Source: Cloeon dipterum
Taxonomy: Eukaryota > Arthropoda > Insecta > Ephemeroptera > Baetidae
Length of the DNA stretch: 64,000 nucleotides
Reading direction: 5' to 3'
NCBI RefSeq assembly: GCF_949628265.1
Contig: NC_088790.1
Location: forward strand, 15,318,545-15,382,544
The notes under the pieces are model-generated. The model was not told the origin of the DNA. It searched no databases and saw nothing but the letters and a program-made list of their open reading frames with translations. Below, one piece after another: positions 1 to 64,000 of the stretch (position 1 is its first letter; every line of letters begins with the position of its first letter). The position numbers were made by a program, and so were the translations under genes.

Positions 1-3000
1 GTCAAGACAACGTGACAAAACTTTTAACACTCAAAACAAATACACAGTCTGACCAGATATTTACCAAAATTATTGCCACCAATTTCGAGCGCATCTTATT
101 TATCTGGTTTCGAGGTCTCCTTTACTTTGCACGCAGCTCGTAAAAGGCCAATCGTACAACGCAGCAACACGTAGACGAAATTTTAAATGATCCACAAATG
201 ATACTTCGCATTTGAAAACCTATGTAACATTTCTTTTATGAATTTTTCTTAGGGTTCAAGAAAAATTTTATCTGTGATTCAAACGGTGAAAAACAGGATT
301 GGTTAAAAATTGACTTCACATAATATCCCGGTTGGAATTAACTGAGACCAGGAATGCAAATGGCCATAACATTTTTCTCTAGTGTTAACGTAATTAAAGA
401 GATAATAAATAGGTTTTTATATTACTATTTTATCTTTCCGATGCACTGTAAAGGAAAATTTGTAGAACATAATATTTACTCCACCAGCAAACTGTTTGAT
501 CAATATCTTTTATTTGTTGAGATTTAAATCAATTCGTTTGGCCAGTTCAAGCTGGCAGAGGGCGGATTATTAAATGAGTTTGCCAAAAAGCTTATCACGA
601 AGTGGGACGATCCGCGGCCGGCCTCTGACAGCAGAGGTCATCGTGCGTGAAAACGCGGCGATGACCCAAATCAGACGTTCCGAGAGCAATCTGCTGGGAA
701 AGTGACCGACGAAGGAGACTTATATATTTTTACCCGCAATGGTAGCAAGCAGTTTTTCTTGAAAACGAGCCGGCATGGCTGCGGTTTTTCGATCTTATGC
801 AAATAGTGCAGCATCCGAGCGACAGACAAGCCACGACCGCAAGCTGCTAAGCGAAGGAAATGCACTCGGGTCGCAAAAATGCAGACGCCGATCGTGAAAA
901 TTAGTCGGGTGTAATCGCCGCCGGGCATCGCGACGGCGTGTTCGCAGTGTCCGGTTTCGTTTCGCGGACTGATGAGTCCAGGCATCCGACCTGCACCGCG
1001 ATCGCTTTCCATTATCCGTGAGTACAATAATGCATACTCACGTTACATACCGATCGCACGAAAGGGGCAGACGCGTCTCGCGGCCTTGGATCCAATCAAA
1101 ATGAATGGGCGCGCGCAGACAGTTAATATTTACTCTTGTTTTTAAACGAGGTGCGCACACCGACCCAACGAACGAATGATAATAAAATATACAGTACGCT
1201 GTGCGCTCGATACCTATAGGCAGGAAAACTCAAACATGCCACTTGTCGAGACAAATCAGGATCAACATCACACAGAAGACAAAATTTAAAAAAAACACCA
1301 CCTGAAGCATTTTTAATAATTATTCTGTTTTCCGACTGACCAAATTTTTCGGAAAATAAAATAAACTATAAAGAACATTGTGGCTAATATGTTAAAAATG
1401 GAAATTCCTTCAACTTTCAGAATATGTTTATGTTTAGGATTTTCTTCAATACAAACCATTTTACTGTTCAATTGAATAGTTATTTCCATTATTTCATCTC
1501 TTCACTCTTGTGCCAAAGAATAATGGCTTGCATAAGGTATAAATCACATGTTGTCAGATTTAGCCGTTTTTAGTCTTTATAGTGACGATCTCAAATTCTG
1601 ACTGAAAGCGAAAAATATGTGAAGTATGAGAGAAGTCCGCATGTCAAACCAAAAACTCCAAAAAGAAGACCAAATCCTGTTTATTTTTTATTCTATATTT
1701 AGATTTCTATATTAAATTTTAGTCAGCTTTTACCGTTTAATTTACTGGCCAAATTCAGTCATTGATGAAAATATCACTTTGCGCACCTGTTTTTGATTAA
1801 AAATTAAGTGGCGCTGTTTCTGTGATCTTCCCACTCAAAAATACAAGGTTCATGAATGGCCTAAGTGAGAATGACAGATACTTTTCTCCATACAAATGGT
1901 ACAACTTTTTATAAGCGTCATTTAAAAATTATACATTTAAATTAAGTTCGACCACTTGCTCTTTGCGATAATTTCCGCAATAAATCCAGATAAGAACTGT
2001 CACTTTCGTTCTGCAATTTCCCTAGAAATTATCTCCTTATTTTACCGGATTTATCTCATCAATTTAAACGCGATTCAAGCTTAATTCGTCCGAGAAAGCT
2101 GGCCAATATATATATAATTATTTCTCCCGACTCTTTTTTTTGCAGGTTGGCGCCCAGCACGCGCACTTGGAAGAAAACAAAATTGCGGCGTCCCACCCGT
2201 CTTATCGCTTCTGCTTTTAGTGATGTACAATCCTTGCTGTTTTTTCTCCCGATAAACGTGCCGGCTGGACGCTTCTTGAAACCGTCGACACAATTTAACT
2301 GGAAAGCATTAGGACGCGAGACACGTGTACGCCGTCGAGTGAAAATGGGATAAAACGGAATCAATTAGGCCGTGAAATGGACAAAAATAGATTTGTCGTT
2401 GGAAAAGACAAAAAATAGATAAGATAAAGTTATACGTTATTTTATTTTTCAGGAACTCAAGAGAAATTGTTGATAAGAAAATCAGAAGCCAGAAATTATA
2501 AACCATCAGCCGAATTTTTTCTCACAAAATAAGGAAATATCCGAAAAGAAAACTCCACAAGTCTACCGGATTTAAAATCAACTATTTTGCGGAAATACAT
2601 TTAATTAGTAAATTACAGGCAAAATCTGTCAAGTTTTTTCACGCGAGGGAAGCCAAAATGGGTTGGAAAAATTTGCCTAACAATAAATAAAACTACAAAA
2701 TACTTAAATTATTAATTTTTACTAATCAAAGCAGAGTTAAGACTGATTAATAGATAGATAAAAAATATTCTACTTTTTGTAGTTTAGTTTAAAAACTATT
2801 TTAATTATAAATAGAAAAATCTATGTAGTACATTAAAAATTAAATCATGAAAAGAAATTGACTTTAATTTTCAAAGTTTGCCAACTCCTGCAAAGAGGTG
2901 AGTGAACTGGCGAGATCAAAAGGAAGGTAAAGGTGTCGTGCAGGAGAGGAAAGAACATTAGAAGAAGAAGTCATATCCGAGCGATTTTCACACCGCACGC

Positions 3001-6000
3001 ATGGTCTTCAACGTGCAGGCAGACGAAAATATCAAATTAATTCGTCAGCGGCGAGACGGGCGGGGAGCTGCTCTTGCCTTTCCCTCTCGCGGCCGGCCAA
3101 TAAGCCAATAAGGCGGTTTGAAATTTCACTCCGCCGTGACCAGGCTGACCGGCACGTTCAGCTAATTCACTCTCACTGCACCGTGCACCAATAAAGAAAG
3201 AAAAGGGAAACGTAAAAAACGTCCCGCATGCTATTCCATCGCGGGGGATGCAGAGCGGCCGCAAACAAATGATCGCTGATTAGATCAGCCATCAGTCCAA
3301 GTGTCAATTTAATAGAGTGCAAGGCCACTAATTCACCTCGGCGATCCTTTAAGCCAAAACGCGACATCCGGCCTGACGCGTTTAAAACTTTAAGCTCGTT
3401 TTCAAGGTGGAGAACAAATGTGTTTTAATTATAGGAGATAAAAATTGTAAATACCGCATACATATTATACAAAGTAACAATTATCAAACGGCGGCTTTTA
3501 TCTTGCCAATCTTGTCTGCAGCCGCCGCCAGTGCGCACCGTTTTCGGCCAGCGAGCATTTACCCTCAGGTTGGTAAATCCTTGGAGTGGCCTGCCGCATG
3601 AACTCAAGAACTGTACAGTGGCTTAATTCCCCTCTGTTCAAAAAGCATTATTGGTGGCAATTTTTGAGTGATCAATGATTTAAATCGATTGTGATTCCGG
3701 CTCAGTGCGGCGAGATATTACCCACGCAATATTTTCGTTTTTGCAATATTTGCTAGCTCGTCAGTTTGCTTTTTCTTGAATGTTAAATTTGAAAAAAATG
3801 TTACGTTTGTCCAATTTGTTTGTTCTAAAATATTTTAAACGTAATAAGAAAAAGCAACACTGAAATTTTAAAACTCGGAATGAATCCATATGGCGTATGA
3901 ATTTCTACTATCATGTATACTTTTTGCAATTTTATTATTTCTTTAAGGCCTAGTATAACCTAAAATCATTATTTTAGCTTGTTATAAAGATTATTCCAAA
4001 AAAATAGGATGAAATTTGTGATGATGATATCAAAATGCATGTTTAAGTTCAAATTTTTAAAAATGGGAGAGTTTTAACTTTAAATAAATTTTTCTGTAAA
4101 TTATTACATACTATTTCTCAACAGTCAAAAATATCTCAGATCTAGATTCCGTGATGAAATTCAAATATCTTCACTCTCGTTGCGAAAAATTCTTTTCATT
4201 TTATTTCTCACTCCCCAAACGTTGCGTCCGCCATTTTTATCACCAATTCATTCTATTTATAGCTTGAAAGTCAGCCATTTTATTCGCCAATGATGTCCGA
4301 TATCTTGTTTTAGTGAAAGTAGGCGCAGTGTGAATCGAATTTTCTCCAGGGTACGGGCGACATGTGCGTGGCAGCGAGACGACGCGCGGCTGTGAAACGC
4401 CGAGAACACCGCGGCGGCTAAAGGAAGCCGCACAAATTCAAAACAATGAGTAATCCCTTGAGAAACAAGTCCGGAATTAATCACATTTAGTCCCTTCCGC
4501 AGACCGCGTGCAATCCGATCCGTCGTCCAGCAGCCAAATAGACTAACTAACCTTCATCGCCCATTCAAGCGCCTGTGCAACAAACTACGCAAGACATTCA
4601 TGCTCTGCTACCGTGGGTAGAAAACGTGAAATGTTCTCTTAGCACGAGTGAACACGATCGTTCACAGACCAATATATGTTTCCAAATTTGAAGTTTTAAT
4701 TTCAAGGAATATTTTAATGGTGTGTGGATATTTTAAAGACTTACCTATCAAATGCTAAGCAACCTTTAACTTTGTAAACAACTGTGAACAAATCACGTTG
4801 AGTAAATTCTCCCCCCGGAAAGGTAAATTTGCTCTGGTGGCCGGACGAACCCGATTTTATGTTCCCCTGCATTATGCACAGAGGGCCCGTATGTTGGCTT
4901 CGGCCGTGAGGGTTGTTCCAGCCGCGGCGAGTGACATTAATAAGACCGATTGTGGCAGTAATTAGGGGGATGATTATTGAGTCGTAAAAGGTGATGGACC
5001 AGCATGAGCTCCTCTTGATAAAGAGAAATGTTCGGTCTAATCGTTACAAATAGAAAGATTCGTTTTATTTGATCAATTGTCGAGGGCTTTTCAATGCGCC
5101 ATCTTTTTTCTAAGTGGCATTATATATAGTGACCACTATATAGCTGCATTTCTTTTGTGCCGATTACCCCGATAGAAATGGCATGAGGGTGGATTTTCTT
5201 TATTTTTTATGTCAGTAAAAACAGATGAAGCTGCTTGTGCGTCATTTTTGCGAGCTTTCTCCCTTTCTCTTAAATTTCCAATGCAAAAAAAATCAAGCTG
5301 GGAGCACAAAAAATGGTGGGTTAATTGGTCGTTTTTAGCTCCGTACTAAATTTAAGATGAAAGCATAGGATGGACGACCGCAAAAAATAAACTCTTTCTT
5401 TTCTGATTTAAAAATAGCCTCACTGCGGTCACTTTCAATGGGACTATCTGGAAAGTAGCCGGTTTTCACCGCTATCTCTACATAATTTTTTATGGTAATA
5501 TATATTTTGCTAAAAGTACGAATGAGAGAGTCTAAATTTAGACTAGTCCATCAACTTTCAAACAAGGTGTAATTCTTGTTCTTCGTTATTAGTGCCCCCT
5601 AAGACGTTTTTTTATCAGGCACGAGCTGATGATAAAGAAGACCAGAAAATTAGCCAGATTTTTTTAAGAAAAGGATGCAACAAATTCAGCAAAATTTGAA
5701 CGGTGTCAGACATTTATAGCCCCTAAACGAAGAAATAATTTTGATCATAAGTTTCCCGCTTCTTTGCCTTGTTCTGTTTTTACTTTAACGTATAGTAGTT
5801 TGATATACAAATTTATGATGCTGGATTATACAATTTTGAATGTTTTATGGGTTCGTGGTAGACGAATCCAGATTAATTTTATTATTACAAAAATCCTGAA
5901 ACTCAATGGAAATAAAAAAAACCTTGAAATTTGTATGATAATATTGGAACAATTGCCATTGTTATAATTTAAAATCAATATTTTTACCGTTTTGCCCAAG

Positions 6001-8666
6001 ATATTGCTTGTTGAAATTATTTTATTAAGTTTTAGCAAAAATGTTAAAAATAATTACCCAGATAAAAATAAAAAATGGTAAAAATTTTTGCGTAATAAGA
6101 TGTACCGTAAAAGTTGATCTTTGGTGGTTTTCTGGAAATGGTATTTGGTTTTAGATTCTCGTTCATTCACTTTAAAACACTTAAGAAAACAAGTTTAAAA
6201 AAATTAACACGCAGCCCTATGGCAATCTGTAAATTCAAACTGATTAACAGAAAAAATATAACAAAGAACGAATGTATCTGCTATATTTTTGGAAAATATA
6301 AAAATATCCGGTCAACTCTTGAACATTGAAAAGATTTTACCCACTTCCAAGGTACGTGTATTGATAAAATAGTAATAAACTTTGTTAATATGCTTGAACA
6401 ATTTTAGAATTCCATTAGCAGAGGCATTTTACATTTGTTAAGGTGTAATTATATTTTAGTGAAATAATTATTGCAAATAAATGTCTACCAAATTCTAATA
6501 TGCTTGAGATTTCTCAACATTATTTACATAATGAAGGTTGCAAAGCATGTGATCGCTCAGAAAGCCGTGCAAGAAGAAAAAAAAATCTGGGTGCTGGGAG
6601 ATAAAAAAAAGTGGTCTGGGCCTTGAATCTGAGGTTTTTTAGTCACGGGACACTCTATAAGACGTCAAATGAACTGCCCTGCGATTAATAAATCTCCATT
6701 TTATATAGAGCCCCTCCAAAAATGTCACCTAGATTTAAATGCAAAAAAGACTAGTGGAATTTAATGGATAACCCGTGTTTTGCACACAATTTTATCAGTG
6801 AACATATCAAGAAATTAAATTATTTCTTTCAGAATAGTGCGGAGAGTGTATAAATTGGAAATCGGACACGGCAAAATTTTCAACGCTGGCCGAGATTTTA
6901 AATATTTATCACGGGTTCGACAACTACAAGCTATATAGAGCGCTATCAGACCGAATTAATCGCGTGTGAGCACCCAGAAAAATAGTCTGGTTATTTAAGC
7001 CTCATTAATTCGTCTAAGATAGGAGGAAAACGAAGGAAACTCCTTACATATATTCAATTATAGGGAAAATACGTAAAAAAATTCGTATATTGTGTTTCTA
7101 AATTTGGTTTTTTAATTTAAAAACTTTTACAAATATATGATTTTATAATTAGCTTTGAAAGCATGGTCTTTCCAACTTTTTCGAGGTGGTATGAAGAAAA
7201 GAACAAATAATTTTTTCATGAGTTTCAGCTCGTTGCAAGCTTTGAGAAAGTTTTAAATATATCAATGCGGTTTATAGAGTCGGGTGTTCGCTGCATTTGG
7301 TGTAAGGCAACAAAGGTATGAACCGCCGACGCCGCCAGCCGATTACCGTGTCGGCACTGTAATGCTAACCACGACGGAGGTGAATTTAATTCTGACACAC
7401 GCCGCGAGAGAAGCTTTTAGTGACAACAGGACCACTTGACACCTCACTCGGACGCAAACTTTTCGCCGAGCGACCGCTTAAACACATTTAAGACAAATAA
7501 AAAGCGCGATAATCTGCGGACAGGCGTTAAACGCCGCAGTAAATAAGCGCAAGCTTCTCTTTGCGACACGCTACTAGTGTTTGATAACGTGACTTTTCAT
7601 TCATTGTCTTGTTGCTGCTGGAAGTGCGGCATCAGCTTCCGATTCAATTGGCTCAATCTCGGGCGGCACACAAAGTTTGATTTTTTTATAAAGACGGCAT
7701 TGACGTCACAAACGGACGTGGATTAACTGCCTCTAATGGCATTTTCCTTCGCGGCTAAAGCGATAGAGCAGATATAATATAAAAAATGTGCCTTAAGGTG
7801 GCAAAGTGAAAAAATAGGCCTCCTTTGCATTTAGTTCTATTTTCGGAGTTCAGTGTTCTGTGGGTATTATGAAATTCAAATTATTCCTTCTCAGAATTTA
7901 CCTTCTTGAATAAAGAGAGAATAAATGTCTTTGCGTGTGTTAATGAATAAATCTTTTTTTACTCCATCACGCTGATTATAAAAAATTGCAGGTTTGGAAG
8001 TTATAGCAAAACATTAATTTACACCTGCATCGGCTTCCTCAGTTGGATGGAAAAATAAATATTAGAATGCCCAAAATAAACAGCAAGAAAGTGGTAATTA
8101 ATTGTGCAAAAAATGGGCACATGCATTTCTTTTAGCTTTTATGCAAATATAAAATTCGAGCCTTAAATGGAAATCATAGATATAGTAGAGAAACATTTAT
8201 CGTTTAAATATTCTAAGCTGGCGTGTTTGTCCGAAATGGCGGTGTGTTAAACAAGGGAACCCCACGTACATACCTATCGAGTAAAAAAGTAATTTTCAGC
8301 ATATTATATCAAACGTGCTCACTTTTGTAATATTAACAATCACTACAGTCGAAATTATTATCTGTGTTGTTTCTGAGTCACGAAAGTTTCTAAAAACCAA
8401 ATTAAAAATCCTTAGTTTTTGGAACATAGATTACCCTACACTTATTTCAAATTAAAAGAAAATATAGGTGGTATTACTATAGTCAATATTCTAATATTTA
8501 ATTAATTTTGGTCTTCTTTCAATGAAAGTAATCATAATTAATTTTGTTTCTAAGCTTTTTGGTTGTTTCAATATGGAGCAAAAAAATTTAACCAAATAAA
8601 ATTGTAATAAAACATGACCGCGTGGATTCGGAAAAGGAAGAGAAAATCGGCGGTGGTTGTACTCAC
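1..8666. other. Non-coding DNA downstream of the third visible Mitf exon (probably Mitf intron)
   Basis: I see no exon that can be supported in this stretch. It is mostly AT-rich, with several GC-richer islands at about 560-1140, 3000-3370, 4330-4560, 4800-5000 and 7300-7560. Because the Mitf exon ending at 8667 has a good donor and the family's bHLH-zip exons are not found to its left, the stretch is most simply read as the beginning of the next Mitf intron. A short retrotransposon coding remnant lies at 3519-3626. The longest open frame (671-1027, minus) has no recognisable domain and no convincing splice context. Confidence 0.6.
3519..3626 (+). pseudogene. Non-LTR retrotransposon reverse transcriptase C-terminal remnant
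   Basis: Translating from 3519 gives 35 codons before TAA, with the pattern RT-x2-GQRAF-x2-R-x4-W-x2-LP-x-ELKNC. This resembles the thumb/C-terminal tail of non-LTR reverse transcriptases (the W-x-x-LP block followed by a short helix). A second copy with the same register (R-T-x2-G-Q-x-A-F, then W, then P-x2-LK-x-C) lies at 62410-62556, so the two support each other as relics of one family. Nothing else of the element is recognisable nearby. It is a decayed fragment. Confidence 0.5.
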
Positions 8667-8948
8667 CTCTGAAACGCTGGTGGCAACTGAACTGAGGCCT
8701 GGTGACATGACCCTTTCCTGAGGTCCTGTACTAGAGGCAAGCGCCGACGGCCTCCGGGAGTGGGACGCAGTGGTTGGGGCAGAGCTGGCCGTGGCCGACC
8801 TCTTGCTGGAGCGGGTGGTGCGTGCGGGAGGGGTGCCGCTGTCCAGCGAGTCGTCGCCTTGGAATGACTCGCTCAGGTACTGCCGCACCTGGCTCTTCTG
8901 CTTCTGAATGACGTGGTACCTGGTTGGGTTCTCCAGCACCGTCCTCAC
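8667..8948 (-). CDS. Mitf: Mitf coding exon 3 (LENPTRYH block)
   Basis: The acceptor ACTCAG/GTG and donor GAG/GTGAGT bound exactly 94 codons (phase 0 to 0). The exon starts VRTVLENPTRYHVIQKQ and continues KSQVRQYLSES, the most conserved non-bHLH block of the family (vertebrate [22 protein letters not shown]). The remaining 65 or so residues are Ser/Thr-rich and low complexity (RSSKRSATASS and onwards), as expected of the phosphoregulated linker before the activation domain. The next exon is not in the window. Confidence 0.93.
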
Positions 8949-11900
8949 CTGAGTAAAAGAGCAGACCGTCGCTCTAATTAGTGCCCACCAATGATCACGG
9001 GATATCTCGCGGCGTGCTCCGCACTCAATACGATCTCAGTGCGCACGTTACTTGGATTTAATTTGACCTGATCCAAACGATCGATGTATTTTTTAAAAAT
9101 TCACACACTGTACAAAAAAATTAGCATGTCAAGAAAGTGTTGAATTTATATAGAGCAATATACGTGATGATTATAGTTTTTTTAGGCAAATTGTATATTT
9201 TTATATAAAAAATGGCACTTTTCCGTAAAATATTCCGTTTTTGTCTAAATTATTTCGATTAAAATATCCTCTTTAAGATTCTATTACTCACAAACAATTT
9301 TTTCTTTAAGATATTGAGAACAGTGAAATCTATTTGTTTTCCTTACAAAGTGCATAAAATTTAAGCGACACAACTTCTTGACGCCAAAACTTGGTGTTTG
9401 CGAACAAAACAAATAGTATCAACAATTACAAAAACACATTTAATATCAGAGGAGACAAAATTCTTATCTTCCTGCTAGCAAAGGACCTCGTTAGGATGTT
9501 TTAGAAAAAAAGGATTGGTTGGTTTTTTTGTTCAGAATTAAAAAAAATCCAAGGTCTTGAACGTTTTTTTCGCATCAAGCTGGATGCGAAAAGTGATATC
9601 AATCCTAACCGCATCACGTCAGATTGTTATATTTTTCGCCTTCAGAAAAGGTTGCAGGAGAAATCAGGACTATAAATAAACTCTCCTCATAACGCGCACA
9701 TGGGCGTTCCCTGGAATTTAAAAAGGGAGTGAAAGAAATATAAGTCAATGGCTAGACAATGACATAATCCCGAATAGTGATTTGGACCAAATTTCTATTG
9801 TTAGTGGTAAGCCTACGCTCAAGGTGTTTAAGCGGAGGGAGAGAAGAAACCAATTAACATAACAATTTAGTGATACTGCAGGACAATTGATAAAGCGACA
9901 ATTTTGGCCACCGCAAGAGCTCAGCCCGAAAAGAGATTCAAATAAAACAAATGCTGAGTATTTGGTTGCGTGTGTCGAATTGCAAAACTAAATCTTTGCT
10001 TGGACAAAAAAGGCCCACACAATTCATATTCAAGACGTAAACTAAAATATGCATCACTTTAGTAGCACTAAAACGTCTTGAAATTATGCTGAACTAGTAA
10101 GATAAAAAAGTCGTTACACGAAATTTAAAATTTGATAATTTTTAAACGTGTATTCAACTTTTAGAGCTGGGTCCGTTATTTTTTCTCTTCGTTTCATTAC
10201 AGCAGACGGTTCATGTAACGAAATATACGTGCATGCATGCATAATTAATGAAAAAGTTACAACAATAAAAATACAAGGAATTAAATTAAAAAACTTTTTT
10301 AAATTATGTCTCATATCTTAATTTGAGCGGAGATATGTTTAGAAATTTAAATATATTTGATCATATTTATGATGAACAGCTTATATGCAAAATAAATTAA
10401 TAGCATTTGTTTTTACTGAATATTTGAAAAATCCATCCTGCCTACAATTTCAGGCTATGGAATAATGTATTTGGAATTTTACCTGTAGGACTTGTAGAGG
10501 CAAATCGACAGGTGCGGCAGTCAGAGTTGGTGGCAAGGGTGTGTTGATGGGGGCGGCTGGCGTGACGGGGGTGGCGATCGGCGGCGGCTGCTTCTTCTCG
10601 GCCTCTTTTCGTTCCTGCTCCTGCAGCTGCTGGCGCATCAACTGCTGCTTGAGTTGCGTGCGCGACGATGCACTGCTCGTTTTGAAAGTCGGAGGGCTGC
10701 AACAGAGAAGCGGGCGCTTGGTCATTGGCCGGAAAGTCTGTTTGAATGCCCATGCTGCGGAGAACAGGTTTTCTTTCTCTCCCTGCCGCGCTGCAGGTGA
10801 GACCGCAAGGGCACACATTTTAAGGTTGCTTACTTTTGATTTGAATGTCTGCCTGGCGCTTTCTATTGGAACAAGGGCCCATTTGTAAGCACTTCTCAGT
10901 GTTTTTCTCTTAAAAAAATTAAGGCGCAGGAATTTTTAATTTTGATGAACAGTTATTTTGCTGGGGTAGCATTAGAAATGGAAGTTTAAACACCCAAAAT
11001 AGTCTAAAATTTACTATTTAACGCAAAAAGTCCACATTTTTAACGTCAAAATTTACAACCCCTGCATTAAGAATAACCTAACCGAAAAATGTTATCTTCA
11101 TTTTTTTTTGCAATTTATGAAAATAGTTAAAAAAAATTTATTGATTGTGATAAAAATTAACTCTAATTAAAGCTATAGAAATCGGATTTGAATGAGCTAT
11201 ACAACATATCTTTCTAATTGTAAATAATATGTAAAAAATGTAATTTTGCATGTAATGAATGTTTTCCGAATAAATATTATTACAGGTGAGATGCACTTAT
11301 TGCAGCTAACGCCTCACTTTCCAAAGCTTCCTGCATCCTTTGAATATTAATAAGAACCGGGAGGAGCGTCCGTATTTAATTTTGTACCTTTCATGCTGTG
11401 TGACCGGAGTGTGGAAGAAAAATCCCGTTTAACATTGAGAGAGTGAATACCGATAAATCTGTCAAACCCGTTGCACTTACAGGACAATCCCTAGCCTGCC
11501 TAACTCGAAAAATTTAGATAGGTTTGGAGAGTGTAATTAGGTGCCTCCACGGTGTAGGAATAAAAATCCAAGGCCTCGTCGTCTGCTTGACGCGAGCAGC
11601 CGTAAAATATATTACCGGTGGTAAGCAACATGTTAAAAGAATTGGACGTTCTTTTGGTTCGGCAGCTTTGAAGTAACTATTAATTCGTTACGCAGAGCAA
11701 CCTGTACTGCCAATTGATGGAAATCAATTGATATTTTCAATTAATATATAAACTAGAAATTGGAAAAAAGCTTCGATTTGCCCTAAGTGTCATTTACATT
11801 ATTTTGTAAGAAAATTGGCTCCTAAGTTTGCATTCTTACCAAGCGGCGAGCACTGTCTCCCATTTCAAATCTTGATGGATCTCGCAAAAAGGGAAAATTA

Positions 11901-14900
11901 AATAAAAAATTTGCTTTTTGTTGGGTAGAATAGGTCGAGAGGAATTGAAATGAAGGGGAAAAAACTGAAGAGCCGTTCAATGTTTTGAGAAATTGGGGAA
12001 AAATCAATGCAATATGTTAATTGTTGTTTTGTAAAGATCCACTTTAAACATTTTATTGCTTGGCATTTAAAAAATGAAACAAGCACACGGCCAAGAGTAA
12101 AAGACATCACTAGAGACTATAGTTGCCCTATTAATTGAGCTAGAATGATTTTGAGAAAAAAAATAAAATACATTTTTTAAAGTGAAGCAATTTGAAAAAT
12201 TTACGTTTCATAACACCTGTATGGGAATTTCTTCACAATCTGAGGCTAAAAAAACAAAAAACCCACTATTTTTTTCAATGCTGTATTATTTTTATAGGAA
12301 GTTGGTTACGTACTGGCTTCAAAAAATTTTAAAGTAAGATTTGCTCTCTGAACTTTATATTGCTCTTTCATATTCGTTTTAGCTCACCAGGAGAAAAATA
12401 AGAGTCTCTCTAGAGGGCCAGTTTTTTTCATTTGAATGGAGTTTGGAGAGCTTGGGCACAAAATTATCATATCAACTGTATCCACTGAAAAAATCCGCAA
12501 TTAACCTTAATGAAAACACCAGCTGGCCCACCAACGAAATGCAGCGTGTCCATAAAAAAGATGGGCATTCGCATTGGTCACTACATACGGCGGCAACATT
12601 TGGCCGACTAATTGGAAAGTCGCACCGCCCAATGTGGCTTGTTGTTATTATAAAGGTGCTTTGCTGTGTCAGAGGTAATCGAGCAAAAAAACGGCCAAAC
12701 GTTCACAATTGGCGAGATAAGATTGACGCGAGGAAAAAAGTGTCTGGTACAGACGAAAGGATTTCAGAGACCATACCGCTCGGTGAATTGTCTGATACGC
12801 CACTTTTCCTCTAACGTAAAATTTATAAGAAATTTAAAAAAGCAATAAGTTCAAACGGTTCACTGAAAAGAAATCTTAAATAATATACATATTATAGTAA
12901 TTATTTTTACAGATATGAAGCTACTTTTTTTCGTAAATAAACTGTAATACTATACAATTTTTGTCAACGCTATGAGAATTTCATGGTAAGCTATACAATC
13001 AAAAACTTACAAAGCCCTGGGCAAACACTCTAGGAAAATTATACTCGGTATGTTAAAACAGGCCCACCGATCATTTTGTCTCATTCCTTGAGTTTCCTTG
13101 TCAGGTGTCAGTTACTAGCTTGCTGATTTTCGCATCACAATGTGTTGACATCGCATTTTTTCTTGACGTGCTGATACTAAACTGCCTATTGATTTAAGTC
13201 AACAAGTGTAATCCTCTCATATGTGACGTCAAGCGAGTAAAATTTATTGAAAAATAAAATAACGCGCAAACAATTTGCGTTTTCAGTCCATCTTGAATTT
13301 TCTTTCATTCTTTTTTTTAGCGGAAAAGTGCACTATCACGTTCTGTGACTGATAACACGCGCCAACGCGAAGCCGGTCTTTGTTCGTATGCATGAAGTCA
13401 GTGGCCCCAATCTGCAGGAGTATATGTCGCACTCAGTGGGGCGCAACAAAGCAAAGCGTTAACTAAAAAGCAGAGACATGTACTAGCGTAATCAGAAGTT
13501 AAAGAAGTCTATTTGAGAACATAAATATGGAATGTTTTGGTTGGAAATTTAAATTAAAATGCGGGGCCGAGGGTACTCCTGCAATGAACAAAAACTGGTT
13601 GGTTCACCATGCATACACATGGAGAGAAAAAATTGAGTACAGTCACAATCGTGTATTTAGTTTGGTTTTTGCAGGTTACATAATCCGCGAGTGTCCATTT
13701 AATCTGCACGTCTGGTGTTTTCGTAACGCTCTCTCTGTCTACTTTATCACAAGGTTATATAGCTGATTTGAGCTGAAGACTACATATTTATTTCCCCAGC
13801 AAACAGCCTCAAAATAGAAATAACAATGCAGAGCTATGAATTTTAGACAAGCAGCTGCTTTTGTTTTAAGAAAGCTACAAAAACACCCACAAGAGCATTT
13901 TTTATTTTAGGTTAAATTTTCCACTCGAAATTTTTTTCAAGCTCATTGTCTAAAAAGTTTTTTTAGCATGTAAAGTCGTTTACATTGCAAATATTTGGAC
14001 CTATTTTACAACTTTATTCTTTGAGGGGAGAAAAAACTTTTTTAACAATATAAAAAGGTCTTTAAAAAATTGACTTTTTCAAGGAAGAAAATAATCTTGA
14101 TCAAAATAAATTTAATGGTAAAAATTGCATATTTACTTTTTTCTACCTCAATTTAGTATTTAAAAAAAAAATATTGAAAAAATTGAATTATTTGAAAGTT
14201 CTATCATAGCTCCTTGATAGAATTTTGCAGGATTATTACTCGTCATTTTTTAATTTAAAAATTTGAATAAAAAAATGCAACTTTACTCTAAGATGACCAA
14301 ACTTTTTAATAAATATTCGTATTTTATTATTTGAGAGAAATAATGAAATTCGTCAAGAAAACTCTTGTAAGAGATGGCAAAAAATTATTCCTTCTAAAAA
14401 CGTAATTAAATTTTAAGCGTTAAGACCGTCTGAATGTTACAAACGTTTCACAAAATATCATCTAAAGATCTAAATGGATCAGAAAACCTTTTATTTGCTC
14501 CGAAAAACAGTCTATAAAAACGAAACAAATAAATCACTTGAAATTAATATTTTCTCTAGGCTGAATCAGCGATGCTATTTTCTATGTGGATATGTCACCA
14601 AGCGAGATTAGCGATTGTAAATAAGCGTGATTGTGCTCTCAACCAATCATTAACCCAGCGTCGCAATGGTCAACCGACTTTCAGGTGGGAGATAAATATT
14701 TAAAATAGGTTAAAATCAAATTACCTTTCGCCTGTTTACAATTCCATTCATTATCCAACGGGTTAACGTCTTATCAAAACTCAACATTTAAACAGATTAA
14801 CAAACTTTTAAATGGAAAACCAGACCTATTGTGAAACAACCATACAATAAAAAAATCGCGTTTGGGAGCAAAATCTCGAGCAGAATTGGAGTTGATGAGA

Positions 14901-17900
14901 CGAATAGAAAGTGAAAACAATAGTGCCATGCTAATTTAATTTGCAAGTCCGTTTGATTTTACCGACGTCACAATGTCTCAAGAGAGGTTATTGAACTGAA
15001 AAAAATCATTTTGAGGCTTTTATGACAAACGACGCGCTCAAGAAATGAAATGTTGTGAAACCTAAATTTTTAGGTCTATAGAATCAATAACAATATTTCC
15101 ACATATTTTTTAGAGAAAAAAATTATGAATTTAAGTAGTCCAATTTCTCAGACTTGAAATTTAAAAATCTTCATTTTGGGGTCAGTGAATGTATAATAAT
15201 ATAATATTTTTTGCCCTGTTCTAAAGTTTTAAAAATATACTTATTTAAATAGACGCATTTGAAGTGTTTTTCGCGACTCACAGCAGTTTTTTTAGCACCT
15301 TCACCCTGAGCGGTCTGCCCCTGGGCCTGGGGGAGGCGGAGATGTTGTCGGCCAGGCAGCACACGAGCGGCTTTTCCGAGTCGTGCACGTTGAGCAGCAC
15401 CAACTGCACCATCGCTGCCACGGCCGCTTCACAACTACACTCTCAAGAGAGAGTCGAGTGCGCTGCTATCAGCACGACACCAACAGAGCCATGTTCGTCC
15501 CTCCGTCGCTCACTTATCAATGCGTGCGCGTCGGGAATTCAAGAAAAAATAACGTTCGATGATAACGCGGTCACCGCTAATATTTTGAATATTTCCTCCG
15601 CTATCTTTGACCGCTGTTTATGAATGGCACTTCCCGAGCGTGATTGATAGCCCCCCCCCCCCCCCCAATTAATGACGCTTTTGATCGATTGCAATCTAGG
15701 CCATCTCCATCTGGGGCCACCGACTCAATGTTTGAACTAACTAAATTATGTTTATTTGTTCGTGTAATTAATCAAATTCATGCATTGTTAAAGTGATCAA
15801 TAGAACAGTGCGTAGATACCGAGATTGCAAGAATGGTTAAATTTAATTTTGTAAAATAAATTTCTTTTGATCCGAGCAGACTTTTAAAGTGCTTTAAAAT
15901 TCAAAATTAATTTGATAATTTTCTAAGCGTTAAAATTAATTGAACCAAATAAGCATGAATCACGTAATCTTTGGACTTTTTTGCCACACTTTCAACCATT
16001 TTTGGAGCCCAAAATCGTCTAAAACCGCTAAAAGCAGCCTTAATTGGGAGACTATTAATATTAAATTGCTTTTGATTCCCAATAAACAACAACAAAACGA
16101 GATAATTGGTCGACATTTTGGTTACATTAAATATTTTCATTCTTCTTTTATGTCATTACAAAACTATCAATAGGCCAATGTACATCGAGGCTTATTCCCG
16201 AACCAAAAACAACAACAAAATTACTCAATTTTACGATTAAACTTTTCTTAAAACTGTCTAACTCGTCATCCTTACTTATAGAGACCTAAAATGGATTTTT
16301 TCCAATAAAAATAGATTCTAAGATCTGAACGGAAGAGCCCGACGGCGGCGAGTTGTGGTGCCATCAGGCAGCGATTCCCGGCAGTCCCGGCACTGTAGAT
16401 AATCCCTGAATGAATGTTGACATCAGTTGCAGCTCTACTTTTTATTTTCCTAACCGTCAACGATGACACTGATTGAGATTTAATTAAAAGATTGGAATAC
16501 ATTATCTACGAGCTTATACTGTCACTTTTAGCATCAGCAAAGATTGTGTCCCATTTTACAATTTTAATATGTCGTTCATGTCCTTTTTTGCTCAAAATCT
16601 TTTAATGTCACAAAACTTATGGACCCGAATTGGACATGTTTATATATATAGTTTAAACAGTTCACATTTTTTGATACTATATTGATTAAAGTGGAATGAT
16701 AACAGCGGTTTTTTATTTAAAAAAAAATGATAAATTATATGAAATTTTAACACTAACCGACCAATTTTTTCATATACTTCTGACCAAAAGTGCCCCAAAA
16801 TACAATCTTTCGAATTTTACCGGTTACGCCCTCTTTTTTGAGCAAAGGAAATTAATTGCTCCCGGAGAAAAATAATGAAAATTTAATAGTTTATTAGTTC
16901 ATCGAGATCTATCTGACAGTGTGAATCATTATTTGGGGAAATGCGGAGTTTCAATGAATATCGTGATTGCGAAATTCCTTCGAGCATTCTCCATTTAAAA
17001 CAATGCTGACTTTAAGGCCGATTTTCTTGAAATTTACATCATGTTTTTTTAAATGTACATCATGATCCTTAGGACCTAATCTGTATGTTTTGTAAAGGAT
17101 TTTACGGGGAAATTCACTATCATTCTACTTTAAATCAGGTTCCATTTGCTCAAGAAGTAATTTTTCTATCAAGAAATAAAAACCCAACGCTTCATACGTA
17201 GAGTTATAGAATGCACAAAACAAAAAAACAAAAAATATCTGCAAAAGGTCAGAAAATTCATAGAGTTTAAATTTAATCTAAATCAAATATTGGTATTAAC
17301 ATTTTTTTATTATTTTAAAGTATTGAGAGCATAATGAAATTTAGATGGTTAAATATATTCACACGCAGTTATTTTCTAGAAAAAAATCTTCCTCTAATCA
17401 ACACATTTTTAAACACTTTTTCGCGACGAGAGAAAAAGTATACTGCGTTAAAAATCCAATTAATTTTAATAAGTGCGCACTAGCGAAACAGGTTTCGCAG
17501 TCCGTGGATGAGAGATGTTTACGTGTCGCTCATCAGAGTGTCCAATCACTCAAAGCGTGCTCTATTACACACCTTTCGTAAGAAGGCAATGAGAAGAGGA
17601 GTCACGTAAAAAAGCTGAGACGACGCCGCTCATCTCATATGATGCTGTTGTCAGCCATATTTGCGTCGATTTAGTCCAATTAAGCGGCGGTATAGTGGTT
17701 CATTTCCTTTGTCGCAGTTTCACCGAAAGGGACCATGCTTCATAAAGTGTCTCTCAACGCGGGTCTAGATCTAGATGGTGCTTTTGTCTGGCTGGTCATG
17801 AGAAAATGATTCAGCACGCGGCCCATGAATGAGAAGTCGCTAATTTAATAAACTGATGAATACGCGGCATTAGATTGAACCAATTCTTAACGAAAAGTTT

Positions 17901-20900
17901 AAAAAATTCTTTCATCTTTAAATTTGAAATTCATCAAATCAACCAATTTTGTGACCGGGAAACGTTTTGGACGATTGAAATTTTTTGCATTCTATATTTT
18001 GTAGAGAGGGTTGTATTTTATATTAACAAATTAATATAGAACGAATTAGAGGTTACTGGTGATACAACTCGGTTTTTATGATATTTTTCATTACTGGTTT
18101 CTTGTATCGAGGCATTTAACGTCCAAATATTTGAAACGTACATCGATTTTCACTGCTGGGAATAGTATTCATGTTGACTATAAACATATATCAAATATAT
18201 ATTTTGTGTTGGAAAAACTCAATTAAAAAGCCAACTTCTAGACCTGATCTAAAAAAAATTGTATGATTATGGACTTCAAGCCAATTTTGATTATAGATAA
18301 AACGTTTTTCAAATGTATAATTACTTTGAGAGAAGCGAAAATTTGTAAAAATTAATTAACCTTTTGATGTAGAGTGTTGCGCGCATATTTTACGTTTAAT
18401 AAACCATTAATTAAAAATGTATATAATTCGGGCTAATTGAAAGGTCTTGCAAGGATCGGAAGCTCAGAAAAATGGCTTATCGTCTAAGTTTGTCTAAGTT
18501 TCACAGCTATATATTTAAGATTTCTATCATAGTCTGTAAAATATGTCCATCAAAGGTTTTTTTGCACTGACAGAAACAAGCTCCATAAATACTTCATCGA
18601 ATTGAGATATGGAAACCATTAAAACTAGGGTAACAGAATAACAGTGCTTTATCTCGCACCTGCGTGTGCAGTCTGGCAGATTTAATAATATTATGTTGCC
18701 CCTGTCGGTTATGCATTGTGCTGGACAGAGTAAGGCTCGAAATTCTTGTCTCAACGGTGATCTAAAGAGCAGCAGGTGTCTCCAATACTTATTATAATGA
18801 ATAAGCATACCGTTATCAGACCTGGATCGTGATATAAAACAAGTGCAATTCATTAATGTTATCAGATAAAGAGTCAAGAGATTTCTAAAATAATAACAAA
18901 GCAATTCTTGCTGAAGGTCGAACAACATTTAAAAATACGCCAAGAATTGCGGTGATGGTTTGAATGTTGCAACATTTCGCTTTCAATTAAAAGAATTCAA
19001 AATAAATGTTAAAATATGTCACTGTGCTCTCAAGTAAAATTCTTGAAGCCATAAATTTCCAGGAAGTTCATCGCTGTAAAATTCCGCAGGATTAGTTGTA
19101 TTAGAGAAATGGAAAAAACTTAAATTAATTTCAGTAAAGCCTAAAAAGCAAATTTTACTGCCTCTAACTGCGCAATAAAACTGGAAAATTTAATATTAAA
19201 CAGTAACATGTATCTTACTCTGAAAATTGAATTTGCCTGAACTTAAAAAGAAAGCATCTCGTTGACTCCTGAGCAAAGTGTAAAAAGCAATGTGTCAACG
19301 GTCTGTAGTCCGATATTTGTAACTATTTTTCTGTTGCATTGAAAGTTTTATAAGGTTGCGGTGAACACGATTCGCAGCCGGTCACCTGATTAGAACCAAG
19401 GTAAATTGTTTTTTTCTACCACTACACGTGACAAAAAAAAAATGCAGACTGTCGCCGCTTCTGGAGCCGCGATACTGGGTGAATTTTAATGAGAGACCGA
19501 CGCCGAACCTTACTAACACACGTCATCGACATTAATCTTTATAGGACAGGTACGAAAAAAGGGCCGAACTATTTAATTTATCAGACCAATCACATTTTTC
19601 ATCATTGCAAGACGTGTGTCAGGAGGCCCATTCATTTTTATGAATTTTCTTTTGGAGATACATGATGGAATTGTTATTTAACGTATATTTTAATTTATCG
19701 TGGATCAGCGGGTGCTGAAAATGGAAATGTTTCCCCGCGGCACGTTGCCCCCACTGTCCAGCATTACAAAACTAAAATATAAATCAAACGGCCGAATTCG
19801 ATGACTGGGCCAAAAACCTCGACGCGTTTTCATGTCCAAAAATAGCAATTCTATCGCTAGCATTATCACTCTATCTAATTTTAGAATCACCAAAATGTAT
19901 GTAACTCGCTCTTGAGCTAAAATAAACTGCACTATACAGAATAGTAGTAATCGCGCCTCCATTTTTGCGAGTAAAAGTTTGAGCAAGTGCTCTCCGGCGT
20001 GGCGGCGTCACAGACTCGGAGGCCCGCCACAGCCACTCACACAAATCCGCGAATCTTGGCTCGTGACCAGAATTATAAACAGACCAAGGTTAACCGAAGA
20101 ATATCTCAAAATGGACGCATCAACAAGCGAAAACGCAGAGCGCTGACAATCAGGTGTGAAAACGGGGCTGCAGGTGAAAACACACACGCAAAGAAAGCGT
20201 CAAACTTTGACGAAACCCCGAGCTTGAATGACGCCGAATTGTTTGTTTTGTTGAATATCATCTGCTCAAAGAAACTAACAGATGGCACTACCAGCCTGTT
20301 CTGATTTTAGGTGTATTTTTAAATTTGGTTAAAAAATAGTATAAAAAGGTGAAGGCCGCACAATTTCTTTCCAAGGAAACTCAACTTGCGAGAAATGTTA
20401 ACATTTCTAGAATTCTGAATTCACCAGTTGCATAAACCCTCAGTATTTGAAGCACCCAACAGATGGCGCCACCGTATACTTTAGTAAAAATTTTAATTTT
20501 AAGACACTTTCGCTGCGATTTCAGACTCAATCCTGTTACTGTGCATTCTTAGTATGCTTTCTATTGACGTGCTTAAACCCAAAATCAGTTCTGCCATTCA
20601 CCGTAGAGACATTGGAAAATATTTTATATTTAAAAAAATAGCTTTTTGCGATTCACGTATGCCTTTTCCACACTTTCAAGCTGGGGAACATATGCTTATT
20701 TGGTTCTTGCGAGTCCCACACTAAATACTCAAATTCTTAAATACTTCGTCAGAAGACGCGATTTGCAATAAACTTGAGAGATCGTCCCAGAAAACCACTT
20801 CGCTCGACCCAAGGTCCTGTGAGAGGGTATTTTTTGTACTGATTTTTTCAACAGCGCCGCAAGGCACAAAAAAGGAGCAAAAACTAACAACTGCTATATG

Positions 20901-23900
20901 TGCACTTTCATAGCAATTAATGCGCACATATACAGTCGTAAGGAATAAACTGGTCCAGTATAAATCAGAGAGCAACGACTGCAATATTTTCAAGTTTGGT
21001 TCGTTTTCCCTTCTAAAGCCTGACGTAAAGACAGAATTATCCGTTTGTACTGCACGCATGACATCATCTAATTTGCATAGTTATTTTTTATGCTGTCAAT
21101 CAATGACGCATTGCTCTCCGCATGTATAAAAGTCCAGATTCTGATGGTTTGAAATCATCGCTAAAATGGAGAAAAACTTGTTTTATCGCAAACAAACTTT
21201 TTTAAATTAATTATTAAAAATGAATATTAAAACCTATTATCCCTACCTTGAGTCTAGAGTTTCCTTGTTAGTGTTTTAATTCGGATTTGACAACCATATT
21301 ATATCTAAATTATCTTAACTACGTCGAGGTAAGTTAAAAAAAGGAATATCAATTCTTGCATTCCAGCACTCACAACCACACGCATCAAAAAGCAAAGAAA
21401 AGAAAGGCATGGGCCTCTGTTTACCCGTTAGGCGAGGGTTTGATGGGGGTGGCTGCAACCTCGACTCCACGCGGGGAGGAGGCGTCACCAGGGGTGGCGA
21501 GCAGTCCGGGGTCCATGTTGTCCAGGATGATTTGTAGGTCCTCGTCGATGCCGTGGTGGCTGCGCTTGTGCGCCCGCTGCACCGGCGTTACTTCACGCGG
21601 GGGCCGCGTTGCCGTTGTCCTCGAGGGCCAGTATTTGTCCATCTGCTCGATTATCATGTCAAACTCGCACAGTTGCGCCTCCGTGCGGGGATCGACCTGC
21701 CGGCCCATGGACACCACTGTCAGTGCCACGATATTGCAAAAAATTATTTTTAGATTCCCCTGGCACCGCGTCCCGGAGGCCAGTGCTTATTTTTAAATTT
21801 CCACGATATGTTCTGTTGTACTGAGAATTAAAAATTTCAGGTGCATACTGAGGCAGGAATGTAGGATTTGTATTTTCGGCACGACGTGTTGGTTAGGCTG
21901 GCCTCGTCTCATTCGAAAAGAAATGCAGGAAATGCTTCATTATATTCACATATTAACGATTTTCTTTGAGAACGTGCTCTGACTTTGGGATATTTGGTTT
22001 AATTCTTTAAAAAATCTGCCAATTGAATTTTCCCACTGGGTGTAGGTTTTATGTGTATATATTTACAGCTAAATATTGCATACAATTCGAATTTTAAAAA
22101 CATCAGACTTTCATGATATTAGAAGAAAATAACAGATACAAAAAATTACATCACTTCATTAATTTCTATGTTATAGTTTTCGACTTATAGTTTGTGTTAT
22201 CATCGCAAAAGGTGTTCACATAAAAAAGCTTATTTAAATTTGGCAGGTATTCTTGGTTTTCAAGTCCACAAATAAATTGAGCACCTTGTGAATTAGCAAA
22301 TTAACGATTTTTACTACTCCAAATGGTTTGGTAACCCTTTTAAGCAGCGATATTGCGACCACTCAAGCTTGAATAGTGACAAATAATCTTACCAAACCCA
22401 GTGAAAGCAATCTACCAATAATTGGGTTCGTTCCCCTAGTTAAAATAACGTCTGTTTATTTTCTCGTGAGTAACTGCTGCCGATTACGAAATCGTCCTGG
22501 TCCCGGCAAAATTGCGCAGCGTTCAACAAACGCCCAAAATTTCATTGTCGGATTGATTGTTGACTTTTTCTTGCAACAAGGAAATTCGCGTTTGGTTGTT
22601 GAAAGTTACGCAATTTTGCCGGGACCAGGACGAAATCCTGTTTGGAAAAGTTTTTTAACGAAACTGTCAGTGTCCTTCTCTTGAGTATCAAGTTTATAGG
22701 GCACAAAGACGCCTCTGCTTGATCGCCGATAATTTTAAATTTTAAATAATTGGATTTCCACTTTAAATGTTTAATTAATACAAATCGTAGAAAATAAATT
22801 TTAATTAAACGATTCTTTCAAAGATGGTGTTTAAAATTTGTAAGTGTTGAAGTGTCCGAAAACTGTTTTCAAGTGCAAAGCTACCGCCTCTGGAACAATC
22901 TTCCGCCGAATTTGTGTCTCAACGAAAACCAAAGTGCTTTCAAGGAATTTTTAAAAGAACAGTATCCCAAGAAATATTGAATCACCTCTCTTTTAAACAA
23001 TTATGTTCAAACTGATATTATTTTGTCTGGATATGGCAATGTATGGGGCAAAATAGCCCTGCAGAACCATAATAAAGATTAATTTGAAACTAAAATTGTA
23101 ATGAATATTTTACGTCATTTCACCTTTCAAAGAAGTTAATTATATTATTACCAGTGCTTAAATCAAAAAAACATGCTCAAACTTAAACTTGTCGATAGAA
23201 ACTAATATTGAATTTTTCTGTCACTTGTTCCAGATTCATTAGAGTTGTAAGTAGCAGCCATTTGGAAGGAACATTTTAAGTGAAAGCACACCATAGCTAT
23301 GCAATATCATAAAATCTTATAAGCCACAATTGTTGCATGTAGTTTCAAAACTGACAGTGAATTCCCTGTTCCCTTCAACACCATTGATCTTCAGGTCTGA
23401 TGATTTAAGGTTTTCAAGACAAGTTCTGTTGGTTAATCCGTTATTTTACCACCATTCCAATGAAACTTATTTCCTTTTAATTATAGTGTTTGAAGCATTG
23501 CCCGGTATGAACAAATAATAAAATTGTTTTAATTTAATTCATTAAATATTCCAAAACAATTTTAAATGTCATGATAAATTAATTCCGTAAATATTTATTT
23601 TAGCATTGATTCCGAGATTAGGGAGGTCCCTATTTAATTTCACAAAATTTAAAAACTAATCTAGAATCCAAATTTTTTTATCGATGATATTTAGATTAAA
23701 AGTGATTTTATTGCGGATGATTTTTATTTCATAGATTTAGTTTTCATAAATTTAGTATTACTAAGACGGTTTCATGAATAAAAAATATGCCATATATATT
23801 TTCTTATTTTAATTTTTCAATTTGACAACTAAAATTTATCGTTCACTTTTATGTAAAAATATTTTAAAGCGTCTAGCAGCTCTGTTTGTATGCAATCGTG

Positions 23901-26900
23901 ATAAGATTAAGTATACAAACTCCCCTTGACGAGACAACTCCATCAATATGTAAATTTTGACAAATAAATCATTTTTAATAATGGGGAAAGTTAACGGCAT
24001 AGAGTATCTCTTTTAAAATAATTATATTTGCTAAAATCTTGATAAACGGTTCAAAGGTTAGCCATGAAAAGTCAATTTAATTTGAAGCACTTTTGGCACT
24101 TTCAAGGTTTATTTTTTGAAACTGTTGCGGAAAATTTTGCAATGTAATACGAAAAGGGGGCCTCCAGAACTATTATTACCGCTGACCGTAACAAGTCACA
24201 TGCACAAATCACGACAAACAAATGCTACCGCAAACAAAGGAAACGCCGGATCCGACACGGAAGAGGCTAAATATATAACAATTTCCAAGGGTGTGTGCAA
24301 AGGTCCAGAGCCTGACCTGTCCACCGCAACTGGCGCTGCGAACGGCGACGGCGACCTTTGCGCCGGTCTGGTCACCGCCGCCGAACGACCTGGAGGCGAA
24401 GGGCTGCGGGGGTGGCCGGAGGCCGCTCGGAGGCCTCGTCTGGCTGGCCATCGCGCCACGCAACAAGCACACGACTGACGGACGGGCCGACGGAGCTTCT
24501 GCGCGGCTATTTCCGACGCACCGCCTGCGAAAAGCGCCTCGAAATCATTTCGCAGCATCGCATTCATAATTAGAACGCTCGCCCTCTTGTTCCAATCGGC
24601 CAACGACCACGCTAGTTTGCCAATAAAATAAAACATACGACGGCGTGGTCAACAAACTGAATTGGTCCCCATTCAAATTAAAATGCTTCCGATGGTTTTA
24701 TGTTTCAACAGAGCTTTAATATGTATTTAAAAAAGGACATGGACGTTGAAAAAAATGTATTTTTATACGTTCAGCTATCAAATCTGGAAATTAATGATAT
24801 CGTTGGAATTTTTGGAATCAGTTGCCGCGTTAGCCGTCAAGCGCTGTTCAAAGAGAGCGGCCAATACATTGTGACGTAATCAGTATGTTTAAGTGGAGCT
24901 TTCCACTTTCCACGCCAACGATTAAGAACATGATGCATATTTGGCTACAAGCAAATGTCCTGGTCTTGTTTGTGAAATTTAACAATTGTATGTCCCCAAA
25001 ATGAGCAAATAAATGAAATCAGGACCAAGTTACAGTGAAATTTCAGATTATGCCAAATATCTCGAGAAATCATACAGTTTTGGCTGCATTCGATTCTTCT
25101 CGTCGCGATCTATCCAATGGTGTGTGAATTAAGAGATAAGTTTCCCTTCTGGAGAGATAACTACTGATTTTTAACAGGTTCTGCTTACCACTTGCTTGGA
25201 GCCGATTTTCTTGCAAATTTAAACGGCAACCTGGGTATAATTTTGAGTTTTCCCCCCACAATTTTAGAGAGTAATTCAAGCAACGATAAAGAGATTTTTC
25301 AAAAATTTCTGTTCAGCTTTACTTTATGGCAGTTGATGCCCAAGAAACATCCCTCCTGTTACCTTGATTTTTCTTTGTCGACAGTTTGGTTTATACGAAG
25401 CATAGATAAAAAAGTAAAATCCGAAAAGCAGCCCAAGAATTACTGTAAAAATTGATGCATTCTTTCAGAACTTTTAGTTTCACATGAAAAGCTACTTTTT
25501 TGGTAAATTTTGTCCAAATATCATTTAACTTAATCTCTAGCATCATTTGAAAGCAAACTAACTTTTTATTTATATATTTATTAATTCTTGTATTTCCAAA
25601 CAACCCATCAAACGGGTTGGAATCCGATTAATTTGAAACTTATATCTATAAACATGTAGCATAAACTAGTCAAGTCACGTATATATGCTAAAGAAGTTTA
25701 TCTTGCATGACGTTGAATGTAAATGCCCCCCAAAATGTGTGACAACTTCTACTACAGCCCGTGCCAAGTGAAATATAAATTTCAAAGACTTTTTGCTCGT
25801 CCTGTTGACTAGAATTTCAAGTCTGTTTTCGAACCGAGTTTGCGCCGCGCATATTAATGGACATGCTCGTGCCGTGTTGCTTCAAATTCGACAATTCTTG
25901 CATTTAAGACGCGCAGGAGACAATCTTTTTTGCAGATGTCCTCATTAATTATTTATGCGCGTCAAGTACCAACGGTATACTGCGATAAGTGTTCAATTCA
26001 AACATTGTCATCGTGAGAACAAAATGTATAAAGACTTGATTTATGTGTCATTCAAAAACCGGACGTAGATTCTTGAAACAGACAGGTGCATTGTTAAGTT
26101 CCTAATTATCTTTCTGAGATCTGAGACAACTTCAACTCACGAGTAGTGTATGGACTGGTTGGTATTAATTCTTATATCAAATCAATCAGAGATAAATTTG
26201 CAGAGAAATCACTTTTTAGTGATGGATTAAAACTATACAACTGAAAGAGATCTAGATCACCAAAGAGTATGAAATCGACCTTCAATGAGCACTCTGGCGT
26301 CTCTGATTGTGAATATTTACAACTTATTGTGCTCTTTGACATTATGCTTGACTTAATAAATATGTACAATTTTGATCAGCTTAATTCAAGTTTGATAAAT
26401 TATGCAGAATTTCTGACGGGATTAATTTTAATTATATCGACAGTTTGAAAAAAAATTGAAATTAGAACAGTAGAGGGATTTGCTCAAACTCAAATTAGTG
26501 ACGCACGACACGACCTCGGGCGGCTTTAAAGACGGTGAGGAAGGTGCATAGATTTATAGAAAGACGTTTTAAATTCATCCCATGCAGAATCTAATACATA
26601 GGATTACAACTATTATCATTAGTTATTCCTTAGGCGAAAACATTCCGCTCGCATTGCTGTCAACTGTCTGCATGCCAATTAAAAAATAGCAGCACTTTTT
26701 ATAACCTGTAAGAAAGCAAGCTCCTGTCCGTATTCAGAAAACAGAATTATTACAAGAGATGCAGCTTCATTGCAGCGTTCACCTTCAGCTTGCGAGCGAG
26801 TTGATTGCTTTTACGAACTTGCACGTATTCGTTTTTTTTTTCATTTCATTTGCGCATATTATATATGAACAGCAATTTGCAATTTATGCATTTATAAACT

Positions 26901-29900
26901 TGCCCAGCAAGTCTCGGGCCTGATTTTCTCAGCCAAGAGCGCTCACACCTCGCGCAACACTGCTGACGCAATCTTTTTCTTGGAAAAGAGTGGCCTCTGC
27001 TTCTCTCAGGGTTTGACGAAAAATTAAAAAAAAACCTTTTTCTACAGTTTTTTTAACTATAGGAACAGGTACACCTAGATTGTTTTTTAATTGAAATTTT
27101 TACCAATAACAAAATTCCTACGGTACAACGTAGCCCTAAATTTAATATTCTGTGTTCTAATTCAGAAGCCCGAAAACTTAATAAACGGTAAAATTACCAA
27201 ATAAATCAAACGCATTAGATTTGTATCATTTTTATTTTACTCGTGGTTATATTTTTTACCAGTCAACGTTGATAAATGAAAGGCGTTCACAATGTAATTT
27301 GCTGCACTTTTAAGTAGCTAAACTGGATATTTCACTTCAAAAGGTTTATCTGTAATATATTCATCATACACATTTTAAACGGCCTAAACGAGTCATTTAC
27401 ATGTCCAGAAACGGGATAAGAAAATTGTTCACCTTCGAGCTTTCAACCACCACTTTTTCGGTCATTTGTTGTGGATTGAAGCAAAAATTACATAAAATAT
27501 AGAATATCTCTCGTCTTCAAAATACCAAATATTTATTTCTGGAATAAAACTGGCCTTTGACAGAACCTCATATTCTATTCACATTGTAAATTGGTACTTT
27601 TATTTTAAGACAAAACTTCTGACGAAGAATGGCACCCATCTGGCCTCAAGCAAGCTGTGGCCTTGGCTATCTTAATCTAAATCAACGAAAACCATTTATT
27701 TTTTCGATGTGACAACTAACAAAGGTAAGACAGACATATTTAAATTTTTCCCGTGGTACCTGAATCCGCTACTGTCATATTTGATCTCTTAATAAACATA
27801 TGAAAAGGTAGAAATCTAATTAAAATATAGTAAATTTGGTATCATTTTAAAGTGATATAAAAGCAGTTATTAGAAAATGTTGGTAAGCTCCATTTCGAAA
27901 AATTAAAAAAATAATACAGATACCTCTTTGCTTTTTCATGGTAATTGAGTAATTATTTTCGCTTATTTAAACTAGTCAACTTCTTTAGTAATAATCAGAT
28001 CATGTAAGATTTAATTGTTGCAATTCAAATTGCTTTATGCTTGTTCAACCTGGACAATTATTACAATGTACTTCAAAAAACTGCTTTCTCCGATCGATGA
28101 AAGCTTAACGCGTTTTAAATAAGTCAAAAATGTCGGTTTGATAATAATTAATGCTTAGCATTTGCTTGAGATCATTTTGCAATTCAAATTATAGCTCACG
28201 CCCTAAACTTTATTCACTGTGTTTGAACACTGTATAATTAGTACCACTTTTTATACGTGTTTTTCCTTCTTGAGCTCTCTGAACAACAAAAACCTTATTG
28301 CTGACGGACACTTTTTATTTATAACCTGTGTTGTAGGGCAATTACAATAAACATTACCCACAAAAATTTCGCATATCCTGCACTACTCAGATCAGTTGTG
28401 ATGAAGCATAGTGCAAAAAACTTGACCCTGACTTAAATTTTGCGCTTTCCTTACTGAAAGATTAATTTATTTTATAAAATGATTGCTATCTTTTGGAAAA
28501 AACATTTAATCACTGGTATATTATCTGAACTTCTGAACACAGGAAAATAGTCTCAATATACAGATAAAGCAAAATAAATAACGACAAATTGTGGTCTTAA
28601 GACCAGTACATTGACGCCACACAGTGTCTTAGAAATAAAATACCGCACATGTGCATTTAATTGGCGTAAATGTTTGGGCAATTTTAATCTTATCAAAAAT
28701 TGGACATTTTAATTTACTCTTTTTTTACTTTATCACACAAAAAACTAGAACAAAATCAGCGTGGTGAATTTTTACTCATGGAATATTGGCGGCATTAAGG
28801 CTTCCATTGATCTATTTTAAACCGATATAGGTCTGGATGTGGCAAATGACCCGCCTGCTTGGAATTTAGTATCGCAAATTAGCAGTTACAGTTTGACTTT
28901 CGGCTGAGCAGGTTTGCAATTACTTTTCTTACCGGCAAGTGCCAATCTACGGATATAAATTTGAACAGGACAAAATTTGTTGACAATTTATCATTGGGTT
29001 TATTCTTAAGCTTCTTGCATTATTATTACCAGGTGAGAAAATTCTGAGAAAAAAAATCTATTAAAATGAAACAGATGGAAATACTTGATTGTCTAATAAA
29101 ACGGTCTGAAATTCACAGCCCTAGATCTAAGACAATTATTTTTCGCGCTATGACAATGAGTGAGTCATACACAGTGGATGTGGAGAAGCCTTTTTTTGTT
29201 ATCAACAACACCGCGTTGCGGGTGACTCATCGAAAATGATTGTTACGTAAAAACAATTCAGGATTGTTCAACTTCAGCCCGGGGTCGTGCGTCTGATGTC
29301 TGGTAGAGGTTTTTGACTCCAACAGACTCTTCAGTCGCGAGTATGTTTATACTTGATTGGACATTGTTTGCAAAGCGCGCGATAAGTGGTGTAATTGTAA
29401 ATACATGCATGGCTGCCGGGACGACGTCACTCAATACTCTTTCTTTGCCCTCGCACTCGGCGCCGCCAACGCGATTCTTCGCATGCTTTGTGTGATTCAC
29501 CACGCGCGGCTGTATACAAGCTCTTCTGCTCAACACAACTTGTAATTTATAATAATAAAATGCATCCTCGGATCGAATGACGCTTTTTCCTGTACGTTTG
29601 CATCGCACTATCCCTGTTGCCAAGTGCAATGAGCGGAAGCTGGACGCCGCTTTTGTTGTACACTGCTTCTGCAAAATTACTTCACTATCTTGCAAAAATT
29701 GAAAATAACATTCGTTGTTAAGGTTTCTTTACTCTTCCACTCTCGTTTGCACTCAAATGAGGGCAGGAAGACGTTTTCAAAGTTCGCTAATTCCCATTTG
29801 TAGATTTGTATGCAGCAAATACTGTGGTATATAAATTATGTTTCGGAGTTAACGTACTGCTGATGAGGTGTGTGGGGCCGAAAAAGCTGCTGCTTTATTT

Positions 29901-31621
29901 TGTGCGAGAGCGTGTGCTATTACTTTTCTTTCACATTTTCTTGAATTATTTTTAGCCTATTCCATACCATGTTCCTCGCCCACGGGAGTAGCCATATTGT
30001 AAAATCAGCGTACTAAATTAAATTCAACCTAATTTTTATCTTTTTCATTCATTTTCAAAGTTTAAATTTTTTATTAATTTTAACGGTATGATATACCATC
30101 AAAAATCATAAATTAATAATACTTCCAAAATCCAACCTAATCTAATGAAATACACAGGAGTCATTTTACTGAAAGAGAGGGGGTTTGGTGTCCTCTGAGA
30201 AACATTTCAACGTTCCAAGCGTAAGAGGGAAGCTGGACAACATTTCAAACTTAACGCTGGGAAGCGAGCGAAGGATCGTCCTCTGCGTGCAGAGCTCGTG
30301 TTACGCAAGAAATACGGAAAACTTCACCGTTTTTGCCACAATTCGTCCAGCGGCTTTCAAGGTCAGGGGCGACTCAGACTTTAGTTGATTTTCCCTTTTT
30401 GATAGTGACTAATAGCCTAAAAAAGTCATTTCTAAAATTGTAATATAAGTTTTTGATTCAGGCTTATATTTTTATAAGCTAAATTATATATTTTGACTTT
30501 GTTGAACAAGTTGGCTTTTTTAGGGAACTTAGAAGTTAAAGAAGGAAACTGCCTAATCTAGAAAATTCGATGCAATTTGCAGCTGAAACTAGCAGGCAGA
30601 AAACAACTTTCATCGACATATTTTAGGGATTTTTCTTCTTCTATTTTGAAAAATCAAATTCTGGACAGTTAGATAAGCACAAAAGCAGCGCATCAAATAA
30701 GACTGCATGAGCGACAAACTTTAATCGCGTTCAAAATCTATAAACTTCTCTAGAGCTTTGTAAAATCAATATATTAAAAAACGAGTTTTTCCATTCGGAA
30801 AAATGCATTTTAATTTTAATGCTTTAATTAAGTAATATTATTTATTCAGAACAACTGTTAACAGATGTTAAATATTTATTTAATTTTTGGAAAAGTTTAA
30901 ATGTAATTATTTGTATAAATATGGTATTAATTAGTAACTTTTCCTTTACCTATTTTTTAAAGAACCACTTTCACTGGAAAAAGAAAACCAGAGATGTTTG
31001 CTGAAATTTGCCTGCTTACAGTGGCATTATTTCTGGTGTGTTTTTTTATAGATTTTATAGATTATATAATGCCAAATTTACGTTTTCAACTTTGGACTGC
31101 GATGAAACTTCTGTTTTTTTAATACAAAACGAAAGCACAAGGTATTTCTCTAAAGTGACTAGAAAATTGTTTAATCAAAGCTTCAAATATTTTTCTTTCA
31201 ATCTATTTATCATTATGTAATCAATATTTTAGTGCTTTCTGATCACTAAAAACCAATTCAAAATCACATCACCTAATTATGCAGAATTCCAAAAATCTGT
31301 TCTAAAACTAATCTGTTGTGAAAGGTGCCATCAACTCTGATAAAACAGCTAAAATGTATTACCTATAGTGTAAAATCGCAATTAATAATTGTATTATAAC
31401 CTCCAAAGAGGCGCGAGGCGCCTTTCAGTGTTTGCGTTTCTTTCCTAGCTGTCAAGGACTCACGTCGCCGTAACTGGCACTCACCTTTCGTCAGGCACTG
31501 TTTTCGACTTGAGCTCGTAGAAGATGCCCTCGTCCAAGCGCGCCTCCAGGTCCCAGAGGTTGTCCATGTCGACGTCGAGGACGTTGAGGTCAAAGCCCAA
31601 ATCGACGCCGGACTCGTCCAT
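8667..31621 (-). CDS. Mitf: Mitf/TFE-family bHLH-zip transcription factor, 5' part (three exons; 3' end outside window)
   Basis: This is the arthropod member of the MITF/TFEB/TFE3 family, a lysosome-biogenesis and nutrient-stress regulator that binds E-box/M-box/CLEAR DNA. Coding exons on the minus strand are 31621-31485, 10696-10483 and 8948-8667 (137, 214 and 282 bp). Phases match at both junctions: 2 (AG plus C gives Ser) and 0. Three blocks are diagnostic. The first is an N-terminal acidic segment, ESG...FYELKS, as in TFE3. The second is the Rag-GTPase-binding stretch around QLKQQLMRQQ (TFE family: LLRQQLMR). The third is LENPTRYH...VRQYLSES, as in all vertebrate members. The 211 codons seen stop before the bHLH-zip, which must be encoded beyond position 1. 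Intron 1 is 20.8 kb. WASp lies upstream in the same orientation. Confidence 0.93.
8949..10482 (-). other. Mitf intron 2
   Basis: This is a 1,534-bp AT-rich intron between the two exons best supported by homology. I see no additional exon or recognisable repeat in it. An A-rich and T-rich stretch occupies about 9110-9560. Confidence 0.75.
10483..10696 (-). CDS. Mitf: Mitf coding exon 2 (Rag-binding and proline-rich segment)
   Basis: The acceptor is a pyrimidine-rich tract ending in TTGCAG and the donor is CAG/GTAAAA. The exon begins in phase 2 and ends in phase 0. It encodes SSRTQLKQQLMRQQLQEQER, matching the vertebrate exon 1B SSRxLLRQQLMREQ block that binds Rag GTPases. A proline-rich linker with APINTP follows, then PLQVLQ at the junction (vertebrate PMEVLKV). 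This exon anchors the gene's identity. Confidence 0.93.
11836..11875. repeat. Short copy of a dispersed repeat (third copy of the 56.9/62.8-kb family)
   Basis: CAAGCGGCGAGCACTG, followed by a few mismatched bases and AAATC, matches 62907-62940 in the same orientation. It lies within Mitf intron 1. Only about 40 bp are shared, so it is a weak call on its own. Confidence 0.35.
15292..15408 (-). CDS. Candidate alternative first coding exon in Mitf intron 1 (unrecognised)
   Basis: In a GC-rich island, an ATG with good context (GCGATGG) at about 15408 opens MVQLVLLNVHDSEKPLVCCL and continues ADNISASPRPRGRPLR to an in-frame stop (TGA) a few codons later. Two possible GT donors, AGG/GTGAAG and AAG/GTGCTA, both leave phase 0. 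Phase 0 cannot join the 10.6-kb Mitf exon, which needs phase 2, but it can join the 8.9-kb exon. Vertebrate MITF-M uses a short first exon that joins the LENPT exon directly in just this way. I do not recognise the peptide. It could also be an unrelated small open frame of 45 codons. Confidence 0.3.
15651..15666. repeat. Homopolymer run of 16 C
   Basis: A pure C16 tract on the plus strand (G16 on minus) lies 110-240 bp upstream, in minus-strand terms, of the GC-rich candidate exon at 15.3 kb. Such tracts can form G-quadruplex or i-motif structures and are often mis-assembled. Confidence 0.9.
20274..20469 (+). promoter_or_regulatory. Pair of CTCF-like motifs
   Basis: CCAACAGATGGCGC at 20456-20469 fits the CTCF core consensus (CCASYAGRKGGCRS) at all but one position. 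CTAACAGATGGCAC at 20274-20287 fits with two mismatches. Both point the same way. A related motif occurs in reverse at 31760-31774, at the Mitf 5' end. Function is inferred only from motif match. Confidence 0.35.
21425..21716 (-). CDS. Candidate coding exon in Mitf intron 1 (unrecognised protein segment)
   Basis: A GC-rich island carries a minus-strand open frame reading GRQVDPRTEAQLCEFDMIIE, then QMDKYW, then a basic/proline stretch, then GIDEDLQIILDNMDPGLL, and ending PIKPSPNG. The acceptor CTGACAG (21717-21718) would start it in phase 1. An internal ATG at 21708 could instead make it a first exon. The frame ends either at TAA or, one base earlier in context, at a GG/GTAAAC donor after 21425. 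That donor leaves phase 2, exactly what the 10.6-kb Mitf exon requires. It cannot follow the 31.5-kb exon (phase conflict), so it would belong to an alternative 5' end. The sharp composition contrast and amphipathic, acidic peptide suggest real coding sequence; I do not recognise the family. Confidence 0.45.
22493..22632. mobile_element. Short non-autonomous DNA transposon (MITE) with 40-45 bp terminal inverted repeats
   Basis: The left end, CGTCCTGGTCCCGGCAAAAT, recurs inverted at the right end. The inverted match extends about 45 bp per side with a few mismatches and indels (CAAAATTGCG..TTCAACAA..AAACGC). The body is about 140 bp with no coding capacity. AAAT (or GAAAT) flanks both ends and may be the target-site duplication. 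A diverged partial copy lies at 61621-61703. Confidence 0.7.
22868..22980 (+). pseudogene. Non-LTR retrotransposon C-terminal coding remnant
   Basis: The frame ending at TGA 22978-22980 reads SYRLWNNLPPNLCLNENQSA, then FKEFLKEQYPKKY. The LWNNLP block followed by a Phe-Lys-x2-Leu-Lys helix is the usual end of CR1/L2/Jockey-type reverse transcriptases. The upstream sequence does not continue convincingly. AATAAA at about 23070 may be the element's old 3' end. Confidence 0.5.
24312..24476 (-). CDS. Candidate alternative promoter and first exon in Mitf intron 1
   Basis: A GC-rich island of about 330 bp stands out from AT-rich surroundings. On the minus strand, an ATG with strong context (GCGATGG) at 24451 opens MASQTRPPSGLRPPPQPFAS, followed by RSFGGG. 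An arthropod initiator-like TCAGTC (24478-24473) lies 25 nt upstream. Possible donors are GGACAG/GTCAGG (phase 0) and GGCGGCG/GTGACC (phase 1); the phase-1 donor would join the candidate exon at 21716 in frame. Both donors are weak and the peptide is unrecognised, so this may simply be a promoter or CpG-rich regulatory block. Confidence 0.25.
31485..31621 (-). CDS. Mitf: Mitf coding exon 1 (N-terminal acidic segment)
   Basis: The ATG at 31621-31619 (context GAGATGG) opens 45 codons ending in a GTGAGT donor, leaving phase 2. The start MDESG..., the repeated D/L pattern and the FYELKS motif match the N-terminal block of TFE3/MITF-A. The reading frame is open upstream of the ATG back to an AG at about 31640, so a slightly longer N-terminus spliced from a further exon is possible; I prefer the ATG because no convincing polypyrimidine tract precedes that AG. 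The GC-rich DNA to about 31780 is the likely 5' UTR and promoter. Confidence 0.85.
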
Positions 31622-33138
31622 CTCGAACGTCCGGAGGCCCTGCACACGTCGGCTGGCTGTTATTGTGGCGTGACAAGTGCATACATCGGAGCCGCGGTGT
31701 TTTGCTATTGCTATTGCCGAGCACCAGCACGCACCACGCACGCCCGGCTGCGACGGAGCGACGCCATCTACTGGACAAACCCAAATCCAGATTTTTTCCA
31801 GGAAATATGAGAATTTTTTAAATAGTTTATGAGATAGACTCGTTTTAAGTTGACTTATATTGCTAATTGTTGAAGGCAAAGGATCAACAACTAAAAAATA
31901 TGCGCCATTAAATGTTGGACATAAAAAAACCGGTCCAGGTGGTTTTGGTCAACTAGTTTTTTGCACAGCCGGTGTTCCTTTCCGTGGTAAAAAAAATCGC
32001 AAGGCATCTCTATTATAATTATAGCACTTTATTATTCATATAATTCAATGGTCAACTTCATTTTTCACGCCTTTCAATATTCTCATTTTCAGGTAAATGA
32101 ATAGGGCTGCGCTAAGCTTTTTTGCTCCGAAAAGTTTTTTTAATATTTTAAAGCATTTATGCTTTTAGTACTTTGAAGGGTAATTTTTTATTAATCAAAA
32201 ATCAATTTTTAAGTTAAATACAGTTTTTTTTAAAAAAAACCAATAGATTGTTGATTGTTTACCAGAATTAAAACCCTCATTGAAATTTGACGGTTAAAGT
32301 TTTTTTCACTTTTTTTTGCACCTTTCAAATTTCAGGATTTTTCTTTTTCTATTCATATTTTTTCCAAAAAAGGGTATTTTGTACTGTCTTTAAAGGTCGA
32401 TGGTTGACAAATGGAGAAAATTATTCCAGTTATAGCGAAACTCTAGCAAACAAAAAAATTTGAATTTCTTGAAAAATCCGCATCTGGTCAAAGTTAAAAA
32501 ATTTATGTTGATTTTTGTCCTTTCGCCTTAATATGTCTAACAAAACAAAAAATGGAGTTATTAAAAAATGACAATTTGTCATTTTGTAAGGAAAGTATTA
32601 GACAAAATTAAGGGTGAATTTATCCCACTTTATTTAAAGGTAGGACAGGGCAAAAAAATGGAAGAAAACTGAGATCTCAAAAAATGACAATGTTTCAATG
32701 AAAAGGTCCCAGAGTTAGTTATTTAATTTTAAAGAGACTTCAAGTGATGATTAATGCCTTTTAAAACCCAATATTTTTTATTTTGAAGCACGTGCCAGAA
32801 AAATAAATAGGAGAAAAAACTTAACGCGAAGCCCTATAATTGATATTTGAATACCAAATTTCAAGTTCTACTTGATCAACAGTATTATTATTAATTTATC
32901 GATTGGCATCTCTCATAATTATTTGATAAAATTGCAATGGCTCAACAAAAAACAGCCATTCACGCATTTTCAGTTCTTCTGAATATACAATATGTACATT
33001 ATTGATATCGATAAGGGAACTTGAGCTTAAACTTTTGCAATACATCATGGAAAAGGCATGTGTGTCCGTGAATTGTGCTGAAGTGTCTCTCTCTCAGGAA
33101 GTCCATTTCCTGGCGTTGGGCTGGAAGAGGGGTGTGGG
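31622..33138. promoter_or_regulatory. Mitf 5' flank and intergenic gap to WASp
   Basis: From 31622 to about 31790 the DNA is GC-rich and is the probable Mitf 5' UTR/promoter. It includes a reverse-orientation CTCF-like site (CCAGTAGATGGCGTC on minus, 31774-31760). From 31800 to 33100 it is AT-rich, low in complexity and without any supportable gene. It should contain the WASp 3' UTR at its right end. Confidence 0.5.
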
Positions 33139-36100
33139 TCATTCATCCCACTCATCGTCGTCTTCATCGTCGTCGTCATCTTCGTCGCTGTCCGATTGAA
33201 TCACCTTGGCCCGGTCGGCCAGCGCCCTCGCCAGAGCACCTGCTAGTGTGTCTTCTTTCTCCATGTCCGGTTTGGCCGCAGAGGACGCGCCTGGGGTCAC
33301 CTTCCGTAGCTCCTTTCCCCGTCGAATCTCGTCCAGCAGGTCACCACGCGCGTCGCCACCACCGCTCGGTGCCGGGTTTGAAACCGGCTCCACTTTCTAG
33401 AAAAAAATATTAAATAAATTAAATTTTGACAGTGAAATACCACTTTAAGTGACGTGTACTTTGTTGGGATTGGTATGGTAACCAACAATTTCTAAGACGC
33501 AAATATCTCTCAATCTTTTAAAATGTGTTAGCAGATTTATGCCTCTGGCATTTTAAGAAGAAAACAACAAGGGAAGACTGTTATTCCAAATTATTTTAAA
33601 ATTTTCATTTGAAAAAACACCAAAGCAAAAGTTTAAAAAAGGCTTGTAACAAAAACAAAAATGTGGAGGATTTTCGATTATCAGTAAAAAAAAATCAACT
33701 GATTTTTCATGAATTTAAAATTTTCGCCAACATGAAATAAATTTATGTATCTACATACCTTCAATTGCCTTCCACCCCTGATGGCATCCATGAGGGCTGA
33801 TCTTGGGTCGTCCCCGGCGCCCATGGGGGGCGGCTTTGGAGCGCTTGGGGCAGTGGGAGTAGCAACCGGGCTGTCGAAGACCGGAGGTGGCGGGGGTGGT
33901 GGTGGCGGCGCCGGGCCCCCGCTGGCTGGGGGCGGTGGGGCAGGCGGCGCCATTTTCAAGCCGATCACGTTCCGTGACGGCGGCGGTGGTGGCGCGGCCA
34001 CCTGCTGCGAGGGCGGCGGCGGGGTGGCCCTGATGCGGTCGGGGGGCGGTGGTGGAGGTGGGGCGCCCCGCTGCTTTGACTCAGCGGGCTGAGATAGCGC
34101 CGTCCGCACAGGCACCGGAGGCGGAGGACCCGGCACACTCTGATGCACCTCTTCTTTAACAGCCTGAAAATTCATTTCAATCAGCATGGCAGTAGGAAAA
34201 TAAATAATTTAAACTCTATGGGGTAGCTTTAAGAAAATGCAGAGTTTGTAATGTAAGTTGCTAGTTTAAAACTTTCCTGATATCTACTGGTTAAAAAAAT
34301 CATGGAACTTGTAAGATGTTCAAATTATATATTTGTAGGCATATTTCAATGTAACTTTATAATTAAATAGTTTATTGCATTTAATTTAATTTCCACATCT
34401 TTTATTTTTTTATTTATTTGTCATACATTAGATTAATGGTTGAATATTATTGTTAAATTAATTTTTGAAATAACTTAATAATGTGTGAAAGTTATCAAAA
34501 TTTGTATCAGCCCCCAGAATATATTTAAAATAAAAAATAGGCATATCATGAGAGAATCCAGTATGACTCTGTAGCTTACTGAAAGTAAAAAATTACACGT
34601 CAATCGATTTGTCTCATTAAATAGTATCAAAATAATTTAACTCATCACTTTAGATATAAAATTTTACATTGTCATGATTGCCATTTAAAAATTTCTAATA
34701 TTTTTAACGGCTTGTAGTTGAATTCTATATTTTTTTAAATAGTTTACATACCATCAACCTTTATATTCGATACTTATATCTTCCTCGCTGGTAAATATGA
34801 GTTTATTTAACGGCTTATACAGGAAATAGTAAACAAGGTATTTTCCAGATATGATTGCAAATTTAATCAAATCTACGAATTTACCGAGATTTTTGCTCAA
34901 GCACTTATAGCCACTGAATTTAAAAACCCTTATGAAATTCATCTGGTTTTTTTCAAATGAGAAAATTTTTGTAAATCTAGATTTTTTCAACGATTTCAAC
35001 ATTTGCAACAAAACCTAGTAGCTGTAACAAACCGCACACTCACAGAAAAATTTTTCACTATGAGTATGAAAATGCGGCTCTCAAATTGATAATGCAACTT
35101 TGAGTCTCACAGTGAGTATCAAAGGCGTCCGGACGCTTCTCGTACTCACTGTGATGACCAAACACTCGTTCTCAGTTGATAATGAAGCGAGCGAGCATTT
35201 TGGTCATCACAGTGAGTACGAGAAGCGACTGGACGCTTTTGGTTCTCACTGTGATGACCAAACGTTCATTCTCAGTTGAGACTGACGCGAGCGACGATTT
35301 TCGTCATCACAGTGAGTACGAGAAGCCGCCGACCGCTTTTGATACTCACTGTGATGACCAAACGCTCGCTCTCAGTTGATACTGAAGCGAGCGAGCATTT
35401 TGGTCATCACAGTGAGACTGAAAAGCGGCCGACCGCTTTTGATACTCACTGTGATGACCAAATCGCTTGCTCGCTTTTCAGTCTCAATCTGAGAGCGAGC
35501 GCACATCTCTTTTAAGTACTCACATACCCTGCAGATCATGGTTTCAGTCATTTTTAATCATTTTATAATTCATTTGGATAAGATCTCATAAATTTACACA
35601 CTCGGCGGCATCCATGTTTGATTTGATTGACATTCTCGAGAGTAGTGTCAAGGACGAGGAACTTAGGACAAGCATTATTTACTTAAGTCGCTAATGGACA
35701 TTTTTTCATTTTTATTATGTTTTGGCCGATTTAAGTTGCCTTAATTACGAATTATCGCAGCCAAAAGAGGCTTAAATCAGCAAAATTTAGGCAAAAAATA
35801 TTGGCAAATGAATAAAAATAAAGAAAAAACGTGAGTCTTCAAATATCTAATGCGCTATCTCCTTTCTCTACATGCATTGCTTTAACAGCTGAGTTTTAAT
35901 GGGTGGCGAAAACTGTAATTTTTACATATTTTATGCTCTAATTCTGAAGCTAACCTATGTCAATCTTGTACACATAATATTATAAATTGAACAAAATGTT
36001 GATTATAATATGATTTATTCTATTTTATCTTTATGCAAGTAAAACCAGTAGTAGTTAGTTGTTTTTTACATTTAGAGAGGCGTGTACATAAAAATTAAAA

Positions 36101-39100
36101 CTCAGCTGTTAAAGCAATGCATGTAGAGAAAGGAGATAGCGCATTAGATATTTGAACACTCACGTTTTTTCTTTATTTTTATTCATTTGCCAATATTTTT
36201 TGCCTAAATTTTGCTGATTTAAGCCTCTTTTGGCTGCGATAATTCGTAATTAAGGCAACTTAAATCGGCCAAAACATAATAAAAATGAAAAAATGTCCAT
36301 TAGCGACTTAAGTAAATAATGCTTGTCCTAAGTTCCTCGTCCTTGACACTACTCTCGAGAATGTCAATCAAATCAAACATGGATGCCGCCGAGTGTGTAA
36401 ATTTATAAGATCTTATCCAAATGAATTATAAAATGATTAAAAATGACTGAAACCATGATCTGCAGGGTATGTGAGTACTTAAAAGAGATGTGCGCTCGCT
36501 CTCAGATTGAGACTGAAAAGCGAGCAAGCGATTTGGTCATCACAGTGAGTATCAAAAGCGGTCGGCCGCTTTTCAGTCTCACTGTGATGACCAAAATGCT
36601 CGCTCGCTTCAGTATCAACTGAGAGCGAGCGTTTGGTCATCACAGTGAGTATCAAAAGCGGTCGGCGGCTTCTCGTACTCACTGTGATGACGAAAATCGT
36701 CGCTCGCGTCAGTCTCAACTGAGAATGAACGTTTGGTCATCACAGTGAGAACCAAAAGCGTCCAGTCGCTTCTCGTACTCACTGTGATGACCAAAATGCT
36801 CGCTCGCTTCATTATCAACTGAGAACGAGTGTTTGGTCATCACAGTGAGTACGAGAAGCGTCCGGACGCCTTTGATACTCACTGTGAGACTCAAAGTTGC
36901 ATTATCAATTTGAGAGCCGCATTTTCATACTCATAGTGAAAATTTTTTCTGTGAGTGCATAGTGTCCAAAATTCTAGTTTGAACATTTAACACTCGAAAA
37001 AATTCCTTTGACAAATTTTATCTTGTTTGAAACTCTGTAGGAAAATTGTATTAGTAAGTGTGCTCTTCTTATTAGTCAAAACCATCGAGTGGAAAAATAA
37101 TTGACAGTTAATATTTTACACCATTTTTTATCATTGAAAGACTAATTTAAAATATTTATAGTTTAGTTGGTGATAACCATTACAGTTATTTCAAAGATTT
37201 CATAAAATTTCTAAACAAAAAAAGATATAAAGAGCTCGGTTAAAGTTGAGAGTTGAGATTAAATTCTAAATCACACATCCGTTTCTTTCTGTAATCTGCA
37301 TGAAACCGGAAGTACTAATCAATAACCTCACAGGGGGAAAACGAATTTCAGTTTATCAAAGCTACTAAATACCTGGAGGCCTCCATTTTGCGAGATGAAA
37401 TCGTAAATAAACTCTCTGGTCTGGGGATCCCTGAGCTCATACTCCTTGACGCCAGCCTTATCGAAGAACTGCTTGAGCTGCGGGTCGTCAACATTGTCCA
37501 TGTCAAAGCCCTTGTTGGGGTCCCAGCCGATGTGGGTGACATGCCGGAAGTCCTGAGGACATCCGATGTCCGCCTTGGTCAGTTTTCGTTCCTTGTCCTT
37601 GCGGCTCTTGCCCATGCTCACGAACGACGTGTTCTGGCGATGCGCTGTCAGGGCCGCCTTGGACGCCATCAGAGGCGGTGGACCGTTTTGGTTCGCCTGC
37701 GTCGGCCTTTCCGGCGGTGGGCCCAGCACCGACAATCGATTTCTCCTCTCTGACAAAAAGATTTATCTATCAGCCATGCAATTAAATCAATGTCGAAAAA
37801 TATTGCTTTTAATAAATGAGCTATTCAATTTAATACTATTTACTACTATATCGACAAAAAATGAAAATATTTTCATTTATTTTCATAACATCAAACAGCT
37901 CTTTCTAGGCAAAATGAATTCTTAGATTTTGTAGATGTTCATGATCATAGGGCTGTGATTTTAAGACAGTTGGCAATTTTTTCTGAGCTAAAAATCGTCA
38001 AGGACCAATCAAATTAAGCCCAATTCAATTTAACACCATTTTAATCGAAGAGCAATTTAAGCTCCTGGAAATTTCTTCTAAATTTAAATCAAAAGTCCTT
38101 TTTTATTAGAAAATAATTTAAATCCCTTTTACTAATATTCTCATGCAATTTTAAGAATTAAAATAAATTAATTTCGTGTTTCATACCAATTTTCCTCTTC
38201 CGCTTGGCCTCCATTTTTTGTAGCAGTGCATTTCTCAGCTTGCTTGCTTCCTCATCATCCGCAAAATTGAAAGCGGTGATGCCATCCTGAGAATACACAT
38301 GGTGAAAAAATCCACAAATAACACAGGACTGAGCAAACCTCAGCTTCAAATGTGTGAAGAAAGGGTCTTGGCGACTTGTAATCGATGTGGTTGTAGACCT
38401 CGTGCTCCCATATCATCGAGTTTCTCGTCGGACAATAGAGTCGGAAAAAGTAGGAACGTCGAATGTTGTCCTTGACTAGGCACAGCACTCCACACTCTCT
38501 CTGCACCCAGCTCGTGTGGTGCGGAGGCTCGCTGCTGAACAGCTGCACCACCGCCGTCGCCAATGTCTGCTCAACATTCAACACACAAATTTCAAATGAG
38601 GGTTTTCCCTAGAGTTTTTTTTTGTATATTTTTTTTAAATGCTATTATAGTTTTTTTTAATGTTCTAAGGAATATTGAATGTGGTATAATATATATAGAG
38701 GTGTTTTAATAGCCAAGTTGTATGGAAATGTACCTATTATGAAAAATTGGGGAAAATTTGGATTAACATGTTTGTCTCTTTTGTTCACAAATATGAGTTT
38801 TAATGATGCTAGTAGTACTAGCCAAGAAACACTCATAGAGAGCCCACAACTTGTTCAAATTATCTCAAGAACGGATTTTTATTTTTCTTCTAAGGGGTTA
38901 AAAAATTTATAAGTGTCTAAAACATGCCTAGCAAGTTTCAATATGGTGCACCTCTCAGTTTGAGAGATACAGAGGGCCAAAAAGGGTAAAAAACGTGATT
39001 TGTTTTAGTGTTCACTTTAATCAAAATTCTCTATGGGTTAATTTTGACCATCAGAACAGGCGAGAAATCAAACCCCACTTAACTGAAGTTTAATAGACTC

Positions 39101-39766
39101 TATATCGGTTCGATTCATTGGATCTGCACACCGTTAGGACGACTAAGTTAGGAGCTTGCAGAATTTGTGCAATTTAATCATTTGGATGCCATCAAGACGC
39201 TGAGGAACCGACCTGATTTACCTACAATCTTGTGCCTGAGCACTCTCTAGGCGTGCAAAGGGTCAAATCAAACAAAATTACTATCTTCATGGCCTTAAAA
39301 ACCCTTTAAATGACATTGAAAATAGGAAGAAAAACACCCAGAAACGGCTGAAAATACGAAGAATTAAAATATTGAAAACCTGGACACCAGTGACTAAACT
39401 TTATACTTACAGAGAAGACGAACAACCTTCAACATGATTTTGAAAAAGAAAACTCCTAATGAAAGTACGCAGTAATAATTGAACTATAATTTAATTGTTT
39501 AGCTAATTCAGGGAAACTCTATCGATGTTCAGTCAGTGTTCACTTATGGTCTCATTATTTCATGAAATTAATTTTTCGAAAAATTTGACAGCTCTGCTAA
39601 TACGTACCAAACATTTCTGGCCGAGAAGTCGGAAAATCTGGTCGTTCTCGGTGTCAGTCAGCAACTTGGAGGGAACGTTTAGGATCTTGGCCTGGTGCTG
39701 ATTATTATTGTCGACGAAAGACATTTTCCTCACTGATCCGTGCGGCCCCGTCATGTGTCCGACCAT
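33139..39766 (-). CDS. WASp: Wiskott-Aldrich syndrome protein homologue (WASp/N-WASP), Arp2/3 activator
   Basis: WASp proteins link Cdc42 and PIP2 signalling to Arp2/3-driven branched actin assembly in the cytoplasm. Exons (minus) are 39766-39608, 38566-38339, 38286-38187, 37749-37373, 34163-33759 and 33396-33139. All phases agree and give 508 aa, against about 505 for N-WASP. Domain order is WH1/EVH1 about 30-150 (LATAVVQLF, CLVKDN, RSYFFRLY); basic patch 209-217 (GKSRKDKER); CRIB 219-260 (KADIG, HIGWDPNKGFD); proline-rich about 290-405 with runs of 6-9 Pro; two WH2 motifs at 407-423 (ALMDAIRGGRQLK) and 440-456 (LLDEIRRGKELRKV); central helix about 473-490; and an acidic tail ending EWDE. 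The conserved penultimate-region Trp for Arp2/3 is present. Intron 2 is only 52 bp, while intron 4 is 3.2 kb and holds a long inverted repeat. The start is the first ATG before the WH1 block. Confidence 0.96.
35101..35500 (+). repeat. 100-bp tandem repeat array (left arm)
   Basis: CTCACTGTGATGACCA begins at 35145, 35245, 35345 and 35445, an exact 100-bp period. Midway through each unit its complement TGGTCATCACAGTGAG occurs (for example at about 35199, 35301 and 35400), so every unit is itself a near-palindrome. Short variable centres such as AAGCGAGCGAGC and GCGGCCGACCGC separate the conserved blocks. Confidence 0.85.
36494..36893 (-). repeat. 100-bp tandem repeat array (right arm, mirror copy)
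   Basis: This is the mirror image of the array at 35101-35500, with the same unit order reversed and complemented. Unit-to-unit differences within the array are preserved between the arms. That means the arms were copied as wholes rather than the units expanding independently. Confidence 0.85.
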
Positions 39767-42700
39767 TTAGGCTGTGCTTATGCCCCTAACATAGCGGAAT
39801 TCGATTAATTTTTATGCTGCACTGACTCATGCAGCAAGAAAACAAAAGGATCTCAACCTGTGCGAGCAGCGGTGATTCGAAGCGATTTACACGCCCATTT
39901 AGTCACACACGCATAGGAGTGTCCATACGTGATTTCAAAAGAAAGCAGTGTTGTTCGTTCTGACTGTTTGCAATAATATTGCTTGCTAAGCTTAGCCTCA
40001 GCCAGACGTCAGATGACGGAAGGACCACCACCACTACGCTGTGCCAGTGCGCTATCAGGGGCAATGTTTTCTGTTTTCACGACACGAGCGCTTCTCAGCG
40101 GCTAAAATACTTACTACAATGAAACTGGCGCTAAATCTTTCGGGATTGATTTGGTTTTTTCGATTTTTTGGTTTTTGTCATCCTTTTATCCTATGGAGAC
40201 CGTCGTGCAGAGTAGGCAGCCTGCACGGCGGGTTACCTTTGCTCCACCCTCATCGCTGCAGCAGGTGTCATACTCACATGCCCTGCAGCGGCCGAGCAGA
40301 CACGATCCGAGTGCATATCAATTAATTTTCGTATTCATATCAGGTTAATTTCCGCAGTGCTTTTATTTGTTAAGTGATAATTTATTAATAATTGATAAAT
40401 TGTCTATGTAATTGAAATTTCCAACCCTTGCAACACTCGTGCATTGTTAAGCCGTGAGCTAAAGGGCGCCCTGAGCGCGTGTGCTAAATCTCTACAAAAA
40501 TTTGGACCCAAGACTCGTCGGGGTAAGCGCTTCCCTAAATTTGCTAAAATGTGTGCTACATATATATTTCTTTATATGAATTTTCTTGTTGAAAATGTTA
40601 AATATCTATTACATTAAAATTTCTTAGTATTAGTAGTATGAAACTATTAACTTTGCAATTTAAGTAATTTGTGATATTCTAGATATTTTGGATTGTTTGT
40701 AAAATAAATTGCACCGCTCAAGGAAAAATTGTTGCGAGTTTTTATTTTCACGCAGCCGAATTATCTCGCCCCCAAAATCCTTTTACTTTAATTTTGATAG
40801 GAATAAATTATTTTTTATGATTAAATTTTCTGATCAATGACATCAAAACTAAGGTTGGGAATTTAATACGGTTGAACACCGCAATAATTGACACAAATCA
40901 CGCAATTCATATACCAGCAGACTAGGTAGGATAGCACAGTCATCAATAATATAATATTTTGAATATTTTTAGAGGTACGTAAAGACGTTCAAGCGTAGTC
41001 TAGAAATTTGTTAATTTGGAAAACCCTCTACCAAGCACTAACTTAAATATAAAATAATTAACTGATTGTGAGATAAAATGATTGAAATTTTGTGTCCTCA
41101 CGAAATTTGCATGTTGGACATTTTCTTAAATCTATGACAGCTAATTTTTAACCATTTCAGTTATCCACTTAAAATAAGAGAAAACTACTACTAAACTTGA
41201 TATTTTTTTATTTTTTAATGAAATAATTTTTTAACCTCTCTTCACAGAATTTTGGACTAAACCCTATCGGTTTCCTGAGGTTAATCCATTAAACACACAA
41301 ATTTTCTATTTAAAATGAGTATTTTCAGTAAATTTAAATGATCAGCTACCAAATTCAGAGCGTTTAGTCTTTTTAATTATCAGAGTTTCTTGGTTGCAAG
41401 AAACCTAGCGGAAAAAATTAAACATATTATGGAATTGAGCATATAATATTGTTTTAAATTATTTCATTAGTGTTAGTAAGTGCTGTAGAAATTAAAATGC
41501 GATATCTTAGATGAACCAAGGGACTGATTTTATTTGGGAGAACAAGGAAACACGATGAAGGCTTGAGAGGGTGGGATGAACAAACAAGATACACTCACTC
41601 ATCCCTCAAGCAAACGACAAAATCCTTATTTTCAAGATGGTACGAACAATTTATTTGCTCCCCGCAAATAGCAAAAATAAAGGTCAACCATTCACACTTC
41701 CACATCGCTTCTAGTAAGTAGATTTATATTTTATCATTTCTATGTGGTTATTTAATTGTAATATAATCTTTCTCTTTACAAATAAAAAGCAGCGCATAAA
41801 TTTTTATGACACAAATAAATTACAAAATCTGTCTGACGAACAGTAGACTCATTACGTTCGTCAGGTCGCAAATTAAAACCACATTCAATTTGAAGAACGA
41901 ACCATCCGGATATTTTGATTTAGGCATTCCGCATTCTACAGGATATAGTTACTGGCAAACTAATAGATTTGTGCTTTAAATAAGGAACAAGGGCCCACTC
42001 ATCGCCGCAATTAGAAGCTTCGGCCCTGCGTACCAACTAGAGACAGCACGGATGAATTAAAAAATATTTGTTTTTCCCCTCAGTTATTGAACGAACATAC
42101 ACACGACTACAGTGGTAAAAAATGTTGCAGAATGCTGCTGTGTTAAAAATTTAAATTTTGTACAGTGTTGATGTAATGTCTAGTCGACTTCCTCTGGCTG
42201 ACGAGGAACACTCCGAAGTTAGATTAAAAGAAACAGGCGTAAAACCAAACAAGAGCTTTGGAATGATAACCGCATTCAGTCAGCCCAGAACCAATTTTCT
42301 TTCGACTTCTTGCAGGAGCTGTTTTGGAAAACGCCAAGAATGTTTGTTTGGCACAATACAGATGGAGCTGCTGAGAATCTGAAATTTTATTGCAAAGTTG
42401 TCATTACTCTTGGCCTCGGCACGTCGGCAATTAATGAACAAAAATTCTGGCAGCCTCAGTTTCTATTTCCAAACATGTATTTTATTGATTGCATAGTAAT
42501 CAACTTTACAACTTAATTAATTCACCAACCAGCAGGCTCTTGACACAGTATTAGGATGTAATTAACCAGGATTTGTGAAGAGAGAGAAATGGATCACTCG
42601 CGCAAGGAAATTAAAATAAAACCACAAACACTCAAATAACGAATGGTTTTGCACTTCATGCAAAAGTTGCAAATTTGCTTCCAAGTTTCCGCACAACCGT

Positions 42701-43614
42701 TTTTGTAAGATTACATCATGCATGGAGGCCCGTACCTTTAGATTACAATTACTTGTACATAGTCAAGATGTAGCTGTATGTATCGATTAAGAAACCATAG
42801 TTTTTGAACTTATGGTGACCTCGTTATTGTATATTTATATATTTATTTTCTTTCAACCAAAAAAACAACCTGTGTGCTAATTATTATTACTCAATTCTTA
42901 AATGGGTCGCTATAGATTTACTTATTTATTTTTTCACTGGTAATGAGGAAATCAAGGATACCATGCAGATTTTAGACTACCTAATCTAAGATAGAACCAT
43001 GTGCTGTGAAATGCTTTGTCATCAGGAATCATACTTTTAGAATTAGGAGTGTAATTCCTTGATAGTTTTGATGGATTATGGTCATTTCCTATAATTTTAG
43101 CCTCCTTCTGGAACTGTTTCAGGACCTTAACCGATATAATACCTTTTTGGGCAGTCCTTAAAATGATTTAAATCAACAAAAAATAACATAAGCAGAGCCT
43201 CCTGCCATAGGGGCACAGTCCAACAAAGACGTTGTCTTAATCTGACCAGAAAATCTATCGGTTAAGGTCTAGAAACATATCAAAGTGACTAATATTTCAA
43301 GAAAATACCAAACACTAACCAAAATGTTGTTTTTAAAGGTTAATTATAGTTTTTTTCATATCGGATTTTCTATTTTTAAAAACATTACTTGTCCAGGAAA
43401 TACACTCCATTTTGGGTAATTAGAAAATTAAAATCAGCCCGCGTGGGAAACACAACAAAGGACTGCGCTTTTCAAATGTAAAATTTAAAGCAAGTTTCTT
43501 CATTCAAGTAGGTCTTTAATTCTGATTTTATGGCTAGAAAAGTTGCACTTGTTTTTCTTTAAAAATTATCCACTAATAAAAAACTTAGTTCATTACGTGG
43601 TTTGCCTTTAGGCT
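39767..43614. other. WASp 5' flank and intergenic region
   Basis: The first 550 bp or so (to about 40330) are GC-richer and probably contain the WASp promoter and 5' UTR. A plus-strand frame there (METVVQSRQPARRVTFAPPS at about 40193) ends near a CAG/GTGTCA, but I cannot support it as a gene. From 40.35 to 43.6 kb the sequence is AT-rich with no supportable gene; the open frames at 42158-42516 look spurious. The left end of the AT-hook gene's 3' UTR must lie just below 43615. Confidence 0.5.
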
Positions 43615-44903
43615 TTAGTCAGCCTTAGCTGGTTCATTTGTGGCAGTCTGTTCAGGTTTCTCTTCTTTCTTTTCCTCAACCGCAGACTCCGGTGCAGCTG
43701 GTGCCTCAGCAGCCGCAGCTTCAGCCTGTTAGCAAATTTGTTTAGTTGTTTTCTCGGCTGACAATGCTAGGAACGCACTTCTTTGACTGGTTCAGCCTCC
43801 TTGGCCTCAGGTTCCTCTACTTTGGGCTTCTCCTCAGTAGGTTTTTCCTCTTTCTTTTCGGGCTGAGGCTCGGTCTTTGACTCCTCTTTGTCTTGCTTCT
43901 CCTCAGGCTCAGGTTTACTCTCCGTTTCTTCGTGTTCTTTGCCATTTGCGTCCTCTTTCTTGGTGTCCTCCTCGCTTTCGTCTTTGCCGTTCTCAGCAGG
44001 GCTCTTCTCAGCAGCTGGAGATGCGTTTTTCGGCGGTCTGCCGCGTCGACTGCCACCTGAAATCGACACAATTATATTAGCATTGATTTTCATTAAATGT
44101 TTAATTCAATACCCTTGCTGGACGCTGGTGTGGCTGCCTTCTTTGGAGGAGGAGGAGCTGGAGTGGAACCACCACGAGCGGACGACCTTGTTACGCGCCT
44201 CTCCACTGAAGGTGTCTGCAATTTAAAGAGACGTTGTTGTCGATGAAGACTTGTTTTTTGCTGGAAACACTCACTTCGATTTCCTTTGCGGCCCTCTTCC
44301 TTCCTTGGGACGCCTCCTTTGCCGGAGTGTTGTTCTGCAAATTCAAAACACGTTTAGTTTCAAGGTGGTCGGCAGATAGCGCCACCGTAGACCGAAAAGC
44401 CGGTTTGATTAAAATTAAAAAAGCGTTCAAAAAACGGCTAAAACCAGACTTTCGCATCAAGCTCGGAGCAGCGAAATACCACTAACATTCTAAAGAGTGC
44501 GAATGCAGGGCGAAAGGGGCAAAAAATTGTGTTTTGTGTCGGTCGTGTTGGCGGACTTTTTGTTTTGTAAATAGAGCCATATGATACGAAGCATTTTTCT
44601 TAAACTCGAATTGAGCTAATCAGCAGCCAAATAGCGCATTCAAATCGAGATGTGAAACGAAAATAGACAAATGGATGTAAAGGCTTCGAATGCGAACACC
44701 TATTTTTTCTCGGAGACGTGTTTACAATGGAAAATGTAAATAAAGAGAAGAAAATCGATGGATGGACCCTCCCCCTTAAGTGTTGTCACTTTCATCCGCC
44801 TTTGCGCGCTAATTTAGCACGTGCGAGCTATCGTTAATGGCATCAGTCGACAGCCTACCTGTTCGGGTGCCACATCGGCGACAGAATTTTCTGATGCAGA
44901 CAT
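43615..44903 (-). CDS. Small acidic AT-hook nuclear protein (HMGA-like)
   Basis: Exons (minus) are 44903-44859, 44334-44275, 44215-44113, 44056-43779 and 43725-43615. Splice sites are consensus, phases agree and the model gives 198 aa. The N-terminus is MSASENSVADVAPEQ, followed by a Lys/Arg-rich stretch (GRKRAAKEIE, VERRVTRSSARGG), then PAPPPPKK, then one AT-hook (RRGRPPK, residues 73-79). The remaining 115 or so residues are almost entirely Glu, Lys, Pro and Ala, ending with PAKAD. An AT-hook plus a long acidic tail suggests a non-histone chromatin protein binding the minor groove of AT-rich DNA, in the general style of HMGA or HMGN. Only one canonical hook is present, whereas HMGA has three, so I do not give it a name. 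It shares an upstream region with BI-1. Confidence 0.85.
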
Positions 44904-45672
44904 TTTCGGCTCGTCTTTTCGGCACTCAATCGGCAGGGCGATTTCACAAATGGTGATATATCAGCGGAGCGTCGGTCACGTGACCAGACTTTTGGCGCAC
45001 TCTCGTGGAGCAGCACTCACCTTGCCCCCCTCCCGGCCAGTATATGCCACTTATGCCAGCCCCTGCTCACCATTGTGGATTGGACGTAGGCTAACTTAGA
45101 AGTTCTAGGGCAGCTCGTTGGTGGCAGGTTGAGCACTTTTTCCAGCCAATTAAATGCCACCAACTTCTAAACTCTTCTTTTTTCTCTCCTAAGTAAGCAG
45201 AGTAAGGAGAGTATCATCATCTGCTCTCCTTAAAGCAGAGCAAGCTTTTCGGTTGGCAGCCTCTGATTGGCAGAAAAAGTGCTGGGCGCGCCTCTGATGA
45301 GTAAGTTAAAACTTTTTGTCCTCTGATAAGAGAAAGTAGAGCCTAGTTCATGCATCACATGATAGATAGAGAGTGAGATATAATTCAACAAGGCTTGCAA
45401 ACCGCGCCATGTTTGAGGCGGTATGTTTCAAAATATGTTTGGATTGTTACAAGTTCAAAATTGTTGATCGCTTTAGGGTGTCCTTATTCCGTTTTAAGTC
45501 TAACAGCTCATGCGTTCGGCTCTAGTCGTTTCTCGTTTATTCATAGCAAAACAGCAGAACCCCGAACGGATCATCAGAAAGTGTTTTCCCTTAGCAAATT
45601 GAGTCTACGAGTGTTGTACCAGACGACGGACAGTGCCTTTAGTATCTCTCAGTTCTCGTTTGAACCAGCAAG
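44904..45672. promoter_or_regulatory. Bidirectional promoter region of the AT-hook gene and BI-1
   Basis: The two start codons are 769 bp apart and diverge. GGTCACGTGACC at 44974-44985, a perfect palindrome containing the CLEAR element GTCACGTGAC, lies about 70 bp upstream of the AT-hook ATG. TCACATGA (an M-box/E-box-like site) lies at about 45355. A hairpin (TAAGGAGAG at 45203-45211 pairing with CTCTCCTTA at 45224-45232) and several CTCTGAT-containing copies lie between. No TATA box is obvious. Confidence 0.6.
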
Positions 45673-47390
45673 ATGGACACCCAGTTCGCACGGAAGTTTG
45701 TCAACACATTTCAATCGAAACTGTAAGATTTCGTTTCCTGTATTAATATTCGCACTACTTGACAAAGCATGACGTAGCTCGACCTTTACGATTGCACGTC
45801 ATACGCAAACATTATCTAATCAAGACTTGTTTTGGCAGAGAACCACCAGTCAGGGACCACCTGAAGAATGTTTACGCCTGCCTGACTGTGTCAACCATGC
45901 TAAGCGGCGGAGCTGCTTGGTTCGGCCTCAATTACCCGAATATGAGCATCGTCCAACCTGGCTTTCTGACACAGCTCGGCGCTGTTGGTCTGCTCATTGG
46001 ACTCATGGCCACCAGGAACAGCAAGCAGAACCAGCCGATGAGGATGGGCATGCTCGCCGCCCTCGCCTACTGCATTGGTACATAATTTCATGTCAATCCA
46101 CTGACGTGTTCTTATTTTGTCAGGCGGATAGCTTACATAAATATTACTGTCCTGGAAATTTCTGGAGTTAATTGCAGAGGTTATGATTAGAAACAAAAAG
46201 ATTCCCATTCTCTCACTATTGGAAAATCTCGAAGATGTTTTCATTTCACTCTGTAATTCTTAAATTTGATGCATAATAGAAAAATTACAGTTTGCGCCAG
46301 GTTACACATCTTGCCGGTTCTTTTGAGAATGTCATTATATGATAAAAGTAAAGGGTGATGAAAACTATAAATATATTATGTCGCGGTGATATGTTAAATT
46401 TTTTGATGAATATATACTTTAAACTTTGAAATTACCTCCAAAAGTTAGATAATCTATTTATGTAGAGCATTTAATTAGTTGAATTGTCACTTCCTAACAC
46501 TGTTATTAATATGATCCCACTTTTAAGTGACGTTTTCATATCAATATGTTGATTCTAAATATTTGTATTTAAACAATACACATTCATTGTGCAATATTTA
46601 TTTTACAAACAAAATTTATCGCCACTTGAATTACAACTTTTTGTAGTTATTCGGGAAAATTTTGATTTGAGACAGAATTATTATTATTCCTTGTCTAATA
46701 GTTTAAAAAAGTGGATTTTTCTTCCTCTGGAAAAACGACATGGTTAAAAACCTCTACTAATGCCATGCGTGGATAGAAATTCGGATGAAAGGTCCAGAAT
46801 AGCATTTAAATTACAAATTTTATACCCATAGCAGTAAATATTTGCAGGTGGGAAAAAATCAACCGGGTGGTAATAAAATGCAATCCTCTTTGTGTTAGAT
46901 ATAAAATAAAGTCCAATGTAATCCAACCAAGCCTGATTGAAAAATAATTCCAGGAACGAATCTGGTACCCCTGCTGGATTCTGTGCTGAAGGTCGACCCT
47001 AGCATCGTGGTGACGGCCCTGTTGAGCACCTCAGTGGTCTTCGTGTCCTTCTCGATGTGCGCCCTGCTGGCGGAACGAGGCAAATGGCTGTTCTTGGGTG
47101 CGCCCCTGCTTAGCCTGATGAACGTGATGCTGCTGCTGCTGACCCTGTCCATCTTCACTGGCACGTATGCGTTCATGTTCAACGCCAACGTCTACCTCGG
47201 CCTGTTGGCCATGTGCGGCTTTGTGCTCTTCGACACTCAGCTGATCGTGGAGAAGCGGCTGATGGGTGACGACGATTACATCGGCCACTCGGTCGACCTG
47301 TTCATCGACCTTGTCGGCATCTTCCGCCGCCTCCTCATCATCCTGACCAAGAAGGAGCAGGACAGCAGGAACAAGAACAAGCGCGAATAA
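45673..47390 (+). CDS. BI-1: Bax inhibitor-1 (TMBIM6 family) ER membrane protein
   Basis: BI-1 is a multi-spanning ER membrane protein that limits ER-stress cell death and leaks calcium from the ER. Exons are 45673-45722, 45839-46077 and 46954-47390, with consensus splice sites and phases 2 and 1, giving 241 aa (human 237). The N-terminus, MDTQFARKFVNTFQSKLEPP, continues VRDHLKNVYACL as in animal BI-1. Six or seven hydrophobic segments follow. The family signature is present: GFVLFDTQLIVEK with the conserved Asp, then HSVDLFIDLVGIFRRLLIIL, and a charged C-terminal tail (KKEQDSRNKNKRE) like the basic tail needed for calcium and proton sensing. Polyadenylation signals AATAAA occur at 47406 and 47550. 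Confidence 0.96.
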
Positions 47391-49315
47391 CCTCCTTTTC
47401 GCTAAAATAAATGAATGTAAATGTGTTGATACCCAGCATCCTTCGAAAACGAAAGGAGTCCTCTGGTTTTTGTACTGATATGTATTGATGGAAAAGTAAT
47501 AATCACGAATTATTTAAAAATGTTCAAAACATCATGTGTATCGTATCGGAATAAAAATATATTTAATTGTCTATAAAAAGGATTATTTCTTAAAACACCA
47601 TCATTTTCAGTTAAAACATATTTTTTTTAATTTCAATTAAGATTTGGTAGTAGTAAAGGTCTAGAGAAGGAATAATTTTTTCGTTTTTATTATTCATCAG
47701 TGGTAACGTAACAATAATAAGGCTGCTTGGATAATATTGATTTCTCAAGCTTATAATAATGATGCAACAGACTGAAGTTGGAATATTGATGTTAACACTT
47801 ATTTTGCTATCGATTTTGTGAGGCAATTCTATTTTTAAAGTTGTTATTAAATAAATAGAGCTGCTCAAAATCGCTCAGATGGACGGTTGTTAAATGCGCC
47901 ACAAAGAATTACAAAGGATGACTATAATATTCTGGGACAACATCAAGATATAATTAATAAAATTATTAAGCAACAACTCTTAATAATTTCAAAAAGTGAG
48001 CCAAATGCAAAATGATCATAAGGGAAATTAAAACTTCACTCATCATAAAACAGCAATGCATGCCTGCAGCAGTTATTCACAAAATTATTTTACTCTACAT
48101 AGTATTTATTTGGATTAAAACAAATATCAATCAAACAAAAAATAATTTACCAAAATATTAATATACCGGAGATCTAACCAGATCTCTGGTGAAAAATATC
48201 AAGTATATATATGTTAAATCGTTCTTGTTAATTATTGCGCTCTTTGTTTCAATCCAAAATGTATATATATGCATTAACGTTCTTTAAAAAAATGGTTGCA
48301 GGCTGGAATTATTTCACTTTCATTGCTGCTTATGTTGAGGTAATTTTTATGTGTGTTTCCTTAACATCACATCTTCTATTCTATTTCTGGAATTATACTT
48401 GCAACTCTTGCAAGAGGGAAACCATAGAGAGATCGATGCAACGTTTCAGTTTCTTTGAAATCATCAAAATCGTATAAACACTATCATGAATGTGATCATG
48501 TGCACCCTAGTGGATCTTTTTTTTAGGAATTCGCGGTATTTTTAATATCTACCAATACCTTATTTCAAAATCTTTTTGAAAATTTTTTCGCTCAGCAATT
48601 AATTTAAATTTTAAATTTGTACCTGAAAAAGTGTTTGATTAGACATTTTTGACATATTGAGAAAGTTTAGTTTACCAGGACCTTTTAGTTTATTTTTATG
48701 GTCGAAGTAAACTGGAAAAACCAAATATTTCCAAAGTTGATCAAATTTTGTATTTCCTGATACATTGATGACCAACATGAAAATCTGTAAATTAAATTTA
48801 ATAGAATATATTTCAATAATTTTTTCCTATGACCAAAATGAAGCTAACCTATGATAGGGCTAATATATTTTTTTAAACATAACCCTAATATTAATATAGA
48901 ATTTGAGCAAGATTTCCCCAGCAAAATCCAAAAATTCTGGCACTTTTACGGAACATTTGGTCAAATAAAGACTGTAAATTATCATTTCATATAACTGGTG
49001 GAGCACTGGCTTAAAAAATCAATTTAGAGTTAACTTTCACGTTAAAATCCCATAAGGATTTTCAATGTTTGGAGGTGCATAGCTCGCAAAATTCCATTGA
49101 ATAGAAATTTTTTCCTATAGCTTAAGACTCGCGTTGAACAGAACACTGCAAGTCAATGATATCGCCAAACGTTAAAACGTTGCCTTCCTTTTCAGCTTTA
49201 TCAAAGGATTCCAAGCAAAACTCAACAAATAGAAAAGGAAACGATTTAATTAAAGAATAACAACAAAATATAACTGTGGCATTAAAAAACTAAGCAAATG
49301 ATGAACTTCTAAAAA
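47391..49315. other. Convergent intergenic region between BI-1 and CROT
   Basis: This stretch holds both 3' ends: BI-1 poly(A) signals at 47406 and 47550, and a possible minus-strand ATTAAA for CROT near 49243. The rest is AT-rich with no supportable gene. Confidence 0.6.
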
Positions 49316-52300
49316 TCACATTTTCGAAGCACCAGTGACGATAACTGACTGCATTTGCTGCAAAGCAGTCGTAAAGGCCGCAAAGAGCTTCTCAGAGCTG
49401 GTTTCGTTGCTTGTTTTCCAAGCACTGATGCCAATCAAAATTTGGTCAGGCATGATGTTGTAAAAGCAGCCGTAGCCGTGCAAGCACATCGGAGCCACGC
49501 AACCTCCGTTCTCTTGGTAGCCCAGTAGACTTGTCGAAAGGTAGAAATTGCCGTTGCCACCACTGAAGCACCAATTTAGATGTTTAAATACCGGGGAGAG
49601 AACATAATTTAAAAAACACAGTGTTTGATAAACAGGTGGAAAATCGACTAAAAAGTCGTGTTAAAAATCAAGTTCTATTCAATGAAAAATGACTTCATTT
49701 GCAAAAAAAATATTGGTTTTTAGGAAAAAAAATACATAAAAATCAATCAAACGGAAAAACCAAACATTTCTTGCTGTTTCTTATTCCGAAAAAAAAACAG
49801 CTGTGGAAAAGCAGACAGAAAATTGTGCGAACCCTGGCACAACATATAATGCTTGGACTTTGGACTGGTGATACAGAATGCGTACCTGAGAGCCCAAGAG
49901 GGATCTGTGAATATCTCTGGTGGTGCGATGCCGTTTTCATAGGCAAGGCACTGGAGGCCAAACAAGTGTCTATCACAGCCAAAGCCATCACGAGACTCCT
50001 TCATCATGGCATTGTGTTTCAAGGCCGCTTTTGCCAACAGTTCTCTGCACTTCTTAACCTATAACAGTTTTCTATGTCGATTTAGCTTGGTAATGCAAAA
50101 ATGTGCTCACGTCTGCATTCGCATTGGTCATTTCTTTCATCCAAGCTGCTGCTTCTAGGCTGCACGATCGCACTGTTTCAGTTCTTCCTTCCCGGTACTG
50201 TCTTGTAGTTGCAGTTTCATACATAGGAGCAAATCTAAAAATTTAAAGCTCAGCCCTGTTAATACTAGAGTTAAACTAAATAAAATTTAGTAAATGTAGT
50301 CTTTCTAAATTGCCGTAAATGTCCGTGATCAATTCTCAACCCTGATATTAACTTATTTATTCATCAGTAAAAAGATTTTGATAAATGCATTTATTTTAAC
50401 TGTCTGGGATTTTTGTAATTGCTATAAATATTTTTACCTGCCATGAAGTCTGTAAAAGGCAAGCTGCAGCGCTAACTGTACCCACGCATCTGGGTGGAGT
50501 TTTTGGCTCTGAACGAATCTCTTTCCGTAGCCGGTGAAAGCCTTTCTTGTGGCTGTGACAGGTTTGGTCTGAAAAATTATGCTAGAGATTCAAAACAAAA
50601 CAAAAAAGAGAATGTGGTTTTCATACAACAGCCTCAGCCTCCTTGAGCAAGCGAGCGATTTCGCCCTTGATAATGGAATCAACGTCAAAGACCAATTCCT
50701 GAGGCGGTCTCAGACTCTCCAGTACCCTGCGCTCTCCACTCCATTTGCCGTTCATTTCCCCAATTCCGTGCTGCACGTAGATGAACGCGGAAATGCTCAC
50801 CATACCATCATAAGCTGCATGCTGATGCAAGAAAAAATATTAAAGTTATATAGTGTTCAGATATATAGGCTATGGAACTTAAACTGGAATTTATTTGTTT
50901 TGTATAAACCAAATCCTTTTGGTGTTAGATTAAACTATCACTTTACCAGAAGAAGTTTAAGAGGTTTTGATCACCAAAGAGCTCTTTAATAGTGAATATT
51001 GGCTATTAATTAAGTCCTTTGAAGTAAATAAGAGACTAATTTCTTAATTAAAAATTAAATAAAAAAATATAATTCAAATATAAGGTCTAATTTAAATCTC
51101 ACATCGCACAGTGAGGAAACAGAGCCGTTCGGAAAGGTAGTGATGGCGATGCTTTTGTCCACCCAGTGGTTGGCCAGGTTTCCACCCAGCGAGTATCGAA
51201 GACATCCTTCCTCGTCAGGAGCACCTTCAGTCTCCAACACAAAAACCGTGATGGCAGACTCGATCAGCTCTATTATCTTCCGATTGTTCACGCTTATCTG
51301 CACAAGCCAATTTTTATTCTGGAAAAAGACCATCAATATTTAAATTGAAGGTAGAATATCACAACGAGATTCTTATTCATTAGCACAAATTTAATATAAT
51401 TTGCATGATAACTTGGAAGGAAATAATTGATCAATAAAAACATGACATGATTTTAAATTGAAAACATGGCTCTAATATGCGTGCAAATTAATTCAGGAAT
51501 ATTCAGCTCATAGGGAAAATAAAAAACACAGTTCCGTACTGTACAGCGGCTGATTCGACCCCGCAGGCCTCATCAGCAGAACCGCACCTTCAAAACAAAA
51601 TTCATAACTACAGTGTTTGCTGTAGGGAATTCTGAAAAAAGTAGTGTCAAAAAAGTTTGGCATTTCTCATCGCTGAGTTAAATCAAAAAGAGGATACAAG
51701 AAATGAAATTTTGTCCACCCCGCCACACACCTTCCCTGTGATTTAACCTTCCCCTTCCCATCCTTCCCACATCCACAAGCTCATTCATTTTATTTTTAAC
51801 GACAAGCTTATTTCAGCGTGTAAATTACTTTCTTTTTCAGTCTTAACAAATTTTAATTTCTTGCCGGTTTCCCTAAATTGCCCTGCGGATAAAATCATAA
51901 ATTAACACATATAAAAAAATAAACGCATAATATTCTCAATTCTCATGGATACCTGCAGAAAGAAATTAAAATTTTACCTTCGCCCACTGAGTTCTGTTGT
52001 CAGCGGTGAGGACAGCAACGCCGTCACCATCGCTGGTGCTCGCTTCAAGGACGCGCTCAAACTGCACCTCCAGCTCAGGTGCCGTGAGCAGACCTGAGTG
52101 ACCGCTTAGGGCGTCAATCACGAAGAAGCGGCCCCTGCACATAATGATCATGTGCGAAGGGCACGACTCATCTGGCCTGAAGTGGCTGCGGATGGCGTCA
52201 ACGTGGACTCCAGCTTCACGGCTTGTGTTGTACAGGTTGCGGAAGTTGAGCATCGTGAACGGTCGCCCATCCACGGCTTTGTGAGGCGCCAGCCGCTGGT

Positions 52301-52938
52301 CTCGCAGCAACTGCCAGTGCTCCAGCAGGAAATAGGCGTACAGAGAGGCTTGCTGAAAGATTTAATGTTAGTTTTAAGGTGCGCAGGGTTTCCTTATTAG
52401 CAGTCAAACAAGCAAGACCTTGCATGGTCCTAGCTTAAATTAATAAATCAATTTCACCTGGATCATGGTGGAATTTTTGGGCCAGGGCAAGGAATTTCGG
52501 TCCCATGAGCCACCCATACTGTAGTAAGGTATTAAAGGTTCCCTGAGCACAAGGTACGCGTACTGATCCCAATATTTGCTGACCTGATAAGACAGTTAGT
52601 TTATAATAATAAAATTTTAATTACAGCGATTTTTTACCCAATTATTCTCCGTCTTTGCTCTCTCCAAGAGTTTTTCGTGAAGGGATTTGCCAACTCCATT
52701 TTCAAACTGTTTGGCAATCGCTTCAGTTTTTTTAAAAGCAGCATCGTCAACGTGAGGTCGCACTGATTCCAGGTACTTTTTAATCGTTTTTCCTAACTCA
52801 GGCACTGGTAACTTAGGAAGTGTGTCATCTCTTCCGAAGGTTTTCTCTTTGGTTGTCAAAAATACTGAACGGTCGAACTAACAAGGACAGATGTTGAAAA
52901 ATTTTCAATAAATAAATAAAAATATTTACCTTTGCCAT
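49316..52938 (-). CDS. CROT: Peroxisomal carnitine O-octanoyltransferase
   Basis: It transfers medium-chain acyl groups between CoA and carnitine so that chain-shortened fatty acids can leave the peroxisome. Ten exons (minus) are 52938-52930, 52877-52638, 52583-52458, 52352-51978, 51318-51103, 50821-50627, 50568-50438, 50234-50111, 50058-49886 and 49562-49316. All phases agree, giving 611 aa (human CROT 612). Landmarks are [19 protein letters not shown] near the N-terminus, [22 protein letters not shown], the catalytic His at 323 in HAAYDGMV (family HAPFDAM), YRLHGR, the T-E-T-V-R-S-C substrate-site motif, [10 protein letters not shown], and [11 protein letters not shown] near the C-terminus. 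It ends SKM, a plausible PTS1 peroxisomal signal. The first coding exon is just 9 bp (Met-Ala-Lys), and five introns are under 60 bp. The CROT assignment over CRAT rests on N-terminal similarity to CROT. Confidence 0.95.
51533..51760 (+). repeat. Dispersed repeat, copy 1 (in CROT intron 4)
   Basis: TGATTCGACCCCGCAGGCCT followed by CATCAGCAG, and 130 bp later TGTGATTTAACCTTCCC, match 58176-58395 in the same order, spacing and orientation with moderate divergence. No coding capacity or terminal repeats are visible. It may be a SINE or a piece of a larger element. Confidence 0.6.
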
Positions 52939-55106
52939 CTTACAACGTGAGAATTTTTAAAAATGAATCTCTCCAGTCCTAATTACTGTAAGATGATAAG
53001 ATATAACCAGGGTGCAAGTGTTTCTGCTCAAAAGGCTGACGGTCCACTTCAATCAGAAATCCGAAAGCATGCACGAGATTGTGAGGAATGTTTTGTTTTC
53101 TCCCGATAATGTCGTTTTATACTGATAAAAGCCGTGCCATGCTTTGATAATCTACGGAGTGATCAGAGTCCAGTTAGAAAAGCCTATATTTATTCCAGTA
53201 GAAGCATTTTCGCCTCCCACCTTTGTACACAGATTGTTCAACTTGTGAAACTTCCCTACTCATAATGATTTTGCACTTTGACGCGTGTGCCCTTCCTAGG
53301 CTTAATCTAATAAAGCACTACTAATATATACCGATGCGGTTCTCCCCTTGAACCGATGTCATTGTAGAAAAACACGCATGTATGCGTGGACGTGTATGAT
53401 GACTTTCAAATTTGCTCGCATAAATGGCAGAATTCACTTGGCCACTCGGCAGAAATGAGCAATTTGCACTGTTACTGCATTGCCCTGTAACTGGGCAAAG
53501 CAACAGCAAAAAATTAAGGCTGCTGTGTAAAAGGGGCGTAGTGCAAAGGTGGTTTGTAAAGAAGATAAAGAATTAAAGCATGAACTTTGAGAGTTTTGGC
53601 CACTACACTACAAAATTCAAGATTGTAATATCTAATCTGAAAACAAAATTGCTCCAATTTTAATCTGATAGATCACATGAACTTTAAAAGTCAGAACTCA
53701 TTATATTATTATAATCCTTAACTACTTCGAACAACGCTTCGAACCACCTTTAACAAGAAGTAGTACCATACTGTAAACACAAAAAAGAAGGCGTGGCTTC
53801 ATTGCCAGGAAGCAGCTCTGGAATCTGGCCATTGGGAATTTAATTTCGATAGGTGTATAAAAATAACATAAGTTTCTATTCAGATTAAAATTAGTTAAAC
53901 TAAGGGACAGCACGTATGCCGTATTTCTGTTGTCAGTGTCTTAATCTAGAATCAAAATACTGCAATCATCAGGGTAAAATTTCAATATTTTTTGCTATAT
54001 TTTTTCCATTTTTATTATCAAATTATGTACGAGTTAGGCTTGCTGATGCTGAAGCTGTGAAATTTAGATTTTAGACGGTTGTCTTTTTCGGAGCTTCCAA
54101 TACTGGAATGTGTGAGCAAGGATCGCAATTTAAAGCTATTTACGCACACTAAAATTCGTCTTAAACTCTTAAGTGGTTATCAACAAAATTTTAGTGTTCC
54201 TTTAACAACTTTAGGTTCCTTACCCACTAGTACACATGCGTATACAGAGGTTAACACATTCTCCTTGAGTTTTTCTAACGCTTAAAATTATTTTTGAATT
54301 TTTTATGCAGGAATAATATTATACCATACTATTTTCGCTATTTCAGCAAAATAATTTCAATTTTTTTTGCAAAAATTTAGATATTTCAACTATTTGATAC
54401 TGCACGACACATAAAAATGTTAAAAAACAATACATATATGTATTGTGATTTAATAGTCTGATATTTTATGCTTTTTAGATTTTTTCATTAAGTTTCCATC
54501 AAACTGCTATTTAAAAATAGAAAATCTAAACCTTTCTACTTATAACAGAATAAAAAAAATAACTAACGTGGTCAATATAGAAATCATTGATTATTATATT
54601 TTTGTAAAAAATGCTTTTTAACAAAATAAACATTTTTGATGACAATTAAAATTAATGCGGTTATTTGGGAAGTGCTTGTGATCTCTACTGTTCCACTGGT
54701 TATTCGGTGTAGGAAAAATATCAAATAAATATAATATTTAAATGTATATTATTGCAATTATTGCCAAAAAGATAAATTTTCCAGTGGTTAACTGCCAAAG
54801 AAATTTCTAAAATTCTTCCTTCAAACCAGCATGATATTACTACAAAAATTTAAGTTTCATAAAATACTTCAAAAATGATAGTTTAGAAATGCCGTATTAA
54901 AAGCGCAAAGGTAAAATTATTGCGAATAGTTCTAAACAAACCCATCTAAACCCACTTGTAAACCGTATTATTATTTGTACAGTACACAATGAATATTATA
55001 ATTATTTATGTTTTTTTCTAAAAAAAATTATATAAAATAGAACTCTGTTAAAAAATGTTCACAAAATCATAGTTCATAATATTTCTTTCAGTTGAGACAT
55101 TTTAAA
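52939..55106. other. Divergent intergenic region between CROT and LHPP
   Basis: The start codons are 2.17 kb apart. Within about 300 bp of the CROT start the sequence is moderately balanced and probably holds its promoter. The remainder is AT-rich, with no supportable gene or repeat seen. Confidence 0.55.
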
Positions 55107-56234
55107 ATGTCAAAAATCAACGGAGTTCTGCTTGATATCACTGGCGTGTTAAAAGAAGGGGACTCACCAATAAAGAATTCGGTTGAAGCTGTAGCAAGGT
55201 GAGAATATTTTATTACATTTTCACTGATGTTTAAGTCTAGATTTTAATTTTAGGTTGCGGGAGAAGGGCATGAAAGTTAGATTTGTCACAAATGAAACGC
55301 AAGAAACTAAAAAGTCGCTTGTGTCACGTTTGTCGAAAATGGGTTTCACCCTGACAGAGGAAGAAGTCATCTCGCCTTGCCCTGCCATGGCGCATGAACT
55401 CCGGAGAACCGGACTTCGACCGCACCTGTTGGTTCACCCCACGGTATGGAAAGCATTTAAAAAAATTGTTAACAAAACTTATTTTTAATTATACTGGTTG
55501 TAGGTTCTGGAGGAGTTCGATGGTGTGAGCACGGAAAATCCAAACTGCGTCGTAATAGGAGACTGCGCTGAACACTTCAGCTATGAAAACATGAACAAAG
55601 CCTTCCGTGTCTTGATCAACATGTCTGAACCTCTACTGTACTCGCTTGGCAAGGGGTTAGAAGATGCAGTTTTTGGAAATTGAAGAAGATGGATGCTTAT
55701 ATTTAATATTTTGTTGCAGGAAATATTTCCGGGAGGACGGGGAATTGGTCTTAGACGTTGGATCGTACGCCGCTTGCCTTGAGTACGCCACCGGTGCAAA
55801 GTCAAAAATTGTTGGGAAACCCGAGCCAACATTTTTCCAGACAGCGCTGGACATGATGCAAATCAAAGCCGAAGAGGTAAATAATAGTACAAAATTTAGG
55901 CCTATTTATTGTAGACATTTTTATTTAAAAAAGTAATTGACTTTTAATTTCATGTTTATTTCCTCATAAAATGGAGCTCAGAGAAAATAATTGTTCCCTA
56001 AATTAGAATAAATAAAAAATATGATTAATGTACATATTAATTGCTATCCAGGCTGTGATGGTTGGTGATGATCTGGTTTCTGACGTTGGTGGCGCACAAG
56101 GTTGTGGCATCAAGGGAATTTTGGTGAGGACAGGAAAGTTCAGACCTGCTGACGAACGTCATCCAGAGGTAAAACCTTTCTTTATTGCGGATGATCTGCA
56201 CCATGCTGTGAATCATATTATATCGCTGCTGTGA
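55107..56234 (+). CDS. LHPP: Phospholysine phosphohistidine inorganic pyrophosphate phosphatase (HAD superfamily)
   Basis: LHPP is a cytosolic HAD phosphatase acting on pyrophosphate and on phospho-histidine/lysine. Exons are 55107-55198, 55254-55443, 55504-55655, 55720-55876 and 56052-56234, with phases consistent, giving 257 aa (human 270). Motif I is GVLLDITGVL with nucleophile Asp10. The usual second Asp of DxD is Thr here (Ser in the human protein), which is characteristic of this branch. Motif II is RFVTNET, the motif III Lys is in VGKPEPTFF (Lys178), and motif IV is MVGDDLVSDVGGAQ (Asp203/204). NPNCVVIGD, YENMNKAF and RTGKFRPADE..HPEVKP match LHPP rather than HDHD2. ATTAAA at about 56283 may be the poly(A) signal. 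All introns are under 180 bp. Confidence 0.94.
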
Positions 56235-58175
56235 ACTACCAATATCAATATTTTTGAAAGTAATTATGTCTATATATATATATTAAAGAGACATTTCAGT
56301 TTTTCTGTTGAGGGAAAACAATTAATGCTGCTCATTTTGAGCTGATTTTTTGTTAACTTACATCTTAAGCCATATGGTTCAAAGTTCAAACACAAATATT
56401 AAAAATTATTGTGAAACATTTCTTAATGTGATAAATTGTTAAATAAAATTTATGCATTCAGAGAATCCAAATTTCATTATTATTTTATAGTCCTGTTTAG
56501 TAGTATTGATGCTTCACCTATTTCCCTCCTATAAATTTCATCCCACAACCAAAGAAACTCATTTTGTATAAATTGAAATTTTGACGAGACCTGAGGGGGC
56601 GAAACAGCGGCTGGTCATGTTCACCGTAAGCATTTATGTGTGAATTTTTCTTTACGATATATCACTCACCCCTTCCATCTTTTGAATCAATAGATCATAG
56701 GAATCATCAAGTTCTTTTTGTATGAAAAATGAGCAGATTTTCAAAGATTTTTCCTATCTTATAAAACATTATAAATCATAGTGGATCATTACTGAATAAT
56801 TCTGAAACATGATTATACAAACCTTTTCCTTAAACATACTCTGAAAAGTTTGAAAATGAGGATATAGCTAAAACTTTCTCAGGTTGCCGTTTAAATTTCT
56901 GAGTATAAATTTCAGTTTAAAATTTTGCATGCTATTAATCAAGCAGTGCGCACTGATTTCCTATTGCAAAAATCATAATTTATTATTGTTGTTTATTCTC
57001 ACAATTCCACCAAATAGGAAATTTAGGTCATAATTCGCATACCATTGGGTAAATCGCGATGAGAGGAATCGAAATCATTCATGTATAGGAATAGCAACCT
57101 TCAAAAGGATTTTAGGTTTGCAAGAAAATGGCTAAAACAGCATAAAACCATCCAATTTAGTAAAAACCGTCCATAAATGTCTAAACGAGTCTAAACTCTG
57201 ATATAATAAAAATTAATTGAGCATTTTTATTCGAAACTCAGCTTATTAACAGTTTGTAATCAAGACATGAAATGATTCTGTTATTCTAAAGTTACCTAAA
57301 GGCTACTTTTAAATGTGTGCTTAAACAATGGGAAGATGCAAGAATGTGTTATGTTACCCGCACCAATGCTCTGCTCAACGGCACAGCTTCCCTCTACCTG
57401 TGCAAGGCGGACATGCTTGAGATTTGTTTTGATTTTCATATAATAACGAGGTATAACCTTTTCATACCTTCAAGAAAATCACGTTCAGAGTTAGTAAAAC
57501 GTGATATTTTCCACTCTTGACAGTGACAGTGCGAATAATTTGTCGGGATTTCGGTCAAATTTGATCATGGTGTTCCTGATTGTGAGGAGTTCGGAAGGCT
57601 CTCAGGGATCAGCTTTGGGGATTAACTCCACCGTACCAAAACGTCTGTCTAAACCATAATGAAAACAGTTTTTATCCAAACAGAAACAAAAACCAAGTGT
57701 TAATTTTTTGTTTCAATTTTTTCCTCAGTCCCTTATTAATTTATTTCATCCAATTTATCACTTTGTTCTGATGGAATGATCAAATTAAATGCCTGAATTA
57801 ACGAATCATATATCAGCTTGATCAATTATAATTAAGTACTATATGGATTCTTTGCAATCAGAATAAAAAGCGTACAATATAAAATATTAAAAAAAACAAT
57901 ATTTACTTATGATCTGATAGTAGATACTTAAAAACTACTTGCTATACAAATCTGTTCGAATTTAATAGGTTTTCCTCAACGAACGAAACAACATTATTTG
58001 GTACATGTATAAATAATATAATATTATTTCATAACACAAACAAAGAAATACATACAAATGCTTAATAAATCTTTAAATTTAAGAAAAAACTAAATGGCTC
58101 AATTCTGCGTGGAAAATTAACCCTCGACGGTTAGGTAATAGTGAAAATTCTTTGAGGAAAAATTAAATAACGCGT
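56235..58175. other. Intergenic region 3' of LHPP
   Basis: AT-rich DNA without a supportable gene. It contains one copy of a dispersed repeat (56850-56982) and a short GC-richer block at 57330-57420 whose open frame I cannot assign. Confidence 0.5.
56850..56982 (+). repeat. Dispersed repeat family, copy A
   Basis: AAAATGAGGATATAGCTAAA, then CAGGTTGCCGTTTAAATTT, then GCGCACTGATTTCCTATTGC followed by AAAAATCATAATTT, aligns along its length with 62825-62947 (plus strand, same order). Divergence is substantial. No inverted repeats or coding sequence are seen. Confidence 0.6.
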
Positions 58176-58395
58176 TCTAGTACTGTGCAGTATCTGATTC
58201 GGCCTCGCAGGCCTCATCAGCAGTGCTTTGCATCCAAACAAAATCAAACTTCAGTTAACTGCATATAATTCTTAATTAGCAATCGTCGAAAACACCCGGC
58301 TTTTACACAATTCTGAGCAAAGTCGAAAAGAATATACAAAGTGACGAAATCTTGCCATCACCACCACTCGCCCTTCTTGTGATTTAACCTTCCCT
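58176..58395 (+). repeat. Dispersed repeat, copy 2
   Basis: GTACTGTGCAGTATCTGATT, CGGCCTCGCAGGCCTCATCA and, at the far end, TGTGATTTAACCTTCCC correspond to the copy at 51533-51760. GGCCTCGCAGGCC is a small palindrome, better preserved here than in copy 1. Confidence 0.6.
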
Positions 58396-58506
58396 AACAA
58401 AAATTCAACAGATCAAAAATACCATCCATTGTAATGAACAGCTAATTCCAAAGAAAGAGAAATTATGCTTTTTCTAACATGATAATTTATTTAGGAAAAA
58501 TTACTT

Positions 58507-59278
58507 ATTAATGTAGAATTTTCAACTATCCTCTGTCAACTATCTTGGCGTGACATTCCAAACGTCTGGAACTTGCTTTTCAAATCATCTGGATAAGAGA
58601 GTTAAAGCGTCAATTTTTGCAACATCTAAAATTAAAAACCTTTCAAAATCGTCTATTTCCACTGCAAAAAAGCTATTTAACTTGGCAATTTCTCCTGTAG
58701 CTTCGTATGGTATAGAAGCAATTTGGTCTCATTTATCTCTGAATGATCTTAACAAGTTGGAATGTGCTAAATCTAGATTCTTTAAAAAAGCCCTCAGCGT
58801 AGACAAGAGAATGAAATCCAGATTTGTCTATGAATTGGTTCAGACTGATTATTTTGTTAATATATGACCTTAAATCTAAATACTCTCTTCCCTCTACAAT
58901 TGCCTATGAGAAGTTTTTGAATAATATGAATGTTAAACGACAATCTATTGACCCAAAATTTTTTGAAACCCCTGCTATGTGTAATTTGGATTGGACTAAT
59001 ACAAATTGTAAAGACAGGGCTATGTTAACTTGATATTCTTTTCATGGCTATCATTTCCTCGTCTGTTCACATAAATGTTTTCATCTCGAAGTCACCGCTA
59101 ATTGTAAATGTATTTATTGTGATTCTTTGCTTTCTAGTATGTACCATTTACTAGACTGTGTCAAAAAACCTTTAACTTTATCACAAGCATTCCGTTATAA
59201 TAAATAAAATTGTAATTGACTTTAGTTGTACACCGATGGTGTCCAATAAAATGAATAATAATTAATGTAGAATTTTCA
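58507..59278 (+). mobile_element. 5'-truncated non-LTR retrotransposon insertion with 18-bp target-site duplication
   Basis: ATTAATGTAGAATTTTCA occurs at 58507-58524 and again, perfectly, at 59261-59278. It brackets 736 bp that start inside a reverse transcriptase (VNYLGVTFQTSG, then KLFNLAISPVASYGIEAIWS, the typical end of the RT/thumb domain). A frameshift near 58860 moves the reading into another frame. A last segment (about 59100-59207) carries a Cys/His cluster, C-x-C-x2-C...H-x3-C, before a stop. The 3' end is AAT-rich (CCAATAAAATGAATAATAAT) with an AATAAA. Truncation at the 5' side and the flanking duplication are hallmarks of target-primed reverse transcription. It is a dead copy. Confidence 0.88.
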
Positions 59279-59404
59279 CCTTTGGCTAACCATCCAGAAT
59301 TAATTTTCCAATCAGAAGAGCCAATCGGTTTCTTTAGAATTTAATATTATTCCTATTTGCTTGTTGATGTTAATCAAAAAGTATAACAGTATGTTTTTTC
59401 CACT

Positions 59405-61297
59405 TTAATCATTCAAAGGAATTACGCTGAGGAATGCGTGGATGCCTTTAATAGCGACCATAATGAGCGTATCCTTAGTATCAGAGTTTGTATATTCCTT
59501 AGCCCACGCTCGCATTGCCTTTGTGATCATAGGGCAGTAAGGGATTTCGTCGCACACCGGCTGGCGGGCGATGCTGTCGTTGAAGGAGTAAATCAGCAGC
59601 AGCGTACCGTCGACAAGATGTATCAGGGCGTCCTCGAATTCGGCTTCCCCAAGCAACGTGTAGATGAAATTCAACAGCATCGCGGTGAAAGTCTCCTTTA
59701 GTTTTTTATCCTCTACGTTGGTGACATATTCATATTCGTTTATATTCATCACCACGTCCCTGTCTGCTGCCTCCGCAACTGAAATAAAAGATGATTTTGA
59801 TTTAATATAGTTTTAAGGAAATCATATTTTCAATAAGTAATTAACTTATAAAGTGCTAAAAGTGAGCGTCGTTTATTTTTTAACTTTTTATGGTGATCAA
59901 GTGTTTTCAGTTTATCTATTAACGAGTTGAATAAATATAATCCATCTCCAAAAATACATTTCTAACCAATTTTACTTTGTGTGGTTGGTAACAAATTACT
60001 ACCAGTCCAAGTTCTAAAACTAATATTCGTAAAAAGTAAAAAAAAAATAGAAGACTTTACGTGCTAACTAGACGTGTTTTGACAGTGTTTTTAGACATCG
60101 TTTATGATACGTCACTTTTAAAATTTAAGTATTTGAATTGCAAAGGAAAATTCCTACAGTTTTGTTCATATTTCAAGTTATTATTTATGTTTAGGGGAAT
60201 AGCACGATCCTTAATAACTCCTTTTGAAACAAACATTTTGAGTTAATATATATTTTCCATAGCAATCTTTCAAATTATTAAAAAGAAAGCGTTGCATAAT
60301 TTTTCCGCTCTTTTTTATATAAAAAAGGTTTTACTTGAGAAGTAATTTAGCTTTTTAATACTTTTTGCATTACCAGCAAACCAAACATGACATTTTACCG
60401 CATTGAGATGCTCTACAAAAGCAAACATCATCTTCTTTGCTGGAATTTTACCCGAATGAAAACTTTTCAAATAAAGGTAAAAATATTTTTGAACAAAAAC
60501 ACGTGGACCGTTCTGTCTGTTTTACAGCAGGTCTAGGAATAGCAACAAAATTTACTTTCCCACACGAACAACTGTTTTGACTGGAAAACCGATTACTAAA
60601 ATAATATTTGGAATCGTAAGAAAAATTCCCCGTCCCGAAGCAAAAATGTTGTGTTGTTTGTAGACTTTGAACCAGTGCGGCGTGATTTTGACGTAATCTG
60701 ATCGTTTTTGTAGACATCTGCTAAATTTTTTTGTGCCATTTCTTGCTGTAACAATATAATGTGTTTTTTTTCTGATTGCATGACATTGCCTAGAATAATA
60801 TACATAAACAACGCTAACCAATTTAAAATCGTTAAGGTTATTTCTGTACGCTTTTTAACAGCTTTTGGACGGTGTTTGCAGTTTTAGACGATTTAAATCA
60901 CGCAGTTTTAATAGCTTAAAACTGCGTGATTTGTGCTCATTTGGTGATCCCGCAACGAATGGAAGCTCAGAAGAAAAATCGATCGTCTTAATTTTACAAC
61001 CCACCTAGTCAAAATTCGAGTTTCCTCGTGAACTTGTCGTTAATTTTAACACTAAGAAATTTGCTCAGCAGTTGTTGACTAGTTCAATGTTTTAATTTCG
61101 AAAAATGGTTTCGCATTGAGAACATATTTGAAAAGATTTTTGAAATAATACTGATAAATCTTACCTCCAGTGACAGATTCATTTGGTACCACTCGTCGGC
61201 TCCTAATTTTCTGAAGATTGATACTTTTAGGCTCTCTGATGGCAAAGGCCTGCTGAGAAAGGAGTCCAATCAAAAATATAGCAAGAATGGAACGCAT
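59405..61297 (-). CDS. Secreted protein of unknown family
   Basis: Two exons (minus), 61297-61165 and 59778-59405, are joined in phase 1 across a 1,386-bp intron with consensus sites, giving 168 aa. Residues 1-19 (MRSILAIFLIGLLSQQAFA) form a clear signal peptide with a likely cut after Ala19. A basic stretch follows (LQKIRSRRVV), which may be a pro-peptide cleavage site at RSRR. The mature part looks mainly helical (KLKETFTAMLLNFIYTLLGE, then DALIHLVDGTLLLIY) with only two Cys, in PVCDEIPYCP, probably one disulfide. It ends SVIPLND. I do not recognise the family, and function is unknown. A minus-strand ATTAAA just past the stop (59345-59340) may be its poly(A) signal. It is divergent from another signal-peptide gene at 63953. 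Confidence 0.75.
60895..60932. repeat. Perfect 17-bp hairpin
   Basis: AAATCACGCAGTTTTAA, a 4-base TAGC loop, then the exact complement. It lies in the intron of the secreted-protein gene. It may be the fold-back tip of a decayed inverted-repeat element or a small structured RNA; there is no further evidence. Confidence 0.85.
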
Positions 61298-61620
61298 GGT
61301 GAAACGTATGCGGAGTTAAGCTTAGCATTGAATAGTAAGAAAACTAGTACAAGACTGTGAATATAAATAAAAGCATAACATCGAGAAAGCTACTTTAATT
61401 TATTCAATATTATTTTGAACATGACACATTGATCAGCACTGATTTTGATATTACTTTCTGTAGGCAACAACAAAAGAAATATCAAACGAAAATCCGTTTT
61501 TCGGTTTTTCAAGGGTCATTTCTAATTATATTACTATAATTTTTACTGAATTCAAAACATGGCAAAGTTCAAAATATCTTTTATGATATTTCAATGATTA
61601 GTTAGTTAGTACACTGACAA

Positions 61621-61703
61621 ATTGATTGTTGCCCTATTCTTGCAACAAGGAAAAATCGCGTTTGGTTGTTGAGCTTTGCGCAATTTTTACGGTACCAAGA
61701 CGA
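61621..61703. mobile_element. Partial second copy of the 22.5-kb MITE
   Basis: TTGCAACAAGGAAAAATCGC, followed by GTTTGGTTGTTGA and then GCGCAATTTTTACGGTACCA and AGACG, aligns with the right half of the element at 22493-22632. The left half is missing or too diverged to see. Confidence 0.6.
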
Positions 61704-62409
61704 TAGTTAAATTATAGACGAGAGGAATCGAAACCAAGCGAAAAAAATATTTACAAACCGTTAAGTTTTTCGAGAAATTTGACTACATAAAACTCGATCA
61801 TAATTAGATTATTGCACTTTGTTGAGATAATTATTAAATCTAACAATTTGATCAAGAAAATACTCGAAATTTATTTTAAATAATGTTGATGATTTGTATT
61901 TTTTATTGCAGCCTAAGCTGGTTTAATTTTCAATTAACAAACATTTTATGAATTAAACAAAAACCATATTCTGAAAAGTTAAAAGGCCTGTTAAGATTGG
62001 TGTGACGAGCTCTTTGATGGCGTTAGGGTTCGCCAGCTTTGAGGCATATTCGCCCACCAGCCAAAAGATGGCCTGACATACAGCCTTCTTTCCCAGCCGC
62101 AAAAAATCTGCTGGACATTTGCTTGGACATGCCTTTGTTCGTGTAATTTATTTATTGTCTTTTCTTTAATGTAATGTATGAATCATGAACAAATATTACA
62201 TATGTTAATTGACAAAAATGTTTTCAATACCCATACAAAGCTCTATAAAAATAAAGTTAACAGCTGCTCCTGATGTTATTATCTGATTTTGTAATATTCG
62301 TATTATAGAAGGCCTATCAAGGCAATCGATAATAATGAAATAATTTTGAAGATTTTTTTGGTCTTGGATAATTTGGCTAGATGATTTTAGCGATTTACGA
62401 TACAGAAAA

Positions 62410-62556
62410 CAGCCACCAGCGCGCACCGAACTCGGCCAGTGTGCGTTTGATTTTCGAGTCATCGCTTTTTGGAATGCTGCACCACCTGCATTGAAAGACT
62501 GTTCAGCGGCACAGTTTCCTTCAAAGTGTAAGGCGTATGTGAGTGCGTGTTTCTAG
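62410..62556 (+). pseudogene. Non-LTR retrotransposon reverse transcriptase C-terminal remnant
   Basis: Forty-eight open codons before TAG read RTELGQCAFDFRVIAFWNAA, then PPALKDCSA. The register matches the remnant at 3519-3626 (R-T-x2-G-Q-x-A-F-x2-R, W, P-x2-LK-x-C). Only the C-terminal tail of an RT-like protein is left; the flanking sequence is not recognisable. Confidence 0.5.
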
Positions 62557-62824
62557 TGCAGCTAAATTCCCCTCCTTTCAAGGCCCATTCCAGCTCTGCC
62601 CTCCTGGGTAGAGTTTTAGCGAGATGTTTGCCAGGAATGGTGCCTTTTCTCACTGTGCTTTATATTTTTAATTTTTGACATATTGTTTTTTAACATGTAT
62701 GTACATATCTTTTGGTGAGAATAAACAAGCAATAATAAAATTGGAAACAAATCAAAATCAATTTGGAGTAAAACTTAACAAACAAATTATGAAAAATATT
62801 TTTGTCTTTTTTTAAAAAGCTATT

Positions 62825-62947
62825 TAAAAATGAGGAAATAGCTAAACATTTCCCAGATTACCGTTTAAATTTGTGAAAAAATCAACTCCATGATTTCCAT
62901 GCCAATCAAGCGGCGAGCACTGCCTTCTTATTGGAAATCATAATTTC
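62825..62947 (+). repeat. Dispersed repeat family, copy B
   Basis: AAAATGAGGAAATAGCTAAA, CAGATTACCGTTTAAATTT and GCGAGCACTG...CTTATTGGAAATCATAATTT match copy A at 56850-56982 in the same order. The segment CAAGCGGCGAGCACTG also matches 11836-11851. Confidence 0.6.
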
Positions 62948-63952
62948 ATGAAATTTTGCTCAGCATAGAGCATTGGAGAAAACATGCGTAATAGAAGTGG
63001 AGCTTGCTAACTATGTGATAAAAAGCATCTGGGTCTGGGATCCTCCTGAGCGAGTTCCACCCACGCAGTTCCGCGCCCCGTGACATCATAACTTGCGTAA
63101 TCACACGCCTTTCCACCCTCATTCGTGCGCCCACTCTATTTTTAGCCCACACAGGAGATGCGCTGTTGCGGGATTATTCATTTTTCCGCTCACCCAGGAG
63201 GAAAACATATTCGGCCAAAGTTGTCAATTTTATCTCAAATAGGATTAAAATTAAAAGAACTGTGATTGCAATTCCATTTTACTTGAAAATTGAATTTTGT
63301 GTCGAATTCAAGTGGTTCAGATGGTTTTCTTGATTAAATTAATTGTGTTAAATTAAATTTAGACTGTTCAGGGAATCTTGCAGTCCATAAACACATTTTA
63401 CAACTCTGTACAATCTTAAAACAGACACAGCGAACATACAGACATATATTGACAGGTTATTTCTTGCATGGTGTAGGTTGTCTCAACCATTAAAATTTTC
63501 TTCAAACTAACAGTTCAATTAAACATTTGAATGTTTTATTTAACTTAACTATATACTAAATAAATAGTATAAAAAATCGTTAGAAAATTCAGATTTTCGG
63601 AGTAAACAATTTAATTCGGTGAATTATTTCGAGCGACGAAGTAAGGTTAGCTTAAAGGGTAGTTTTTCGGTTTAAGACGGTTTTTGGTTCTAAAGAAGGT
63701 TTTATAAGATAAAGACGCCAGATATTTGTCCCTAAAAAGCCACTAGAAATATGCGAAAAACGGCAAGTGGCAAGTACTTCTAGCCCGTTGAGCTTTTTGA
63801 GCATTTCGAGGAACACATTAACTAAACACTTTTTGCTAGAGTCATTATATTCAAGGATTCTATCTCTGACAAAAACAGCTAGTATTAATAGATCCCAGAA
63901 ATCTGCTCAAATTTCTTACACTGCTTTGACACTGCTTGAGAATAACTTAACA

Positions 63953-64000
63953 ATGCGAGCAAAGGGGCTGGTTGTTTTGCTTATCCTAATAACTAATTGG
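63953..64000 (+). CDS. Start of a secreted or membrane protein gene (truncated by window edge)
   Basis: An ATG in a good arthropod context (AACAATG) opens MRAKGLVVLLILITNW, which has the basic N-terminus and hydrophobic core of a signal peptide. Only 16 codons are in the window, so the product cannot be named. It is divergent from the secreted-protein gene at 59.4-61.3 kb. Confidence 0.45.
   Translation, partial: MRAKGLVVLLILITNW

Follow-up and report, generated by a model that had tools for sequence, protein, structure and literature searches.

Why does an intron of the WASp gene in the mayfly Cloeon dipterum hold a nearly perfect 1921-bp palindrome, and does such a structure mark a locus dedicated to RNA silencing? 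The first-pass annotation of our window, the whole 64,000-nucleotide stretch analysed here, took it for a candidate source of hairpin RNA. We instead favour, with a probability of about 0.93, a non-autonomous foldback DNA transposon inserted in a CA dinucleotide of the intron: an element of an ordinary kind, belonging to a young family that accounts for the near-perfect palindrome.

An inverted-repeat search of the window delimited a left arm, or terminal inverted repeat (35037..35900, plus strand), and a right arm (36094..36957, minus strand), each of 864 bp, around a 193-bp loop (35901..36093) that is identical at 193/193 positions to that of the nearest sibling copy, L009. The right arm is the reverse complement of the left, with three mismatches in 864 positions (at 35051, 35587 and 35837; 99.65% identity), a likeness far exceeding chance, so the dimensions and the identity above 99% first read by eye hold on counting. 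At the outer end of the left arm lies the terminal motif CACTCACAGAAAAATTTTTCACTATGAG (35037..35064, plus strand), slightly altered versions of which occur at other loci, and further in comes a subterminal array (35107..35492, plus strand) of about four 100-bp palindromic units bearing TCACAGTGAG / CTCACTGTGA, with eight such sites in this arm and a counterpart array in the right arm (36502..36887, minus strand). The WASp copy thus has the layout that characterises foldback elements, long inverted repeats with tandem repeats inside them flanking a short central segment, and its longest stop-to-stop frame is 85 aa. Flank comparison identified a 2-bp duplication of the target, CA, on either side (35035..35036 and 36958..36959).

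Placement in a WASp intron, as originally proposed, was corroborated by minus-strand open reading frames, Pfam domains and splice sites. Four of the seven minus-strand frames scanned against Pfam gave a match: WH1 (38258-38608), PBD (37331-37762) and WH2 twice (33684-34208, at 21.6 bits slightly below the cut-off of 23.1, and 33142-33396). Between the exons matching PBD and WH2 runs the intron that bears the element (34164..37372, minus strand), in phase 0, with its donor at 37372 (CCAG/GTATTT) and its acceptor at 34164 (TTTTCAG/GCTGTT); the element makes up 1921 of its 3209 bp. The number given to it, intron 4, agrees with the exons visible, which form a partial model. According to this gene model the intron, and hence the element, would be transcribed, and with 415 bp and 873 bp separating it from the splice sites, the insertion most likely does little to WASp.

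A search for further copies, which the first-pass annotation had suggested, showed that the palindrome is no feature private to WASp. Across the 190-Mb genome, the element matched at least 97 stretches (among the best 40 of 73 candidates), since the subrepeats make a single copy match several times; a pair of long arms enclosing a loop was present at eight loci including WASp, the other seven being palindromes of 1.7-2.1 kb, and short forms exist too. At least 40 family termini, grouped into 28 loci, were recovered from the best 40 of 65 candidates. The ends read CACTCACAG...CTGTGAGTG, with CACTCACAG exact at both ends of 11 of the 13 two-ended copies (the exceptions being the left end of L026 and the right end of L017). 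Matching 2-bp target duplications likewise flank 11 of the 13 (7 TA, 3 CA and 1 TG), L022 (TT/TA) and L017 (AT/CA) being the two without. Scattered through the genome, the copies thus keep fixed ends and duplicate their target, as is also characteristic of foldback transposons. The subterminal 14-mer has 126 occurrences genome-wide and its reversed control 0, the terminal 13-mer 54 and its control 16; among the 14-mer matches listed, C3:1595781 and C3:9215045 proved on fetching to be family fragments. The terminus had 0 matches in viral contigs, and a literature search of partial coverage, hence weak evidence of novelty, returned nothing that we recognised as the same family. One conserved 31-aa frame in the inner arm had 20 genome matches, all at places that match the element as well, and was dropped as a candidate coding remnant.

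The family has moved recently, as near-identical copies with unrelated flanks and exact empty sites attest. Over 1927 bp, copies L010, L011 and L012 show 0-1 substitutions and 0-1 gap events relative to one another; their 600-bp flanks do not match. Among the best 40 of 572 candidates, the joined flanks of L011 matched at least four other loci, and those of L010 at least one, over 198/198 bases with a single TA; those of L009 had their junction spanned once, at 87%, those of L012 and L013 matched their own flanks alone and those of L014 matched nothing. The flanks of L022 are continuous in a nearby repeat. Empty sites carrying the target once are accordingly available for sibling copies, exactly for L010 and L011, at 87% for L009, and for L022. 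Flanks of L015, L023, L024 and L026 as queries found themselves again, plus three weak matches (69-79%); the L015 junction is spanned by one of the three, at 69%. For the WASp copy no paralogous empty site was found, its joined flanks matching only their own two sides (2/2 candidates). Dispersal, fixed ends, 2-bp duplications, empty sites and near-identical copies together argue for a recently mobile foldback transposon.

Could the WASp copy nonetheless be a hairpin-RNA locus, its 864-bp intron duplex feeding Dicer-2 with precursors of siRNAs that silence sibling copies or some other target? The predicted fold (-1676.8 kcal/mol) places 875 of 915 pairs arm to arm in register, in keeping with the folding originally envisaged; a long inverted repeat would lie inside a transcript if the WASp gene model holds, and Piwi-domain genes are present in the genome. 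Drosophila hairpin-RNA loci, whose transcripts could likewise fold into a long duplex, are described in PMC10317233 as typically complementary to one or few targets, one of them reportedly yielding siRNAs against the BS2/Jockey transposon; those loci differ in being recognised by their siRNAs and targets. The palindrome is already accounted for by the transposon's own structure, and no host-gene match was noticed among the at least 97 matched stretches, which are unannotated family copies and relics. As one member of a dispersed foldback family, the palindrome does not by itself point to an evolved silencing locus, and we regard the hairpin-RNA explanation as improbable. Slightly less probable still is a compound version, in which a CMC-type foldback with repeatedly inter-copied arms yields, from its copy in a transcribed intron, siRNAs that restrain its siblings; were it true, the transposon would serve as its own silencing trigger. 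Intronic inverted repeats should accordingly be compared with the rest of the genome before being named RNA-silencing loci.

The foldback transposon itself probably belongs to the CMC (CACTA-Mirage) group, a placement suggested by its ends and its 2-bp duplication: CAC...GTG (or CA...TG) ends with duplications of 2-5 bp are given as marks of that group in PMC6004678 and PMC12730594, and the element has both. CMC-NA_1 and CMC-NA_2, CACTA-type MITEs from parasitoid wasps and associated polydnaviruses, share with it CAC...GTG ends, a 2-bp duplication, a non-coding nature and the failure to find an autonomous partner (PMC6004678); compared by description rather than by letters, those MITEs are only 116-422 bp long, unlike the present element with its 864-bp arms and palindromic subrepeats. 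A further mark of the group is a DDE transposase with C(2)C and H(3-4)H motifs, the element's own or acting in trans.

No complete autonomous partner emerged from profile, k-mer, diverged-terminus or ORF/Pfam searches. The PF02992 profile was silent everywhere, controls included; the terminal 13-mer gave no evident convergent pair beyond known copies among its 54 occurrences, and the diverged terminus used as query gave no new two-ended element (40/40 candidates scored). Frames of at least 180 aa were listed in 20 genome stretches and ten were run against Pfam, overlapping or repeat-like frames in L029-L034, L037, L039 and L040 being set aside. Three of the ten encode reverse transcriptase (two in L037, one in L048), one in L036 has a weak zinc finger and one in L046 a weak LRR match, and four (one each in L036, L041, L044 and L046) were blank. 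The remaining frame, of 393 aa in L041, contains CFRC and DYMHLICLG and lies 5.4 kb inside a solo family end on the same strand; it matches DUF1258 at 21.3 bits, below the Pfam cut-off of 33.1. DUF1258 corresponds to the Mirage group in PMC3985635, so the frame may be a weak Mirage-like transposase relic, although its nearness to the family end may be chance; no second family end lies beside it, and the 1.4 kb beyond L041 has none. Inner-arm relics at C5:2.55-2.61 Mb, considered as larger elements, were rejected: they have no family termini and no transposase was recognised there, short of a Pfam run. With the L041 relic and PMC3985635, our confidence in CMC rose from somewhat better than even to a solid likelihood, and a Tc1/mariner affiliation fell from unlikely to distinctly doubtful.

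That affiliation would make the element a foldback relative of transposons with a TA target. Among the 11 matching duplications, 7 are indeed TA. Tc1/mariner elements are strict for TA, and the other four duplications are CA or TG; the CAC...GTG ends and the Mirage-like relic near one family end also speak against it.

Much less probable is descent from Mutator-type foldbacks (FB, Tetris) or from the P-type Galileo. Galileo duplicates 7 bp of its target, whereas the duplication here is 2 bp by exact empty sites. It also differs from the 8-10 bp of Tetris, for which PMC4079207 suggests Mutator kinship. Both systems resemble the element in architecture. Tetris of Drosophila virilis is apparently non-autonomous, has long inverted repeats and internal tandem repeats, shares its end portions with the MITE DAIBAM (which we count as a likeness) and had no transposase source found (PMC4079207); in Galileo of Drosophila the inverted repeats are very long and contain repeats with extra transposase-binding sites, but the element belongs to the P superfamily with a THAP transposase, whose DNA-binding domain was assayed for binding (PMC3688188). 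Most foldbacks are reportedly Mutator elements (PMC4079207), and one with 2-bp YR duplications would broaden their known range.

Although near-identical arms resemble a fresh inverted duplication, a host-made duplication or an assembly artefact without transposition is effectively ruled out by ends, subrepeats and a loop shared among unrelated loci, by 2-bp target duplications and by exact sibling empty sites, an artefact being unlikely because the structure recurs at seven other loci with different flanks.

On the foldback-transposon reading, recognition of the CACTCACAG ends, and probably of the palindromic 100-bp subterminal units too, would fall to a transposase supplied in trans; the element would be excised from one site and pasted into a YR dinucleotide (TA, CA or TG), with 2 bp duplicated. 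Were the pre-mRNA spliced slowly, the 864-bp duplex could form. The arms would now and then be copied onto each other, which would keep the palindrome near-perfect while the lineage is young.

Such copying has probably happened in the WASp copy, since five of its changes absent from the nearest sibling are present in both arms; its direction and cause we infer. Private to this copy are positions 35587 and 35837 and a 3-bp insertion at arm positions 638-640. The near-identity of the arms had been attributed to a young insertion or to conversion between them; recent family movement and both-arm changes favour both, but arm identity cannot date the insertion, because the three near-identical copies at unrelated sites share the same three arm mismatches. 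One old copy has reached 8% arm divergence and, with the empty sites and those three copies, makes the family a natural case for measuring arm copying against age.

The palindrome at window positions 35037–36957 lies in an intron of WASp and is one copy of a foldback DNA transposon that is non-autonomous, has moved recently and duplicates a 2-bp YR target. An inverted-repeat search placed the left arm at 35037–35900 and the right arm at 36094–36957, with a 193-nt loop between them and three mismatches between the arms over 864 bp; the inverted repeat described in the first-pass annotation (864-bp arms, 193-bp loop) is therefore real. The intronic setting that it proposed was borne out by domain-bearing ORFs and splice sites: Pfam WH1, PBD or WH2 was found in four of the seven ORFs scanned from this minus-strand gene (one WH2 match, at 21.6 bits, was slightly below the cut-off of 23.1), and the intron runs from 37372 to 34164 (minus strand, 3209 bp; splice sites CCAG/GTATTT and TTTTCAG/GCTGTT). 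The element accounts for 1921 bp of this intron, at distances of 415 and 873 bp from the splice sites.

A search of the 190-Mb genome for other copies and for solo arms, as first suggested, found both. The left arm matched at least 97 stretches (best 40 of 73 candidates), with several stretches per copy owing to subrepeats, and at least 40 family termini (best 40 of 65 candidates) were grouped by us into at least 28 loci. Two long arms and a loop occur at eight loci (the window copy, L009, L010, L011, L012, L014, L015 and L017; 1721–2071 bp). Short forms measure 288–293 bp (L022–L024), 617 bp (L026) or 1248 bp (L013), with others spanning matches of about 200 bp. Among nine copies examined, the longest stop-to-stop frame was 85–99 aa. 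A 31-aa open frame at window 35599–35691, mirrored in the right arm, recurs in many inner-arm copies and may be the end of a gene that was captured or has been lost. Family termini recur at L042, L043 and L057 (C3:9.17–9.22 Mb); since two of these share the same 16 bp of outer flank, the element was probably carried along there by a segmental duplication. The stretches L029–L034 (C5:2.55–2.61 Mb) consist of units repeated in both orientations, and every unit contains a relic with about 80% similarity to the inner arm and loop; family termini are absent from these units.

The sequence CACTCACAG stands at both ends of 11 of the 13 two-ended copies, the exceptions carrying one change each (L026, left end; L017, right end). 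A matching 2-bp target duplication likewise flanks 11 of the 13: TA in seven (L009, L010, L011, L014, L023, L024, L026), CA in three (window copy, L012, L015) and TG in L013; the dinucleotides differ at L022 (TT/TA) and L017 (AT/CA). Empty sites were sought by joining the flanks with one 2-bp copy and searching the genome. For L009–L014 (best 40 of 572 candidates), the joined flanks of L011 matched 198/198 bases at four other loci, those of L010 198/198 at one locus and 86–99% at others, and those of L009 gave one spanning match at 87%; among the matches listed, L012 and L013 returned only their own flanks and L014 none. For L015, L023, L024 and L026, own flanks and three weak matches were recovered, one of which bridges the junction of L015 with 69% identity. 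The window copy's joined flanks matched only themselves, as expected of single-copy intron DNA. The L022 flanks are continuous in a repeat beside L011. L010 and L011 are inserted within other repeats, many nearly identical copies of which stand empty at other places, so these host repeats are probably young too.

L010, L011 and L012 (on contigs C2, C1 and C1) differ pairwise by 0–1 substitutions over 1927 bp and their flanks do not match each other, which indicates very recent movement of the family. The three arm mismatches of L010 are present again in L011 and L012; arm mismatches are thus inherited and alone cannot date an insertion. The nearest relative of the window copy is L009 (9 substitutions in 1815, 0.50%, plus 5 gap events).

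Within seven copies the arms differ by 2–4 substitutions and 0–2 gap events; one arm of L009 lacks one 100-bp unit. Between lineages, 9–32 columns have changed alike in both arms, a count that depends on the alignment and includes some gap-rich stretches. Of the window copy's three arm mismatches (numbered along the 864-bp arm), the one at position 15 is also present in L009, whereas those at 551 and 801 are found in the window copy alone. Relative to L009, another five changes each occur in both arms: a 3-bp insertion at 638–640, a 1-bp deletion at 664, and substitutions at 695, 717 and 755. At 638–640, 695 and 717 every other copy agrees with L009; at 755 they carry A or C, and L017 shares the deletion at 664. 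We read these paired changes as arm-to-arm copying after the window copy and L009 split, although they may instead reflect exchange with an unseen copy already changed in both arms. Together with the near-identity of L010–L012, they support the annotation's proposal of a young insertion or arm-to-arm conversion. The arms of the old copy L017 differ at 47/587 positions, so not every palindrome is preserved indefinitely by such copying.

A transposase supplied in trans would move the element. Its CAC...GTG ends and 2-bp duplication fit the CMC/CACTA group (PMC6004678, PMC12730594). Near its outer end each arm contains palindromic units of 100 bp, about four in a row. Counted together, TCACAGTGAG and its complement have 16 occurrences within the element and none elsewhere in the window; genome-wide, there are 126 occurrences of the 14-mer GTCATCACAGTGAG versus 0 for its reversed control. 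Comparable arrays in Galileo contain extra transposase-binding sites (PMC3688188); by analogy, the units seen here in sequence would serve likewise. At L041, which holds a solo family end, a CMC/Mirage-like transposase relic (L041:957–2355, C1:21.227 Mb, minus strand) lies 5.4 kb inside that end on the same strand. It comprises a frame of 393 aa that contains CFRC and DYMHLICLG (21.3 bits against DUF1258, below the cut-off of 33.1), followed by a 93-aa frame; DUF1258 is equated with the Mirage group and placed beside Transposase_21 of CACTA elements in PMC3985635. The relic is possibly what remains of an autonomous partner. Its proximity may also be due to chance, given that L041 was inspected because of its family end and that no second one was found in the 1.4 kb beyond L041. 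A PF02992 profile search returned 0 matches in any genome searched, controls included, and this negative does not speak for absence.

Folded as WASp-sense RNA, the element has a predicted energy of −1676.8 kcal/mol, and 875 of the 915 predicted pairs join one arm to the other in register, which makes a hairpin RNA no more than possible. The marks of an hpRNA locus are its siRNAs and its targets (PMC10317233), and that the WASp copy works as such a locus seems improbable. Piwi-domain genes are present in the genome; PF02171 matched 59 stretches, about 19 loci by eye (e.g., C4:1.25–1.29 Mb, C5:3.02–3.03 Mb, C3:7.36–7.53 Mb). Several stretches hold stops, so some may be pseudogenes, and the Argonaute/Piwi set is apparently expanded.
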